A program made the translations under genes and the position numbers. Under the pieces are notes generated by a model. It did not search any database. It had not been told where the DNA came from and saw nothing but the letters and a program-made list of their open reading frames with translations. Positions 1-64,000 of a stretch of 64,000 bases of DNA are shown in pieces (within the stretch, counting starts at the first letter, position 1; every line of letters starts with the position of its first letter). Where the stretch lies: the NCBI RefSeq assembly GCF_002000055.1, contig NZ_MVBD01000005.1, positions 1-64,000 on the forward strand, given 5' to 3'. Source of the stretch: Marinicella sediminis. GTDB lineage: Bacteria > Pseudomonadota > Gammaproteobacteria > Xanthomonadales > Marinicellaceae.

Positions 1-705
1 GCGGCCTTCACCGCCGGTGGTGTGACGTACACGCCGGATGCTGATTACTGTAATGACGGCAGTCCGACCGATGACTTCACTTACACCATCAACGGTGGCT
101 CCAGTGCCACAGTGGCGGTAACGGTGACCTGTGTGGATGATGCCCCAACGGCCAATGACGACAATGCCACGGTGATTGAGGATTCAGTGAACAACAGCAT
201 CCTGGTGTTGGGTAATGATGCCAATGCCGATGGTGGTTTGCTTGAAGTGACGGGTGTGACCCAGCCAGGCAATGGCACCGCGGCCTTCACCGCCGGTGGT
301 GTGACGTACACGCCGGATGCTGATTACTGTAATGACGGCAGTCCGACCGATGATTTCAGTTATACCGTCAATGGTGGCTCATCGGCCACAGTGGCGGTGA
401 CGGTGACCTGTGTGGACGATGCCCCAACGGCCAATGACGACAATGCCACGGTGATTGAGGATTCAGTGAACAACAGCATCCTGGTGTTGGGTAATGATGC
501 CAATGCCGATGGTGGTTTGCTTGAAGTGACGGGTGTGACCCAGCCAGGCAATGGCACCGCGGCCTTCACCGCCGGTGGTGTGACGTACACGCCGGATGCT
601 GATTACTGTAATGACGGCAGTCCGACCGATGATTTCAGTTATACCGTCAATGGTGGCTCATCGGCCACAGTGGCTGTGACGGTGACCTGTGAAGATGATG
701 CCCCG
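1..705 (+). repeat. 279-bp tandem coding repeat, 2.5 copies visible
   Basis: Copies begin at 1, 280 and 559 (the last is partial, losing similarity near 705). Copies 1 and 2 are identical except for a cluster of substitutions about 75-145 bases into the unit. Copies 2 and 3 differ by only a few bases in the part they share. Most changes are synonymous. The array probably continues to the left of the window. Confidence 0.95.
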
Positions 706-1344
706 GTGGCATTGCCTGACAGTTATGCAATTTTGGAAGATGCAGTGACCACTGGATTAACCGTGTTGGATAACGATGATGATGTTGATGGCGATCCTTT
801 GGTCATTGGTTCAGTAGGAAGTGCAAGTCATGGGCTGGCTCAGATCAATGGAACGGTGATTGACTATACCCCAGATGCAGATTACTGTGGCAATGATGAT
901 TTTACATACACCATCAGTGGCGGCAACACAGTGGCAGTAAATGTCACCGTAACATGTGTGAATGATCAACCAGATTTTGCATTGAACAATGTGATCCATG
1001 TGATGGTGGATCAGGCAGTTGGCCTGGCGCCACAACTGGTTGCCTGTCAGTTTGACTTTGGTCCTGACAATGAAGACCTTGTCCAGTCTGTTGAGGACTT
1101 CCTGGTCAATGTTGCCAGTGACGATGACAATATATTGTCTGCGGTGGATGTGGCCAATGATGGTCTGCTCAGTTATACATTTACCGGAAATTCAGGTGAG
1201 GCCGTGATTGAGTTACAGATGCAAGACGATGGTGGTACAGATAATGGCGGTTTAGATACTTCGGTGAGTCGCAATCTGGTCATCAAAGTACATGACTACA
1301 TTTATGTTGATGGATTTGAACCAACAATTTGTCAGGGTAATTGA
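1..1344 (+). CDS. 3' end of a giant secreted cadherin-like/Ig-like repeat protein (5' truncated by window edge)
   Basis: The frame is open from base 1, so the true start lies outside the window. At least 447 residues remain. Seen: about two and a half nearly identical 93-residue units, each with a Y-C-N-D-G motif and a T-V-T-C motif (two cysteines, a possible disulfide), an acidic D-D-A-P-x-A-N-D-D linker and the I-E-D-S / V-L-G-N-D pattern typical of cadherin-like Ig-fold repeats (Big_9/cadherin_5 type). A more diverged fourth unit follows (about residues 234-325), then a unique region of about 120 residues. The last residues include Y-V-D-G-F-E, a short terminal motif seen again in other secreted proteins here. 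Known for such families: extracellular, calcium-binding or adhesive stalks. Inference: an exported surface or released adhesin-like protein. A strong bidirectional terminator follows directly. Confidence 0.75.
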   Translation, partial: AAFTAGGVTYTPDADYCNDGSPTDDFTYTINGGSSATVAVTVTCVDDAPTANDDNATVIEDSVNNSILVLGNDANADGGLLEVTGVTQPGNGTAAFTAGGVTYTPDADYCNDGSPTDDFSYTVNGGSSATVAVTVTCVDDAPTANDDNATVIEDSVNNSILVLGNDANADGGLLEVTGVTQPGNGTAAFTAGGVTYTPDADYCNDGSPTDDFSYTVNGGSSATVAVTVTCEDDAPVALPDSYAILEDAVTTGLTVLDNDDDVDGDPLVIGSVGSASHGLAQINGTVIDYTPDADYCGNDDFTYTISGGNTVAVNVTVTCVNDQPDFALNNVIHVMVDQAVGLAPQLVACQFDFGPDNEDLVQSVEDFLVNVASDDDNILSAVDVANDGLLSYTFTGNSGEAVIELQMQDDGGTDNGGLDTSVSRNLVIKVHDYIYVDGFEPTICQGN

Positions 1345-1356
1345 ATCAGTTTAGAT

Positions 1357-1390
1357 GAACAAAGAGCCGCTTTTGCGGCTCTTTTTGTTC
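1357..1390. terminator. bidirectional intrinsic terminator between convergent genes
   Basis: Near-perfect inverted repeat: left arm 1357-1370 (ending GAGCCGC), TTTT loop, right arm 1375-1390 (GCGGCTC then T5GTTC). The A-run and T-run flank the GC stem on both sides, so it can stop transcription of the repeat protein on plus and the carboxypeptidase on minus. The right arm touches the stop codon of the minus-strand gene. Confidence 0.9.
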
Positions 1391-3995
1391 AGTCGCATCG
1401 ATTAATGATGTCTGAAGGTTTGGTGATTGGGATCAGTTGGTAACTACCGGCCCCATAGGTGTCATCATTGGAAGTGAAGCTGACAGATCCGGTGAGGCAT
1501 TGTAAGTTGAATTCCACTTCACCCCAGATGGTAAAGATCACTGCTTCAGGATTGAAATCAGGACCGAATACCGGGCCCTCAGTTCGCACCACTGTATCAA
1601 AGACCACATTGATGTTGTCATCACTTTCAGTGACCACGCCACCACTGCCCTGGAACCATTTTTTGCTGCCATCCGGTCCGAAGGTATACCACAGGAATAA
1701 TGCCGTTCCATTGTTGAGGTATTCAATGTGGAATCCTTCGCCGTCACGTTCCGGGTCATACCAGGAGCCGGTGATGGTTTCTGCAGTGAGGGCAGTTGGT
1801 ACGGGATCTGGATCCGGATCAGCAAAAACTTTACCGGCTGGTTCTGTCAGTTGAAAGAGTTCTGAACGGAATTTGTCACCATTGGGTGCTGTGTATTTGA
1901 ACCAGGCTGATCCAAAACGATTGGTCAGGGTTTCATTGAATATGATTTCAATGTCACCGTGGGTGGATCGAGTCACTGCATCTGGATCAAATCCCGGACC
2001 AAATACGCCACCGGAAGCAGTGGTGATGTCGGTTGCATGTAAGGCATTATTGGCAGATCTGAGTTGTGCATCAACATACCATTGTTGCTGGCCTTCGTCG
2101 TCATAAGTAAACCATTGTAGCAACACCCCTTCGTTGTCAGAAATGGCCTCCAGATTAAACCCTTCGCCGTCCCGTGCCGGGTCATAGTATAAGCCAGTAC
2201 CTGCAAAAGCTGCTGAAAACTCATCATCCTGATTGCTGACAAGCATACGTAAGGTGGTGTCAAAGCCGCCATTGATGGATGGTGCGCCATCACTGTTTTC
2301 ATAGTTTTGCCATTGGCCTTCTGCCCAGGTTGCTACGGTTTGTGGATTGGCATCGATGTTTTGTCCGATCATGTCCGTGGTGATGATTTTCCATGTTAAG
2401 TTGGCATCATCAGCGGCATTGATCGCCGGATCTATGTTGAAATCAGTAACATAGGTGTCATCCTTGTAGAATCCATAAGATGCCCATCCGGTGTCACGGG
2501 TGTTGATCCAGCGGCCATTGCTGAGACTCAGCTCAATGGGTTCATTGTTGTGCAAGCCCTGAATGGCCGGATTCAATGCAGTGGACTGTCCTTGTAACCA
2601 GGCGATGTTGTCATTGTCATCGCGCCATCGCATGGGCTTGTCAAAGCGCAGTAACAGTGCATAGTCTTTGCCTGCAGTGATTTCATCGAAATATTGCTCA
2701 TGCAATGCGCGCTCACCCGTTTCAGTGATGTCCCATTCGGCGTCATAAACGATGTTATTGTTGACCAGATCGATGATGCGCATTTGACTGATGCTCGGTG
2801 GTCCGGCCTGGCCATACCAGATGACCATGAATGACTGAGCCAGCTGCTCTCTGACCCGTTTAATTTCAGATTCGGGTAAGATAAACCCATCGTGACCATT
2901 GTTGGCAAATCCACCATAATCTGCCCCTACACCGGGTAAATGTGGATGGGCATCAGGGTTCAAAGTGCCTGAAGGTTCGATTTCCAGTGTCCATGAAGGT
3001 ATCTGATATGTGGTCTGGAAATACTCATCAGTGGTGCCGATGCCAAATCCAGCAGTGGTGAATCCACTGCGATCGACGTAATTTTTAGCTGCCGGAAATG
3101 ATCTGTGATGACTGCTGAAGTCCCCCAAAACCCTCGACTGCAGGGTGTTCAGATTGGCATTGAATGTGCGATTGGCAAAATGCACCATAGAAAAAGAATG
3201 CACATCCGTATAAATCCTTAATTGGTCTGCATCGATCAGCTCCGCGGCATTCAATCTGGCCTGGGTTTCCGGTTCGGTTTGTACAAAGGGTCCATGATAA
3301 ACAATCGAAGTGGGATCTCCTGAAGATGAGCCGCTGGTAGCCCAGTAGGGACGGTTGTTGCGGTTCAGGTCTACACCGTTCAAGTGGTCACCTTGGCTAA
3401 ACAGGTCCTCATCGGTGTTCAAGAGGTTTTTGCGACGCATTCGGCCATCCCTTGGACCTTGGGTGTTGGAGTACCAGTTTTGGCTCGGATACCTTTGGGT
3501 TTGCAGAAAGCCATCAATGTTGTTCACCGGGATGGTGATGATGGTGGCGTTTTCCAGCAGGTACTGATAAAACGAAGCATCATCACTGTGGTCATGAAAA
3601 TCAGTGATGATTTGGGTCAGCGTTTCAGGAGACTGCCATTCCCGGGCATGGATGCCACCATTGACCATCATGGCACCTTCTTTGACTCCATAGCGGGTGG
3701 TGTTATCAGGATCACTGAGTACATAGGCCCATACATCACGTTCATAATGGGTTTGACCCACCACATGACCGGTGATCATCTCATTGCTCATGGCCATAGA
3801 CTGGTGTTTGGCGAACAAGCCTTCATAGGTTCTGAAGCCATCAAATGGTTCGGGTGTATTGACCGGAATGGGTACCGGATAGCCCAGTCCCAGGGTGCTA
3901 TTCTGTTCAGTCCAGGGAACGATGGTCTGGCTGTTGGCTGCGATGGAAATCAACAAAATGCCAGCAATCTGTATTTTTTTTATTCGTCGAATCAT
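1389..3995 (-). CDS. Secreted M14-family zinc carboxypeptidase with two C-terminal repeat domains
   Basis: 868 residues with an N-terminal signal peptide (hydrophobic residues 8-20). The M14 catalytic set is visible: H116-A-R-E119 (two zinc ligands), N211-R212 (substrate carboxylate binding), H266 (third zinc ligand) and the T-L-E-I-E segment with the likely catalytic Glu338. It should remove C-terminal residues from peptides outside the cytoplasm. Beyond the roughly 400-residue catalytic part there is a middle beta-rich region. Two copies of a domain of about 100 residues follow, each opening with Y-D-P-x-R-D-G-E-G-F (near residues 605 and 745); their role is unknown to me. The start codon overlaps the stop of the upstream gene (ATGA), so the two are probably co-translated. 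Confidence 0.88.
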   Translation of the reverse strand: MIRRIKKIQIAGILLISIAANSQTIVPWTEQNSTLGLGYPVPIPVNTPEPFDGFRTYEGLFAKHQSMAMSNEMITGHVVGQTHYERDVWAYVLSDPDNTTRYGVKEGAMMVNGGIHAREWQSPETLTQIITDFHDHSDDASFYQYLLENATIITIPVNNIDGFLQTQRYPSQNWYSNTQGPRDGRMRRKNLLNTDEDLFSQGDHLNGVDLNRNNRPYWATSGSSSGDPTSIVYHGPFVQTEPETQARLNAAELIDADQLRIYTDVHSFSMVHFANRTFNANLNTLQSRVLGDFSSHHRSFPAAKNYVDRSGFTTAGFGIGTTDEYFQTTYQIPSWTLEIEPSGTLNPDAHPHLPGVGADYGGFANNGHDGFILPESEIKRVREQLAQSFMVIWYGQAGPPSISQMRIIDLVNNNIVYDAEWDITETGERALHEQYFDEITAGKDYALLLRFDKPMRWRDDNDNIAWLQGQSTALNPAIQGLHNNEPIELSLSNGRWINTRDTGWASYGFYKDDTYVTDFNIDPAINAADDANLTWKIITTDMIGQNIDANPQTVATWAEGQWQNYENSDGAPSINGGFDTTLRMLVSNQDDEFSAAFAGTGLYYDPARDGEGFNLEAISDNEGVLLQWFTYDDEGQQQWYVDAQLRSANNALHATDITTASGGVFGPGFDPDAVTRSTHGDIEIIFNETLTNRFGSAWFKYTAPNGDKFRSELFQLTEPAGKVFADPDPDPVPTALTAETITGSWYDPERDGEGFHIEYLNNGTALFLWYTFGPDGSKKWFQGSGGVVTESDDNINVVFDTVVRTEGPVFGPDFNPEAVIFTIWGEVEFNLQCLTGSVSFTSNDDTYGAGSYQLIPITKPSDIINRCD

Positions 3996-5059
3996 GAGCG
4001 ATCTCCCAATGATCGTTTGACATATTCTGCTTCCAGTTTTCCAGACAATGATTGTGCAATGGCTGAAGGGTGTAATTTAAGGGCCATCAGCAAGTGGTTT
4101 TGTTGGGTTTTATGGGTGGTCTGGCGGTAAGTTTGGTAGAGCCTGTCAGGTAAGCCCGGTGCTGTGCTTTGTGATAAGGCAAAGGCCGCCGCAGTCGCAG
4201 TATTCGCTTGTTTTAACTGATTGAGCAGCAGCTTTTCGACAGCGGTCGATGAACTGTATCCCGCCAGCAGGGTGGTGGTGAAGACCTGGTCTTGTCCGAC
4301 AGTAGCCTGTTGCATCAATAACTGGCGGGTGAAATCCACAGAGAAGTGCCGGCCAACAGAGCGCAAGGTGTATTCTCTGACAGTGCGGTCAGTTGAGCGC
4401 AATGCCTTTGCGATCAATTCCGGGTTGCCGGTGGTCAGGCCCAGGTGGCTGATCAGGCGGTCGAAACCCTGATTGGCTTGTATTTCAAACAAAAAAGAGT
4501 TGATGATTCTGGATTTGGATTTTTTGTCAGCAGCTGCCAGGCTGTTTTTAACGGCCAGCCATTTGGGTCTGCTTTGCTCAGTCAGCACCTGTTTAAATGC
4601 CTTCAGGGCCTGATCCGGATGATCCCTGAGTAGTTGGCTGTATTCCTGTTCACTGCGGTATGCAAGCCAAATGTTTTCAATGCCGTAAGCTTTGCTATTG
4701 AGATTGAATACGGCCACTGGTAAGCGTCCTTCATCATGGATCATGGTGGCTGTAGTCGGGTAACTTTTCATGGTGTCCACGAGGTATTGGTGGGCTTTTT
4801 GAGGAGGTTGCTGGGAGATCGCTGTTAACAGATTGAACAGAATGGCTTCTTTGTGCAAGGGAATGAGGTCTGCTGCGATGATCTGATCAACAACTTGAGC
4901 AGGGTCTGCTGCGGTGAAATATTTGCTGTGGTAATTTTCTGACAGTTGTCGTAATTCTTTATCCAGTGTCAGTTGGCTGATTTCATGGTCATCGTAATGC
5001 ACAGCCAGACAGGTGCTGAACAGGCAAGTGGATGCCAAAAGGCATAAGAATTTCATCAT
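3992..5059 (-). CDS. Secreted helical-repeat (HEAT-like) protein of unknown function
   Basis: About 355 residues. An upstream in-frame start at 5164 exists, but the ATG pair at 5059/5056 follows a GGAG ribosome-binding site and begins a clean signal peptide (M-K-F-L-C-L-L-A-S), so I prefer it. The mature part is mostly amphipathic helices. Residues of about 195-340 contain HEAT-like units (for example the stretch with R-T-V-R-E-Y-T-L-R-S). No catalytic motif is seen. The gene overlaps the following M14 carboxypeptidase by 4 bp, so the product may assist, inhibit or scaffold that peptidase. That link is inferred only from the coupling. Confidence 0.6.
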   Translation of the reverse strand: MMKFLCLLASTCLFSTCLAVHYDDHEISQLTLDKELRQLSENYHSKYFTAADPAQVVDQIIAADLIPLHKEAILFNLLTAISQQPPQKAHQYLVDTMKSYPTTATMIHDEGRLPVAVFNLNSKAYGIENIWLAYRSEQEYSQLLRDHPDQALKAFKQVLTEQSRPKWLAVKNSLAAADKKSKSRIINSFLFEIQANQGFDRLISHLGLTTGNPELIAKALRSTDRTVREYTLRSVGRHFSVDFTRQLLMQQATVGQDQVFTTTLLAGYSSSTAVEKLLLNQLKQANTATAAAFALSQSTAPGLPDRLYQTYRQTTHKTQQNHLLMALKLHPSAIAQSLSGKLEAEYVKRSLGDRS

Positions 5060-5143
5060 CGGCTCCGGGGTCAAAACCATATCATGATAAACGATGTGTT
5101 TCGTATTTTCAATTGAACAGGAGGCTGTCAGGAATCTAATTGA

Positions 5144-5173
5144 CTGACATTTTTGGCCATGCAATGGTAAAAT
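5144..5173 (+). promoter_or_regulatory. Candidate sigma-70 promoter of parC
   Basis: CTGACA at 5144-5149 and TAAAAT at 5168-5173, each 5/6 to consensus, with an 18-bp spacer. This places the transcript start about 20 bases before the parC ATG, in the gap between divergent genes. Confidence 0.5.
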
Positions 5174-5200
5174 CTTCGCCTTTCATGCAAAAAATTATTT

Positions 5201-7441
5201 ATGGCGCAATCAATGGATTTTGAAACCCTTTCCATGGGAGAGTACGCAGAGCGTTCGTACCTGGATTATTCAATGTATGTGGTTCTTGACCGGGCATTGC
5301 CTTTTGTTGGTGATGGCTTAAAGCCAGTACAGCGAAGGATCGTTTATGCCATGAGTGAACTGGGCTTGTCTGCCCAATCGAAGCACAAAAAATCTGCCCG
5401 TACCATTGGTGATGTGATTGGTAAATTCCATCCGCATGGGGATTCAGCCTGCTACGAGGCCATGGTGCTGATGGCACAGTCATTTTCTTACCGTTATCCT
5501 TTGGTGGACGGTCAAGGTAATTTTGGCTCTCCGGATGACCCCAAATCTTTTGCTGCCATGCGGTACACTGAATCCCGCCTGACCCCTTATGCCAAAACCC
5601 TGCTGAGTGAATTGCCACAAGGCACGGTTGACTGGGGCCCGAATTTTGACGGCACCATGGAGGAACCGATTTGGTTGCCGGCCAGGTTGCCGAATGTATT
5701 GCTCAATGGAGCGTCAGGCATTGCTGTAGGTATGGCCACTGATGTACCACCGCATAATTTAACCGAAGTGGCACAGGCAACTTTACATTTGTTGGATAAT
5801 CCCAGAGCTGAAATCAGTGAATTATGTGAAATTGTCAAAGCGCCTGATTACCCCACAGAAGCGGAAATCATTACCCCCAAAGAAGACCTGATTAAAATGT
5901 ATGAAACCGGTCATGGCGGTATTCGAATGCGTGCGGTCTATGAACGGGAGGGGAATGACATCATTGTGACAGCCTTGCCCCACCAGGCATCCGGCAGTAA
6001 AATTTTGGATCAGATTGCCACTCAAATGCGGGCTAAAAAATTACCCATGGTCAGTGATTTGCGGGATGAATCAGATCATGAAAATCCAGTCAGACTGGTG
6101 ATAACAGCCCGTTCCAACCGGATTGATTTTGATGCTTTGATGTTACACCTGTTTGCCACCACAGATCTGGAAAAAACCTACAAAGCCAATTTCAATGTCA
6201 TTGGCCTTGATCGCCGACCGCAGGTGAAAAATTTGTTGATGATTCTGCAGGAGTGGTTGCGTTTTCGTACCGAGACAGTGCGTCGTCGTTTACAGTTCCG
6301 GCTTGACAAAGTGGATGCCCGACTGCACATCCTGGAAGGCTTGTTGATTGCTTTTCTGAATTTGGATGAAGTGATTCGCATCATTCGTTATGAAGAACAT
6401 CCCAAAGAAGAATTGATCAAAGCCTTTAAATTATCAGAGATACAGGCTGATGCAATCCTGGATACCCGCTTGCGGAATCTGGCGCGCCTTGAAGAGATGA
6501 AGATCCGTACTGAGCAACTTGAATTACAAGCGGAAAAAGAAGACATCGAAGGGATTTTGAAATCCAGAGCGCGGATGAAAACCTTGATCCGTAACGAAAT
6601 AAAAGCCGATATGGAGCAATATGGAGACCGGCGAAAAACACGCCTGGCTGAGCGTGAAGCGGCACAGGTGTTTGATGAGAATAAACTGGTGCCCAGTGAA
6701 CCTGCCACCGTTGTGCTTTCAACAGCTGGTTGGGTGCGGGCGGCCAAGGGGCATGAAATTGACGCCACATCACTGAGTTACAAAGCTGGTGATGAATATC
6801 AGGATCATGCCTTGGGCAGGTCTAATCTGATCTCGGTTTTTCTGACACCGGATGGCAGGGCTTTCAGTCTGGCCACTCATACACTGCCATCAGCGCGTGG
6901 GCAGGGTGAACCGCTGTCGACCAAGTTTAATTTTAAAAACAATGTGTTACCCATTTCGGTGACCTGTCAGTTACCCAACGCCCGTTTATTGATGTGTTCC
7001 GACGCCGGCTACGGATACCATGGCGTGATGGAACACCTTTACAGCAAGATGAAAGCCGGTAAACACGTGCTTAGCGTGCCCAAAGGGTTCCATGCCATGA
7101 AACCCACCTGGATTGAAAAATTGCCGGATGCCCATGTGGTTTGTGTGACCACGTCTGGGTATATGCTGGTATTCCCACTGGAGGAATTGCCGGAACTGAC
7201 CAAGGGCAAGGGCAATAAATTGATTAACATTCCAGCCAAGCGCCTGAAAGCTGGTGAAGAAAAACTGGCTGCTACCCTGGTGATCACTCCGGATGACTCC
7301 TTTTTGGTTCATGCAGGAGCACGTTATATCCGCTTTAAGTGGAAAGATCTGGTGAACTATTTGGGTACCCGGGCCAAACGTGGTACGGTGTTACCCCAAG
7401 GGTTCAGAAACGTAGACCGGGTTGAAATTGAGAAAGCTTAA
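5201..7441 (+). CDS. parC: DNA topoisomerase IV subunit A
   Basis: 746 residues, close to E. coli ParC (752). It cuts and rejoins DNA as the A subunit of topoisomerase IV, decatenating daughter chromosomes together with ParE. The catalytic tyrosine is Y122 in A-M-R-Y-T-E-S-R-L. The quinolone-resistance region reads [10 protein letters not shown], with Ser82 and Glu86 matching the wild-type E. coli Ser80 and Glu84. The C-terminal half holds the coiled coil and a beta-pinwheel domain shorter than in GyrA, with no GyrA-box visible; that and the close match to ParC favour ParC over GyrA. parE is not in the window. The following gene begins inside its 3' end. Confidence 0.95.
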
Positions 7442-8246
7442 ACTGTTGTTTTGTTGTTGTTTACTGAGCCATGCCTTGTCGGCGTTGGCCACAGCCACTG
7501 TGTCCAGTTTGAATCATTGTGATGACATGCTGTTTGTGAATGGCTTGCAAGATGATTCAGAACCTTCCAATGGCATGGGTGGAGTTTTTCCGGGACAGCA
7601 GGTACGCACGGTGCTCAGCACGCATGATTACTACATCTATGTGCCCACCAGTTATCAGCCATCCGAGGCCATGCCAATCATCGCGGTTTGGCATGGTGCT
7701 GCCGGTGCAGGGGCATCTGCAGCAGCAGCGCAGGACATGCGCCTGTATTGGCAAAGCCTGGCAGAGGCTGAGGGGTTTATTGTAGTGGCTCAAGCTTCAA
7801 CCGGGGCACAGGGTGGTTGGGTTCCTGGAAATGATTCACAAATTCTGGCCGCTATTTTCAATGACATGGAGGCCAGTTATAACATCGAAAGAACGCGACG
7901 TTATGTATGGGGATTTTCAGCTGGTAGATTTGTGATGCATGCCATTGCTCTGAACAGTGCTGATTATTTTGCGGCTTATGCTGTCAGTGGTGCTCATCTG
8001 GGGATTGCCAGCCAGCTCGGGATCTTTCCATCAGGGGCCGTCCGGCAGCTGCCGCTGGTGATTTCAGTGGGTCAGTCAGATACCCATTTTCAACCCGCCT
8101 TGAATGATCTTCAGGCATTTTATCAAGCTGGTTGGGTCAACGATCGAACACTTTGGTTTGATGATTTCGTGGGCGGGCATGTATTGCCGAACCACCTGCC
8201 AGCCCTGGTGTGGCAGCATTTGTGTGTTTCTACAAGATTGGACTAA
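7422..8246 (+). CDS. Secreted alpha/beta hydrolase (PHB depolymerase/feruloyl esterase-like)
   Basis: 274 residues starting from a TTG codon that overlaps the end of parC by 20 bp. No ATG lies near the signal peptide (residues 4-23, with C-C-C), so this start is the best available but uncertain. The fold is that of polyhydroxybutyrate depolymerase/LpqC-type esterases: nucleophile S166 in G-F-S-A-G, acid D220 in G-Q-S-D, and H253 in G-G-H. The oxyanion region W-H-G-A-A-G is near residue 90. Just after the signal peptide is a M-L-F-V-N-G-L-Q segment that resembles the D-G-F-E motif of other secreted proteins here. Substrate unknown. Its stop is 2 bp before the rimB-like gene. Confidence 0.75.
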
Positions 8247-8248
8247 CA

Positions 8249-8698
8249 ATGAGTGAGAAAAAAAAAGAGCTACAAGTTGGATGGAAAGAGTATGCCGTAT
8301 TGCCTGAATTGGGTGTTGATCGGATACATGTTAAGATAGACACTGGTGCCAAAACCAGTGCCATTCACTCCTCAAAACACAAAGTATTCAGCCGGGATGG
8401 CCAACAGTGGGTCAGGTTTGTACTGGCTCCCTACCAGGATGATGATGACACCACCATTGAGTGTGAATGTCCGGTCAAAGACCAACGCACGGTGACCAGT
8501 TCCAACGGTCATAAAAGTGAACGCATTGTGATTGAAACCCAAATGATCATGGGTCACATTGAACGCAAAATCGAGGTCACACTGGTGTGTCGCCGTAAAA
8601 TGAAATTCAGGATGTTATTGGGCAGACAAGCAATGAAAAATATGGCCGTCCACCCGGATCGCTCGCACCTGACCACTCAACCAAAACGCAGGAAATAA
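8249..8698 (+). CDS. rimB: RimB-like retropepsin-fold protease (ATP-dependent zinc protease family, PF05618)
   Basis: 149 residues. I chose the ATG at 8249, which gives M-S-E-K-K-K and sits 2 bp after the upstream stop; a longer frame opening at 8210 would overlap the hydrolase. The aspartic-protease-like motif I-D-T-G-A-K-T-S-A-I is at residues of about 31-40, and L-L-G-R-Q-A near the end is the second conserved block. In pseudomonads RimB works with RimK and RimA to control glutamate tails on ribosomal protein S6, and this gene lies 6 bp before rimK. Inference: it trims or regulates RimK products. Confidence 0.8.
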   Translation: MSEKKKELQVGWKEYAVLPELGVDRIHVKIDTGAKTSAIHSSKHKVFSRDGQQWVRFVLAPYQDDDDTTIECECPVKDQRTVTSSNGHKSERIVIETQMIMGHIERKIEVTLVCRRKMKFRMLLGRQAMKNMAVHPDRSHLTTQPKRRK

Positions 8699-8704
8699 AC
8701 AACC

Positions 8705-9610
8705 ATGAAAATCGCCATTTTATCAAGAAATCCCAAGCTATATTCAACCCGTCGATTGGTTGAAGCTGCTGAGGCCAGAGGTCACGAAGTGCGGGTGCTT
8801 GATGCCTTGCGCTGTTACATGAACATTTCCTCAAACAAACCCATGTTGCATTACCGGGGAGAGGACCTGCCAACCTATGATGCGGTGATTCCCCGAATTG
8901 GTGCATCGATTACTTTTTATGGGACTGCGGTATTGAGACAATTGGAAATGATGGGTGTTTATCCGGTCAATGAGTCTGTTGCAGTAACCCGTTCCAGAGA
9001 TAAACTGAGGTCATTACAATTGCTCTCACGCAAGGGCATAGGTATGCCGGTCACTGGGTTTGCTAATTCGCCTGATGACATTCCTGATTTAATCAAAATG
9101 GTTGGAGGTGCACCATTGGTTATCAAATTACTGGAAGGTACTCAGGGCATTGGTGTGGTGCTGGCAGAAACCAAAAAAGCGGCTGAAAGTGTCATTGAAG
9201 CCTTCCTCGGATTGAATGCCAATATCATGGTACAGGAGTACATCAAAGAAGCAGGAGGTGCTGATATCAGGTGTTTTGTGGTTGGGGGGAAAGTGGTTGC
9301 AGCAATGAAACGGCAAGGTGCCGAAGGTGAATTCCGTTCTAATCTTCACCGTGGTGGCTCGGCACAGTTGATAAAATTGACGCCTGAAGAAAGGCGGACA
9401 GCAGTGAAAGCTGCGCAAATCATGGGTCTGAATGTCGCTGGTGTAGACATTTTACAATCCAAACGAGGACCCGTGGTCATGGAAGTGAATTCTTCTCCTG
9501 GTTTGGAGGGCATTGAAAAGTCGACCGGTAAAAATGTCGCAGATATGATCATTCAGTTCATTGAGAAAAATGCCAAACCCCATCGCACCAGAACTAAAGG
9601 TAAAGGCTGA
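8705..9610 (+). CDS. rimK: Ribosomal protein S6--L-glutamate ligase
   Basis: 301 residues, the same length as E. coli RimK (300). An ATP-grasp enzyme that adds glutamate residues to the C-terminus of ribosomal protein S6. Visible features: N-terminal [10 protein letters not shown], the nucleotide-binding [13 protein letters not shown] loop (about 139-151), the R-C-F-V-V-G-G strand and the metal-binding [11 protein letters not shown] block (about 259-270). It is last in a plus-strand run with the rimB-like gene and the esterase. It converges on truD with no obvious terminator in the 11-bp gap. Confidence 0.93.
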
Positions 9611-9621
9611 ATCACTTCAGA

Positions 9622-10680
9622 CTAATCATTGTTGACTGCCGAACAGTCCTCAATGTTGAACAGCTCCCGTAAAACACAGGTGGCGAACCCTCCCGGAGGC
9701 AAGCTGAAGTGTAATTCAAGGACGTCTTCAAGCCATTTGTGTTGCAGGTCAGAGACAACCATTCTCATGGCTCTCCGGGCAGGTGATAAGCGGTGTTGTA
9801 TCAGGCCGGCGGTTAATTCAGGATGTTGGGTTGCGATCTGATTTTCCAATTCAGCACAGTCACTGTGGCTCTGAGGAGGGCCATCGCCCCACATTGCTGC
9901 GGTCAGGTGGATGTCAAATTTATTCAGCCTATGAATCATGTCTTCCTGGCTTACTGATGTATCTGCAAACCAGGAATGACTGCCTGCCAATTGCAGCACA
10001 TCACCGCCCATGGGGTGTAACCAATGATTGCTGCGTATGCGCTCTGCCACCATCAGATTGAATAAATAGCTCCGGGCTGCTGATAAATAGAGACTGCGTT
10101 TGTTGCGATTGTTGACTCTTATTTCCTGTTTGAACCATTTGCTTGCCTGGTCGATGTTATGCATCTGGTGACCAAAACGTTGTGGTCCAAAATAGTTGGG
10201 GACACCCTGGCGGATTATGGTTTGTAATCGCTCTTTGATGGCCAAGTCTGAACAATCAAGTCCATACACCCTGACAATGAATTCATTGTGCGTCAGGTAG
10301 CCGGTTTTCAGTTTGTTTTTATGCCACTTATCATCAATCACACGCAGTTCATCCGGCAAACGCATCGTCACTTCAGGCAGGGTTTTGACTTTGGGTAGCT
10401 GTATACTGAACCACTGTTGGGTGATGGCATGACGGTCTTTCAATCCTGCGTAACCAACTTGTCTGGCCGGCACCCGGCAGGCGCTGGCCAGTTGAGTAGC
10501 TGCCCATGCAGTGTTGCTGCTGGTTTTTTCTATTTTAAGCCACCAGTGTTCTCCGCAACCAGACCAATCAGCTGCATTGTGTTCGATAACCTGAAAGTCT
10601 GCAGCTGAGCGCTTGATCTGGCCATTACCCAGTGGTTTGTTTAAAGTGGGAAACTGCAAATTGAAAAGTCGGTTGTGCAT
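9622..10680 (-). CDS. truD: tRNA pseudouridine(13) synthase
   Basis: 352 residues from the ATG at 10680. An in-frame start at 10764 would add 28 polar residues not expected in the family, and alignment of the R-S-A-A-D-F segment with E. coli TruD supports the shorter form. Converts U13 of tRNA-Glu to pseudouridine. The catalytic aspartate is D82 in G-Y-A-G-L-K-D-R-H-A. Other conserved blocks are N-Y-F-G-P-Q-R-F-G and the S-Y-L-F-N segment. No Shine-Dalgarno sequence is evident at either start. In many gammaproteobacteria truD sits with ispF and surE; here it stands alone. Confidence 0.93.
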   Translation of the reverse strand: MHNRLFNLQFPTLNKPLGNGQIKRSAADFQVIEHNAADWSGCGEHWWLKIEKTSSNTAWAATQLASACRVPARQVGYAGLKDRHAITQQWFSIQLPKVKTLPEVTMRLPDELRVIDDKWHKNKLKTGYLTHNEFIVRVYGLDCSDLAIKERLQTIIRQGVPNYFGPQRFGHQMHNIDQASKWFKQEIRVNNRNKRSLYLSAARSYLFNLMVAERIRSNHWLHPMGGDVLQLAGSHSWFADTSVSQEDMIHRLNKFDIHLTAAMWGDGPPQSHSDCAELENQIATQHPELTAGLIQHRLSPARRAMRMVVSDLQHKWLEDVLELHFSLPPGGFATCVLRELFNIEDCSAVNND

Positions 10681-10820
10681 GTCAGTTTGATGGGTTTGAT
10701 GTTGTTCGTGAGCAGATGAATTTTCGCTTTTGATAAGCCGGAAATTATTGCCTGAAATTGACATTTATTTTACATGATTTTGGGTATCTTATTATTTTAT
10801 TAATCGGAGACAGTTCTGTC

Positions 10821-11273
10821 ATGAAACAGGTCTTTTTAAAGATTGCAGTGTTTACTGCTTTATTTGCTGTGTTTAACAACAGTCACGCCGCCAGTGCAGA
10901 GGAAGCTGTGGTTGACTCTTGCTCAGCTTACATCACCAGTCAAGTCATTCCTGAAGACAGTGTCTGTTATGAATACATCAATGGTTTCATTGATGGGGCG
11001 ATTTTAACGGACAGTGCGATCATAGAAAACATCACCAAAGAAAAAGAAGAGTTTTCCAGTTTTTTTAAAAGGGCATACAAAACCCGTGTCGGACTGACCA
11101 GGAATCAGGTGCCTGCCACCTATTATGCCAAGTTTTGTTTACCTGAAGACCAGAGTCGAAAGGCCATTGTTGAGGAGCTGATTCATCAGCTGGATGCCAG
11201 TCTGGTTGGCAAACAATCATTCAGAGACACCCTGTATGATACCCTCAAACGGGTCTATGCCTGTGAGGGTTGA
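10821..11273 (+). CDS. Small secreted protein, Rap1a/Tai-like domain
   Basis: 150 residues from the ATG at 10821, with GGAG about 11 bases upstream and a clear signal peptide ending in S-H-A-A-S-A. The mature part has four cysteines in a pattern like Rap1a/Tai immunity-protein domains: C-Y-E-Y-I-N-G-F-I-D-G, F-C-L-P-E and a final V-Y-A-C. Known members include immunity proteins against type VI amidase effectors, but many are stand-alone periplasmic proteins. No effector or T6SS gene is nearby, so an immunity role is not supported here. A terminator follows. Confidence 0.65.
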   Translation: MKQVFLKIAVFTALFAVFNNSHAASAEEAVVDSCSAYITSQVIPEDSVCYEYINGFIDGAILTDSAIIENITKEKEEFSSFFKRAYKTRVGLTRNQVPATYYAKFCLPEDQSRKAIVEELIHQLDASLVGKQSFRDTLYDTLKRVYACEG

Positions 11274-11301
11274 CGCTGCTGCCTGATGGATTGGGATCCG
11301 G

Positions 11302-11335
11302 GCGTGTTGGTAATTCTGCCATCACGCTTTTTTTT
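11302..11335 (+). terminator. Intrinsic terminator
   Basis: GCGTG-T-TGG (11302-11310) pairs with CCA-T-CACGC (11319-11327) around one T-T mismatch and an 8-base loop. A run of eight T follows. Confidence 0.8.
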
Positions 11336-11368
11336 ATCTCATGACCAGCGTTGTTTTGCCTGAGTAAT

Positions 11369-11397
11369 TTGTGACAAAACTGTCACCAAGATGTCAT
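11369..11397 (+). promoter_or_regulatory. Pho box (PhoB binding site) upstream of phoB
   Basis: CTGTCAC (11380-11386), a 4-base spacer, then ATGTCAT (11391-11397). This is the 7-4-7 direct-repeat layout of the enterobacterial Pho box (CTGTCAT repeats every 11 bases). A weaker third unit, TTGTGAC, starts at 11369 in the same 11-base phase. Predicts PhoB autoregulation. Confidence 0.75.
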
Positions 11398-11441
11398 AAT
11401 GTTCTACTACTATGACGTCTTTAACTGAAAAACCAGCAGCC

Positions 11442-12125
11442 ATGCAAAACAACATTTTGATTGTTGAAGACGATATGGCCATCAGAGAAATGATGGCTTT
11501 CTCATTACGCAGGGAGGGGTTCGATACCTTCAAGGCCGCCTCAGGGCATGAAGCCCTCGAACAATTGAATCAAGTTCATCCTGATTTAATTGTTGTTGAT
11601 TGGGGCTTGCCGGACATGAGCGGTATCGACTTGATCGATATGATTCGTCGCGATGATGTGATCAAAGAAGTGCCAATCATCATGTTGACTGCCCGTGCTG
11701 AAGAAAATGATAAAGTCAAAGGCCTGGAACGTGGCGCAGATGATTATTTGACCAAGCCAGCTTCCATGCTTGAGTTGATGGCCCGGATCAGGGCTCATTT
11801 ACGTCGCTCCAAAGGGTTTGAGTTGAATCATAAGCTTGAATTTCAAGGCATCGTAATGGATGCAGGAGCTCATGAGGTGATGATCGATGGAGAGGCGCTC
11901 AACCTCAGTCTGACTGAATTTAAATTGTTGAAGTTGTTCTTGCAAAACCCCAATAAACTGCTGGCTCGTGAGCACATTTTGAATCACATCTGGGGGCGAA
12001 ATACTTTTGTTGAAGACCGCACCGTTGATGTACATATTTTGAGGTTACGCAAAGCCCTGAAGGCACATCGCAAGGACAAATGGATACAAACAGTTCGTGG
12101 CGTTGGCTATAAGTTGGCCAGCTGA
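11442..12125 (+). CDS. phoB: Phosphate regulon response regulator PhoB
   Basis: 227 residues from the ATG at 11442, matching the E. coli PhoB length (229); another ATG at 11412 would add 10 residues. Receiver domain with acidic pocket E9-D10-D11, phosphoacceptor D53 in V-V-D-W-G-L-P and the T-K-P lysine near 104. A winged-helix DNA-binding domain follows, with the strongly PhoB-specific V-E-D-R-T-V-D-V-H-I-L-R-L-R-K-A-L stretch and T-V-R-G-V-G-Y at the end. It activates phosphate-starvation genes when phosphorylated by PhoR. A Pho box lies directly upstream. The usual partner phoR does not follow: the next gene is msrA on the other strand. Confidence 0.92.
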   Translation: MQNNILIVEDDMAIREMMAFSLRREGFDTFKAASGHEALEQLNQVHPDLIVVDWGLPDMSGIDLIDMIRRDDVIKEVPIIMLTARAEENDKVKGLERGADDYLTKPASMLELMARIRAHLRRSKGFELNHKLEFQGIVMDAGAHEVMIDGEALNLSLTEFKLLKLFLQNPNKLLAREHILNHIWGRNTFVEDRTVDVHILRLRKALKAHRKDKWIQTVRGVGYKLAS

Positions 12126-12129
12126 TTAT

Positions 12130-12169
12130 CCCGGCTGGCAGCACAGATGACATTGCCGGGTTGCTTTTT
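12130..12169 (+). terminator. Possible terminator after phoB
   Basis: CCCGGC (12130-12135) pairs with GCCGGG (12155-12160) across a 19-base loop and is followed by TTGCTTTTT. The short stem and large loop make it weak. Confidence 0.45.
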
Positions 12170-12287
12170 GATCTGAAGCAGTTGTCTGTTGCATCATCAT
12201 GCGCTGGGTTATTTCTGGTGATCTTTGCCACCACAGCAGCATGAGACTGGTGGTTAAGCTCCTGACCAGTCTGCGTTTTCTGGTTTT

Positions 12288-12785
12288 TTATGATTCTGGC
12301 AACACCCAGTCAGGTCTTGGGAAATGACAAGTGTAGCCATCAGGAATGCGTTCAAGGTAATCCTGATGTTCAGGCTCGGCTTCCCAGAAGTCACTGGCCG
12401 GGCTGATTTTGGTAACTACCTTACCTGGCCATAAGCCCGATGCGTCTACGTCTTTGATGGTTTTGTTTGCCGTTTCCAGTTGTGCAGAACTGGTATAAAA
12501 AATTTCCGAGCGGTATGAGGCTCCTAAATCATTTCCCTGGCGGTCTATGGTTGTGGGATCATGAATCTGGAAGAAATAGGAGAGGATTTCCCGGTAGCTG
12601 ATGACTGTGGGGTCAAACTCGATTTCAATCGCTTCAGCATGGCTTCCATGGTTTCGGTAGGTGGCGTTTGGGACATCACCTCCGGTATATCCAACACGGG
12701 TATTGATCACCCCTTCTTTTTTGCGGATGAGGTCTTGCATGCCCCAGAAGCAGCCTCCTGCAAGTACAGCGCGTTCAATTGTCAT
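12288..12785 (-). CDS. msrA: Peptide methionine sulfoxide reductase A
   Basis: 165 residues. Reduces methionine-S-sulfoxide in proteins. The catalytic motif G-G-C-F-W-G, with C12 as nucleophile, is at the N-terminus. The R-V-G-Y-T-G-G, H-A-E-A-I-E-I and F-F-Q-I-H-D-P-T blocks are all present. I see no resolving cysteine C-terminal to these beyond the single Cys in Y-T-C-H, which may serve. A single gene on the minus strand, between phoB and hipBA. Confidence 0.93.
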
Positions 12786-12870
12786 TGTTAGATTCTCTGC
12801 CGTTAATAATGGCTTTATTATAGGATCTGCCTGGTGTAATTAAAGTAAAAATTATGGCTTGATCAGATGG

Positions 12871-13001
12871 CTTAACTTCCATTAGTCGCGTTAATGTTAA
12901 GAAAAGGAATCATAAGCGCCACTGAATGTCATTGTGTATAAATAATTAATCATTAAATAGTTATGTACTTGATTATTCTGTGTTAATATAAGTATACATA
13001 A
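12871..13001 (+). promoter_or_regulatory. Promoter/operator region of hipBA with two dyads
   Basis: AT-rich gap. Dyad 1: CTTAAC (12871) with GTTAAG (12896-12901). Dyad 2: TTATGTACTT (12961-12970) with AAGTATACATAA (12990-13001), an imperfect inverted repeat. A weak promoter overlaps dyad 2: TTGATT at 12969-12974 and TATACA at 12993-12998, 18-bp spacer. Overlap of dyad and promoter is the expected layout for autorepression by a HipB-type antitoxin. Confidence 0.45.
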
Positions 13002-13056
13002 GCCTGATATATCTAATTAATGATAATGAATGTTTGCACTAATTAATGGGGGATTC

Positions 13057-13419
13057 ATGAATTTTACAACCATGAGTGATCAAGCCGTTGCCAATGAACT
13101 GGGTAATCGCATTGAGCAAATGCGTTTGGAGCGAAATCTGACCCAGCAACAAGTGGCTGATGAAGTGGGCTTGTCCAGGGTGAGTTATGCCCGCCTTGAG
13201 TCAGGACAGGCTAAATTAACGAATGTCATTGCTGTGTTGCGGCTGTTTGGACAGTTGGCCATATTGGATCAGGCTTTTCCGGTGGTGGCGTTCAGCCCAA
13301 TGGAACAGTTAAAATTACAAGGACATCAGAGACAGCGGGCGTCTGGTAAACGCCAAAAGCATCAGTCATTGACTGATAAAGGCCGGAAAAAGGACGGTAA
13401 AGAGGAGCTGGACTGGTGA
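13057..13419 (+). CDS. hipB: HipB-like XRE-family antitoxin/repressor
   Basis: 120 residues from the ATG at 13057, which follows a strong GGGGGA ribosome-binding site; a start at 13030 lacks one. A helix-turn-helix of the XRE type is clear (L-T-Q-Q-Q-V-A-D-E-V-G-L-S-R-V-S-Y-A-R-L-E-S-G). The C-terminal 30-40 residues are very rich in K, R and Q, longer than a minimal HTH antitoxin. Its stop overlaps the hipA GTG start (GTGA), the usual antitoxin-first order. Expected role: bind the operator upstream and neutralise HipA. Confidence 0.85.
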   Translation: MNFTTMSDQAVANELGNRIEQMRLERNLTQQQVADEVGLSRVSYARLESGQAKLTNVIAVLRLFGQLAILDQAFPVVAFSPMEQLKLQGHQRQRASGKRQKHQSLTDKGRKKDGKEELDW

Positions 13420-14744
13420 AACATGTGGTTGCAGAAGTCCGGTTATGGGGTGAGCAGGTCGGAGCACTGGCATATGATCAGCGCACCGGAATCTGTGTCT
13501 TTGAATATGCGCCTGAATGGATCACCCTGGGAATGTCTATTGCACCCTTAACCCTGCCATTACCTCAACAAGCGGGCATACTGACAAAATACAGTTTTCC
13601 ACACCTGAACAAGGATACTTTTCGAGGCTTGCCTGGGGTGTTTGCAGATGCATTGCCAGATGACTTTGGTCATGCTGTGATAGATGCCTGGCTGGCCAGA
13701 CAGGGTCGCGACGTGACCACATTTACTGCAGTGGAGCGTTTACTGTACACCGGTACAAGGGGTATGGGGGCACTGGAGTTTATGCCTGGAATAGCGCGCC
13801 AACTTCCAGTCGATGAGTCATTGGAAATGGCTCAACTGGTGAACATGGCACAACACATTCTGGATCAGCGGGCAGGTTTGTCTGAGTCTGTAAATGCCGG
13901 TGCTGAGCTGGATGCCATGCAAGCCATATTGCAGGTGGGCACCAGTGCAGGTGGTGCCCGAGCCAAAGCGGTGATTGCCATCAATCGGTCACGAACGGAA
14001 ATCAGGTCAGGTCAGGTGCCCGCACCGGCAGGTTTTGAGCATTATTTACTGAAATTCGATGGTGTTGAAGAACAATTGACGCATAAGGAAACCTTCGGCG
14101 ACCCCAAAGGGTATGGCCGCATGGAATATGCTTATTATCTGATGGCCAAAGCGGCCGGTATCCATATGGCTCATTGTGAATTGCTTGAAGAAGGGGGCAG
14201 GGCACACTTCATGACCCGGCGTTTTGACCGGGCAGGTAACCAAAAACTTCATTACCTTTCTTTGTGTGGTATGGCCCACGCTGACTATAAAAAGCCTGGG
14301 GCATACAGTTATGAAGCGTTGTTTGGTGTGGCCAGACAGTTGCGGTTATCAAGGGCTGAGGCCATTGAGTTGTATCGTCGCATGGTTTTTAATGTGGTGG
14401 CGAGAAACCATGATGACCACAGTAAAAATTTTGGCTTTTTGAAGGCGGATTTGAACGCTTCATGGCAATTGTCTCCTGCTTTTGATGTCGCCTACAGCTA
14501 TCGGGCAGACTCTCCGTGGGTGTCGTCTCATCAGTTAAGTATCAATGGCAAAAGAGATGGTTTTGAGCGGGCTGATTTATTGGCAGTGGGTAAGCAGATC
14601 AATCACTTCAGGGAAGCGGGATCAATCATTGAAGAAGTGACAGATGTGGTGAGTTCATGGCCTGATTATGCCGCACAGGCCGGGGTGGAGCCGGGCTTCA
14701 TGGCAGCGATCCAAAATCAACACCGGCTGTACTTGACCCGCTGA
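13416..14744 (+). CDS. hipA: HipA-family serine/threonine kinase toxin
   Basis: 442 residues, GTG start with AGAGGAG about 9 bases upstream. HipA kinases phosphorylate and inactivate targets such as GltX, causing growth arrest and persistence. Visible: the G-T-S-A-G-G-A-R loop at 176-183 (region of the autophosphorylated serine in E. coli HipA), the ATP-binding lysine K213 in L-L-K-F-D, the catalytic segment N331-H-D-D-H-S-K-N-F-G and D357 in F-D-V-A-Y (metal binding). All kinase residues look intact, so the toxin is probably active. The N-terminal HipA_N part is fused in the same chain, unlike the split HipBST type. Confidence 0.9.
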   Translation: MKHVVAEVRLWGEQVGALAYDQRTGICVFEYAPEWITLGMSIAPLTLPLPQQAGILTKYSFPHLNKDTFRGLPGVFADALPDDFGHAVIDAWLARQGRDVTTFTAVERLLYTGTRGMGALEFMPGIARQLPVDESLEMAQLVNMAQHILDQRAGLSESVNAGAELDAMQAILQVGTSAGGARAKAVIAINRSRTEIRSGQVPAPAGFEHYLLKFDGVEEQLTHKETFGDPKGYGRMEYAYYLMAKAAGIHMAHCELLEEGGRAHFMTRRFDRAGNQKLHYLSLCGMAHADYKKPGAYSYEALFGVARQLRLSRAEAIELYRRMVFNVVARNHDDHSKNFGFLKADLNASWQLSPAFDVAYSYRADSPWVSSHQLSINGKRDGFERADLLAVGKQINHFREAGSIIEEVTDVVSSWPDYAAQAGVEPGFMAAIQNQHRLYLTR

Positions 14745-14812
14745 AGCAACATCCCATGGTATCAAAGGTTCAACATGCTGGTAGACGAGGTTGGATGACC
14801 GTAGGCCCGATG

Positions 14813-15577
14813 TTACACGTCATCATCAATGCGAAACCTGGCAATCACCGGCAAGTGATCACTTGCCACTTTGGCAATACGCATTTTACTTGTTGAAACT
14901 TGTTCGCAAACCATATTGCCACGATAGTAAATGCGATCCAGCCCTCCTCTGGGGGCAAATGAGGGAAACGTTTTCATCGCCACTTCATTGCCTCTGAATG
15001 AAGTTCGGTCGGTGGCACAGGAAAAATCCTTGCCGATGATGAACAAAGCCCTGAGCAGTGAACGCCAATCATTGAAATCTCCGCCAATGATGCAAGGCTG
15101 AGCCATCGCCAGTTCGATGAACTCATTGGATTTAAACAATTTGCCGGCTTGTTTCTGACGTTCTTTGGCTGACAGTCCCAGGTGAAGATTGAACACTTCA
15201 AGGAATTGAAAATCGGTGATGGAATCACTGATTTGCAAAGTCGTATGCTGGCAGCCACGTCTTTTTTTGTCTTCAATGGTCAGATCGATGTTGTTCTGTT
15301 TGACAATGGGAAAACGGCTGAGCGTGGCGTTACCATAGCGGCCTTTTTTGAGGCTGACATTGTGGCTGAGGGCGTGGTGGTTATATCCACAGGCATCTGC
15401 CAGAACCTGAGCCAGGTTCAATTCATTGGACCTGGGCACGCCTTCGTCGACTTCTTGTAACATGACCACGTCAGCATTGATGGTCTGGAGGATCTCAATG
15501 ATCCGCTCAGGGGCGAACTTCCGGTCAATGCCAATGGCACGGTGGATGTTGTAGCTGACAACTTTGATGGTTTTCAA
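14813..15577 (-). CDS. Endonuclease/exonuclease/phosphatase (EEP) family protein
   Basis: 254 residues, no signal peptide, so cytoplasmic. EEP fold metal and catalytic residues are in order: N10 (Y-N-I-H), E42 (L-Q-E-V-D), H132 (N-L-H-L-G), D167 and N169 (G-D-F-N-D) and the final S-D-H-L-P. The family ranges from DNA-repair nucleases to phosphoesterases. This one is closest by eye to the short YbhP-like group, whose substrate I do not know. Separated from the next minus-strand gene (UspA) by about 70 bp. Confidence 0.82.
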   Translation of the reverse strand: MKTIKVVSYNIHRAIGIDRKFAPERIIEILQTINADVVMLQEVDEGVPRSNELNLAQVLADACGYNHHALSHNVSLKKGRYGNATLSRFPIVKQNNIDLTIEDKKRRGCQHTTLQISDSITDFQFLEVFNLHLGLSAKERQKQAGKLFKSNEFIELAMAQPCIIGGDFNDWRSLLRALFIIGKDFSCATDRTSFRGNEVAMKTFPSFAPRGGLDRIYYRGNMVCEQVSTSKMRIAKVASDHLPVIARFRIDDDV

Positions 15578-15649
15578 TGATTCGGAATGACTGTTCGGTG
15601 AACCATTATTTTATCGCATTGGCCAGTGAATGAAAACCTGATTCAGTGT

Positions 15650-16093
15650 TCACTCTTTGAGCCTGATCACCAGTACATCACAATGACAGCCATGAATCAC
15701 TCCGCTGGATGTGGAGCCAAGCAATAAGCCCAGGCCATGACGGCCATGGGAACCAATGACAATGGCATCATACTGATGTTCCTCGGCATACAACTTGATT
15801 TCAGCGGCCGTGCTGCCAGACAGGATTTGCCAGGCTTGTGATTCATCCAGGCCGTGTTTTTTCGACAAATCCCTGAGGTGATTACTTGCGGATTCTTTGA
15901 CCTGACGCTCAATCTGACTGGAGTCAATAACCACCGGTGCATAAGGTGCAGTTGGCAGGGCGCACATGATTTCCATCACATGAATCAATTTGATGTTGGC
16001 TTTGTCATGGGTGATGGCAATGGCCTTCTCAATTAAATCATTGGAGTCCACACAAGGGTCAATGGCGACCAGGGTTTTTTGATAGATGCTCAT
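15650..16093 (-). CDS. Universal stress protein UspA family
   Basis: 147 residues, a single Usp domain. The C-terminal ATP-binding loop G-S-H-G-R-x-G-L-x-x-L-L-L-G-S-T is intact (about residues 113-128), which suggests a nucleotide-binding UspFG-like member, and V-A-I-D-P-C near the N-terminus fits strand 1. Usp proteins accumulate during stress and growth arrest; the exact role is not readable from sequence. Confidence 0.9.
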   Translation of the reverse strand: MSIYQKTLVAIDPCVDSNDLIEKAIAITHDKANIKLIHVMEIMCALPTAPYAPVVIDSSQIERQVKESASNHLRDLSKKHGLDESQAWQILSGSTAAEIKLYAEEHQYDAIVIGSHGRHGLGLLLGSTSSGVIHGCHCDVLVIRLKE

Positions 16094-16189
16094 AGCTGCT
16101 TGATTCGTAAAAAGATCATGTGATCAGCATAACATCTGGCAGGCATCAGGACATTGATTTTTATCAAAATAAGCGCCATGGAAAACCAT

Positions 16190-17824
16190 TCATCGGAATG
16201 ATTTCCAGGCCAGAACCAGGGTAAGTCCGGCAGAAACAAGCGCTGAATCAGGTAACCAGGTCAGCCAATTGTATTGCGGATCAATGGCATAGAGCAGGGC
16301 TGTGGCAACCAGACCGCCGCTGGTCAGGACAGCGAAACGGTTGCGGCGGATTTCCTGTTGTTGATCGTTTTCCTGTTTTTGCCGATCAAGTTTCAAATGC
16401 CTTGGCAGGGGTTTGACTTGTTGACTGAGCAATTGGTGCAACAGCATGGGTGTTTCAGCAGCTTGTTCAATCCATTTGGGAAGGTTCTCTTTGAATTTGC
16501 TGATTGATTCCTGTGGGCCATAATGGTCCCGCATGATGTCACGGAGGATGGGTTCTGACAATTGCCAGATATCGAGCTGTGGATACAACTGTCGGCCAAG
16601 ACCTTCTATGTTCAATAAGGTCTTTTGCAGCAAGATCAGTTCGGGCTGGACGATGAGTTTAAAACGTTTGGCCATTTGAAAAGTTTTCAGCATCACTTCG
16701 CCAAATGAAATTTCCTCAATGGGTCGTGACATGTAAGGCTCACAAATGGTTCGGGTTGCTGATTCGAGGTCTTCCAGATTGGTGTCCGCAGGGACCCAGC
16801 CAGACTCAATGTGCAGTTCAGCGACCCGGCGGTAGTCCTGTTTGAAAAAAGCCATGAAATTATTGGCCAGGTCTACCCGGTGACCTTTGGGCAACGAGCC
16901 ACAAATACCAAAGTCCAACAGGATGATTTTGGGGTCCTCTGGTTGCTCAGGGTTGATGAATATATTCCCCGGGTGCATGTCAGCATGAAAAAAATTATCC
17001 CTGAACACCTGGGTGTAAAATATTTTAATGCCTTTTTCAGCCAGGACCTGTAAATTGATATTGGCCGCTTTGAGACCGGCAAAGTCTTTGATCGATATGC
17101 CATGGATGCGTTCCTGAACCATGACTTTTTCTTTGGTGTAATCCCAGTAAATGTTGGGCACATACAAGTCGGTTGAATCGGTAAAATTCTTTTTCAAGAC
17201 TGATGCATTGGCCGCTTCTCGTTGTAAATCAAGTTCATCATAAATGGTCTTTTCGAATTCGGATACCACTTCAGTGGGGTCTACCTGAACGCCTGGGTTG
17301 AGGTGTTTTTTAGCCAGCGCGGCCAGTGCCTGCATCAGTTTGACATCACGTTTGATTTTCTTTTCAATACCGGGACGCAATACTTTGATGACCACTTCAT
17401 CGCCATTGTTCAGCGTGGCCGCATGTACCTGGGCGATGGAGGCTGAGGCCAGTGCCTGTTCATCAACCGTGGCAAAATCATCAAGCAAATCCCTGCTCAG
17501 TTGTGACTGGACCACCTTTTTGGCTTCTTCCCATGAGATCGGATCCACGTCGTCCTGTAGTTTCTCCAAAGCCTGGGCCACTTCTACTGGAATCAGATCT
17601 GGACGGGTAGAAAGTGTCTGCCCCAATTTGATGAAAATAGGGCCGAGATCTTCCAGGGCGCCACGAACCCGCTGACCAGGGGTCATTTGCCGCCAGCCTT
17701 TTTTACCGATAGGAGCCAGCAGGTTAATCATGCTAAAAAAATGAATGCCGCGTGCAGGAGCCAGATTAGTGATCCTGTAAGCCGCCAGAGTGTGAGCGAT
17801 TTTCAGTAACCGAAACAGTTTCAT
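16190..17824 (-). CDS. ubiB: Ubiquinone biosynthesis protein UbiB (atypical kinase/ATPase)
   Basis: 544 residues (E. coli UbiB 546). Family hallmarks: K66-L-G-Q motif with T-R-P-D, alanine-rich loop A-S-I-A-Q-V-H-A-A (128-136), K147 in V-I-K-V, the H-A-D-M-H-P-G-N catalytic loop (280-287) and D304-F-G. Two C-terminal hydrophobic segments (about 495-540) anchor it in the inner membrane. UbiB is an ATPase thought to help extract or present coenzyme Q intermediates. Last gene of the ubiE-ubiJ-ubiB set, overlapping ubiJ by 4 bp. Confidence 0.95.
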   Translation of the reverse strand: MKLFRLLKIAHTLAAYRITNLAPARGIHFFSMINLLAPIGKKGWRQMTPGQRVRGALEDLGPIFIKLGQTLSTRPDLIPVEVAQALEKLQDDVDPISWEEAKKVVQSQLSRDLLDDFATVDEQALASASIAQVHAATLNNGDEVVIKVLRPGIEKKIKRDVKLMQALAALAKKHLNPGVQVDPTEVVSEFEKTIYDELDLQREAANASVLKKNFTDSTDLYVPNIYWDYTKEKVMVQERIHGISIKDFAGLKAANINLQVLAEKGIKIFYTQVFRDNFFHADMHPGNIFINPEQPEDPKIILLDFGICGSLPKGHRVDLANNFMAFFKQDYRRVAELHIESGWVPADTNLEDLESATRTICEPYMSRPIEEISFGEVMLKTFQMAKRFKLIVQPELILLQKTLLNIEGLGRQLYPQLDIWQLSEPILRDIMRDHYGPQESISKFKENLPKWIEQAAETPMLLHQLLSQQVKPLPRHLKLDRQKQENDQQQEIRRNRFAVLTSGGLVATALLYAIDPQYNWLTWLPDSALVSAGLTLVLAWKSFR

Positions 17825-18426
17825 GTTGTTTTTTTGTGTTGATTGATTTTTCGTTCTACGCGAATCAGGTCTGCCCTCAGGTCATCAACCTCATCAAAAA
17901 AATGCTCCATCTCTTCGACAGAGATCAGTTCGCGGTTTTCTTCCAGTAAATACTCACGGCTGTTGCGTCGCAATGATTCAGCCAGCGACTGACCTGTGTT
18001 TTTGAGTTTTTCCATCAACTGGGATACCTGATATCCTGGTCCTTCACCCAGCAGATCGCACCAGGCATCTTCCCAGTCAGGTTTAAGTTGCTTGAGGAAA
18101 TCAGCAATGAATTGTCCGGTTGTGGCGTCGCCTTGTATTTGTACGCCGTCCAGGCCAGGTATGTGTTGATTGGTACTCATGGCAAACAAGGCGGAGGGTT
18201 TTCCGCTGATGGTTGTGTCTACATCGGCTTGTTTGTCTGAGTTGACTTCAAGGGTGTCCGCTGAGATTGTCATGACAAAGGACAGCTGTGTTGGCTGAAC
18301 TTCGACCCTGACCTTTTTGCCGGCAAGTTTTTTCAGCCTTTTGGTCGCTTCCGGATCATAGCTGATCAGTTTTTTGATGGCTGAGTTCATCATCCGTTCC
18401 AGCCAGTTCTCATTCTTTGTACTCAC
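17821..18426 (-). CDS. ubiJ: Ubiquinone biosynthesis accessory factor UbiJ (SCP2 domain)
   Basis: 201 residues, the E. coli UbiJ size. The N-terminal two thirds form a sterol-carrier-protein-2-like lipid-binding domain (motifs T-I-S-G-K-P and Q-I-Q-G-D-A-T-T-G), followed by a charged helical tail with coiled-coil character. UbiJ binds ubiquinone intermediates and, with UbiK, organises the soluble Ubi enzyme complex. It overlaps both neighbours by 4 bp, so ubiE, ubiJ and ubiB are translationally coupled. Confidence 0.9.
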   Translation of the reverse strand: MSTKNENWLERMMNSAIKKLISYDPEATKRLKKLAGKKVRVEVQPTQLSFVMTISADTLEVNSDKQADVDTTISGKPSALFAMSTNQHIPGLDGVQIQGDATTGQFIADFLKQLKPDWEDAWCDLLGEGPGYQVSQLMEKLKNTGQSLAESLRRNSREYLLEENRELISVEEMEHFFDEVDDLRADLIRVERKINQHKKTT

Positions 18427-19178
18427 AGCTTGTATCCGGTGTGGATGGCGACAATGCCGGCAGACAGGTTTTCATAGCCACACATCTCCAGACCAGCCTG
18501 TTCAAACATTTGTTGCAGTGTTTCCTGGTTCGGGTGCTGTTCAATGGACTCAACCAAATATTGATAAGAGTCCCGGTCATTGGTCACCCAGTGGCCAATT
18601 TCCGGTAAGATTTTGAAGGAATAAAACTGATACAGCTGTTTAAGCAGACTGTTGTTAACCTGAGAGAACTCCAGTACCAGCGCTTTACCACCTGGCTTGA
18701 GGACACGGTACATTTCGTTCAGCGCCTGTTGTTTGTCAGTCACGTTTCGCAAGCCGAACGCCATGGTCACAGCATCGATGGAATTATCCTCCAGTGGCAA
18801 GGCTTCGGCATTCATTTGCTGAATTTCAAAACGACCAAAAAAGCCTGCATCTATCATCCGGTCCTGACCTACTTCCAGCATTGCCTGGTTGATGTCACCA
18901 ATGATGACGTGACCACTTTCACCCAGTCTGGGCATCAGTAGTTGAGCGATGTCACCGGTGCCACCTGCCAGATCAAGCACCCGTTGGCCTTCACGAATGC
19001 CACTGGCTGCGACAAAATGTCGTTTCCATAATCGATGTACGCCTCCGGACATCAGGTCATTCATGAGGTCGTATTTACCGGCCACAGAAGTGAAAACCTT
19101 GCCCACCAGCTTTTCTTTGTCAGCAGCAGGTACTTCCTTGAAGCCAAAATGTGTGGTTTTATCTTGCATATCAATCAT
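18423..19178 (-). CDS. ubiE: Ubiquinone/menaquinone C-methyltransferase
   Basis: 251 residues, identical in length to E. coli UbiE. A class I SAM methyltransferase acting on 2-polyprenyl-6-methoxy-1,4-benzoquinol. SAM motif V-L-D-L-A-G-G-T-G-D, family signatures Y-D-L-M-N-D-L-M-S and A-F-G-L-R-N-V. No menaquinone genes are seen here, so the ubiquinone reaction is the likely one. Overlaps the upstream dehydrogenase gene by 8 bp. Confidence 0.95.
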   Translation of the reverse strand: MIDMQDKTTHFGFKEVPAADKEKLVGKVFTSVAGKYDLMNDLMSGGVHRLWKRHFVAASGIREGQRVLDLAGGTGDIAQLLMPRLGESGHVIIGDINQAMLEVGQDRMIDAGFFGRFEIQQMNAEALPLEDNSIDAVTMAFGLRNVTDKQQALNEMYRVLKPGGKALVLEFSQVNNSLLKQLYQFYSFKILPEIGHWVTNDRDSYQYLVESIEQHPNQETLQQMFEQAGLEMCGYENLSAGIVAIHTGYKL

Positions 19179-20079
19179 CCAGTTCGGGGGATAATAAGTG
19201 ACGTTTCAGGCGGATCAAAGCAGAAATGTCTTCGTCACCATGATCCATTTCCATCAGCTTGGCATATTCCATGATGCTGTCATCTATGAGGGGTAATTGA
19301 CCGCCCAGTTCTGCTACGGTTTCCTGGCAGATTTTCAGGTCTTTGTGCAGCAAATTTAATTTGAAACCCACATTGAACTCATCATTTACCATGGTCGATC
19401 CACGGTTATCCAGAAACCAATTGCCAGCCGCACCGGCTGAGAATACTTCAATGGCTTTTTTCAGGTCCAGATTGCATTTTTCGGCCATCGCCAGTGCAGA
19501 GCAAACCGCCTGGGCAACACCCGCCACCATGACCTGATTAACGGCTTTGGTGGCCTGGCCCTGACCAACCCGGCCCATATGGGTGATCTGACTGCCAATC
19601 GCAGCAAACACATTGGCTGCCCTTTTGTATTGTTCACGATCGGCGCCGACCATAATGGACAAAGAGCCCTTTTTGGCGCCTTCAACTCCACCTGAGACTG
19701 GTGCGTCAATGAAACTGATGCCCTTGGAAGCCAGGTCATCGGCCACTGATCGTGCGGTGTTGGGGCTGACTGTTGAACAATCAATCACCACAGATCCGGG
19801 TGACATGAGATCCAGGATGTCAGCAATTACGGCTTTCAGGTCATCATCAGCTGATACGCAGGTAAGAACACAATCAGCCTGAGACAACATGCTCTCATCA
19901 TCTTCAAACTCTTCCAGGTTCAGCTCATTGATCATGGCCTGGCGTTTACCTTCTGTGCGGTTTTTTACGCCAATCAATATTCCGTGATCGTGCAGGTTCC
20001 TGGCCATTGGCCGCCCCATGGCTCCCAGTCCATAGACCACGACTTTGCTGAGTTTTATTTCTGACATTGTGGGATTCAT
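19171..20079 (-). CDS. NAD-binding beta-hydroxyacid dehydrogenase (3-hydroxyisobutyrate dehydrogenase family)
   Basis: About 302 residues from the ATG at 20079 (another at 20067). The far longer frame opening at 20280 adds 67 residues without family similarity and runs into the promoter region of the divergent gene. Rossmann motif V-Y-G-L-G-A-M-G-R-P-M-A (about 15-26), substrate signature D-A-P-V-S-G-G-V-E-G-A and the catalytic lysine in G-Q-A-T-K-A-V-N-Q are present. Members reduce or oxidise 3-hydroxyisobutyrate, tartronate semialdehyde, succinic semialdehyde and similar compounds; the substrate cannot be chosen here. It leads the ubiE-ubiJ-ubiB run, which may be only transcriptional convenience. 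Confidence 0.85.
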   Translation of the reverse strand: MNPTMSEIKLSKVVVYGLGAMGRPMARNLHDHGILIGVKNRTEGKRQAMINELNLEEFEDDESMLSQADCVLTCVSADDDLKAVIADILDLMSPGSVVIDCSTVSPNTARSVADDLASKGISFIDAPVSGGVEGAKKGSLSIMVGADREQYKRAANVFAAIGSQITHMGRVGQGQATKAVNQVMVAGVAQAVCSALAMAEKCNLDLKKAIEVFSAGAAGNWFLDNRGSTMVNDEFNVGFKLNLLHKDLKICQETVAELGGQLPLIDDSIMEYAKLMEMDHGDEDISALIRLKRHLLSPELDD

Positions 20080-20303
20080 TGCTTGTTGTGTGAGCCGGTC
20101 ATTATAACCGATCACTGAAAAAGCAGAATGAAGAACAGTAACTTTAAACCGATAAATTCGTTGTAGGTGGTGGAAACCCAATAAATTCACAGCCAGTGAT
20201 CTTTGAATGGGGTAAAATTCTACGCTGATTTTTTCCGGGCTCCAGCGTTTTCGCCTGATGCACCGGACTATTGCATTCACTTACTATTAACAGGAATTCA
20301 TAC

Positions 20304-23168
20304 ATGAAACATTTATCATTGCTCATTGTTCTGATCTCGGTGCTGGGTTGCACTCCGACTCAAAACACCCGGCCTGAAGCCGAAAGCCTGTCAGCCAACC
20401 AGACGTCAAAGGTCTTCAGCCAACCCTATGACATGCGGGAGTTGGATAACGGTCTTAAAGTCATTGTGGTTAAAACAGACTACCCTGGCGTGGTATCGCT
20501 GCAGATGCCAATTCAAACCGGCTCCAGAAATGAAGTTGAGCCCGGAAAATCTGGTTTTGCTCACTTCTTTGAACACATGATGTTTCGTGGAACTGAAAAT
20601 TACACTCAGGAGGAGTATGGTGCCATGCTCAAAGAGGTGGGCGCTGATCAGAATGCCTACACCACTGATGACTACACCAATTACCATGTAACCTTCATCA
20701 ACGAAGACCTGGAACTCATGTTGATGCTGGAAGCTGATCGGTTTAAAAACCTCAAATATTCAGAAGCCCAGTTCAGAACAGAGGCGTTGGCGGTGAAAGG
20801 AGAATACCTGAAAAACAGCGCCAGTCCATTCAGTCAATTGTTTGAAACGGTTCGTAAAAATGCTTATCAGGAGCACACTTACCGGCACACCACCATGGGC
20901 TTTCTGGAAGACATTGAAGACATGCCCAACCAAATGGAATACTCCAAGGTCTTTTTTGACCGTTGGTATCGCCCTGAGAAAGCCGCATTGATTGTGGTGG
21001 GTGATGTGGATGTGGAAAACACCCACCAATTAATTGAAAAGTACTTTGGTGACTGGGAACGTGGTAATTACGTGGTCGACATTCCTGTCGAACCACCAGC
21101 CAAGGGCAGTCAATATCACCACATCGCCTGGGACTCCCAAACCCTTCCTATGTTTGGCTTGGTCTTCAGAGGCCCTGCTGCGGATCCGGGTCAAAAAGAT
21201 AAGATGGCCATCGACATGCTTGGTCAAGTCTACTTCGGTCAAAACTCTGCTGTCTACCAGGACCTGGTTGTGAACCGCCAATTGGCCGATGCTTTGTTCT
21301 TTTATTCGCCAGACCGCAAAGACCCAGGGTTGATTTATGTGCTGGCCAGAATGACTTCTGCTGAACATTACCCAGCGGTACAAGAGGCCTTGCTGAATAC
21401 CCTGGTTGAGGCCAGAACAGCTGAGCCTGACAGTCAAAAACTCACTGACATTAAATCAGCGGCACGATATGGTTTTGCCAATTCCCTGGATAATTCAGAA
21501 GCCATTGGCGACATGCTGGCATCGGTGGTACAGTTCAACCGGGATCCGGAATTCATCAATCAACAATATGAACAGCTTGAAGCCATCACTGCCAGTGATG
21601 TCAAATGGGCGGCCAACAAATACCTGGTTGATGATGGCCGCATCATGGTGACTCTGTCATCAGATGAGCAGGTATCCAGCATCAATAAAGATTTTATGTT
21701 GAGTGACATGGTGGCTGAAGCAAGTCAACCTAAAAAAGCCATGTACCAGGTCACCGACATGAGTAATACCAGTGACATCGTAGACCTGAACTTCCTGTTT
21801 AACACCGGGGCGGCACAGGATCCTGAAGGTAAGAAAGGCCTGGCCGCATTGACCGCGGCGATGATCACTGAAGGGGGTTCAGCAAGTAAGTCAATCAAAG
21901 AAATCCAACAAGCCATGCTGCCAATGGCCGCTTATTTTTCTTCTCAGGTTGATAAAGAGATGATGTCATTGTCTGGCCGGGTTCATCGTGAAAAAGCCGC
22001 TGAATATCTGGAGCTGGTGCTAGACAGTGTGCTTAATCCTGGTTTCAGGGAAGATGATTTTAAACGGCTCAAAACTCAGCAGATTAATAACATTCAGACT
22101 GATCTGAAACAAAACAACGATGAAGAGCTGGGCAAAGAAGTGTTGTATCAGCAATTGTACAAAGGTCACCCTTATGGGTCATTGAACCTGGGAGCGGTCG
22201 CTGATCTGGAAAGCATTACCCTGGATGATGTCAAAGCTTTTTATCAGCAACAGTTGACTCAGGATCGCCTGAATCTCGGCATCACCGGCAACCTGCCTGA
22301 AGCTCAGAAACAAGCCATGTTGAAACGCATCACTGATGAGTTGAATGCAGCGGGCGTAAAACCAGTCAAAATTGATGAAGCGCCTGTTCTGGAAGGCCGT
22401 CAGGTGACCATCGTTGAAAAGCAAACCATGCCCACAGCTGTTTCATACGGGTTCCCGATTGAAGTCAACCGATCTCACCCGGATTGGGTGGCTTTGTGGC
22501 TGGTGCGTTCATACCTCGGAGAGCACCGAAACTCCAATTCATTTCTGTACCAACGCATCCGTGAAGCCCGCGGCATGAATTATGGTGATTATGCATACAT
22601 TGAGTACTTTCCACGCGGTATGTTCCGCACCCAACCTGAAGCTAATTTGGGGCGCTCAGAACAAATCTTTCAGGTGTGGCTCAGACCTTTGCGGTCCAAC
22701 GCCGATGCTCATTTTGCGACCAGAACGGCCATGTATGAAATGGAAAAACTGATTGAGAATGGCCTGACCGAAGAACAATTTGAGGCCACGCGTTCATTTC
22801 TGAGTAAATATGCTGGGCTGTTGCTCAAAGGTCAGGACCGTGTGCTGGGTTATCAAATGGACAGTGACTATTATGGTACTCCCGGATTTGTTGAGCTGGT
22901 CAGTAAGGGGCTGGATTCACTGACTCTGGAGCAGGTCAATCAAGTGATTCGTAAGCACCTGCAACTGGAGAATATACACTTTGTATTCATCACCAAAGAC
23001 GGTGAAGACATGAAGTCAAGATTGGTCAATGACACCACTTCAGCCATGACATACAACTCTGAAAAACCAGCAACTTTGTTGGCTGAAGACGAGGTGATTC
23101 AGGACTATCCGCTGAACCTGAAGGATGCGGATGTGGTGATAAAACCCATTGATGAAATTTTTCAATAA
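20304..23168 (+). CDS. M16-family zinc metalloprotease lipoprotein (PqqL-like, two-domain)
   Basis: 954 residues from the ATG at 20304, preceded by AGGAA 8 bases upstream; the frame opens earlier at 20271 but that start has no signal sequence. Lipobox S-V-L-G-C with Cys16 predicts a lipid-anchored envelope protein. The inverted zinc motif H87-F-F-E90-H91 is intact, with a downstream Glu in the E-A-L-A-V-K-G-E-Y block as third ligand. A second M16 half begins near residue 490 and lacks the zinc motif, as in many fused M16 proteins. Predicted to degrade peptides in the periplasm. Monocistronic, with a strong terminator after it. Confidence 0.92.
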   Translation: MKHLSLLIVLISVLGCTPTQNTRPEAESLSANQTSKVFSQPYDMRELDNGLKVIVVKTDYPGVVSLQMPIQTGSRNEVEPGKSGFAHFFEHMMFRGTENYTQEEYGAMLKEVGADQNAYTTDDYTNYHVTFINEDLELMLMLEADRFKNLKYSEAQFRTEALAVKGEYLKNSASPFSQLFETVRKNAYQEHTYRHTTMGFLEDIEDMPNQMEYSKVFFDRWYRPEKAALIVVGDVDVENTHQLIEKYFGDWERGNYVVDIPVEPPAKGSQYHHIAWDSQTLPMFGLVFRGPAADPGQKDKMAIDMLGQVYFGQNSAVYQDLVVNRQLADALFFYSPDRKDPGLIYVLARMTSAEHYPAVQEALLNTLVEARTAEPDSQKLTDIKSAARYGFANSLDNSEAIGDMLASVVQFNRDPEFINQQYEQLEAITASDVKWAANKYLVDDGRIMVTLSSDEQVSSINKDFMLSDMVAEASQPKKAMYQVTDMSNTSDIVDLNFLFNTGAAQDPEGKKGLAALTAAMITEGGSASKSIKEIQQAMLPMAAYFSSQVDKEMMSLSGRVHREKAAEYLELVLDSVLNPGFREDDFKRLKTQQINNIQTDLKQNNDEELGKEVLYQQLYKGHPYGSLNLGAVADLESITLDDVKAFYQQQLTQDRLNLGITGNLPEAQKQAMLKRITDELNAAGVKPVKIDEAPVLEGRQVTIVEKQTMPTAVSYGFPIEVNRSHPDWVALWLVRSYLGEHRNSNSFLYQRIREARGMNYGDYAYIEYFPRGMFRTQPEANLGRSEQIFQVWLRPLRSNADAHFATRTAMYEMEKLIENGLTEEQFEATRSFLSKYAGLLLKGQDRVLGYQMDSDYYGTPGFVELVSKGLDSLTLEQVNQVIRKHLQLENIHFVFITKDGEDMKSRLVNDTTSAMTYNSEKPATLLAEDEVIQDYPLNLKDADVVIKPIDEIFQ

Positions 23169-23183
23169 AAGCGCGCTGTACTC

Positions 23184-23226
23184 AAAAAAAAAGCCGGTCA
23201 TTGATATGTGACCGGCTTTTTTTTCG
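23184..23226. terminator. Bidirectional intrinsic terminator
   Basis: A-run, then AAGCCGGTCA (23191-23200), an 8-base loop and TGACCGGCTT (23209-23218) followed by T6. Ten-base perfect stem between convergent genes. Confidence 0.92.
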
Positions 23227-23243
23227 CTGTTGTTAACAATCAA

Positions 23244-25616
23244 TCAACGAACAGCTGGTTGTTGAAATCCATCGGCGAAAATCACATCAACCATTGACTG
23301 ACATATGCCCGGGATTTGGGTATGAGTGACTGCCAGATTATCCAGGAACCAACCATTGCCGCGGACTGATCCATCGGTGGAATAGCTGAACCTGATCGCC
23401 ACTTGCTGCGCCTGAAAAGGAGACAGGTCCATGGTGTGTTGCTGCCAACTGTTTTGCTCGCCTGAGAAAGCCGGGGTGTTCTCATCATAGCCACATTCGT
23501 CTGCAGCTGATCTGAAGGTGTTTGGGTAAGAGGGTGATAAATCCGGTGATTGCCAGGGACCACCATCAACGCTGATTTCAACCACGCCGCCATCATAGCG
23601 GTCTTCAATGTCGTATTGTGTGAAAAAGCTTAATTCTGAAGCTTCTCCCGGGGTTAAATCAAAAGGTTGAGTGGTCAGTCGATTGCAGGTGTTATTGCCA
23701 TCTTGTGACCAATAGCTGCGGTCACCATCGAAAACCACATCAGTAACCATCTCCCATCCCAGGTGTCTGGAAGATTGATCAATGCCTGAATCGCCCACTT
23801 CAGCACCCGCCGTCCAGGTACCATCGCTGTTTGCGCCAAGAGGTTTGGCAAACAGGACCAGTTGATTATTTTCTTCATTGCCATTGGAAGCGTCTACAGC
23901 GCGCACAATGTAATGATAAAGCTGATCATGCAAAACCCCAAAGTCCGTAAAACTCAGGCTGTTGAGCTGGCTTGCCACCTGGTTTGCTGGACCTGGTTCA
24001 AAGGCCGGATCTGTGGACCGGTAAATGTTGTATGTGGTGCTTGACTGACAATAGGAAGAGGCACTGGGCCAGGTCACATCAAGACTGCAGGTGTTGTTGT
24101 ATGAGGTGGACACCGAATTGACCCCGGAAAACTGAGGAGCTGCGGTACAGAGACCAGTGGTCTGGGCTTCCACACAGGTACTGCGCGTTGATTCGCACAC
24201 CCCTTCGGCATTGACTTTGGCCACCTGGTAGCCGACGTTGACCAGCCCGCTGGCAGTGGAGTCAGTGAATGATTCAGCGGTGAGCTGGTCGGTCAGTTCA
24301 ATGAAATTATTGACCGCACAGCCGCCTTCTGAACGAAAGACACGGTAGTGTTCTCCGGCAGCCAGGCTGTCATTCCAGGTCAGGGCAATGGCATTGTCAC
24401 CTGCGGCTTCAGCCTGTAAGTTATTGGGGGCAGAAGTTTGTGGACACAGCAGTGGGTCAAGAATGAACAGACCACCAGATATGTCGCTGAGGATGACATT
24501 GCCGCTGTCAAAGAAAGGATAATTGCTCCAGGCGCCATCGAACTGATTGGTGTTGCTGTCCGGGTAGGTATCGAAACCAGCCACTTCAGCCAACTGACCT
24601 GCAGCCACATCTGTGATGTCAACCACGCTCAGTCCACTGGTGTAATTAGACAGGTAAGCAAAATTGCCTTTGATGTAGAGGTTATGGTCAACCGAAGGCT
24701 GTGGGCCCAGGTAAGTGCCTATGATGACTGGATTGTCGAGATCCTGTAAGTCCCAGATGTAAGTTTTGGTGTTGTGCCCCAGGTTTTGTTCATCCAATTC
24801 ATCATTCATCAGGTAATAACGCTGGTCTTCTGTCAGCCATCCCTGGTGGGTATACCTGGAATCATTGTATGGGGTTCTGGAAATTTGAACAGGTGAAGTC
24901 TTGTCAGTCACATCAACAATGGTCAGGGTGTCTTCATTGGAATTAAAACACAGTTCTTGTCCGTTGTGTTCAACATCCGGGCCTGTGTATATGACGCATT
25001 GGGCATCGTGGGTATATCCATCGGCGCTGAAACAACCCATGTTGACTGGTGTGGTCGGTATGGAGATGTCAACCATATGCAGACCACCGCTGCAATTGGC
25101 ACCCACGGCATAGGCATACCCGCTGTCTTCATTGATGACAATATTGTGGGCATTCCCAAATTCATTGTAATTGGCAGTGGCTGTGAAGGTTACAGGTGGA
25201 GCAGGCACATTGCGTAATTGGGTCAAATCAAAGACTTGCATGCCATGGCCACTGGCTTCTGAAACGATGAAAGCGTGATTGGCATAAGTTTTGATGTCGC
25301 GCCATAAGCTGTTGCTGCTGGCGGTTGGCAGGTATCCCAGGTAAACTGGGGTTTTGGGTGTTGAAATGTCTACGAAAGCGGTGCCATTGGATAAACCCAT
25401 CAAAGCATATTCTTTGCCATCAAGGGGGTCTGTCCAACCCCAGATGTCATTGCCGGAGCCGGTACCATCGCCCAGGTCTTCCAGGTGAATGCGGTGCAAT
25501 AAATCGGTGTTATTGCAAGCATAAAAATCAGCCATTCCATTTTCACATTCAGTGAATGGGTGGGCACTTATTCCGGTAGAAAGCAGCAACAGCCAGCAGG
25601 TTTTTTTGGCAAACAT
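23244..25616 (-). CDS. Secreted choice-of-anchor-B family protein with LVIVD-type repeats
   Basis: 790 residues with a signal peptide (residues 3-18). The first 400 residues match the choice-of-anchor B type: G-W-T-D-P-L-D-G-K-E-Y-A-L-M-G, several V-D-I-S/T units (LVIVD beta-propeller-like blades) and paired cysteines. Then comes a fibronectin-III-like part (about 400-570) and a jelly-roll-like part rich in Trp and Gly (about 600-770). The tail reads V-I-F-A-D-G-F-Q-Q-P, the terminal motif shared with the repeat protein at the left edge of the window. Function unknown; probably exported to the surface or medium. Confidence 0.8.
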   Translation of the reverse strand: MFAKKTCWLLLLSTGISAHPFTECENGMADFYACNNTDLLHRIHLEDLGDGTGSGNDIWGWTDPLDGKEYALMGLSNGTAFVDISTPKTPVYLGYLPTASSNSLWRDIKTYANHAFIVSEASGHGMQVFDLTQLRNVPAPPVTFTATANYNEFGNAHNIVINEDSGYAYAVGANCSGGLHMVDISIPTTPVNMGCFSADGYTHDAQCVIYTGPDVEHNGQELCFNSNEDTLTIVDVTDKTSPVQISRTPYNDSRYTHQGWLTEDQRYYLMNDELDEQNLGHNTKTYIWDLQDLDNPVIIGTYLGPQPSVDHNLYIKGNFAYLSNYTSGLSVVDITDVAAGQLAEVAGFDTYPDSNTNQFDGAWSNYPFFDSGNVILSDISGGLFILDPLLCPQTSAPNNLQAEAAGDNAIALTWNDSLAAGEHYRVFRSEGGCAVNNFIELTDQLTAESFTDSTASGLVNVGYQVAKVNAEGVCESTRSTCVEAQTTGLCTAAPQFSGVNSVSTSYNNTCSLDVTWPSASSYCQSSTTYNIYRSTDPAFEPGPANQVASQLNSLSFTDFGVLHDQLYHYIVRAVDASNGNEENNQLVLFAKPLGANSDGTWTAGAEVGDSGIDQSSRHLGWEMVTDVVFDGDRSYWSQDGNNTCNRLTTQPFDLTPGEASELSFFTQYDIEDRYDGGVVEISVDGGPWQSPDLSPSYPNTFRSAADECGYDENTPAFSGEQNSWQQHTMDLSPFQAQQVAIRFSYSTDGSVRGNGWFLDNLAVTHTQIPGICQSMVDVIFADGFQQPAVR

Positions 25617-25762
25617 GTGTTAATAGATGTGTTGAAGAGTTGACAAAATAGCACAAAGATCATGGTTTATCCCAGTTGTTTATGAAAAAAGCAGCACCAG
25701 CAGACGATTCATGCAGCATTTTTAGCCTTCGGTGTTCAATTGGGTAACAGCCAATTACCGGT

Positions 25763-25789
25763 AAAAAAAAGCCATCTCGGGGATGGCTT
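25763..25789 (-). terminator. Intrinsic terminator of the OmpA-like gene
   Basis: On the minus strand AAGCCATC / GATGGCTT stem with a 5-base loop followed by a run of T (plus-strand A-run at 25763-25770). Confidence 0.85.
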
Positions 25790-25822
25790 CAGGGAGTTTG
25801 ATTTGCGATGAGTTTTTTCTAC

Positions 25823-26476
25823 TCAGGGTTCAATGGCCGTGATGAATAATTCAACCCGACGATTTTGACTGCGACCATATTCTGTGTTGTTATCTGCAAT
25901 GGGTTGTGATTCTCCCAGTCCGTAAGGGGCCAATCGATTGGCTGGGATGCCCTGTGCCTGTAAGTAGTCAGCCACACTGTAAGCCCGTTGATAGGACAGG
26001 TTTCGGTTGTATTCGTCTTTGCCGGTTGAATCGGTATGACCAATGACGTCCAGGTTGGTGTCCTTGTATTTGTAAAGCACTTTGGCCACTGCATTCAGGC
26101 TGGAATAAAAGCTGCTTTTGATGTTGTATTCATCGGTTGCAAAAGTGATGTTGCTTGGCATGATCAGTTGAATCTGGTCACCATCCCGGCGAACCTGAAC
26201 GCCAGAACCTTGTAATTCCCTGCGTAATTCAGCTTCCTGGTGATCCATATAGGCGCCAACCCCGGCACCGATGGCAGCGCAACCTGCTGCTGCATTGCGG
26301 GCACTTTTCGAGTTCCGGGTGGCACCAATCAAGCCGCATACGATGGCTCCTGCGGCACCGTATGTAACACTTTTGCGGACTTTCTCATCGCCGGTATATG
26401 GATCGGTGGTGGTACAGCCGCCCAATACAGTCATGGCCATCACGGTTAAGATTGTTGTTTTCTTCATCATACTCAC
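25823..26476 (-). CDS. OmpA-family peptidoglycan-associated lipoprotein (YiaD-like)
   Basis: 217 residues. Lipobox V-L-G-G-C with Cys21 predicts an outer-membrane lipoprotein. Residues of about 38-75 form a glycine-zipper membrane segment (A-A-G-A-I-V-C-G-L-I-G, A-I-G-A-G-V-G-A), and residues of about 105-215 an OmpA/MotB peptidoglycan-binding domain with V-I-G-H-T-D-S-T-G and the N-R-R-V-E-L motif. This is the YiaD/Pal-like arrangement. Single gene with its own terminator. Confidence 0.9.
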   Translation of the reverse strand: MSMMKKTTILTVMAMTVLGGCTTTDPYTGDEKVRKSVTYGAAGAIVCGLIGATRNSKSARNAAAGCAAIGAGVGAYMDHQEAELRRELQGSGVQVRRDGDQIQLIMPSNITFATDEYNIKSSFYSSLNAVAKVLYKYKDTNLDVIGHTDSTGKDEYNRNLSYQRAYSVADYLQAQGIPANRLAPYGLGESQPIADNNTEYGRSQNRRVELFITAIEP

Positions 26477-26554
26477 TCATTTATGGGTTCGCTGACAGGT
26501 TACCTAAATGCGGCTTAACAGATTGTGAACAGGGTGGCGAAAATGAGCGGGCAC

Positions 26555-26580
26555 AAAAAAAGGAGGCTTGGCCTCCTTTG
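26555..26580 (-). terminator. Intrinsic terminator after the 26.6-27.4 kb gene
   Basis: Perfect nine-base stem AAAGGAGGC / GCCTCCTTT with a 3-base loop at 26559-26579. On the minus strand it is followed by a T-run. Confidence 0.85.
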
Positions 26581-26602
26581 TTATGATGTGAATCGCTGTT
26601 CT

Positions 26603-27364
26603 TCAGTCTTCGTCCTCGTGCATGGATAAATCAACCCGATGACGATAAATGGTGTAGTGGGTCGACTTGATCGCGCCATTGAACTGATCAAACATTTTTT
26701 CGGCTTTTTTCTTCGATTTTTTATGTTTCACCACAAAATCATAAAAGCTTTCTTCCATTGGTGCCATATCTGCATAGTTGGCATAGGGCGTGGCCAGGGT
26801 AACACCGCCGTCACCACCAACCGGGTATGACCAGGACCAGTTTCTGGGCCAGCCATTGTCTTTGGCCAATGTGCTCATCGACTTGATTGAGGCGGACATG
26901 TCGCTGCCTTTGCCTGACTTCACTTCAAAATGAGTTACACCCACAAAATTGGCTTTGGTGTTTTCCCCCCAGTTACTGTTTCTGGTGTCGATCTCGGTGA
27001 AGTTGTGCATGTACTTTTGTACATGCGGATGAACGGTTTCGTTGAAGTGTTCACCCATGTGCTCGTTGGACCATTTGGCATACTTATCCTGATCGGCCCA
27101 TTCAAAACAACAGCTTCGCACCACATAGTTGTTCAACTTGTCGCCGGTGACAGGCACGTAGGTGTCCCAGTGTCTTGGGTCCCCTTTTTCCATGCGCATT
27201 TTCAGATGGGCTTTCAAGGCAGCTTCAAATTCTGCCCCATGCCCTTCTTTGGGTACCATGGTCCAGCCATCAGCAATTAAAGTCGGTGGCTTTTCGTGGT
27301 TATCTGCTGCACACCAGGTTGGTATCATCAGTAAGCAGATGATAAATGAAAGAAATTTGTTCAT
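26603..27364 (-). CDS. Secreted protein, possible tandem dimeric alpha/beta-barrel domains
   Basis: 253 residues with a clear signal peptide ending C-A-A-D. I do not recognise a named family. The mature part looks like two related halves: about 30-130 and about 140-250. Each starts with a strand, has a helix (F-E-A-A-L-K-A-H-L and M-S-A-S-I-K-S-M), a Trp-rich strand and ends in an H-x-Y/F strand. This is the pattern of ABM/NIPSNAP-type ferredoxin-like barrels. C-C-F-E-W in the first half is an unusual vicinal cysteine pair, and the end is acidic (E-D-E-D). Monocistronic. The structural reading is inference. Confidence 0.55.
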   Translation of the reverse strand: MNKFLSFIICLLMIPTWCAADNHEKPPTLIADGWTMVPKEGHGAEFEAALKAHLKMRMEKGDPRHWDTYVPVTGDKLNNYVVRSCCFEWADQDKYAKWSNEHMGEHFNETVHPHVQKYMHNFTEIDTRNSNWGENTKANFVGVTHFEVKSGKGSDMSASIKSMSTLAKDNGWPRNWSWSYPVGGDGGVTLATPYANYADMAPMEESFYDFVVKHKKSKKKAEKMFDQFNGAIKSTHYTIYRHRVDLSMHEDED

Positions 27365-27583
27365 GATTTTCCCCTGTTTTTTTTGTAGTTATTGCACACA
27401 ATCAATAACTGTTGAGGGGTTGACGTTGAATTTAAAATAGCGCAAAAATATTGATAAGTCAATGAAATTAGTTCTGCTGCGCGCAGCCAGCAAAACAGTT
27501 TGTTTTGCATTTTCCCACCAGTACCGGTGCCCGAAAGGTCAGATGAAACGACCAGCGAACAGAGGTGATACAGCAATGGTGGG

Positions 27584-28333
27584 TTAAATTTGGTCTGAAT
27601 GTATCCTGGGTTGGGTGGTTAATTGCAGCAATTTTCTGATCTCGTAAATCATGATGCCCCGGGTGTATTGCAGATAAAAATATTTTTGAAACATGTCACT
27701 GTCTTCGCGCAGCGTGGTGTCATATTCCTGTTGATGCTGTTCACGGGCGATGTGGGTCCATTCGGTGGCATCAATTTCTGAATGGGGGTCATTGAAGTTG
27801 AGCTCACGCACCAATTCAGGATCCAGTTCAAAACCCAACTCCTGAGGGTACCTGAGGGCATATTCCCCGGTATCTGTCAGTAAAACCTGTAACTGACAAA
27901 ATGGTTTAAAGCCATGATATTCTCCCTGGTTAGCTGACTCTTTGAGAAACACCAAATAACGCTGGCCTTCCTCAACCCGATCAGGGTAGTAGCACACATG
28001 CTCCTCAAACCCTTTGCTGCTGATAATCAGTAGATCGTCTTTCTTGACACCTTTGTAAGGCACCCGGACAGTCAGAAATCCCTGGCCGCTGGCATTCAGC
28101 TCACGGGTTTGGAGGTAATCGATGTTAATGACCTGAGCAATAGCCACCACATCGGCCCAGGCGGCAGCCTCCGCAAATGAGGCAAATTTAACTGGTTCCA
28201 GCGGTGTGTAATCAAAGGCATAATCCCGATTGGCTTCAGGCAACAGGTTAGATGGTTCTGGCTGCGCTGTGACTTCATTCAGAAACATGGCCAGAAAGCT
28301 GCAGATGAGTATGTTTAAGGTCTTGGTTTTCAT
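27584..28333 (-). CDS. Secreted protein of unknown function
   Basis: 249 residues from the ATG at 28333, which starts directly at a signal peptide (M-K-T-K-T-L-N-I-L-I-C); the frame also allows 28348. Residues of about 55-140 contain A-D-V-V-A-I-A-Q-V, a Y-K-G-V-K-K-D-D segment, and C-Y-Y-P followed by G-Q-R-Y-L-V-F-L. These resemble the small beta-barrel secreted proteins loosely similar to TIMP/NTR domains, but I cannot name the family. The C-terminal third is helical and rich in charged residues. It lies 31 bp upstream of... the psd start is on its far side: psd (29195-28365) precedes it in the same direction, so it may be the last gene of a Sco-psd transcript. Confidence 0.55.
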   Translation of the reverse strand: MKTKTLNILICSFLAMFLNEVTAQPEPSNLLPEANRDYAFDYTPLEPVKFASFAEAAAWADVVAIAQVINIDYLQTRELNASGQGFLTVRVPYKGVKKDDLLIISSKGFEEHVCYYPDRVEEGQRYLVFLKESANQGEYHGFKPFCQLQVLLTDTGEYALRYPQELGFELDPELVRELNFNDPHSEIDATEWTHIAREQHQQEYDTTLREDSDMFQKYFYLQYTRGIMIYEIRKLLQLTTQPRIHSDQI

Positions 28334-28364
28334 GTGGCTATGGACCATTTAGGTTGCAAAAGAT

Positions 28365-29195
28365 TCAAAGAATTGTGGCAATTCTTTCACCCAGTTTCAG
28401 TGGGCTGCCAGCTTTCAAATGAGGTTCAAATCCAATGCGACCTTCAGGGAACAGCATGATCACAGTTGAACCCATGTTAAAACGGCCCATTTCATCGCCT
28501 TTTTGGTATTGTGTTTTGCCTTCAGGGATCAGGTCGGTTACCTGGCTGGCATATGGTGGGGTGATCACCCCATTACTGATGGTTTCGATGCTTGAAACCA
28601 GAATGGCGCCGACATAAATGTACGCCATTTTGCCGAACGGCGTATGCAGGGTATTGACCAGTCGTTCATTGCGGGCAAACAGACGTGGGATTTTTTGGGT
28701 GGTCCAGTCTGCTACACTGAACAGTCGGCCAGGTACATGTCGCATGGCTTTGATTTCACATTTCACTGGTGCATGTAAGCGGTGATAATCTTTGGGTGAC
28801 AGGTAAATGGTGACAAACTGTCCGTTGAGGTAATCTGAGTCCAGCGAGCTGGCCAACAAATCTTTGATGGTGTAATGGTGACCTTTGGCTTGCAGGATTT
28901 CGTCTTTGTTGATTTGGCCTATCTGAGAAATAACCCCGTCAACCGGTGAAACCACACTGTCGGATGACTGGTCAACAGGGCGACTGCCTGGTTTGAGCGC
29001 CCTGGTGAAAAAAGCATTGAAATGTGGGTAATCAGCAAAATCTTTGGAAGCAGCTTCATCCAGATTGATATTGAATTTTTTAATCATGCGCTTCATGGTG
29101 AAGTTTTTCACCGGTTTGAAACGAATTCGCATCAGCTTGTGCATGATTTTTGACAGCAAGCGATGGGGTAAAATATATTGAAAGATCAGGGCCAT
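28365..29195 (-). CDS. psd: Phosphatidylserine decarboxylase proenzyme
   Basis: 276 residues. Makes phosphatidylethanolamine from phosphatidylserine at the inner membrane. The self-cleavage site that creates the pyruvoyl cofactor is G242-S243-T244 within F-N-M-G-S-T-V-I; the residue before GST is Met, where E. coli has Leu. The other catalytic residues fit D86 (S-P-V-D-G) and H141 (H-R-L-H-A-P). The start is 5 bp after the stop of the Sco gene, indicating co-transcription. Confidence 0.95.
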   Translation of the reverse strand: MALIFQYILPHRLLSKIMHKLMRIRFKPVKNFTMKRMIKKFNINLDEAASKDFADYPHFNAFFTRALKPGSRPVDQSSDSVVSPVDGVISQIGQINKDEILQAKGHHYTIKDLLASSLDSDYLNGQFVTIYLSPKDYHRLHAPVKCEIKAMRHVPGRLFSVADWTTQKIPRLFARNERLVNTLHTPFGKMAYIYVGAILVSSIETISNGVITPPYASQVTDLIPEGKTQYQKGDEMGRFNMGSTVIMLFPEGRIGFEPHLKAGSPLKLGERIATIL

Positions 29196-29200
29196 GGTAA

Positions 29201-29815
29201 TCAGGATTGGTTGATGAGTTGGATGAGGTCTGCGGCAATGGCATCGGCTTGGTGAGGCGCAGTAAACAAGCCAATGCGTTCCCCCTGTGGATTGATCACA
29301 AACAGGGCAGAGGCATGGTCAACATCATAGACCTGGTCGCCGATTTCATGATCTTCAACCCGGTAAGCCACGCCCAGCTGTGAGGCGATTGACAGGATAT
29401 TGGCTTCATCACCGGTCAGGGCGTAAAAATCCGGATTAAAATATTCAATGTAATCTTTCAGCAAAGCCGGGGTGTCGCGGTCCGGGTCAACAGAGACAAA
29501 AATGATGCGTGGTGGCTGGGTCCCGGTCGCTTTTATTTTTTGCTCTACTATTTGCAGATCCAGCAAGGTGGTTGGACAAATATCCGGACAATTGGCGAAT
29601 CCGAAAAACACCACTGAATATTCACCTTTAAATTGCTCGGCTTGCCAGGATTCGGACAAGTGGCTGGTGAGTTGAAAGCCTGAGAAAGGCTTGCCCTGAG
29701 GGAACAACTTCAGGGCCTGAAAATCAGTGGACGAAGTGTCTTGTTTGCCGCACCCGGCCAGTGCAAAAATGAACAGCATGGATGCGATTGATTTCAGTAC
29801 AGAAAGATTCCTCAT
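29201..29815 (-). CDS. SCO1/SenC family copper-binding lipoprotein
   Basis: 204 residues. Lipobox F-A-L-A-G-C with Cys22. Thioredoxin-like Sco fold with copper ligands C76 and C80 (C-P-D-I-C) and the distal histidine in D-V-D-H-A-S. Sco proteins load copper into, or reduce, the CuA site of cytochrome c oxidase. No cox genes are in the window. Upstream of psd by 5 bp. Confidence 0.92.
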   Translation of the reverse strand: MRNLSVLKSIASMLFIFALAGCGKQDTSSTDFQALKLFPQGKPFSGFQLTSHLSESWQAEQFKGEYSVVFFGFANCPDICPTTLLDLQIVEQKIKATGTQPPRIIFVSVDPDRDTPALLKDYIEYFNPDFYALTGDEANILSIASQLGVAYRVEDHEIGDQVYDVDHASALFVINPQGERIGLFTAPHQADAIAADLIQLINQS

Positions 29816-29887
29816 AAGCCTCTTTTAAGAGTTGACCTCTACAGTAAAAACAGGCATTGTATACCTTTTTGATCACAGGCGAAATAA

Positions 29888-30802
29888 GTGTCCATGGAGT
29901 TGCAGCATATTTTTGATCAATCAGTGGCGCAGCTAAAAGCACATGACCTGTTTTATGGGCATGGAGTGGCTGATGCAGAAGATGAAGTCATACTTTTGCT
30001 GATGCATGTCATGCAGGTGGATTTTGAATCCCTCAATCAAATGCAACAGGCGTTGGTGACTGATGAGCAGCAGCAGCAAATTGCCAGGCTATTGACTGAA
30101 CGGGTGTCCTCCAGAAAACCCATGGCTTATCTGATCGGCATGTCGGTGTTTGCCGGATTGATTTTTCGGGTAGATGAACGTGTCCTGATTCCCCGCTCAC
30201 CATTCGTCAGTTTAATCGACGAGGGTTTTGCTCCGTGGGTGGACATGTCCAGTGTGAGCCGCGTACTTGATATGTGTACCGGTTCGGGTTGCATTGGTTT
30301 GGCTGTGGCACATTACTTTCCAGATACCCAGGTGGATTTGGTCGACCTCAGTGAGCCGGCCCTTGACCTGGCCCGGTTGAATCAGGACAGACTGCAACTG
30401 ACAGATCGCACACGTTGTATTCATTCCGATCTGTTCGATTCTTTGGAAGAAGAAAGGTACGACCTGATCATTGCCAATCCTCCTTATGTGGATGAAGATG
30501 AATACCGCACTTTACCCGATGAATACCGGCACGAGCCGGAAATGGCACTGGTCAGTGACTGGCAAGGCATGCAACTGCCGGTCAGGATTCTGGCTGCAGC
30601 CGCGGGATACCTGAGTGAATCGGGTTGCCTGTTCCTTGAAGTCGGCTACAATGACGACGTATTGAATCGTTGTTTGCCGGATGTGCCCATCACCTGGGTT
30701 GATTTAACCGCCGGAGGGCATGGAATATGTGTCTTTAGCCGGCGGGATTTGTTAAAGTACCAGCCGCAATTTTCAGCATTTTTAAAAGCCCATGTCACAT
30801 AA
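29888..30802 (+). CDS. prmB: 50S ribosomal protein L3 N5-glutamine methyltransferase
   Basis: 304 residues; begins at a GTG (29888), with an ATG two codons later as an equal alternative. SAM-dependent methyltransferase with [10 protein letters not shown] (about 128-137) and the N-P-P-Y motif (197-200) that binds the substrate glutamine. [10 protein letters not shown] and the position directly before aroC favour PrmB over PrmC. Its end overlaps aroC by 11 bp. Confidence 0.92.
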
Positions 30803-31862
30803 TACATTTGGAAAAGTTTTGCGTTTCACATCATTCGGTGAGTCCCATGGAGCCACCATTGGCTGCGTGCTTGATGGGTTTCCGCCGGGCATGCCCATCA
30901 CTGAAGAAGAAATCAAAGTCGAACTAAAGCGACGGGCCACCGGCCAGTCACGTCATACCTCTCAACGAAAAGAGGCCGATGATGTGAACATCATATCCGG
31001 GGTGTTTGAAGGTGTTACCACAGGTCACCCAATCGCATTGTTGATTGAAAACACCGATGCCCGAAGCAAAGATTACACCAATATTGCCAAACAAATCAGG
31101 CCTGGTCATGCTGATTTCAGTTACTGGAAAAAATACGGTGTTCGCGATTACCGTGGTGGAGGTCGGTCTTCCGCCAGGGAAACCGCCATGCGGGTGGCAG
31201 CCGGCGCCCTGGCCAGAAAATGGTTGAAAATTCACCATGACATTGAAATCATTGCCTGGTTGTCCCAACTGGGAGAAATCGACCTGTCTCCGGGTGACTT
31301 AACCCGGATTGACGAAAGCCCTTTTTTCACTGGTGAAATTGATCGGGTAGCTGAACTTGACCAATACATGGATGCATTGCGCAAATCTGGTGATTCAGTG
31401 GGCGCCAGGATCAATGCCAAAGCCGTTGGCGTACCGGCCGGGCTGGGTGAACCAGTGTATGGTAAGCTCGATGCGGAGTTGGCCCTGGCCATGATGAGCA
31501 TCAATGCCACCAAAGGGGTGGAAATCGGAGCTGGTTTTGATTCAGTGAGTCAACATGGATCAGTACACCGCGATGAAATCATCGACGGTGAATTTGACAG
31601 CAATCATGCAGGCGGAATTCTGGCAGGGGTTTCCACTGGTCAGGACATCACCCTCAGTGTGGCGTTTAAGCCGACATCTTCACTGCGTTTGCCGGCTAAA
31701 AGCATTGATGTGGATGGTCAGCCCATTGAAGTGGTGACCAAAGGCCGGCATGATCCTTGTGTCGGAATCAGGGCAACCCCCATTGTGGAAGCCATGATGG
31801 CGCTGGTGATCATGGATCATTTGATGCGTCACCAGGCGCAAACCCAATCACACCAAAGATAA
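30792..31862 (+). CDS. aroC: Chorismate synthase
   Basis: 356 residues. Last step of the shikimate pathway: 5-enolpyruvylshikimate-3-phosphate to chorismate, FMN-dependent. Signatures [32 protein letters not shown] and the C-terminal [13 protein letters not shown] are intact. Overlaps prmB; supplies chorismate to the trp branch encoded a few kb downstream. Confidence 0.97.
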
Positions 31863-31904
31863 CAAACATAACCAAAACATTCATTTCTCGGATCTCATAA
31901 AAAC

Positions 31905-32933
31905 ATGACTCAAAAATACAATGTGGCGGTGGTAGGAGCCACCGGAGCAGTGGGTAAAACCATGCTGGACATCCTGCAGGAAAGACAATTTCCTGTGGCA
32001 AAAATTTTTCCACTGGCCAGTGAGCGCAGTGCAGGAGAAACCATTGATTTCAATAAACAGGAAGTCATGGTTGGCAATCTGGCAGACTTTGATTTCAGCC
32101 AGGCTGACATTGCCTTGTTCTCCGCAGGCGGTGGTGTTTCAGCTGAATATGCCCCCAAAGCAGCCTCGGCCCGCTGTGTGGTGATAGACAACACATCCTA
32201 TTTCAGAAATGAGCAGGACATCCCGTTGGTGGTGCCTGAGGTTAACCCCCAGGCCATTGGTGAATACACCAACAGTTACATCATTGCCAATCCTAATTGT
32301 TCAACCATTCAAATGCTGGTGGCTTTGGCACCGATTCACAGGGCGGTGGGAATCACCAGGATCAATGTGGCCACATATCAATCGGTTTCAGGCGCCGGTA
32401 ACAAAGGCATTGATGAACTGTCAGAACAGACCCGTTCATTGTTGAATTTCAAACCACTGAAAACCAGCGCTTTTTCTCAACAAATTGCTTTTAACGTGAT
32501 TCCTCAGATTGACCAGTTCCAGGACAACGGCTACACCAGGGAAGAAATGAAAATGGTTTGGGAAACCCATAAAATTCTGGCAGATTCCTCCATACGGGTG
32601 AACCCAACCTGTGTCAGGGTGCCTGTGTTTTATGGTCATGCAGAAGCGGTACACATCGAAACGAGAGACAAGATCACAGCAGCTGAAGCCAGTCAGATTC
32701 TCAGTCAATCACCAGGCGTGCAATTGATGGATCAGCCAGGTCAACTGGAATATCCTTCTCCGGCAGTGCATGCAGCAGGGAATGACCCGGTATTTGTTGG
32801 TCGGATTCGTGAAGACATCAGCCATGAGAAGGGATTAAACTTGTGGATTGTCTCTGATAATATCCGTAAAGGCGCGGCGTTAAACAGTGTGCAAATCGCT
32901 GAAAATCTGATAAAAATACTGGATAAAGAGTAA
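31905..32933 (+). CDS. asd: Aspartate-semialdehyde dehydrogenase
   Basis: 342 residues. Reduces aspartyl phosphate to the semialdehyde for Lys/DAP, Met and Thr synthesis. NADP-binding G-A-T-G-A-V-G (11-17), nucleophile C132 in N-P-N-C-S-T and the R-V-P-V-F-Y-G-H segment with the catalytic His. Its length and V-G-A-T-G-A-V-G fit the short group typical of many non-enteric bacteria. In pseudomonads asd also precedes fimV. Confidence 0.95.
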   Translation: MTQKYNVAVVGATGAVGKTMLDILQERQFPVAKIFPLASERSAGETIDFNKQEVMVGNLADFDFSQADIALFSAGGGVSAEYAPKAASARCVVIDNTSYFRNEQDIPLVVPEVNPQAIGEYTNSYIIANPNCSTIQMLVALAPIHRAVGITRINVATYQSVSGAGNKGIDELSEQTRSLLNFKPLKTSAFSQQIAFNVIPQIDQFQDNGYTREEMKMVWETHKILADSSIRVNPTCVRVPVFYGHAEAVHIETRDKITAAEASQILSQSPGVQLMDQPGQLEYPSPAVHAAGNDPVFVGRIREDISHEKGLNLWIVSDNIRKGAALNSVQIAENLIKILDKE

Positions 32934-33045
32934 GTTAGCTCATTTTTTTTAGATAAATTCTTGGCTTTTTATTGTAGAATTAGTTACCATCAATATCGAA
33001 TGATAAAAATCTCACCATTACAAACGTAAAAGCATTGGGTAAATT

Positions 33046-35688
33046 ATGAAGAAAAAATTGATTTTATTGACCTTGGTTATGAGTTTAACCATTGTTTCGC
33101 AATCAACATTCTCCCTGGGAATGGGAAATATACAGGTCTATTCTTCTCTGGATGAACCGTTGCGTGCCAACATCGAGTTAATCGTCAGCCCCGATGAAGA
33201 TTTGCAAAACCTGACGGTGACCCTGGCATCCTCTGCTGATTATCAGCGGGTGGGACTGGACAGGTCATTTGTGCCAGGTAATATTTCTGTGGCACTGGAT
33301 GAGAACAATCCCACGATAGTCAATGTCACTTCCAACGGACCGGTTTCCGAACCCATTGTCAGTTTGCTGTTGGATGTGAATTGGAACAATGGTCGAATCT
33401 TGCGTGAATTCACAGTTTTACTCGATCCACCTGCTTACGAAGTCAGTTCAGCTGACGTGCAAGTCAATAATGTGGTGGTGGACCAGGTTGGTGAGGCTGT
33501 GGTTGAAGACACCAATGATGAACAGCCACAATTGCAGGAACGCACGGCTCCGGCTGAACAAACCGTGACCACATACACCAATGAAGATGTGCAGGCAGAT
33601 TCAGCGGCCACAGAATTGAGTCGTGATTCTTATGACAGCGAAGTATTTGTCAATGCCGGTGATACATTATGGGGTATTGCCAATCGCAACAAACTGGGTG
33701 GGTTGTCAACCAACCAGATGATGATCGCGATATTTAACAACAACAGTTCGGCATTCATTGATAATAACATCAATAAGCTGATCAAAGGGAGCCGCCTGAC
33801 CATGCCAACAATGGCAGAAGCAGAAGCCATCAGTTACAGTGAAGCACTGGCTGAAGTTGAATCTCATAATCAGAACTGGTCTGGTTCAGCAGCCACCGAT
33901 TACAGCAGCTTTCAAACCACCACTGACGATGACCTGACCGATGAGTATGACAGCGCGTCACTTGATTATGGTGTGCAGTTGTCTGGTGGTGACAGTGATG
34001 GTTCCGACAACGGCCAAACCAACGCAGATGCCGGTGATGATGACAGCACCTCTTTAACTGCAGAAGAAGCCTTTAACCAGGAAAGTCAGCAGGCAGACAT
34101 GCAAGACCGGATTTCAGAACTCGAAGACATTGTTGAACAACAACAGTCTGTCATTGAAATTCAGGATGGCGGGCTTTCGAACCTGGAAAATCAACTGGCA
34201 GAAGCCAACGAAGGTGATTCTGTGGCCATGACCGATGATGGCATGGAAGAAGGTGTTGCTGTGGATGACAACCTGGTGGATGATGTATGGGACACTCCTG
34301 TGGATGATGCAACCACAGATGGTGGTCTTGATCTGCAACTGACTGATGTGGACACAACAGCCACAGATGATGACATGTCCGGCATTTCAGGCACTGGCAG
34401 TGATACAGAGAGTGAAGAACTTGATGGTGCTGTTCAGCCTGCAGAAGAAAGTGCCGACAAATCGCCTCCTAAATTCACCGCTGTTCCTGCACAAACTGAA
34501 TCAATGGTCGATAAAACCATTAATTGGGTGATGGACAACCTGCAGTGGGTACTGATTGGTTTGGTTGGCTTGATTCTGGTGATTTTTGTGCCCAGATTCC
34601 TGAGCAATCGAGGAGCAGGAGACGAGGAAGAAACCAGTTTCCTGGATGACATCAAGCAACGCAATAAAGAAGCAGATGAGCTGGATGACCCGACTGAAAT
34701 GGCGGATACCAAACTCAATGCCCCATTGCCCGATGATGCAGATTCCGCTACTGAAGATGAGGCTGAAGAGGTTGATTCTGATGAAGATGGTGATGTCCTG
34801 GCAGAGCTTGATAAGTCCATTATGTTTGGCGACCAGGAAGAACAGGATGATGACATCAGTCAATTATTGGATGAAGCTGAGCAATCTGATCCGGTTTCCA
34901 CAGATGATGGTGGTTTTGATCTTGATGGCTTCCTTGATGATGACAACGATGATGAAGCCGAAGGTGATGTTGAGGACGATTTGACTGAAAGTGGGGTTGA
35001 ACCTGAAGCCGAAGAATCTTTAGTCGCTGATGATCTCAGTGATGATGATTTTAATTTTGATCTGGATGACCTGGAAGATGATGGCGATTCTACCAAAACC
35101 CTGGAGCGCGATCTGAGCGAGTCTCAGAAAGCAGCACTGGGTAGCGAAGATTCAGATGAAACAATGGATGAGTCTGATGATGATTTCGATTTAAATTTGG
35201 AAGATGAATTTGCAGAGCTGGATTTGGATGACGATGACAGTGATGATGCGGAAACAGCAGTTGAAGTCGATGATGCCTCTGAATCAGATGCTGATGAGAT
35301 TGATTTTGACGAAGATTTCGACTTCGATCTTGACGATGAATTGGATGACATGGTTGCAGATGATGCTGCTGATGAAGAAACTCCGGTTGAAGTCGCTGTA
35401 GATGAAGCCGCGGACGATGAGGAATTCGATGATATTCTGGATTTGTCTGATGATGACAGCGATGATTTTAACATTGATGAAGGTGATGACACGATGGATG
35501 ATGAGTTGGATTTAGGCCTTGAAGGTCTGCTGGATGAAGGCGATGCCATTGACACCAAACTGGATCTGGCAAAAGCCTATCTGGATATGGGTGATAATGA
35601 AGGCGCGAAAAACCTGCTTGAAGAAGTGGCCTCAGAAGGTAATGATTCACAGGTCGAAGCTGCCAGGAAATTGCTGGATGATATGTAA
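33046..35688 (+). CDS. fimV: FimV/HubP-type polar hub protein
   Basis: 880 residues. Order: signal peptide (about 1-25), FimV N-terminal domain with Y-S-S-L-D-E-P-L-R-A-N-I-E-L (about 30-135), LysM peptidoglycan-binding domain with N-A-G-D-T-L-W-G-I-A (about 198-251), coiled coil (about 351-390), one transmembrane helix (about 496-518), a very acidic cytoplasmic stretch of some 300 residues dominated by D and E, and the C-terminal FimV/TPR-like cap (about 835-880, K-L-D-L-A-K-A-Y-L-D-M-G-D). Known role: polar localisation of type IV pili, twitching motility and chemotaxis or flagellar proteins. No pil genes are nearby. Strong terminator after the stop. Confidence 0.93.
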   Translation: MKKKLILLTLVMSLTIVSQSTFSLGMGNIQVYSSLDEPLRANIELIVSPDEDLQNLTVTLASSADYQRVGLDRSFVPGNISVALDENNPTIVNVTSNGPVSEPIVSLLLDVNWNNGRILREFTVLLDPPAYEVSSADVQVNNVVVDQVGEAVVEDTNDEQPQLQERTAPAEQTVTTYTNEDVQADSAATELSRDSYDSEVFVNAGDTLWGIANRNKLGGLSTNQMMIAIFNNNSSAFIDNNINKLIKGSRLTMPTMAEAEAISYSEALAEVESHNQNWSGSAATDYSSFQTTTDDDLTDEYDSASLDYGVQLSGGDSDGSDNGQTNADAGDDDSTSLTAEEAFNQESQQADMQDRISELEDIVEQQQSVIEIQDGGLSNLENQLAEANEGDSVAMTDDGMEEGVAVDDNLVDDVWDTPVDDATTDGGLDLQLTDVDTTATDDDMSGISGTGSDTESEELDGAVQPAEESADKSPPKFTAVPAQTESMVDKTINWVMDNLQWVLIGLVGLILVIFVPRFLSNRGAGDEEETSFLDDIKQRNKEADELDDPTEMADTKLNAPLPDDADSATEDEAEEVDSDEDGDVLAELDKSIMFGDQEEQDDDISQLLDEAEQSDPVSTDDGGFDLDGFLDDDNDDEAEGDVEDDLTESGVEPEAEESLVADDLSDDDFNFDLDDLEDDGDSTKTLERDLSESQKAALGSEDSDETMDESDDDFDLNLEDEFAELDLDDDDSDDAETAVEVDDASESDADEIDFDEDFDFDLDDELDDMVADDAADEETPVEVAVDEAADDEEFDDILDLSDDDSDDFNIDEGDDTMDDELDLGLEGLLDEGDAIDTKLDLAKAYLDMGDNEGAKNLLEEVASEGNDSQVEAARKLLDDM

Positions 35689-35706
35689 ATCATTTTCTGC
35701 ATAACA

Positions 35707-35712
35707 TATAAT
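35707..35712 (+). promoter_or_regulatory. Perfect -10 hexamer preceding truA
   Basis: TATAAT at 35707-35712; the best -35 match 17 bases upstream is poor (TGTAAA, 35684-35689). The start point would fall near 35719, inside the left arm of the fimV terminator, giving a leader of about 20 bases. Confidence 0.45.
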
Positions 35713-35740
35713 AAGCCGGATCTTAGATTCGGCTTTTTTT
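35713..35740 (+). terminator. Intrinsic terminator of fimV, abutting the truA start
   Basis: AAGCCGGATC (35713-35722), TTA loop, GATTCGGCTT (35726-35735): ten pairs including one G-T. It continues into a T-run ending at 35740. The truA ATG is the very next base. Confidence 0.88.
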
Positions 35741-36517
35741 ATGCGTATTGCCTGTGGGGTAGAGTACGACGGAGAACCTTTTTTCGGTTTCCAGATTCAG
35801 GCTCAGGAGCCAACTGTTCAGTCTTGTCTGCAAAAAGCCATAGCGGTGGTGGCCAATCATGATGTGATTGTGCATTGTTCGGGCCGCACTGATACGGGAG
35901 TCAGTGCACGTCACCAGGTCATCCATTTTGAAACAGATTCACACAGAACTGACTGGCAATGGACCATGGGCATCAATAAAAACCTTCATAAGGGTATCAG
36001 TATCCTGTGGGTTAAAGAGGTTCCTGATGACTTCCATGCCAGGTTTTCTGCCATCAGCCGGAGTTATGAATACCGCATACTTAACCGTTCTGTCAGGCCG
36101 GCCATCAATCGCCATCATTTGACATGGATTGCACACCCGCTGAATCATAATGACATGCATCAGGCTGTACAAACACTGATAGGAACACATGACTTTAATG
36201 CTTTGAGGTCATCACAATGTCAGTCTCATGTATCAGTCAAAACCATTCATCACGCTGCTGTGATCAGATCAGGTGATCTGATCAGTCTGAGGGTTACAGC
36301 CAACGGTTTTTTGCATCACATGATCAGGAACATAGTGGGTACTTTGTTGCCCATCGGCAAAGGCCACAAACCAGTCAGTTGGATGGCAGAGGTGCTTGCC
36401 AGTCTGGACCGGCGTCAGGCAGGCATGACCGCTCCGCCTAATGGATTGGCCTTTGAACAAGTGATTTATCCGGAAAAATATGACATACCAACCATCAAAT
36501 CAAGTAATCAGGATTAA
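35741..36517 (+). CDS. truA: tRNA pseudouridine(38-40) synthase
   Basis: 258 residues. Modifies U38-U40 in the anticodon stem-loop. The start M-R-I-A-C-G-V-E-Y-D-G aligns with the conserved start of TruA, so the ATG at 35741 is credible even though it has no ribosome-binding site and directly follows a terminator. Catalytic aspartate in G-R-T-D-T-G-V (near 48); W-V-K-E-V-P-D-D-F-H-A-R-F-S-A is the other signature. Its 3' end overlaps trpF by 38 bp, tying tRNA modification to the trp genes as in other gammaproteobacteria. Confidence 0.95.
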   Translation: MRIACGVEYDGEPFFGFQIQAQEPTVQSCLQKAIAVVANHDVIVHCSGRTDTGVSARHQVIHFETDSHRTDWQWTMGINKNLHKGISILWVKEVPDDFHARFSAISRSYEYRILNRSVRPAINRHHLTWIAHPLNHNDMHQAVQTLIGTHDFNALRSSQCQSHVSVKTIHHAAVIRSGDLISLRVTANGFLHHMIRNIVGTLLPIGKGHKPVSWMAEVLASLDRRQAGMTAPPNGLAFEQVIYPEKYDIPTIKSSNQD

Positions 36518-37136
36518 ATTCTGCGGTCTCACAAATTCCGCTGATGTGCTGGCGGCTGCAGACAGCGGTGCCGATGCTGTGGGGTTTGTGTTTGTCAGCC
36601 AAAGCCGCAGATACCTCACAACCGAACAAGCCGTGGAGCTGGTCAATTTGGCTAAAAAGCATGATCTGCTGACTGTCGCTTTGTTCGCTAATCAATCAGC
36701 CGAGGAAGTTTGTGAAGTGGTCGCCCGGATTGAGCCTGAAGTGTTACAGTTTCATGGAGACGAATCGGTCATATTCTGTGAGCAGTTTGATCGGCCTTAC
36801 TGGAAAGCCATACCCATGTTGTCTACCAATGACTGGTTGGCATATGCCAAACAGTATGCCTCAGCTGATGCCTGGTTACTGGACTCATTTGGTGGCAGTC
36901 AAATTGGCGGATCAGGGACAAAATTTGTCTGGTTCGAAATACCATCCATTTACCGCAATAAAGTGATTCTGGCAGGTGGTATTGATGCCAGTAACGTTTG
37001 TCAGGCAATCGCTGAGACCGGTGTGACTTTTATTGATACCAGTAGTGGAATTGAGTCTTCACCTGGCGTAAAATCCAAAGAAAAAATGCAGGCCATGGTG
37101 ACGCAGATCAGATCTGTCAGCCGGGAGCCTGAATAA
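36480..37136 (+). CDS. trpF: Phosphoribosylanthranilate isomerase
   Basis: 218 residues. Third dedicated step of tryptophan synthesis. TIM-barrel with catalytic cysteine in K-F-C-G-L-T and catalytic aspartate in L-D-S-F-G-G (near residue 135); phosphate-binding segments L-A-G-G-I-D and S-S-G-I-E-S-S-P-G. The ATG at 36480 lies inside truA; any later start would remove the first beta strand, so the overlap is probably real. Confidence 0.93.
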   Translation: MTYQPSNQVIRIKFCGLTNSADVLAAADSGADAVGFVFVSQSRRYLTTEQAVELVNLAKKHDLLTVALFANQSAEEVCEVVARIEPEVLQFHGDESVIFCEQFDRPYWKAIPMLSTNDWLAYAKQYASADAWLLDSFGGSQIGGSGTKFVWFEIPSIYRNKVILAGGIDASNVCQAIAETGVTFIDTSSGIESSPGVKSKEKMQAMVTQIRSVSREPE

Positions 37137-37166
37137 CCATTACCCATTAACCAACCTGAAAAAATC

Positions 37167-38372
37167 ATGACAATTACATATTCTGAATTCCCCGACTCCA
37201 GAGGACACTTCGGTACCTTTGGAGGTGTGTTTGCCAGCGAAACGCTGATGCACTGTCTTGAAGAGCTGAAAGAGGCGTATCATCGCCTGAAACATGACGA
37301 AGCTTTCCTGACGCAGTTTAACCATGACCTGGCTGATTACGTCGGCAGGCCATCTCCCTTGTACTTCGCTGAACGACTGACAGACCAAGCAGGAGGGGCC
37401 AGAATCTGGCTGAAAAGAGAAGACCTCAATCACACCGGTGCTCATAAAATCAACAACACCGTCGGCCAGATATTATTGGCCAAAGCCATGGGCAAAAAAC
37501 GCATCATTGCAGAAACCGGAGCGGGTCAGCATGGTGTGGCCACGGCCACGGTGGCTGCCAGACTGGGTTTGGAATGTGTGGTTTATATGGGCGAAGTTGA
37601 CATTGCCAGACAGGCCATCAATGTCTATCGGATGAAATTGATGGGTGCTGAAGTGCGCAGTGTGGATTCGGGTTCTAAAACCCTCAAGGATGCATTGAAT
37701 GAGGCCATGCGTGATTGGGTGACTCATGTGGATGATACCTTTTACATCATCGGAACGGTTGCTGGTCCTGACCCTTATCCGCAGATGGTCAGGGATTTTA
37801 ACTCGGTCATTGGTCGTGAAACCAAAAAACAGTTTGCTGAAAAAGTTGGCGGGTTACCCGATGCATTGGTGGCTTGTGTGGGTGGCGGATCAAATGCCAT
37901 TGGCTTGTTCCACCCATTTCTGGATGACCAGGAAGTCGCCATTTATGGAGTTGAAGCCGGTGGTCATGGTGTTTCAACCGGTGAACATGCCGCATCGATC
38001 TCTGCTGGAAAAGTAGGTGTGTTGCATGGTAACAGGACCTATGTCATGTCTGATAAGCAAGGGCAAATCATCGAAACCCATTCGATCTCGGCTGGTTTGG
38101 ATTATCCCGGGGTCGGCCCTGAGCATGCATTCCTGAATCAAACCGGGCGGGCCAATTATGTTTCTATCAATGATGATGAAGCATTGGCTGCTTTTCATCA
38201 ACTCACCCGGGTTGAGGGCATCTTGCCTGCTCTGGAAAGCGCTCATGCCGTGGCATACGCGGTTAAACTGGCCGCCAGTATGAGCAAAGAACAAAACATT
38301 GTGGTCAATTTATCAGGTCGTGGAGACAAAGACGTGCACACCATTGCCGCCATTGAAGGGGTTGACGTATGA
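37167..38372 (+). CDS. trpB: Tryptophan synthase beta chain
   Basis: 401 residues. PLP enzyme joining indole and serine. PLP lysine K94 in [10 protein letters not shown], the [10 protein letters not shown] loop and the phosphate-binding G-G-G-S-N-A-I-G motif are intact, as is the start [14 protein letters not shown]. TrpB1 type by length and by pairing with trpA, with which it overlaps by 4 bp (ATGA). Confidence 0.97.
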
Positions 38373-39166
38373 GTCTGATCAAGAACAGATTGGCCGAATT
38401 GAATGGCCGCAAAGCTTTGGTCCCATTCATCACAGCAGGTCACCCTAAGCCCGAATTCACAGTGCCCCTGATGCATGAGTTGGTTGCTCAGGGTGCCGAT
38501 ATCATTGAATTAGGTATGCCTTTTTCAGATCCCATGGCAGATGGGCCTGTGATCCAGCAATCTTCTGAACAAGCCATTGCCAATGGCGTGGGGATTGAAC
38601 AAACCATTGACATGGTCAAAGCGTTCAGGGCTGACAATCAACACACTCCGGTGGTGTTGATGGGTTACCTGAATCCGGTTGAATGCATGGGTCATCAGGT
38701 ATTTGTCAGCCAAGCCAAAACTGCCGGTGTTGATGCACTGCTGCTGGTTGACAGTCCACCGGAGGAGTCCGATGATTTGTTACAGCACCTGAGATCCAAT
38801 GATTTGGAACAAATTTTTCTGATAGCTCCGACCACCACTGAAAAACGCAAACACATGATTTGTGAACACGCATCTGGTTTTGTGTATTACGTGGCTCTTA
38901 AAGGTGTCACCGGTTCAGCAGACCTGGACACCGCTGCGGTGGCCAATGATGTGGCCAGTATCCGCCAACACACCGATTTGCCGGTGGCTGTTGGGTTTGG
39001 TGTAAAAGATGCACAATCAGCTGTGGCAGTAGCCGGTGCCGCCGATGCGGTGGTGATTGGTAGTGCGCTTGTCAGTTTGTTGAATGAATGTTCGGATTTG
39101 TCATCGGCAAAACGAGCCACAGAAGATTTTATCAAGCCTATCCGTGAAGCCTTGAATTCGCTATAA
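38369..39166 (+). CDS. trpA: Tryptophan synthase alpha chain
   Basis: 265 residues. Cleaves indole-3-glycerol phosphate to indole. Catalytic residues E47 (I-E-L-G-M-P) and D58 (D-P-M-A-D-G-P) are present. The segments F-I-T-A-G-H-P (near 20) and G-S-A-L-V (near the end) also fit. Coupled to trpB. trpE, trpG, trpD and trpC are not in the window, so the pathway is split over several loci. Confidence 0.97.
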
Positions 39167-39199
39167 TGGACGGTCGTTGAATCATAATTGGGAGCTTCC

Positions 39200-40105
39200 A
39201 TGAGCTGGTTTCAGAAAATCATGTCATCTCGTATCCGTACCGAAGGTGGTAACAAAAAGAAAAACATTCCGGAAGGTTTGTGGGGCAAATGTAAATCCTG
39301 CGAAGCTGTTCTGTATCAACCTGAATCACTCAAGCAAGGAAAGGTATGTCCCAAGTGTGGTCATCATGAATCACTCTCTGGACGAGACCGCATTGAATAT
39401 TTTCTCGACGATTCGCCGTTGGAAGAAATTGGTGCGGCGGTCAGGCCTGAAGATCCTTTGAAGTTCAAAGACACCAAGAAATACAAAGACCGCATTGTGG
39501 CGACCCAAAAAGCCACTGGTGAAAACGATGCCCTGGTGGCAGTCAAAGGTCAGCTCAAAGGTCGGACAGTGGTGGTCACTGCTTTTGATTTTAAGTACAT
39601 GGGTGGCTCGATGGGCTCTGTGGTTGGAGAAAAATTTGTTCGCGCAGCACACTTGGCTTTGGAAGAAAAATTACCGCTGATAAATTTTTCCGCCTCAGGC
39701 GGTGCTCGGATGCAGGAATCATTGTTTTCATTGATGCAAATGTCCAAAACTTCTGCCGCTCTTAAACGCATGAAAATGGCGGGATTACCTTATGTTTCTG
39801 TGTTGACTAACCCCACAACAGGTGGTGTTTCAGCTTCACTGGCTATGCTTGGCGATATCAACATTGCTGAACCCAATGCACTGATTTGTTTTGCCGGTCC
39901 GCGGGTCATCGAGCAAACCGTGCGAGAAACCTTGCCTGAAGGTTTTCAGCGCAGTGAATTTCTACTCGAACATGGTGCGATTGACATGATTGTCAGCCGT
40001 CATCAGCTCAGTGACGAGATTTTTGCCTTGCTCGACTTGCTGTATCCGGCTGGTGGTCAGTTGATTGAACCGGATGAAGTGATCGTTGCCGATGAGCAAA
40101 CTTGA
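39200..40105 (+). CDS. accD: Acetyl-CoA carboxylase carboxyltransferase subunit beta
   Basis: 301 residues from the ATG at 39200, which follows GGGAG; a TTG at 39188 in frame lacks a site. The four-cysteine zinc ribbon is C31-x2-C34 and C50-x2-C53. The crotonase-fold transferase domain shows [11 protein letters not shown] and the oxyanion loop [10 protein letters not shown]. It pairs with AccA (not here) to make malonyl-CoA. Between trpA and folC, its usual place. Confidence 0.97.
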
Positions 40106-41339
40106 AGCCCGTCTTCAGTCACTGAATCAGGAAAAAATCGATCTCGGTCTGGATCGTTTGAACGAAGTGCTGGAGCGACTGGCGCTGAGCTTACCAGAAA
40201 CCATCATTACCGTAGGTGGTACCAACGGGAAAGGTTCAGTGGTTGCGGCCTTATCCGCTCTGGTCAGTTCGACTGGTACTTCATTCGGGGCCTTTACTTC
40301 ACCACACATTCATCGCTTCAATGAACGAATCAGTGTCAATGGCCAGTCTGCCACTGATGAAGACATCCTCAGTGCTTTCGATCGCATTGATCAGGTGCGT
40401 CATGACATCCACTTGTCATACTTTGAGTATGCTTTGCTGGCTGCATTGTTGGTTTTTGTCCGGCATGGACTTGAAGTCATTATTCTTGAGGTGGGTTTGG
40501 GCGGGCGACTTGATGCCACCAACGTGCTTGATGCCGATGCAGCCATCATAACCACCGTTGATCTGGATCACATGGATTGGTTGGGTGATGACATAGAGCA
40601 AATTGCTGCGGAAAAAGCCGGCATCATCAGACCTGACCAACAGGTGGTGTATGGAGGTCAGGATGTGCCGCATAATATCCTTGCCAAAGTGGCCGAGACG
40701 GGTGCTCATTTCTTCAGTCCTGGCCGGGGGTTTGACATTCAATCTGACCCATCAGGTTTTTCCTACCTCAGTGAGCAACACAATTTCCACAATTTACCCA
40801 GACCAGCGCTTTCAGGAGACTGGCAGATAGATAATTTTGCTGCAGCTTTGACGGCTTTGCTGTCATTGGGCTGGTTGTTTTCCGCTGAACAGCTGAATCA
40901 GGCTCTTAAGCGCATGTCAGTCCCCGGTCGTTTGCAAACCATACAGCAAGCACCACTGGTGCTGGCAGACGTGGCTCATAACAGGCAATCTGCAACGAAG
41001 TTGGCCGAATGGCTCAACAACAATCCGGTTGCCGGACACACCCGGGCGGTGTTTTCTGTACTGCATGACAAACAAATGGCTCAATGGATTGAGGCTTTTG
41101 CTGAGGTGGTAGATCATTGGTTCATTTTTGAGTTGTCAACACCCAGGGCTTTGTCACTGACGGAACTGAAGGATCAACTCACCACACAAGTGACATTGAT
41201 CTCTCAGTGGAAGTCTGGACCCGAGGCTTATCAGCGGGCAGTGGAAGTCTCTCAGCCAGATGATCGGGTGGTGGTGTTTGGTTCCTTCCATGTTTTGGAT
41301 GAAGTGTTCAGGGATCAGCAAGTCATTTTCAGCCCCTGA
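40092..41339 (+). CDS. folC: Folylpolyglutamate synthase/dihydrofolate synthase
   Basis: 415 residues from the ATG at 40092, overlapping accD by 14 bp. Mur-ligase-like fold with P-loop G-T-N-G-K-G-S (43-49), [12 protein letters not shown] and the Mg-binding [12 protein letters not shown]. Adds glutamates to dihydropteroate and folates. In pseudomonads dedD, cvpA and purF follow; here the run stops and ppsA converges. Confidence 0.95.
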
Positions 41340-41414
41340 AGAGGCGTCAAGCGATTGCCTGGATTGATGGGCGGCGCTGCTGCTTCTGTCTGGTGAGTGT
41401 TGTTTAAAAATGAT

Positions 41415-41454
41415 GGCTGCCGAAGTCGTCAGGCGACTGTCAGCTTCGGCAGCC
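41415..41454 (-). terminator. Terminator hairpin between folC and ppsA
   Basis: Perfect 11-base stem GGCTGCCGAAG (41415-41425) / CTTCGGCAGCC (41444-41454). A T-run (TTTTT) lies six bases beyond the stem in the minus direction, so it best fits the end of ppsA. A smaller competing hairpin (AGTCG/CGACT) lies in its loop. Confidence 0.6.
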
Positions 41455-41470
41455 GGAGTAGATCAATTGC

Positions 41471-43825
41471 TCAGTGATTAGCCAGTTTGAGCCAGGTTTC
41501 AACCACCGTATCCGGGTTTAGCGAGACACTTTCGATACCCTGATCCATGAGCCATTCGGCCAAGTCTGGATGGTCTGAAGGGCCTTGTCCGCAAATGCCA
41601 ATGTATTTGCCACGTTTTTTACAGGCTGAAATGGCCATGGCCAACATTTTTTTCACGGCCGGGTCGCGCTCATCAAACAGGTCGGCGATCAGGCCTGAAT
41701 CCCGGTCAAGTCCGAGGGTCAATTGTGTCATGTCATTGGAGCCAATGGAAAAGCCGTCAAATATATCCAGAAACTCATCAGCCATCAATGCGTTCGATGG
41801 CAGTTCGCACATCATGATGATTTTCAGGCCGTTTTCGCCTTGCTTCAAACCAAACCTGGCCATCAGATCAATCACGCCCTGGCCTTCCTCAAGGGTGCGA
41901 ACAAATGGTACCATGGCCCATACATTGGTCAGTCCCATTTCGTCTCGGATGAACTTCAGGGCCTCACATTCCATTTGGAAACAATCCACAAAAGAGTCAT
42001 CCAGGTAACGGGACGCACCCCTAAAACCCAGCATTGGATTTTCTTCATGAGGCTCGAATGCTTGTCCGCCAATCAAATTGGCGTATTCATTGGATTTGAA
42101 ATCTGATAACCGAACGATCACCGGGCTGGGATTGAATGCAGCAGCCAGGGTGGAAATGCCCTCAGCCAACCGCTTAACAAAGTAGTCCCGGGGTGAGGCA
42201 TAGGCTGCTACCATCGGATCGGTGATGTTCCTTATTGACTCAGGTTGTTGATCATAATCCAGCAGAACTTTGGGGTGAATTCCGATCATGCGGTTGATGA
42301 TGAATTCCAGCCGGGCCAGACCAATGCCAAAATTAGGTAGATTTTGAAAGTCAAAAGCTCGGTCAGGATTGCCCACGTTCATCATGATTTTTAATGGCGC
42401 ATCCGGCATGTTTTCCAAATCTGTGGTCTTGATGTCAAAACCCATCAGCCCATCATACACATAACCGGTATCGCCTTCACAACATGACACGGTTACTTCA
42501 TTGTTGTGATTGATCTGGCTGGTGGCATCACCACAGCCAACGATGGCAGGTATACCCAATTCACGGGCAATGATGGCCGCATGGCAGGTTCTGCCACCTC
42601 GGTTGGTGACAATCGCAGCGGCTTTTTTCATGATTGGTTCCCAGTCAGGGTCGGTCATGTCTGTCACCAATACATCACCAGCGTTGATCTGGTCCATTTG
42701 TTGAATGCTCTTGATGACTTTGGCCACACCCTGGCCAACTTTTTGACCGATGCTGCGACCTTCGCAAATCACCTGACCGCGCTGTTGCAATGAGTAACGT
42801 TCAATTTTCTGGCCAACGGCTTCTCTGGATTTCACGGTTTCCGGTCTGGCCTGAACGATGTATAACTCGCCGGTCACACCATCTTTGGCCCATTCAATGT
42901 CCATGGGTCGGCCATAGTGTTGTTCAATGATCAGAGCTTGTCTGGCCAATTGTGTGACTTCATCATCAGTGATGGAGAACTGTTGGCTGCGTTGAGGTTC
43001 AATGTTCTGCGTCATGACACCCTCATCACCATAAACCATTTCAATGGCCTTTGAGCCCAGATTGCGGCGCAATACCGCTGGCTGATTGGCTTTGATGCCA
43101 GGCTTGTAGACGTAGAATTCATCGGGGTTAACCGCTCCCTGAACCACCATTTCACCCAAACCATAGGAACTGGTGATGAACACCACATCATTGAAGCCCG
43201 ATTCAGTGTCCATGGTAAACATCACGCCACTGGCAGCGATGTCTGAGCGAACCATTTGCTGGATACCTGCTGACAGATATACATCATCATGTTCAAAGCC
43301 ATGATGAACCCGATAAGAAATGGCGCGGTCATTGTATAACGAAGCAAACACCTCATGGGCTTTGCGCAGGATTTCATCGGCGCCGTGAACGTTGAGGAAT
43401 GTTTCCTGCTGGCCGGCAAAAGATGCGTCGGGTAAATCCTCTGCAGTGGCAGATGACCGAACAGCCACGGTGAAGTCAGTGCCCAAATCCTGTTTCATGG
43501 TCTCATAGGCATCACGAATCGCTTGTTCCAGGGGTGCCTGAAATGGAGTGTCAAGAATCCACCCTCTGATCAATTCTCCGGTTTGGCGCAACTGTTCTAT
43601 GTTGTCAGTGTCGAGGTCTTTGAGTTGTTGGCTGATTCTTTCATTCAGGCCAGAGGTTTGTAAAAACTCTTTGAAGGCATCTGCTGTGGTGGCAAAGCCG
43701 CCTGGTACCTTGACACCCAATGCGTTGAGGTGGGTAATCATTTCGCCAAGCGAGGCATTTTTGCCACCGACCTGCTCCAGGTGAGACATGTTCAATTGGT
43801 CAAGTTTGATGATGTATTCAGGCAT
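41471..43825 (-). CDS. ppsA: Phosphoenolpyruvate synthase
   Basis: 784 residues. Makes PEP from pyruvate and ATP in gluconeogenesis. N-terminal ATP-binding part with V-G-G-K-N-A-S-L-G-E-M; central phospho-histidine H415 in G-G-R-T-C-H-A-A-I-I-A, with T413 two residues before it as the expected target of PpsR; C-terminal PEP-binding barrel ending G-I-C-G-Q-G-P-S-D-H-P. The GGRTCH sequence is that of PEP synthase, not of PPDK. It diverges from ppsR, which regulates it. Confidence 0.96.
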   Translation of the reverse strand: MPEYIIKLDQLNMSHLEQVGGKNASLGEMITHLNALGVKVPGGFATTADAFKEFLQTSGLNERISQQLKDLDTDNIEQLRQTGELIRGWILDTPFQAPLEQAIRDAYETMKQDLGTDFTVAVRSSATAEDLPDASFAGQQETFLNVHGADEILRKAHEVFASLYNDRAISYRVHHGFEHDDVYLSAGIQQMVRSDIAASGVMFTMDTESGFNDVVFITSSYGLGEMVVQGAVNPDEFYVYKPGIKANQPAVLRRNLGSKAIEMVYGDEGVMTQNIEPQRSQQFSITDDEVTQLARQALIIEQHYGRPMDIEWAKDGVTGELYIVQARPETVKSREAVGQKIERYSLQQRGQVICEGRSIGQKVGQGVAKVIKSIQQMDQINAGDVLVTDMTDPDWEPIMKKAAAIVTNRGGRTCHAAIIARELGIPAIVGCGDATSQINHNNEVTVSCCEGDTGYVYDGLMGFDIKTTDLENMPDAPLKIMMNVGNPDRAFDFQNLPNFGIGLARLEFIINRMIGIHPKVLLDYDQQPESIRNITDPMVAAYASPRDYFVKRLAEGISTLAAAFNPSPVIVRLSDFKSNEYANLIGGQAFEPHEENPMLGFRGASRYLDDSFVDCFQMECEALKFIRDEMGLTNVWAMVPFVRTLEEGQGVIDLMARFGLKQGENGLKIIMMCELPSNALMADEFLDIFDGFSIGSNDMTQLTLGLDRDSGLIADLFDERDPAVKKMLAMAISACKKRGKYIGICGQGPSDHPDLAEWLMDQGIESVSLNPDTVVETWLKLANH

Positions 43826-43939
43826 GAATTTCCCTGTGGTTAAGAAAAGTGTTATATTCTATATGTTCATGGGATTGTCATAAACAATCTATTGAAAAAA
43901 AACCGTTAAACATGGTTACCCATATCAACAGAGGGATCA

Positions 43940-44761
43940 ATGAGCGAAAACAAACGTTGCGCTATATTTTATGTGTCAGACGGCACGGCCATCACTGCCG
44001 AAACCGTTGGCAGAAGTTTAATCACCCAGTTTACCGGCATAGACTTTATTGAAAAGCGATTGCCATTCATTAATGATGTGGAGACCGCTCAGGCAGCAGC
44101 GGCCATCATCAGAAACACCCCGTCCGATTTTCAGCAGCTGGTGATCAATACAGTGGTCGACCTTGAATTGCGGAAAATCATTCACTCCGCAGGTGGTCTT
44201 AAACTGGATCCATTCAACCGCCTGCTCAGGCGGATTGAAAACAACCTTGGGTTGAAGCGTGATCCCGGTGTGGGGCGGACTCACGGCATGTCGGACAGTA
44301 CCTCTTACAATGATCGCATTGAAGCCACCAATTTCGCCTTATCTCATGATGATGGTGTCAATCTGAATTTGCATCAGGCTGATTTGGTTTTATTGGGTGT
44401 TTCCCGTTCGGGCAAAACACCCACTTGTCTGTATCTGGCGCTGCATTATGGCTTAAAGGCGGCCAATTACCCCATCACCGATGATGACCTTGAGCGCATG
44501 CGTTTGCCAGCTGATGTAATGGCTCACAAAAATAAACTGTTTGGCCTGACCATCGACCCGTTTCGTTTGTCACAAATCAGGAGTGAGCGTCGCCCCAATT
44601 CCAGGTATGCTGAGCTGCGTAAATGTCAGGCAGAAGTGAGTGACGCTGAAATGATTTATCACCGCAACCAAATCCCTTTTTTGAACACAACTCTTACCTC
44701 AATTGAAGAAATTTCAGGTAAGATAATGATTGCATTGGATTTAAACAAGAAACTGTATTAA
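43940..44761 (+). CDS. ppsR: PEP synthase regulatory kinase/pyrophosphorylase
   Basis: 273 residues, DUF299/PSRP family. Inactivates PpsA by ADP-dependent phosphorylation of the threonine near the catalytic histidine and reactivates it by phosphorolysis. P-loop G-V-S-R-S-G-K-T at 153-160, followed by P-T-C-L-Y-L-A. GAGGGAT ribosome-binding site upstream. Divergent from ppsA, sharing a 114-bp control region, so effector and target sit side by side. Confidence 0.95.
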   Translation: MSENKRCAIFYVSDGTAITAETVGRSLITQFTGIDFIEKRLPFINDVETAQAAAAIIRNTPSDFQQLVINTVVDLELRKIIHSAGGLKLDPFNRLLRRIENNLGLKRDPGVGRTHGMSDSTSYNDRIEATNFALSHDDGVNLNLHQADLVLLGVSRSGKTPTCLYLALHYGLKAANYPITDDDLERMRLPADVMAHKNKLFGLTIDPFRLSQIRSERRPNSRYAELRKCQAEVSDAEMIYHRNQIPFLNTTLTSIEEISGKIMIALDLNKKLY

Positions 44762-45238
44762 ATGATTTTGACCGAACAATACTTGTCCCACAGGCAATAT
44801 GTACGCAGACACAACATCAGTTTGATGCAATTGCACGAGTTCAATCACCGGTTGATGGATCAATTGCTTCCGCAATCACTGTATCAGGGGCAAATCCTGC
44901 ATTCGCTCCTACCGGATAAGCCGGTGTTAAAGATGCTGTGTACCGAGCGGTTTAAGTACACCACGGAAGTGTCTATGCAGCTGCTTTTTCCCTACAGTCA
45001 GTCAGATGAATTGGTTATCCGTGTTTATCACGATGCCGGACTGGCTGAGTTGACTCATGCCAATGAATTTGAACGACAATACCGGGCGCTCGGTGGTCGT
45101 GTTGATGCGGCCAATCAGGCCAGTCTTCGCTACAGTCAAAACTGTTTTCTCAACAAATGGTTGATATTTTTACTGGAAAAAGGTCACGGCAAAAGCAATT
45201 GGCAATCGCCGGTTGTGCAGCCAGATCTGACGCCTTGA
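44762..45238 (+). CDS. DUF1249 family protein (YqiB-like)
   Basis: 158 residues, starting on the base after the ppsR stop. Similar in length and key segments (L-M-Q-L-H-E-F-N, V-I-R-V-Y-H-D-A-G-L-A-E-L) to the DUF1249 proteins such as E. coli YqiB. No catalytic motif. In E. coli the family gene sits with nudF/cpdA; here it is coupled to ppsR. Function unknown. Confidence 0.75.
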   Translation: MILTEQYLSHRQYVRRHNISLMQLHEFNHRLMDQLLPQSLYQGQILHSLLPDKPVLKMLCTERFKYTTEVSMQLLFPYSQSDELVIRVYHDAGLAELTHANEFERQYRALGGRVDAANQASLRYSQNCFLNKWLIFLLEKGHGKSNWQSPVVQPDLTP

Positions 45239-45256
45239 TTATTGGAAAACCTCACC

Positions 45257-47029
45257 ATGAAACCAACTGATATTTCCGATCCAGATTATTTCCATAAAGT
45301 GGTCGATTGCCAATATGCTTGTCCGGCACACACGCCAGTACCTGAATACATCCGCCTCATTGCGGCCGGCAGGTACAACGATGCTTATATGATCAACTGG
45401 CAATCCAATGTTTTTCCGGGTGTCCTGGGCAGAACCTGTGACCGGCCTTGTGAACCGGCCTGCCGCCGTGGCCGCATTGAAGAAGAGCCGGTGGCCATCT
45501 GTCGCTTAAAGCGGGTGGCTGCTGACAATAAAACCGACATCAGTGACCGCCTTCCAGATATCCCGACTGAGAAGAATGGCAAAAAAGTGGCTTTGATTGG
45601 GGCCGGTCCGGCTTCACTGACTGTGGCCCGGGATTTGATGCCGTTGGGATATGCAATCGATTTATATGATGATCAGCGCAAAGGCGGTGGCTTCATGCGC
45701 AGTCAGATACCTTCATTCCGCTTGCCTGAATCGGTGTTAGACGAAGAAGTTAATTACATCCTCGATATGGGGGTGGTTACCCATTTTAACCAGACTGTTA
45801 CCAGCATGAAAGACATGCTTGGCAAAGGTTATGATGCCATCTTTGTGGGTACCGGAGCACCAAGGGGGCGTGATTTGCCAAACTTGCCTGGGCGTGAAGA
45901 AGGTGATGCCAACATCCACATCGGTATTGACTGGTTGGCCAATGTGGCGTTTGAGCACATCAGCCGGATTGGCAAGAAGGTGTTGGTACTGGGTGGTGGA
46001 AACACGGCGATGGACTGTTGCCGGACAGCCAAGAGGCTGGGCGGAGAAGATGTTCGGGTGGTGGTCAGAAGTCCCAAAGCTGAGATGAAGGCATCTCCAT
46101 GGGAAATTGAAGACGCCGAACACGAAGACATTCCAATGTATGAAAACCATAATCCCAAAGCCTTTGTCACTGAAAATGGCCGGCTGACTGGTATGCTCTT
46201 TGAACGGGTTGAACCGGTGTTTGATGACCGCGGCAAGCGCACCCTGGAACCCACGGGTGAAGAGGTGTTCATGGCATGTGATGATGTCTTAATGGCCATC
46301 GGTCAGTTGAATTCATTCCCCTGGATCGAACGGGACATCGGGATTGAATTCAATGACTGGGACATGCCTGAAGTGGATAAAACCACATTCCAGACTTCAG
46401 TGCCTGAAGTTTTTGTGGGTGGTGATGCAGCCTGGGGCCCGGAAAATGTCATCACCGCAGTGGCGCATGGTCATCAGGCGGCCATATCAATACATCACTT
46501 GTGTGAAGGCAAGTCAACGACTGACCGACCGGGACCAGAGGTCAATCTGATGAGTCAGAAAATGGGATTTCATGACTGGCTGTATGATGCCCACATCTCT
46601 GATGATGACCGTCATGTGGTGGCATTAATTGACAAGCAAAAAGCCCTTTCAGACCGTAAACTCGAAGTGGAAAAAGGTTTTGACCCGTTACAGGGGTATG
46701 ATGAGGCCATGCGTTGTCTGAATTGTGATGTACAAACGGTGTTTGATAAAGACCGGTGCATTGAATGTGATGCTTGTGAAGACATTTGTCCCGTAGACTG
46801 TATCAACTTCACAGACAACGATGAAGAGGATTTGTTGCGGGATAAACTGAAAGTCAAAGCCACCAACAAAGATCAGGATCTGTATGTTTCTGATGCGCTC
46901 AAAACCAAACGGGTGATGGTCAAAGATGAAAATGTGTGCCTGCATTGTGGCCTGTGTGCCGAACGGTGCCCGACAGGAGCCTGGGATATGCAGAAATTCT
47001 TATTACACGAAGCCACAGCGGGTAAATGA
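45257..47029 (+). CDS. GltD-like NAD(P)/FAD oxidoreductase with C-terminal 2[4Fe-4S] ferredoxin domain
   Basis: 590 residues from the ATG at 45257 (a TTG at 45242 is the earlier option). N-terminal Fe-S region with C18, C22, C61, C65, C69; FAD motif L-I-G-A-G-P-A-S (113-120); NAD(P) motif L-G-G-G-N-T-A-M-D (245-253). This is the core of glutamate synthase small subunits. Added at the end are two clusters, C501-x2-C504-x2-C507-x3-C511-P and C561-x2-C564-x2-C567-x3-C571-P. No glutamate synthase large subunit is nearby; instead the gene overlaps the 2-oxoacid oxidoreductase alpha gene by 4 bp. Inference: it passes electrons between that complex and NAD(P). Confidence 0.85.
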   Translation: MKPTDISDPDYFHKVVDCQYACPAHTPVPEYIRLIAAGRYNDAYMINWQSNVFPGVLGRTCDRPCEPACRRGRIEEEPVAICRLKRVAADNKTDISDRLPDIPTEKNGKKVALIGAGPASLTVARDLMPLGYAIDLYDDQRKGGGFMRSQIPSFRLPESVLDEEVNYILDMGVVTHFNQTVTSMKDMLGKGYDAIFVGTGAPRGRDLPNLPGREEGDANIHIGIDWLANVAFEHISRIGKKVLVLGGGNTAMDCCRTAKRLGGEDVRVVVRSPKAEMKASPWEIEDAEHEDIPMYENHNPKAFVTENGRLTGMLFERVEPVFDDRGKRTLEPTGEEVFMACDDVLMAIGQLNSFPWIERDIGIEFNDWDMPEVDKTTFQTSVPEVFVGGDAAWGPENVITAVAHGHQAAISIHHLCEGKSTTDRPGPEVNLMSQKMGFHDWLYDAHISDDDRHVVALIDKQKALSDRKLEVEKGFDPLQGYDEAMRCLNCDVQTVFDKDRCIECDACEDICPVDCINFTDNDEEDLLRDKLKVKATNKDQDLYVSDALKTKRVMVKDENVCLHCGLCAERCPTGAWDMQKFLLHEATAGK

Positions 47030-48855
47030 TGAACAACATAACAGCAACCAATGATTTCGTGATCCGTTTTGCCAATGTCAACGGGTCTGGCTCTGCATCG
47101 GCCAACAATCTATTCAGTAAAGCGGTGTTTAGGCTGGGTGTGCCGGTTGCCGCGAAAAACATATTTCCATCCAATATACAGGGCCTGCCTACCTGGTTTG
47201 AAGTTCGCATCAGTGAGCAGGGCTACCTTGGAAGACGAGGCGGGTATGATTTTGTGGTGGCAGTCAATGGACAAACCATGGTCAGGGATTACCAGGAGTT
47301 ATTGCCAGGAGGGTATTTTTTTTATGACTCCTCAAAACGATTGCCAGATACTTTTACCCGGGAAGACATCACCCTGATCGGAATCCCATTGACAGACATC
47401 TGTAATGCTCATTATACCGAACCCCGCTTGCGGCAAATATTCAAAAACATCATTTATGTGGGCGCATTGGCCTACCTTTTTGAAATGGACTTCACTGTCT
47501 TCGAGGACTCGATCAAATCACAGTTTGCCAAAAAAGCCAAATTAATAGAGCCGAACATCAAAGCATTGAGGCTGGGTTTTGATTATGCAGAAGAACACCA
47601 CAAGGCTTGTTGTGGGCTGAACATTCACCGCAGAGACCTGAATGGCGACCAAATCATGATGGAGGGCAATGCAGCAGCTGGTCTGGGTGCGGTTTTTGCC
47701 GGAGCAACGGTGGCTGGCTGGTACCCTATCACCCCATCCACATCAGTGGTAGAGGCGTTTGAAAAGTATTGCAAAGCCTACCGGGTTGACGAACAAAGCG
47801 GGCAGAACAAATTTGCCATCCTGCAGGCTGAAGATGAATTGGCCGCGATCGGTATCGTGATTGGTGCCAGTTGGAATGGGGCCCGGGCATTTACTGCCAC
47901 GTCAGGTCCGGGGGTTTCGTTGATGAGCGAATTTTTGGGATTGGCTTATTTTTCTGAGATTCCGGTGATGTTGATGGATATTCAACGTACCGGGCCGAGT
48001 ACGGGCATGCCTACCAGGACTCAGCAATCTGATTTGCTGGCTGCTGCCTATGCCTCACATGGAGATACCAAAAATGTGTTGTTGTTTCCAGCGGATCCAA
48101 CCGAATGTTTTGCCCATACAGTGATTGGCTTTGATCTGGCTGAACGCTTACAAACCCCGGTTATTCTGATGAGCGATCTGGATTTGGGGATGAATGTTCA
48201 CCAGTGTGATCCCATCAACTGGGACGATGATTACACCTATGATCGGGGCAAGGTGCTTACTGAAGAGCAACTGGAGCATCTCGGCGAGCGCTGGGGTCGT
48301 TATCTGGATGTGGATGGGGACGGTATTCCATATCGTACAATTCCTGGAACACACCCTGAAAAGGGCGCCTTTTTCACCCGTGGATCATCCCATGATGAAT
48401 ACGCTGCATACACAGAAGATGGCACCGTTTATGCCCGCGGTATGGAGCGTCTGCTGGTCAAATGGGACACTGCCAAGACCCTGGTTCCAAAGGCAGATGT
48501 CTCAGGTCAATCGGCTTCTGTTGGAGTGATTTATTATGGCACCAGTGCCTGGTCTGCTGATGAAGCATTGGAAACACTCAGAACAACCCATGACATTGAT
48601 GCCATGCGCATCAAAGCCTTCCCGTTTGGTGTAGAAGTCAGGGAGTTCATTGAAGCACATGATACCTTGTTTGTGATTGAGCAAAACCGTGACGCGCAAA
48701 TGAAAACTTTGTTGGTCAACGAACTTTCTGTTGACCCCAATCAGTTTGTTGAAGTGCTCAATATAGATGGAATGCCCATCACTGCCAGCTACCTGGTTGA
48801 ATCCATCAACCGGCAATTGGCAGACGTTCAATCCACCGTGCCCAGGGAGGCCTGA
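47026..48855 (+). CDS. 2-oxoacid:acceptor oxidoreductase, fused gamma-alpha subunit
   Basis: 609 residues. The first 190 are the gamma domain (F-A-N-V-N-G-S-G-S-A-S-A-N-N-L-F, then R-R-G-G-Y-D). Residues of about 208-600 are the alpha subunit, with W-Y-P-I-T-P-S-T-S-V-V-E (232-243), T-S-G-P-G-V-S-L-M-S-E and Q-R-T-G-P-S-T-G-M-P-T-R-T. This is the KorA/OorA-like layout with gamma fused in front, acting on 2-oxoglutarate or a related 2-oxoacid with CoA. The substrate cannot be fixed from sequence. Coupled to genes on both sides. Confidence 0.9.
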   Translation: MMNNITATNDFVIRFANVNGSGSASANNLFSKAVFRLGVPVAAKNIFPSNIQGLPTWFEVRISEQGYLGRRGGYDFVVAVNGQTMVRDYQELLPGGYFFYDSSKRLPDTFTREDITLIGIPLTDICNAHYTEPRLRQIFKNIIYVGALAYLFEMDFTVFEDSIKSQFAKKAKLIEPNIKALRLGFDYAEEHHKACCGLNIHRRDLNGDQIMMEGNAAAGLGAVFAGATVAGWYPITPSTSVVEAFEKYCKAYRVDEQSGQNKFAILQAEDELAAIGIVIGASWNGARAFTATSGPGVSLMSEFLGLAYFSEIPVMLMDIQRTGPSTGMPTRTQQSDLLAAAYASHGDTKNVLLFPADPTECFAHTVIGFDLAERLQTPVILMSDLDLGMNVHQCDPINWDDDYTYDRGKVLTEEQLEHLGERWGRYLDVDGDGIPYRTIPGTHPEKGAFFTRGSSHDEYAAYTEDGTVYARGMERLLVKWDTAKTLVPKADVSGQSASVGVIYYGTSAWSADEALETLRTTHDIDAMRIKAFPFGVEVREFIEAHDTLFVIEQNRDAQMKTLLVNELSVDPNQFVEVLNIDGMPITASYLVESINRQLADVQSTVPREA

Positions 48856-48856
48856 C

Positions 48857-49909
48857 ATGACTTTTATCCGACCCAATTTCAGACATCCGGAACTGAGCAC
48901 CAATGCCATCGGTCAATCCATCAAAAGCTATGAAGGCGCATTGTCTACTTTGTGTGCCGGCTGTGGCCATGATTCCATCAGTGCAGCAATCATTAAATCT
49001 TGTTTTGACCTCAATTTGCAACCGCATAAAATCGCCAAAATTTCAGGCATCGGCTGTTCTTCGAAAACCCCAACATACTTTCTGGGCAAAGCCCATGGTT
49101 TCAACTCGGTTCACGGGCGCATGCCATCGGTGACCACCGGAGCCAATATGGCTAACCGTGATTTGCTCTATATAGGGGTTTCGGGGGATGGGGACACCGC
49201 ATCAATTGGTATGGGCCAGTTTGCGCATGTGGTCAGAAGAAACCTCAATATGGTCTATATCGTCATGAACAATGGTTGTTATGGCTTGACCAAGGGTCAG
49301 GACTCAGCCACTGCGGACAAGGGTTCTGCCAGTAAAAAAGGCGTTCCCAGTGTGTTTGATTCCATTGATTTGTGCCAGTTGGCATTGCAGCTGGGAGCTG
49401 GCATGGTGGCCAGAAGTTTTTCCGGCGACAAACATCAGTTGATTCCATTGATCAAGGCGGCCATCAGACATCCTGGATTTGCCTTCATTGATGTGGTTTC
49501 CCCATGTGTGACCTTCAACAATACGCCGGCATCTACCAAAGGCTATGAATGGGTCAGGGATCATTTGGAGGCCACCGGTACCATTGATTTTATTCCGGCA
49601 AAATCAGAAATTACCATCGATTACCCGCCAGGCACCAGCCGTCAGGTCGAATTGCATGATGGCAGTGAATTGGTGCTGCAAAAGAATGCTGAAGATTACG
49701 ATCTGAGCAGCCGCAAAGCTGCGATGAACCGCATCGAAGCAGTCAGGGAACAACAACACATCCTCACTGGATTGATTTATCACAATGAGTCGGCAGCTGA
49801 CACACATGGGCTGATCAATACAGTCAGGCAGCCACTGAATGAATTGTCACAGCAAACATTGTGTCCTGGTTCTGGGGTGCTGGATTCGTTGAATGAGTCC
49901 CTGAGGTGA
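48857..49909 (+). CDS. 2-oxoacid:acceptor oxidoreductase beta subunit (TPP-binding)
   Basis: 350 residues from the ATG at 48857, with AGGGAGG just upstream and 1 bp after the alpha stop; a frame start at 48767 would overlap alpha by 89 bp without a site. Fe-S cysteines C33 and C36 (L-C-A-G-C-G-H-D), I-G-C-S-S-K-T-P, and the TPP motif V-S-G-D-G-D-T-A-S-I-G followed by M-N-N. The last 80 residues extend past the usual core and contain no recognised domain. It has no own ferredoxin domain; the GltD-like subunit supplies one. Confidence 0.9.
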   Translation: MTFIRPNFRHPELSTNAIGQSIKSYEGALSTLCAGCGHDSISAAIIKSCFDLNLQPHKIAKISGIGCSSKTPTYFLGKAHGFNSVHGRMPSVTTGANMANRDLLYIGVSGDGDTASIGMGQFAHVVRRNLNMVYIVMNNGCYGLTKGQDSATADKGSASKKGVPSVFDSIDLCQLALQLGAGMVARSFSGDKHQLIPLIKAAIRHPGFAFIDVVSPCVTFNNTPASTKGYEWVRDHLEATGTIDFIPAKSEITIDYPPGTSRQVELHDGSELVLQKNAEDYDLSSRKAAMNRIEAVREQQHILTGLIYHNESAADTHGLINTVRQPLNELSQQTLCPGSGVLDSLNESLR

Positions 49910-50688
49910 GCTTGGATAAACATTATTTTTATCAGCATGCGGTACAGTGTGTTGAGGCAGAAATTGATTTTGTTGAAGCAACCTTTCAGGAGTTGAAAGG
50001 CAGACCAGCCCGGACTTTGCGTGAAGATTTTTGTGGTACCGCACAAACCGCTTGTGAGTGGATTGGCCGCAATAAGGCCAACCAGGCTTGGGCGGTTGAT
50101 CTGGACCCGCTGGTTTTACAGTGGGGTATGGATCATAATGTTTCATCGCTGGATGAAAGCCAACAACAGCGAATTGTGTTGCTCAATGAGAATGTCATGG
50201 CGGTTTCTGCACCAGCCGTGGATGCAGTTCTGGCCATGAATTTCAGCTACTTTATTTTTATGGACAGGCCAACAATGATTCGTTATTTCGCCAGTGTCAG
50301 GGAATCACTCAAAGATGACGGGGTGTTCTTTCTGGATGCTTTTGGCGGGTATGAAGCGGCCAAAGAAGTGAGGGAAGAGCGTGAGTGTGATGGTTTCACC
50401 TATATTTGGGAGCAAGCCAGTTTCAACCCAATCAATTCGCAGATGCAATGTTACATTCATTTTGTCACTGATGAAGGGATAAAGATGGACCGGGCATTTT
50501 CATATTACTGGCGGTTGTGGACCTTGCCTGAAATCACGGGTATGCTGCTTGAGGCTGGTTTTACCACTGCGGAAGTTTACTGGGAAGGAACCGATGATGA
50601 GACCGGCGAGGGAGATGGGGTTTATACCTCTTCACGTGAAGGCACGGCTGATGCAGCCTGGGTATGCTATTTGGTTGCTGAAAAATAG
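49906..50688 (+). CDS. Class I SAM-dependent methyltransferase
   Basis: 260 residues, GTG start overlapping the beta-subunit stop (GTGA). A Rossmann methyltransferase by the pattern R-E-D-F-C-G-T-A-Q-T-A (motif I-like), A-V-D-L-D-P (acidic end of strand 2) and F-S-Y-F-I-F. The glycine-rich loop is unusual (D-F-C-G-T-A in place of D-x-G-x-G-x-G). Substrate unknown. Coupling to the oxidoreductase genes suggests co-expression, not necessarily shared function. Confidence 0.75.
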   Translation: MSLDKHYFYQHAVQCVEAEIDFVEATFQELKGRPARTLREDFCGTAQTACEWIGRNKANQAWAVDLDPLVLQWGMDHNVSSLDESQQQRIVLLNENVMAVSAPAVDAVLAMNFSYFIFMDRPTMIRYFASVRESLKDDGVFFLDAFGGYEAAKEVREERECDGFTYIWEQASFNPINSQMQCYIHFVTDEGIKMDRAFSYYWRLWTLPEITGMLLEAGFTTAEVYWEGTDDETGEGDGVYTSSREGTADAAWVCYLVAEK

Positions 50689-50708
50689 GTGGCGGATTGT
50701 TTGTGGTC

Positions 50709-51104
50709 TTATTCGGATAAGGTTTTGATGTCTTTTCTGAGGTTTTCTTTCTCTTTGATGTTCAATTCAATGGTGCGCTTTAATATGGCAAAGCTGTCCA
50801 TATCGATTTGAGTCCATTCTGCACCAAATGTCTCGCCATTGGAGTGAATCACCTCAATGTTCATGATGATGGCTGGAGAATTGTCCACAGGTATACTGAG
50901 GCGTAATAAGTCGCCTGATTTAAGCACGTGTTCTTTGGGGCAACTCAGCAAAGCGCCTTTCAAAGATAAATCATGAATGTGCGAAGTCCAGCACTGCATG
51001 CCCGTATACAAAGTCACTTCCTTTCTGACGGGAATGCGGGTGAATCTTCTTCGATCAACTTGGTTGTCTGTGCTCATGTTTTGAATTGTATCTGTATTGT
51101 TCAT
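50709..51104 (-). CDS. PilZ domain protein
   Basis: 131 residues, a single PilZ domain. Both c-di-GMP contact motifs are present: R-R-R-F-T-R (residues 18-23) and D-L-S-L-K-G (about 45-50). The last 35 residues are a charged helix. Expected to bind cyclic di-GMP and change partner activity (motility or attachment); the partner is not visible, although fimV in the same window is linked to surface motility in related bacteria. Confidence 0.85.
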   Translation of the reverse strand: MNNTDTIQNMSTDNQVDRRRFTRIPVRKEVTLYTGMQCWTSHIHDLSLKGALLSCPKEHVLKSGDLLRLSIPVDNSPAIIMNIEVIHSNGETFGAEWTQIDMDSFAILKRTIELNIKEKENLRKDIKTLSE

Positions 51105-51169
51105 CTGTGCAACCTAAACATCAGAATATTATTCCATTATAGACCGATCATTGATTGAAAAATGTGAAC

Positions 51170-51964
51170 TCAGTACAGTAAATCAGTCAGGTATTCTGCT
51201 AATCCCTGATAGGCTTCTGTATCAACCTCGATAAAGCCGTCACTGTTGAGTTCGGCGAGGATGTCGTATGACTCATCATCCTCTCCAATTGACAGAATGG
51301 CATTTTTAAATGATTCACGTAATTGGGGACTGGTGTTGGGAGAGGCCAGAAACGTCAGACCCGGTATTTTTTTACTTTCCTGCAGTGTGGCAAAGTTGGG
51401 ATACAGGTCAAACAATGAGCTGGGGATGATGGCGGCATCAGCAGACTGAGCAAACACTTGTTCAATCACGTCTTCCCAGGATAAGGCGGTGACAATCTTT
51501 TGGGGTTGTAAGAACAAATCTGTGAACCACTCATCGAACAGCATTGAGCCCATGTTGGGATTGGGTAAAGTCACCACTCGGTTACCCACCAGAAATTCGG
51601 CCACGGTCTGACCTTCGGCTGGCTCAAAGTTGGATATCAGGTGATAAGAGATGTCCTCCTGTACCCTGGCCAGTGGGATGTAGTTTTTTTCCTGCATGCG
51701 GTAAGCTGCAATGTGGGATGCATCCAGGGTGAACTCAGGCTCATTGTTTTTGGCGGCCCGCCAATAAAAATAGTAGTTGTCAGCGCTCTCAATCTGTACA
51801 TCAAGACCCGTTTTTTTCTCCAGCCAGTTTTTCAGCGGTTCATAAACGTATTCCGCCTGATCTTTGGGGTACACCGCTTCTACAGCCAGGGTCACAGTCT
51901 GTGCCAGGGCGTGTTGAGCAAACAGGAAAAGAGCGGCCAATATGCAGATTTGAGTTTTTTTCAT
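51170..51964 (-). CDS. PhnD-like periplasmic substrate-binding protein
   Basis: 264 residues from the ATG at 51964, with GGTGGGA upstream and a signal peptide ending A-L-A-Q. The mature part matches the phosphate/phosphonate-binding PhnD-like fold: V-T-L-A-V-E-A-V-Y-P then a P-L-K-N-W-L-E-K-K-T-G-L-D-V segment, D-A-S-H-I-A-A-Y and N-P-N-M-G-S. No ABC permease or ATPase gene is adjacent, so it is an orphan that may sense rather than import a ligand. Confidence 0.75.
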   Translation of the reverse strand: MKKTQICILAALFLFAQHALAQTVTLAVEAVYPKDQAEYVYEPLKNWLEKKTGLDVQIESADNYYFYWRAAKNNEPEFTLDASHIAAYRMQEKNYIPLARVQEDISYHLISNFEPAEGQTVAEFLVGNRVVTLPNPNMGSMLFDEWFTDLFLQPQKIVTALSWEDVIEQVFAQSADAAIIPSSLFDLYPNFATLQESKKIPGLTFLASPNTSPQLRESFKNAILSIGEDDESYDILAELNSDGFIEVDTEAYQGLAEYLTDLLY

Positions 51965-52127
51965 TGAATGTCCCACCATTAATGTTTAACTGTAATACTT
52001 ATCTATACTAGCATGATATTTAAGATTATTAAACGTAAATAAATGCCGTCATTCTATATTTGTCAAGGTTTTAGACAGTAAAATTGTTTAATTTTCTTTG
52101 ATGGGATTCAAAAAAACGGAAAATGAC

Positions 52128-52823
52128 CTATAAGGGCACAATTGCCTGGGTTTGCCACTTTGCTCCAATTTTGATTGAAGGGGCGCAAATTTCCACTGGA
52201 TTTGGCATGTCATTGACTTCAACGACTGTTCCAACTGGATGGCTGTGCGGGTTTTGGTAGGTGATCATCTGCAACCGCTTTTTGACCTGGCCGATAAAAT
52301 GCAGTCGCGCCACAATCTCCTGACCGGGGTAGCAGCCTTTGTCAAAAGCGATGACGTGAGCCTGGTCGAGATTCACATGTTGAGGAATGAACATTTCTGT
52401 GGTCAATTGAGTGATCCAGGGGAGATTCAGGGAGAACATGATTCGCCAGAATGCATCCGCACTGGCCGGTTTGTCTTTTGGTTGTGCAAAGCTGAAATGC
52501 CCTAAGTCATAATGTTCGGTGTGGCCATCGGTCACTTGCAATTGTTGGTCAGTGCTGGTGATCTGTACATCCATGCGAAATTTACGCATGTTGATGTATT
52601 GTTGCAAGGATTCACTCAAGCCTTCATCCACACCCAGCAGAAAGCCTGATGCTGTGGGCTGGATCCATAAGCTGTAAATGATCCGGCCTTTTGGATTGCA
52701 GATGGCTGAGTAACTGAATTGAGTGATTTTACTGACTTCTGAGACCAGCTGGTTGTTGAGGAATTGTGCGCAGTCTTCACCGCTGAGTGAGAGCACAGAA
52801 ACGCAGTCAAAATTTTGTGTCAT
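52128..52823 (-). CDS. ygfZ: YgfZ/GcvT-like folate-binding protein (Fe-S/tRNA modification factor)
   Basis: 231 residues, noticeably shorter than E. coli YgfZ (326). The family hallmark K162-G-C-Y-P-G-Q-E is intact. YgfZ binds folate and helps maintain certain Fe-S enzymes such as MiaB. Divergent from the complex II locus, whose SdhB is an Fe-S protein. Confidence 0.85.
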   Translation of the reverse strand: MTQNFDCVSVLSLSGEDCAQFLNNQLVSEVSKITQFSYSAICNPKGRIIYSLWIQPTASGFLLGVDEGLSESLQQYINMRKFRMDVQITSTDQQLQVTDGHTEHYDLGHFSFAQPKDKPASADAFWRIMFSLNLPWITQLTTEMFIPQHVNLDQAHVIAFDKGCYPGQEIVARLHFIGQVKKRLQMITYQNPHSHPVGTVVEVNDMPNPVEICAPSIKIGAKWQTQAIVPL

Positions 52824-52840
52824 TCTGAAATTAATGATTC

Positions 52841-52869
52841 TTTAACTAATGATCGTTCAATGATATAAT
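52841..52869 (+). promoter_or_regulatory. Candidate promoter of the sdh operon (extended -10)
   Basis: TGATATAAT (52861-52869) is an extended -10 with a perfect hexamer; TTTAAC at 52841-52846 is a weak -35 at 17 bp. A second extended -10 (TGT-TATACT, 52937-52945) lies further down. The first predicts a leader of about 140 bases. Confidence 0.5.
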
Positions 52870-52878
52870 TTGTGGCGG

Positions 52879-52919
52879 TTAAAAGCCAGAGAAACTCACT
52901 GCTGTGCACTGGCTTTTAA
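52879..52919 (+). repeat. 11-bp perfect inverted repeat in the sdh leader
   Basis: TTAAAAGCCAG (52879-52889) and CTGGCTTTTAA (52909-52919) with a 19-base loop, just after the predicted start point. The right arm has only four T before AA, so it is a poor terminator. It could be an mRNA hairpin or an operator shared with divergent ygfZ. Confidence 0.6.
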
Positions 52920-53013
52920 TCAGGTGAAATGATGTTTGTTATACTGGAAAATCACGGTATTTTGATGGTCTTAACAGCACAATGTAGCCAACCATAAAAA
53001 CCCACACAAAAAC

Positions 53014-53184
53014 ATGACTGATAACAATTCAAAGCAACAACCAGACAACCCACCAAAGAACCAGGGCGAGAATGCCTCTGATGCGACTTCCAGCCGGCCT
53101 AAAGAAGTCGGTGGCAGAAAAGGCGGGCTGGACCCCACCCGTTATGGTGATTGGGAAAAAAACGGTCGTTGCATTGACTTTTAA
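53014..53184 (+). CDS. SDHAF4-like succinate dehydrogenase assembly factor (DUF1674)
   Basis: 56 residues, ATG at 53014, TAA at 53182-53184. The N-terminal half is polar and disordered-looking. The C-terminal half carries the DUF1674/SDHAF4 hallmark G-G-L-D-P-T-R-Y-G-D-W-E-K-N-G-R-C-I-D-F, ending exactly at the stop. In mitochondria SDHAF4 protects flavinated SdhA before it joins SdhB. Here the gene lies 21 bp before sdhC, which supports the same role. Easily missed because of its length. Confidence 0.85.
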   Translation: MTDNNSKQQPDNPPKNQGENASDATSSRPKEVGGRKGGLDPTRYGDWEKNGRCIDF

Positions 53185-53205
53185 ACCATTTTTAACGGAG
53201 TACTC

Positions 53206-53589
53206 ATGAGCAATCCGAACCGCCCGCTGTCTCCACATTTGCAGGTCTATAAACCCCAGCTGACATCCATGTTGTCGATAGCACATCGGCTCACTGGCAT
53301 GGTGCTGGCCGCAGGTGTGGTGGTTTTTACCATTTGGCTTTACTTGGTCACCACGCAGGCAGCCGCTGCTGATCAGTTGGCTGCGTTTTTTGCCCAGGGC
53401 CTGGGTGCCGTGCTGTTGTTTGCCTGGCTGTTTACCTTCAATTACCATTTGTGTAATGGCATCAGGCATCTGTTCTGGGACGCGGGTAAGGGTTATGACA
53501 TTCCTACAGTTTATAAAACCGGTACACTGGTGATCATTGTCGCTGTGTTGTTGACTGCGGGTGAAATCTATTGGGGGTATGTATCATGA
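53206..53589 (+). CDS. sdhC: Succinate dehydrogenase cytochrome b556 subunit
   Basis: 127 residues, three transmembrane helices. Start R-P-L-S-P-H-L-Q-V-Y and S-M-L-S-I-A-H-R-L-T-G (quinone-site Ser/Arg region), then H-L-C-N-G-I-R-H-L-F-W-D with the haem-ligand histidine. Anchors complex II and binds ubiquinone. Preceded by CGGAG; overlaps sdhD by 4 bp. Confidence 0.95.
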   Translation: MSNPNRPLSPHLQVYKPQLTSMLSIAHRLTGMVLAAGVVVFTIWLYLVTTQAAAADQLAAFFAQGLGAVLLFAWLFTFNYHLCNGIRHLFWDAGKGYDIPTVYKTGTLVIIVAVLLTAGEIYWGYVS

Positions 53590-53963
53590 GTTACCGATCT
53601 GATTTGGGTAAAGTGAAAGGCCTGGGTACGGCCAAACATGGTTTTAAACACTGGTGGATGCAGCGCATGACAGCGGTATTGCTGATTCCAACCGGATTGT
53701 TTGTGCTGATCAGTCTGCTGCGCATGGATGGTGTCACAGCAGCTCAAATGCTCGGCTGGATGGCGCAACCCCTCAATGCCATTGTGTTGTTGTTATTCAC
53801 CCTTACCGCCAGTTACCACGGAGCGCTGGGCTTGCAGGTGGTTGTCGAGGATTATGTCGGCAGTCACAGCTGGCAATTGATTCTGCAGTACCTGATTAAA
53901 CTCAGTATGATCATTTTGATGATGGTCAATATTTACGCTGTTTCTACCGTATTATTTGGATAA
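53586..53963 (+). CDS. sdhD: Succinate dehydrogenase membrane anchor subunit
   Basis: 125 residues from the ATG at 53586, inside the sdhC stop (ATGA). Three transmembrane segments; start S-D-L-G-K-V-K-G-L-G-T-A-K-H-G and the Y-H-G-A-L-G-L-Q-V-V-V-E-D-Y motif with the haem-side histidine are typical of the SdhD form found in Xanthomonas, alphaproteobacteria and mitochondria. Confidence 0.93.
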   Translation: MSYRSDLGKVKGLGTAKHGFKHWWMQRMTAVLLIPTGLFVLISLLRMDGVTAAQMLGWMAQPLNAIVLLLFTLTASYHGALGLQVVVEDYVGSHSWQLILQYLIKLSMIILMMVNIYAVSTVLFG

Positions 53964-53966
53964 ATC

Positions 53967-55754
53967 ATGACTAAAGCATACAACATTACCGAACATAAAT
54001 TTGACGCCATCGTGGTGGGCGCCGGCGGTGCCGGTCTCAGGGCCACCATGGGGCTGGCCACCAAAGGCTTGTCAACTGCCTGTATCACCAAGGTTTTTCC
54101 AACCCGGTCTCATACCGTGGCGGCACAGGGTGGTATGTCTGCTTCACTGGGCAACATGGGTGAAGATGATTGGCGTTGGCATATGTACGACACCATCAAA
54201 GGGTCTGACTGGCTGGGTGATCAGGATGCCATCGAATACATGTGCAGAGAAGCTGTCCCTTCGGTGATTGAGCTCGAGCATTACGGCGTGCCGTTTTCGC
54301 GCACCGAAGACGGCAAAATCTACCAGCGTCCTTTTGGCGGAATGACCACCAATTTTGGTGAAGGTACTGCTCAGCGCACATGTGCAGCTGCGGACCGGAC
54401 CGGGCATGCCATTTTACACACCCTTTATCAGCAATCACTGAAACATGACGCTTCATTCTTTATTGAATACTTTGCCATTGATCTGGTGATGGAAAATGGT
54501 GAATGCAAAGGGGTGCTGGCCTGGAACCTGGCTGACGGAACGTTGCACCTGTTCAGAGGTCAGGCTGTGATTCTGGCGACAGGTGGTTATGGCAGGGCTT
54601 ATTTTTCCTGTACTTCAGCACACACCTGCACCGGTGATGGTAATGCCATGGTTCTGCGTGCTGGCTTGCCTTTGCAAGATATGGAATTTGTCCAGTTTCA
54701 TCCGACCGGTATATATGGTGCCGGTTGTCTGATCACCGAAGGAGTGCGTGGTGAAGGCGGGTTTTTGACCAATTCAAAGGGTGAGCGATTCATGGAACGT
54801 TACGCGCCCAACGCCAAAGATCTGGCTTCTCGTGATGTGGTTTCCCGCTCAATGACCATCGAAATCCGTGAAGGTCGTGGGGTGGGCAATGAGGCAGACC
54901 ATATTCATTTGCATCTGGAACACCTGGGTGCCGATGTGATCAACAAACGCCTGCCCGGTATTGCAGAATCAGCGGAGATTTTTGCGGGAGTGGATGTGGC
55001 CAAAGAACCCATACCAGTGTTGCCAACGGTACATTACAACATGGGTGGTATCCCAACCAATTACCACGGTGAAGTGGTCAATAAAGTGGGTGATAACCCG
55101 GATCAGGTTGTACCTGGATTATTTGCCATTGGTGAAGCGGCATGTGTCTCTGTACACGGGGCCAACCGATTGGGCTCAAACTCATTGCTGGATTTGATTG
55201 TGTTTGGCCGGGCCGTGGCCAACCGATGTGCTGAAATCATCAAGCCAGGTGCTAATCAGCGGGAATTGCCCGAAGGCATTCTGGATCGTTCATTGAGCGA
55301 CTTGGACGCTGCAAGATATGCCAATGGTTCCATACCAACGGCGGAGTTGCGTCTGGAAATGCAAAAGGTCATGCAGAACAACGCAGCGGTCTTCAGAACC
55401 GGTGAAGTACTGCAGGAAGGCTGTGAGAAAATCACCGCCACCGCAGCAAAAATGGCAGACCTCAAAGTCAGTGATCAATCCATGGTGTGGAACACTGATT
55501 TGGTCGAAGCACTGGAGTTAAGAAACCTGATGGATCAGGCCAAAGTCACCATGTTTTCAGCAGAAAACCGCAAAGAGTCCCGTGGTGCACATGCCCGCGA
55601 AGATTACCCTGATCGAAACGATGACGAGTGGATGAAACACACCCTGGCATATTTGAATGAACAGGGTAAGGTTGAATTTGATTACCGACCGGTGCACATG
55701 AATACACTGACCGATGAGTGCGAAGTGATTCCACCCAAGCAACGAGTTTACTAG
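53967..55754 (+). CDS. sdhA: Succinate dehydrogenase flavoprotein subunit
   Basis: 595 residues. Oxidises succinate to fumarate. FAD motif V-V-G-A-G-G-A-G (16-23), covalent FAD histidine H49 in [10 protein letters not shown], active-site H-P-T-G-I, G-V-R-G-E-G-G and the C-terminal [12 protein letters not shown]. Flavination should need SdhE, encoded three genes on. Confidence 0.97.
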
Positions 55755-55763
55755 AGGATTATC

Positions 55764-56549
55764 ATGGCAGAATTCAGATTACCCAAAAATTCAAAAGTCA
55801 AAAAAGGCAATCATCACAAAGCCACCAATGCTGGCAAGACAACCACCTTCAAAGTCTATCGCTGGTCACCGGATGACAATGAAAATCCGAGAACAGACAC
55901 CTATGAGGTGGACCTGGATAATTGTGGTCCTATGGTGTTGGATGGTTTGATCAAAATCAAAGACGAAATGGATGCCACATTGACCTTTCGCCGATCTTGC
56001 CGGGAAGGTATCTGTGGATCATGTGCGATGAACATCAATGGCACCAATACACTGGCCTGTACGACATCCATCAAACAATTCAAAGGTAAGGAAATTGCCA
56101 TCTATCCGTTGCCTCATATGGAGGTGATCAAGGACCTGGTGCCTGACCTGAGTCACTTTTACGCGCAATATGCTTCCATCAAACCATGGATGCAGACTGA
56201 CTCAGTACCGTTACCTGATAAAGAGCGCCTGCAATCGATTGAAGATCGTGAAAAACTGGATGGATTGTATGAATGCATTTTGTGTGCCTGTTGTCAGACT
56301 TCATGTCCCAGTTATTGGTGGAACGGTGATCGCTATTTAGGACCTGCTGTGTTGTTACAGTCATATCGTTGGCTGGCAGATTCCCGGGATGAATATACCG
56401 GAGAGCGTCTGGAAGAGTTGGAAGATCCTTTTAAGGTGTATCGCTGTCATACCATCATGAATTGTGCCAACACCTGCCCCAAAGGGCTAAACCCAGGAAA
56501 AGCGATTGGTGAAATCAAGAAAATGATTGCCCAGAGGCATGCTTTGTAA
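55764..56549 (+). CDS. sdhB: Succinate dehydrogenase iron-sulfur subunit
   Basis: 261 residues. Three clusters: [2Fe-2S] with C79, C84, C87, C99; [4Fe-4S] in [12 protein letters not shown]; [3Fe-4S] in [12 protein letters not shown]. Carries a basic N-terminal extension of about 25 residues, as in the alphaproteobacterial and mitochondrial forms. sdhE starts on the next base after its stop. Confidence 0.97.
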
Positions 56550-56828
56550 ATGAGCCAGGACGATGCTGTTGTGTTAACTGAGGGTTTTTTCAGGTGGCGT
56601 TGCAGACGTGGCATGAAAGAACTGGATTTCATTCTTAACAGGTATCTGGATGCTTGTTATGGCAGCATGAGTGAGGTGGACAAAACCATTTTTAATCAAT
56701 TACTCGAAGAACAGGACATGTTGTTGTGGTATTGGCTCAGTGGCAAACGGCAGCCAGCTGATGAGCATCAGCTGTTTTCTGGTCTGGTGAAACAAATCTG
56801 TGCGGCCGGTTACCATCAAAGCCAGTGA
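56550..56828 (+). CDS. sdhE: SdhE, FAD assembly factor for SdhA (SDHAF2/YgfY)
   Basis: 92 residues. The R20-G-M-K-E24 motif (RGxxE) that contacts SdhA is present in W-R-C-R-R-G-M-K-E-L-D, followed by W-Y-W-L-S-G-K-R-Q-P. Promotes covalent attachment of FAD to SdhA. Fits its position directly after sdhB. Confidence 0.93.
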   Translation: MSQDDAVVLTEGFFRWRCRRGMKELDFILNRYLDACYGSMSEVDKTIFNQLLEEQDMLLWYWLSGKRQPADEHQLFSGLVKQICAAGYHQSQ

Positions 56829-56829
56829 A

Positions 56830-57228
56830 ATGACTGACAGCCGCTGGTTGCTTCAGTGGGTGTTGATTGCAACCATACCCATGGTGCTGTGGACAGGTGG
56901 ACTGGCGGTTTTGGCTGTCATCCCCCTGCTGGCCGGATGCTTGGTCAATGGTCGTTCAATCAAGGCCAATAAATCATTTCAGGTGGTCCGCAGTCAATCC
57001 TTACTGTGGCATCAGGTCGATGGTACAGATGTCCAGGAACTGACATTGCTTGATCATTGGTTGTGGCCACATGTGGTGCTGTTAAAATGGGCGGACCAGC
57101 AGGGCCGGCAACATCATCGTTACATATTACGCAGACAGCTGGGAGCGGCTCAATTTTCATCATTGGTGATTGGATTACAGCAGGACAACAGACATCATGA
57201 CAAACAGAATTCCGGTAAAAGTCGGTAA
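56830..57228 (+). CDS. YgfX-like inner-membrane protein
   Basis: 132 residues from the ATG at 56830, one base after the sdhE stop. One hydrophobic hairpin (about 6-42, two transmembrane segments around T-G-G), then a soluble part with L-L-W-H-Q-V-D-G and a final R-R-Q-L. This size and topology, plus the place after sdhE, match YgfX/CptA, the partner of SdhE (YgfY) in enterics, where it was once proposed as a toxin. Sequence similarity is weak by eye. Overlaps ispG by 32 bp. Confidence 0.5.
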
Positions 57229-58390
57229 CACCGAAGTAGGTAGCGGCCGGGTGGTGGTGCAATCAATGACCAACACCGACACAGCCAATGCCAAAGCAAC
57301 GGCTCAACAAATCTATGAATTACACCAAGCCGGTTCAGAGCTGGTGCGGATTACAGTGAACAATGAAGAATCAGCCGCAGCTGTACCGGAAATCATTGAC
57401 CGACTGCGCGCTGCCCGTTGTGATGTGCCGGTAATAGGTGACTTTCATTACAACGGTCACCGTTTGCTTCAGGACTTTCCCGAGTGTGCTGAAAAGTTGG
57501 CCAAATACCGTATCAACCCGGGCAATGTGGGATTTGGAAAAAAGCGTGATCAACAATTTGAATCCATCATTCAGGTGGCCAAAGACCTGAATAAGCCGGT
57601 GAGGATCGGCGGCAATTGGGGCAGCCTCGACCAGAAACTGATGGCCCGGATGATGGATGAAAATGCCCGTTTAATTGAACCATTATCAAGTGAAGCGCTG
57701 ATTGAAAAGGCCTTGATAGAATCTGTTTTAACCAGTGCCAGGCAGGCCGAATCATTTGGATTGCCGGCTGAAAAGATCATCGTTAGTTGTAAAGTCAGTG
57801 GGGTGCAATCGCTGATCAGAATCTATCAATCATTACACCAACAATGTGACTATGCTTTGCATTTGGGACTCACTGAGGCCGGAATGGGAAACAAGGGCAT
57901 TGTTGCATCTACTGCGGCGTTGTCGGTTTTGTTACAGCAGGGAATTGGTGACACCATTCGGGTATCACTGACACCTGAGCCCAATCAGGCTCGTACCGAA
58001 GAGGTTAAAGTGGCCCAGCAAATCCTGCAAAGTCTGGAATTGCAATCATTCAAACCCGAGGTCACTGCCTGTCCGGGTTGTGGTCGCACAACCAGTGAGT
58101 TTTTTCAGGTGCTGGCCAAGCAAGTCACAGAGCACATGGATGCCAAAATGCCACAATGGCGACTGTCGCACCCTGGTGTCAAAGAAATGAATGTCGCAGT
58201 GATGGGCTGTATTGTCAATGGCCCTGGTGAGTCGAAGCACGCTGACATTGGTATTTCCCTGCCTGGTACCGGTGAAACCCCTTCGGCCCCAATTTTTATT
58301 CGCGGTCAAAAAACCCACACCCTGAAAGGTGACAACATCGCACAGCAATTCATCGATATACTGGATGAATTTGTGGTGCAGAACTACTGA
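57197..58390 (+). CDS. ispG: (E)-4-hydroxy-3-methylbut-2-enyl-diphosphate synthase
   Basis: 397 residues from the ATG at 57197 (a TTG at 57170 is possible). Fe-S enzyme of the MEP isoprenoid pathway. Start [25 protein letters not shown], and the C-terminal cluster ligands in C-P-G-C-G-R-T and G-C-I-V-N-G-P-G-E are intact. Usually near hisS/bamB in enterics; here it follows the complex II locus. Confidence 0.95.
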
Positions 58391-58725
58391 CAGGGCTTTT
58401 CCCTGTCAACTGAGAGGCAGTGTATGTTTGGCTCAAAGCCCCACCAGTGGCTGGTTTGGACAGATAATTGTTGGTCGCCTTGTCTGGCAAACATCAATTT
58501 TGTTTTCTGATAGGGGCCAATTCGCCAGGATTCAAAGCGTTCCAGTTCTTTTGTGGGCGCCTCTGTACCCAGTGAGTTCGTAACCTGAGCTTTGATTGCT
58601 GCCAGTTGATGATCATCTTCAGTCAACAGCAAACTCAGTAAGGCACTGCACTCAAACAGCACCAGCAACAACAGCAATTGAGTGATTCTATTCTGTTTTA
58701 TATGAAAAGTTTGTTTGTCTTCCAT
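58384..58725 (-). CDS. Small single-pass membrane protein of unknown function
   Basis: 113 residues. One transmembrane helix near residues 15-34, very leucine-rich (Q-L-L-L-L-L-V-L-F), and an extracytoplasmic or cytoplasmic tail with several Trp and a terminal C-x-x-x-x-R-E-K-P-C pair. A good GGAG site lies 8 bases before the ATG, and the gene follows the M15 gene by 25 bp, so it is probably real. The 3' end overlaps ispG on the other strand by 7 bp. Confidence 0.6.
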
Positions 58726-58750
58726 GTGTTATTCTCCATATAGGTGGTAT

Positions 58751-59566
58751 TCAGCTTTGGTGACGCCAATGCCAGGGTTCGTAGATAATGCCATGCGGGT
58801 TTTCTCTCGGATAGCTCATGCTGAAACCGTGATCTGCGCCATGCGCGTTCAACCACTGAAAAGCAGCACTGTTTTCAAATGCTTCTTCCAGCGGGGTGAA
58901 GCCAGGCGTGGTGATGTCGATCGCACAACCGGTGTGGTGCTCGCTGTGTCCCGGAGCGGCGTTGGTGATCAGTATGTCTTCAATGGCTTGCTTGTTTCGT
59001 TGTTTTTGTGCAATGAGGTGTGCCTGATATTTCATTGATCGGTAAGCAGAAGCCAATTGAAGCTCAATGCCATTTTCAGCCGCCGCAGACTTCATCGCCT
59101 GCCAGGCAGCAGCGCACCTGGGATGCAGTTTGGCCGGTCGGCCAAAACAATCATTGTCGGTATCAATCAATTGAGCTGCCGTCCATTGAACAGGCGTTTT
59201 CAATTTGGTGATGTCAATGTCCAGTTGATGATTCAATGTGTGGTAAGGGTCAGGCTGTTTGAGGTGTTCAATGGTGACTTCATAATGGTCACCTGTTGGA
59301 CTGAAACCCATACTGGTCAGAAACTGTTGTGCATGAGGAACAGCGGTTCTGGCTTTGTAGTGTTCGCTGTTGATGGCTTTCATTAATCCGTAACTGGCTT
59401 CGGTAGCGACTCCCAGCCGCAGCGACTGGGGTTTGAGCAGGATGTTGAACCATTGATCGCGAAAAAACAGTTTACCAATCAACTGTTCGTCGCTGCGGTC
59501 ATGAATCGACCAGCAATTTTTGTGGGTTGGGAGGATGGACAGTCGGTCGGTGTTGATGCTGATCAT
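58751..59566 (-). CDS. M15-family D,D-carboxypeptidase with an N-terminal GNAT-like domain
   Basis: 271 residues. The C-terminal half (about 120-270) is a VanY-type zinc D-alanyl-D-alanine carboxypeptidase: S208-E-H210-H-T-G-C-A-I-D217 and E263-P-W-H266 give the three zinc ligands and catalytic Glu. The first 105 residues look like a short, degenerate RimJ-type acetyltransferase (T-D-R-L near the start, L-G-V-A-T-E-A at 51-57, F-L-T-S-M-G-F-S-P-T-G-D-H-Y-E at the end). There is no signal peptide, which is odd for a peptidoglycan enzyme; it may act on cytoplasmic peptides. Overlaps the GFA gene by 4 bp. Confidence 0.8.
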   Translation of the reverse strand: MISINTDRLSILPTHKNCWSIHDRSDEQLIGKLFFRDQWFNILLKPQSLRLGVATEASYGLMKAINSEHYKARTAVPHAQQFLTSMGFSPTGDHYEVTIEHLKQPDPYHTLNHQLDIDITKLKTPVQWTAAQLIDTDNDCFGRPAKLHPRCAAAWQAMKSAAAENGIELQLASAYRSMKYQAHLIAQKQRNKQAIEDILITNAAPGHSEHHTGCAIDITTPGFTPLEEAFENSAAFQWLNAHGADHGFSMSYPRENPHGIIYEPWHWRHQS

Positions 59567-59994
59567 GTGTTTTCGTAGTTGCTTTCAAGTTTGTCTTTGG
59601 CCTGTTCCCAGTGCTTACCATCAAAATCCTGGTGCTGCCACCGAGCTGCGTCGTAATCATCCAGGCAATGGGCATTGATGCTCCAGCTGTCTGGATGTGA
59701 ACGTGGCTGATAAAAAGATTTTACACCACATTGGCTACAGAATAAATGATTGGCTTGGCCAGTGTTAAAACGGTAGCTGCTGAGTAATGATTCGCCGGAC
59801 TTCAATTCAAACTGTTGATGTGTGGCAATTAAATGAATGAAACCAGTCATGGCACAAATTGAACAATTACAGTGCAGCAGTGTACTGCCAATTGGGACCT
59901 GGGCGGTGAATCTGACACCACCACAATGGCAGCCGCCATGGACGATTGTCATTTGTTTGGTGTTGTTTATATGTGGGTCTTGATTTTTTGCCAT
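59563..59994 (-). CDS. GFA-family (glutathione-dependent formaldehyde-activating-like) zinc protein
   Basis: 143 residues; AGGA upstream of the ATG at 59994 supports that start. Mss4-like zinc fold with cysteine pairs G-G-C-H-C-G-G, C-N-C-S-I-C and C-S-Q-C-G-V. The family name comes from one member; most, probably including this, have no proven reaction. First gene of the minus-strand set with the M15 protein and the small membrane protein. Confidence 0.85.
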   Translation of the reverse strand: MAKNQDPHINNTKQMTIVHGGCHCGGVRFTAQVPIGSTLLHCNCSICAMTGFIHLIATHQQFELKSGESLLSSYRFNTGQANHLFCSQCGVKSFYQPRSHPDSWSINAHCLDDYDAARWQHQDFDGKHWEQAKDKLESNYENT

Positions 59995-60065
59995 ACCAGT
60001 CCTATATCGTTGAATCTGTGGTGCTATAATAGCGCGCTTTTGTATAACGACAAACAGGATTGATG

Positions 60066-60392
60066 ATGAATTTTTTTATTTCTGATGCCATGGCTCAGTC
60101 AGGTGAACCAGCCAGCCCAATGGGGTCTTTTATCTTTATCGGTGTGTTTTTTGTGATCATGTATTTCATGTTAATTAGACCGCAGCAAAAACGCATGAAA
60201 GCTCACAACGAAATGGTTGGTGCTTTGGCGGTTGGCGATGAAGTGATCACCAACGGTGGCACTTTGGGTGCCATTGTCGCGGTTGACGAAGCATTCATTA
60301 AGATCGAGGTTGCCAAAGACACTGAGATCCATGTGCAACGCAGCGCAGTGGCCAAAGTGTTGCCTAAAGGCACCATCAAGTCACTGAAATAA
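60066..60392 (+). CDS. yajC: Preprotein translocase accessory subunit YajC
   Basis: 108 residues from the ATG at 60066, seven bases after AGGA (60063 and 60060 are weaker). One transmembrane helix (about 18-36) followed by R-P-Q-Q-K-R-M-K, the YajC signature, and a small beta domain with G-D-E-V-I-T-N-G-G. Works with SecDF at the translocon. queA and tgt, the common upstream genes, are absent. Confidence 0.95.
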   Translation: MNFFISDAMAQSGEPASPMGSFIFIGVFFVIMYFMLIRPQQKRMKAHNEMVGALAVGDEVITNGGTLGAIVAVDEAFIKIEVAKDTEIHVQRSAVAKVLPKGTIKSLK

Positions 60393-60428
60393 GTGAACAC
60401 ACATAACAATTAAAGCAGGAAACTGATC

Positions 60429-62279
60429 ATGAATCGATATCCCCTATGGAAATACGTTTTGATTCTGCTGATTGTGACCATGGGGGGCTTGTATGCGCTG
60501 CCCAATCTGTATGGTCAGAGTCAGGTGGTACAGGTCAAATCTCAGCAGGACACTCCGGTAGAGCAAAGTACACTGGAGCGAATTGGTCAGGTACTTACTG
60601 ACAGCCAGATAGGCTATGATGACATCATCATTGATGGTGACACCGCCATCGTTAAATTTGCCAACCTGGATGACCAGCGATTGGGTCAGGATGCCTTGAA
60701 AGAAGGTTTGAGCGGTTACGACACCGCAATGAATTTACGCCCTAATGTGCCCGAGTGGCTTGAAGACCTCGGTGGCAGTGCCATGAATCTGGGCCTGGAT
60801 TTAAGGGGAGGTGTGCATTTTCTGCTTGAAGTTGACATGCAGGAAGCCACTGAAAACAAGAAAAAACAAATCCGCTCTGACATCACCGCTGCTTTGATCA
60901 AAGAAAAAATCCGCAAAAAACTGATCAAGTGGGAAGCCAATGAATTGTCAGTCACTTTTCGCAATGAGGCCGATATGAATGCGGCCATGGAACTGATCAG
61001 CACAGACTTCACTGAATTGAGATTGAATGAAGTGGTTGATGGCGATTTGTTTGAAATTCAAGGGTTATTGACTGAAGAATCATTGAATAAGATCAAAGAA
61101 AATGCATTGAACCAAAACCTCACAACCCTGCGTGACCGGGTCAATGAGATCGGTGTGGCAGAACCCATAGTGCAAAGACAGGGCCTGGAACGGATTGTAG
61201 TGCAGTTGCCAGGCGTGCAGGACACCACTGCTGCCAAGAACATCCTGGATGCCACAGCGACCCTTGAATACCGGGCCACTGACATGGAAAACAATGCTGA
61301 ATTGGCGGCCAGAACCGGTCGTTCACCGATTGGTTCTTCATTGTATTATGACCGCCAGGGTCGACCGGTCTTGTTGAAAGATCGCGTGATTGCCACGGGT
61401 AATCAACTGATTGATGCCCAGGCTACATTTGATCAGCAATCAGGATCGCCAGCGGTTTCTGTGAAGTTGAACAGCATTGGTGCTGGTCGCATGCTGGAGT
61501 TCACCAAATCCAATGTGGGTAACTTCATGGGTGTGGTTTTCAAGGAGCGCATCCCCATCGGCAAGAATGATGATGGTGTGATGCAATACCGCAGTAAAGA
61601 AGAAGTCATCAGTAACGCCCGCATCAACGGTGTGTTTTCAAATCAGTTCCAGACCACAGGACTGGATTCCCAGGCAGAAGCCAATGAATTGGCACTGCTG
61701 TTAAGGGCAGGTGCTCTGGCGGCTCCGGTGCAAATTGTCGAAGAGCGAACAATCGGTCCTTCTCTGGGGCAGGATAACATTGACAAAGGGGTGTTGTCGG
61801 TGCAAATTGGCCTGGCCCTGGTGCTGGTGTTCATGATCATCTATTACCGCATGTTTGGTCTGATTGCCAACATTGCGTTGACGGTTAATGTGGTGTTGAT
61901 GGTGGCATGTCTGTCACTGTTCGGAGCCACTCTGACCTTACCTGGCATCGCTGGAATTGTGCTCACTGTGGGCATGGCGGTGGATGCCAATGTATTGATT
62001 TTTGAGCGTATCAAAGAAGAAATGCGGCTCGGTAACACCATACAAGGCAGCATCAAATCGGGTTATGAAAAGGCCTTTTCCACCATTGCTGATGCCAATG
62101 TGACCACCTTCATCGCTGCGGTGGTGCTGTTTGCCTTTGGTACCGGCCCAATCAAGGGCTTTGCGGTGACCCTGAGTATCGGCATCATGACTTCGATGTT
62201 CACTGCAATCATGCTGTCACGATCAGTGGTAAATCTGATCTATGGTGGTAAGAAGAAACTCAAATCGATTGCCATTTAA
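60429..62279 (+). CDS. secD: Protein translocase subunit SecD
   Basis: 616 residues, AGGAAA upstream. RND-like proton-driven protein export factor. N-terminal transmembrane helix, P1 periplasmic region with N-L-G-L-D-L-R-G-G-V-H-F-L, V-N-E-I-G-V-A-E-P, and five C-terminal helices with G-M-A-V-D-A-N-V-L-I-F-E-R-I-K-E-E. Separate from SecF, whose gene starts 10 bp after it. Confidence 0.97.
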   Translation: MNRYPLWKYVLILLIVTMGGLYALPNLYGQSQVVQVKSQQDTPVEQSTLERIGQVLTDSQIGYDDIIIDGDTAIVKFANLDDQRLGQDALKEGLSGYDTAMNLRPNVPEWLEDLGGSAMNLGLDLRGGVHFLLEVDMQEATENKKKQIRSDITAALIKEKIRKKLIKWEANELSVTFRNEADMNAAMELISTDFTELRLNEVVDGDLFEIQGLLTEESLNKIKENALNQNLTTLRDRVNEIGVAEPIVQRQGLERIVVQLPGVQDTTAAKNILDATATLEYRATDMENNAELAARTGRSPIGSSLYYDRQGRPVLLKDRVIATGNQLIDAQATFDQQSGSPAVSVKLNSIGAGRMLEFTKSNVGNFMGVVFKERIPIGKNDDGVMQYRSKEEVISNARINGVFSNQFQTTGLDSQAEANELALLLRAGALAAPVQIVEERTIGPSLGQDNIDKGVLSVQIGLALVLVFMIIYYRMFGLIANIALTVNVVLMVACLSLFGATLTLPGIAGIVLTVGMAVDANVLIFERIKEEMRLGNTIQGSIKSGYEKAFSTIADANVTTFIAAVVLFAFGTGPIKGFAVTLSIGIMTSMFTAIMLSRSVVNLIYGGKKKLKSIAI

Positions 62280-62289
62280 GGAGCGACTC

Positions 62290-63249
62290 ATGGAAATTTT
62301 ACAAAACATTAAATACGACTTCATGGGTAAGCGCAAAATTGCGTTGGTGATCTCTACAATACTGATCATCATCTCATTGGCATCGTTGTTTACCAGGGGC
62401 CTGAATTTTGGTCTGGATTTCACTGGTGGCACTGTGGTGGTGGTGAATTTTGCTAACCCGGCTGAGGTGGCTGAAGTCCGTAATCGCCTTGAAGCCAGTG
62501 GTTTGAACAATATAGTGGTGAAAAACTTTGGTGGCAGTAAAGACGTCGAGATCACCGTACCTCCACAGCACGAAGAACAGTCTGAAGACAACCTGTCAGG
62601 TAATGATGAGGCCAAACTCAGCAATGAAATGCTGGAAGTGTTACAGGAGCTGGACAGTTCGGCACGCATCACCAAGGCCGATTTTGTCGGTTCTCAGGTG
62701 GGTGATGAGTTGGTAGAGCAGGGCTCACTGGCCTTGTTATATGCCATCATTGGAATTCTGATCTATGTGACCATCCGCTTTGAATGGCGGTTCTCTCTGG
62801 GATCAATTGCCGCATTGGTGCATGATGTGATCATCACTGCAGGGGTCTTCTCTATCTGGCAAGTGGAGTTTGACTTGACGGTGCTGGCGGCCTTGCTCGC
62901 GGTGATCGGATATTCTTTGAATGACACCATCGTGGTATTCGACCGGATTCGGGAAAACTTCAGAAAGGGCCGTAAAAAGTCCACAGAAGAAGTCATCAAT
63001 ACGTCAATTGGGCAAACCCTGTCCAGAACAGTCATCACTTCGTTTACCACCATGCTTGTACTGATCGCCTTGTTCTATTTTGGTGGGGCACTGATCCATG
63101 GGTTTGCATTTGCGCTGATTGTTGGTGTGATCGTTGGTACTTATTCTTCCATATTTGTGGCCAGTACAACGACATTGGCACTGGGGATCAGTCGTGAAGA
63201 TTTAATACCCGTCGAAAAAGAGGGTGCAGATCTGGACCACATTCCCTGA
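62290..63249 (+). CDS. secF: Protein translocase subunit SecF
   Basis: 319 residues from the ATG at 62290, eight bases after AAGGAG; a frame start at 62242 would overlap secD without need. Six transmembrane helices; signatures G-L-D-F-T-G-G-T and G-Y-S-L-N-D-T-I-V-V-F-D-R-I-R-E-N. Completes the SecDF-YajC complex. Strong terminator follows. Confidence 0.97.
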   Translation: MEILQNIKYDFMGKRKIALVISTILIIISLASLFTRGLNFGLDFTGGTVVVVNFANPAEVAEVRNRLEASGLNNIVVKNFGGSKDVEITVPPQHEEQSEDNLSGNDEAKLSNEMLEVLQELDSSARITKADFVGSQVGDELVEQGSLALLYAIIGILIYVTIRFEWRFSLGSIAALVHDVIITAGVFSIWQVEFDLTVLAALLAVIGYSLNDTIVVFDRIRENFRKGRKKSTEEVINTSIGQTLSRTVITSFTTMLVLIALFYFGGALIHGFAFALIVGVIVGTYSSIFVASTTTLALGISREDLIPVEKEGADLDHIP

Positions 63250-63271
63250 TAGCACCTTAACCTGACCTTCC

Positions 63272-63298
63272 AAAGCCTGGTTTTTACCAGGCTTTTTT
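63272..63298 (+). terminator. Intrinsic terminator after secF
   Basis: AAAGCCTGG (63272-63280), 6-base loop, CCAGGCTTT (63287-63295) and further T. Confidence 0.9.
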
Positions 63299-63388
63299 GT
63301 GGGTCAGGATAAAATTTGTAACAAATACCAATGGTCCTCGTTATATGCACATAAATCCATGGCGGATCTTTTTAATTGAGGTAAACAG

Positions 63389-63901
63389 ATGATGAATAAG
63401 TTTTTATTGATGTTGGTAATGAGTGTAAGTTCTCTGGCTGTGTGGGCTGATGATTTTGATGACCTGGAGGCCATCCTGGGGGTGGAAGCTGATGTCAAGA
63501 TCACTTTGGGTCCAGGTATGCTGGGATTGGCCAGCGTACTGACCAAAGATGAACCTGAAGCACAGGCAGTGTTGTCCGGCTTGAAAGACCTTTCGATCAA
63601 GGTATATCGACTGGATGAGGCAGTGGATGTGGATGACATCAGTGACTGGATGGCGGACACTGTACGTAAGTTGGCAAAAAATGGTGTCGAAGAAATTGTT
63701 CGGGTGACTGAAGATGATGAGCGGGTTCACATCATGGCCAGGGTCAATGGCACCACTTTGAGCGATTTATCCATCATGGTTTATGAGGCCGGTGACGAAT
63801 TTGTCTTTATCAACATGGATGGTGACATCGATGTGGCAAACCTCAAGGATTTAACCGGTAACTTTGATGTCGATCTGAATGGATTGGCACTGAATTTGTG
63901 A
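63389..63901 (+). CDS. DUF4252-like secreted protein
   Basis: 170 residues with a signal peptide (M-M-N-K-F-L-L-M-L-V-M, cut near W-A-D) and a GAGG site 7 bases before the ATG. The mature protein is acidic. Two segments resemble DUF4252: I-K-V-Y-R-L and V-H-I-M-A-R-V-N-G-T-T-L-S-D-L-S-I-M-V. No enzyme motif. Flanked by terminators on both sides, so monocistronic. Confidence 0.65.
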   Translation: MMNKFLLMLVMSVSSLAVWADDFDDLEAILGVEADVKITLGPGMLGLASVLTKDEPEAQAVLSGLKDLSIKVYRLDEAVDVDDISDWMADTVRKLAKNGVEEIVRVTEDDERVHIMARVNGTTLSDLSIMVYEAGDEFVFINMDGDIDVANLKDLTGNFDVDLNGLALNL

Positions 63902-63940
63902 GCTGAAGCTGTTTAACGAATTTCTCTGGCTTCACAAAGC

Positions 63941-63974
63941 AAAACGCCGGTTGGTTTCAACCGGCGTTTTTTTT
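63941..63974 (+). terminator. Intrinsic terminator after the DUF4252-like gene
   Basis: Perfect 13-base stem AAAACGCCGGTTG / CAACCGGCGTTTT with a GTTT loop and a T8 run; also works on the minus strand. The last 26 bases of the window hold nothing recognisable. Confidence 0.92.
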
Positions 63975-64000
63975 AAGCGGTTAGTGCTGGTGGTTTCAGG

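Follow-up and report, generated by a model that had tools for sequence, protein, structure and literature searches.

The 64,000-nucleotide stretch of Marinicella sediminis DNA analysed here (the window) raises the question of why a GltD-like iron-sulphur flavoprotein (FP) is encoded at the head of a run of genes that continues with the gamma-alpha and beta subunits of a 2-oxoacid oxidoreductase and a methyltransferase-like protein (Table 1). The initial annotation had read these genes as a single complex in which the CoA-dependent oxidation of a 2-oxoacid is tied directly to NAD(P), had placed the methyltransferase in it as a fourth partner and knew of no characterised example. The recurrence of the three-gene set in 64 of 65 testable loci, the invariant ligands and a precedent from Azoarcus evansii favour the core of this proposal. 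We regard it as quite probable that the first three genes specify a soluble 2-oxoacid:NAD(P)+ oxidoreductase with a built-in ferredoxin path, of the kind of the A. evansii 2-oxoglutarate:NADP+ oxidoreductase (KGOR; Ebenau-Jehle et al. 2003, as cited in excerpts of PMC8163825 and PMC10134865), and that the methyltransferase is a passenger.

Organization of the locus and its protein components

The four genes, none with an internal stop, are separated by -4, +1 and -4 bp, i.e. a 4-bp overlap, a 1-bp gap and another 4-bp overlap, in keeping with the 4-bp or near-zero spacing described at the outset. A DUF1249 gene (44762-45238) ends 18 bp before the FP start and itself abuts a gene that we take to be ppsR-like; hence, transcription of the cassette may begin further upstream than FP. 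The source genome (3.99 Mb, 98% complete) contains a single POR_N match, which is the cassette's own.

Table 1. Coordinates of the four genes and of the iron-sulphur segments of FP in the window
Feature	Position	Strand	Details
FP, GltD-like NAD(P)H/FAD iron-sulphur flavoprotein with C-terminal 2[4Fe-4S] domain	45257..47029	+	ATG, 590 aa, 65.9 kDa
FP N-terminal Fe-S segment, residues 18-82	45308..45502	+	C18, C22, C61, C65, C69, C82, each 81/81
FP linker segment, residues 470-494, RCLNC (C487, C490)	46664..46738	+	matches Fer4_20 positions 7-31
FP C-terminal 2[4Fe-4S] ferredoxin domain, residues 500-575	46754..46981	+	CxxCxxCxxxC at 501-511 and 561-571
gamma-alpha, fused subunit of 2-oxoacid:acceptor oxidoreductase (TIGR03710)	47026..48855	+	ATG, 609 aa, 67.5 kDa
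beta, TPP domain and one [4Fe-4S] site (C33, C36, C67, C217)	48857..49909	+	ATG, 350 aa, 37.7 kDa
Class I methyltransferase-like gene, divergent; adjoins the cassette, probably outside the enzyme	49906..50688	+	GTG, 260 aa

FP combines the Pfam domains Fer4_20, Pyr_redox_2 and Fer4_7, the last being the C-terminal 2[4Fe-4S] domain already noticed in the initial annotation, and all eight ferredoxin cysteines of this domain are kept in 81 of 81 rows (the window and the best 80 of at least 591 relatives). The gamma-alpha subunit contains a POR domain (PF01558) followed by POR_N (PF01855) and passes the TIGR03710 cut-off (564.7 versus 482.75 bits), with the Thr of the YPITP motif (T236) and the carboxylate-binding Arg (R321) kept in 71/71 rows. 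The beta subunit matches TPP_enzyme_C, and its best NCBIfam model is PorB_KorB, at 201.2 bits and thus below the 261.9-bit cut-off; its four cluster cysteines are kept in all 65 beta rows. Neither subunit has a ferredoxin family among its Pfam and NCBIfam matches, just as had been claimed.

The nearest solved chain is 6n2n_A for gamma-alpha, and 5b48_B and 6n2n_B for beta. We take 6n2n/6n2o to be the gamma-alpha/beta 2-oxoacid:ferredoxin oxidoreductase of Magnetococcus, an enzyme that presumably uses free ferredoxin. These entries and StOFOR1/2 (5b46-5b48) share related alpha and beta chains and the same beta cluster cysteines with the proteins of the window, and no FP-like chain occurs among the matches to the 6n2n/6n2o and 5b46-5b48 entries. 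StOFOR1/2 have no ferredoxin domain and use free ferredoxin (PMC5020499, in excerpt), unlike what we propose here.

Conservation and distribution of the cassette

The FP scan yielded at least 598 pattern stretches and at least 591 confirmed relatives, the best 80 of which served as loci. All 80 were picked by their likeness to FP, so that the linkage described here holds for this FP subfamily. In 78 of them the gamma-alpha start lies no more than 400 bp beyond the FP gene, the exceptions being L018, which has no gamma-alpha match in its 1186 downstream bases, and L030, with 3.6 kb between the two genes. All three genes are present in 64 of the 65 loci that extend at least 3.1 kb downstream, in the order FP-gamma-alpha-beta as read from coordinates, with a 0.75-kb gap ahead of beta in L027. 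A genome-neighbourhood search of this kind had been proposed as a check, and the recurrence it revealed establishes that FP-gamma-alpha-beta is a conserved cassette, beyond what chance would give. The linkage also bears on the notion that FP is the small subunit of a glutamate synthase located here by chance. FP does match the GltD-family models, but scores far below their curated cut-offs (258.1 versus 471.75 bits for TIGR01316 and 208.9 versus 482.95 bits for TIGR01318), and it is gamma-alpha that follows it at the 78 loci. We give this notion practically no credence; nor, with gamma-alpha next to FP in 78 of 80 loci, do its relatives seem to lie mostly beside gltB-like genes, the finding that would have spoken against the initial annotation.

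Matches to FP at E <= 1e-100 were found in 14 of 184 genomes of a class sample, in 29 of 41 relatives and in at least 20 of 299 genomes of a phylum sample, the last count being possibly low with at most four candidates scored per genome; among the FP-positive genomes G000 belongs to all three sets, and G075 and G217 to two. FP and gamma-alpha lie on the same strand within about 120 bp in 13 of the 14 positive class genomes, and on different contigs in the remaining one (G144). The nearest relatives of FP among the matches listed from the named genome collection are five Marinicella records with 85-90% identity. The scattered occurrence of FP across the samples suggests loss or transfer. ORF clustering over 94 loci, a coarse procedure with naive ORF calling and connected components in which many loci end at contig edges, recovered no partner as widespread as the three genes themselves (84, 74 and 66 loci). 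The next clusters (16, 12 and 8 loci) have by eye an antisense-frame look; one cluster in 7 loci has, again by eye, the look of an ABC-type ATPase, and others occur in 5 to 7 loci.

The methyltransferase-like gene has a different distribution. Its family matches are weak methyltransferase ones, all under the Pfam cut-offs. It is present in 28 of the 41 relatives, five of which (G203, G205, G207, G212 and G214) have no FP match at E <= 1e-100. Of the 29 FP-positive relatives, 10 have it adjoining the cassette by coordinate comparison, all of them from the genus of the window (G000, G186, G187, G188, G190, G191, G194, G196, G197 and G200). Other relatives have it at a distance, for example 36 kb (G202) or 86 kb (G184) away; in G193 and G198 the two genes are on different contigs of fragmented assemblies, where adjacency may not be judgeable, and G192 yields no methyltransferase match. 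Among the best 80 of at least 591 loci it occurs in five, the loci L003-L007, each of which is closely related to the window, and it is absent nearby in M. pacifica (L009). We accordingly reject a role as fourth subunit, given the adjacency in 10 of 29 genomes of a single genus and the presence of the gene in five relatives that have no FP match; judged by this distribution it is probably a passenger rather than part of the enzyme.

A probable split iron-sulphur motif in FP

The initial annotation had FP keeping its N-terminal Fe-S motifs. This holds in part. The six cysteines of the N-terminal segment are kept, whereas the two that open the GltD/NfnB motif are absent: there is no cysteine ahead of C18, and the Fer4_20 match on the N-terminus starts at profile position 31 (positions 31-109 covered). 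A counterpart occurs some 470 residues further along, in the linker ahead of the ferredoxin tail, where the segment carrying C487 and C490 matches the missing profile positions with an E-value of 0.012, below the Pfam cut-off. Both cysteines are invariant (81/81 rows; the window and the best 80 of at least 591 relatives). The displaced motif was sought, with a fixed linker piece, in 10 of the 80 loci, and nine pieces match Fer4_20 from profile position 6/7 to 30/31 (E 0.00024-0.08, all below the Pfam cut-off); the piece from L080 has no Fer4_20 match, but that protein is longer and its motif may fall outside the piece.

The distal cluster of NfnB has Cys39, 42, 47 and 100 as ligands, and its proximal cluster Cys51, 90 and 96 together with Glu117 (PMC7596348, in excerpt). 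By our reading of the alignments, which were made with P. furiosus NfnI rather than the T. maritima protein, the FP match sets in at the position of Cys47, and C18, C22, C61, C65 and C69 of FP stand at the positions of NfnB Cys47, 51, 90, 96 and 100. The distal cluster would then be completed by C487 and C490 from the linker. H13 and C82 are likewise invariant, and C82 might add another ligand to the proximal cluster. StnC has a cysteine pair, RCLEC, at the same place of the linker in its alignment with FP. As StnC shows this layout, and as the fold of FP is matched best by StnC and by the large subunits of NfnABC, the split motif is probably not new but common to these solved proteins.

Fold relationships, bifurcation and pyridine nucleotide use

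Fold searches with FP placed StnC (8oh5_C) and the NfnABC large subunits (9bov_A and 9n5u_A) at the top, with Z-scores of 37.7-39.7, ranked over the NfnB group. Their alignments run from a first aligned residue of 16-19 to a last of 577-582; the match lists, obtained with FP as query rather than its tail by itself, are filled mostly by the Rossmann core. The FP model, predicted after aligning FP with its counterparts at 39 of the 80 loci, has a mean pLDDT of 76.2, with values below 50 at residues 6-27, 64-79, 426-450, 491-500 and 562-590. In StnC and the NfnABC large subunits the partners are bifurcating modules and not a 2-oxoacid oxidoreductase.

The initial annotation had allowed for reductive carboxylation and had mentioned that some GltD-type subunits belong to electron-bifurcating enzymes. 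Judged by the known potentials, reduction by NAD(P)H alone would be steeply uphill. A bifurcating role would agree with the fold searches, whose best matches belong to bifurcating complexes, and with the invariant R155 of FP, which aligns with R239 of StnC, itself equated with R201, the FAD-site Arg of bifurcating NfnB (PMC10482914, in excerpt). However, this Arg is kept in both StnC and NfnB and so does not decide the matter; StnC has it, and a Lys is seen at its proximal cluster where NfnB has Glu; its authors conclude that the FAD is non-bifurcating (PMC10482914, in excerpt). FP sides with StnC at this position, with K85 (invariant, 81/81) aligned to StnC K170 and to the Glu of P. furiosus NfnI, so that the Glu ligand at the proximal cluster that marks NfnB is replaced by Lys. 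Moreover, there is no gene for a second flavin subunit within the cassette, and simple non-bifurcating transfer is for this reason the better reading of the sequences. An electron-bifurcating enzyme or a reductive carboxylase running in reverse appears highly improbable.

In NfnB and DsrL-2 a YRR motif is the mark of NADP as cofactor (PMC7596348). The equivalent position of FP is V270-R271-S272 in all 81 rows, with R271 and K278 invariant. By the YRR rule FP would not be classed as NADP-type, whereas the name of the A. evansii enzyme gives NADP+ as its acceptor. We write NAD(P) throughout.

The proposed reaction and its substrate

From the observed gene order, domains, ligands and co-conservation we infer complex formation, electron path, substrate and direction as follows: 1) the beta subunit, with its TPP and single [4Fe-4S] cluster, and gamma-alpha would decarboxylate a 2-oxoacid, most likely 2-oxoglutarate, with formation of the CoA thioester. 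2) The two electrons would leave singly from the beta cluster to the built-in ferredoxin domain of FP. 3) From there they would pass through the two GltD-type clusters to FAD, which would hand them to NAD(P)+ as hydride. In this scheme the ferredoxin domain of FP would take the place of the free ferredoxin of KorAB enzymes.

The cassette might instead comprise an ordinary ferredoxin-linked KorAB and a co-operonic ferredoxin:NAD(P) reductase, with electrons carried by free ferredoxin and FP merely exchanging with it. The StOFOR enzymes, which work in this way without a ferredoxin domain (PMC5020499, in excerpt), the resemblance of FP to Nfn and StnC large subunits and the connection drawn between ferredoxin reduction and the enzyme of A. 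evansii (PMC8163825, in excerpt) are compatible with such an arrangement. Nevertheless, FP has its own 2[4Fe-4S] domain in every one of the 81 rows, and the tight three-gene linkage exceeds the needs of a general ferredoxin reductase. We consider free-ferredoxin coupling unlikely, and direct coupling to NAD(P) probable, though not new given the A. evansii enzyme.

With respect to the substrate, we mapped the StOFOR1 pocket by hand from pairwise alignments. Its substrate residues correspond to S49, T326, S/T454 (for D468), K70 and L144, with R321 and T236 at the carboxylate. Replacement of K49beta by Ile abolishes the 2-oxoglutarate activity of StOFOR1 (PMC5020499, in excerpt), and its equivalent here, K70 of beta, is conserved in 65/65 rows; K70 therefore speaks for 2-oxoglutarate or for broad substrate use. 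The D468alpha to Ala change likewise abolishes this activity (PMC5020499, in excerpt); the position is Ser in 22 and Thr in 49 of the 71 gamma-alpha rows, which counts against 2-oxoglutarate, although the 2-oxoglutarate-specific Hydrogenobacter KorAB has Leu there (PMC5020499, in excerpt). The main substrate may still be other than 2-oxoglutarate, i.e. a broad range or another 2-oxoacid such as pyruvate or a branched-chain one: S49, T326, K70 and L144 equal the pocket of StOFOR1, which takes both pyruvate and 2-oxoglutarate (PMC5020499, in excerpt), and the genomes concerned already have SucA (see below). On the other hand, K70 is kept where the pyruvate-specific DaPFOR has Ile (PMC5020499, in excerpt), and the NAD(P)-linked relative already known acts on 2-oxoglutarate (PMC10134865, in excerpt). 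A different main substrate is thus a genuine possibility, but one that we do not favour.

Coexistence with the SucA-based dehydrogenase

The co-presence of sucAB, which had been suggested as a point to note, can be answered for its sucA part. The source genome encodes one full SucA, and matches over the TIGR00239 cut-off are found in 13 of the 14 FP-positive class genomes and in 35/35 further FP-positive ones, a total of 48/49, compared with 146/184 for the class sample overall. The test covered G000 and 18 others of the 29 FP-positive relatives (G185, G188, G191, G192, G193, G194, G195, G198, G206 and G215 lie outside it). The sole FP-positive genome tested that gave no SucA match is G158, a single contig of 1.2 Mb that is 97% complete. 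On these counts we reject a replacement of SucA by the cassette. As SucA accompanies FP in nearly all tested genomes, the source genome included, the cassette usually stands beside the ordinary dehydrogenase and would form a second route.

Precedents for the cassette

The enzyme of A. evansii, reportedly purified by Ebenau-Jehle, Boll and Fuchs in 2003, is said to have three subunits of 66, 62 and 38 kDa, similar to the 65.9, 67.5 and 37.7 kDa here. Its KGOR-alpha falls in a clade of GltD-like proteins (PMC10134865, in excerpt). In both systems a 2-oxoacid oxidoreductase would thus include a GltD-like subunit for NAD(P), as seen here in the genes and for KGOR in its partial description, and the absence of a characterised example, as first supposed, does not apply to the enzyme without the methyltransferase. 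The A. evansii enzyme is also cited for regenerating reduced ferredoxin (PMC8163825, in excerpt); it may therefore serve ferredoxin besides NADP, and this relative is not simply ferredoxin-free. Unlike the system here, it is tied to anaerobic aromatic ring reduction (PMC8163825, in excerpt). The source genome has no BcrAD/BadFG family match, and for lack of this match we reject a role in benzoyl-CoA reduction.

DsrL has the same domain order as FP, with a linker and a C-terminal 2[4Fe-4S] domain, and has DsrAB as its partner (PMC7596348, in excerpt). The third criterion for DsrL excludes GltD-like genes directly linked to subunits of pyruvate/ketoisovalerate:ferredoxin oxidoreductase (PMC7596348, in excerpt), and FP, linked to an oxoacid oxidoreductase at 78 of 80 loci, falls among those excluded. 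This exclusion implies that the arrangement had been noticed before. We found no account of the cassette in aerobic bacteria in the literature covered, largely open-access papers; the excerpts of PMC8097209 and PMC9765128 contain nothing on this enzyme.

Implications

We tentatively suggest, as a possibility about which we remain doubtful, that the cassette represents a lipoate-independent, ferredoxin-free second 2-oxoglutarate dehydrogenase across SucA-containing, largely aerobic Pseudomonadota, coupled to NAD(P)+ through an FP with a split GltD-type Fe-S domain whose distal cluster is completed by two linker cysteines. Besides the lipoate-dependent dehydrogenase, cassette-bearing Pseudomonadota usually seem to have this Fe-S enzyme as a second way of oxidizing 2-oxoglutarate or a similar 2-oxoacid, and G158 offers a natural case in which the cassette may be the sole such route. 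If the substrate is indeed 2-oxoglutarate, genome models that count SucAB alone would misplace electrons, as would annotation of these genes as a ferredoxin-linked KorAB or as glutamate synthase.

Genomic context of the cassette

Genes flanking the cassette in the window
Gene(s)	Position	Strand	Remarks
PEP synthase-like	within 41471-45238	minus	just 5' of cassette
ppsR-like; DUF1249	within 41471-45238	plus	just 5' of cassette
PilZ-domain; periplasmic phosphonate-binding-type protein (PF12974)	50709-51979	minus	family match
sdhCDAB-like	53206-56549		first gene ~3.3 kb past the beta gene

The ppsR-like and DUF1249 genes precede the cassette in 5 of the 80 loci (L003-L007) that represent the best of at least 591 relatives of its flavoprotein. 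The PilZ-domain gene adjoins the PF12974 gene on the same strand.

Flavoprotein copies with 66-70% identity to the proteobacterial protein of the window occur in MAGs labelled Lewinellaceae, Weeksellaceae, Bacteroidetes, Flavobacteriia and Bacillota (L016, L018, L021, L030, L076), possibly through mis-binning or transfer.

Relationship to 2-oxoglutarate dehydrogenase

The familiar sdh-suc gene order is absent at the sdhCDAB-like genes of the window, because sucA of the same genome lies on a different contig (C43). In G158, a flavoprotein-positive 1.2-Mb genome of the class sample comprising a single contig, the flavoprotein gene adjoins that of the gamma-alpha subunit (C1:769597-773192). Since a search of this genome for SucA recovered no match, the cassette may be its sole route for oxidizing 2-oxoglutarate.
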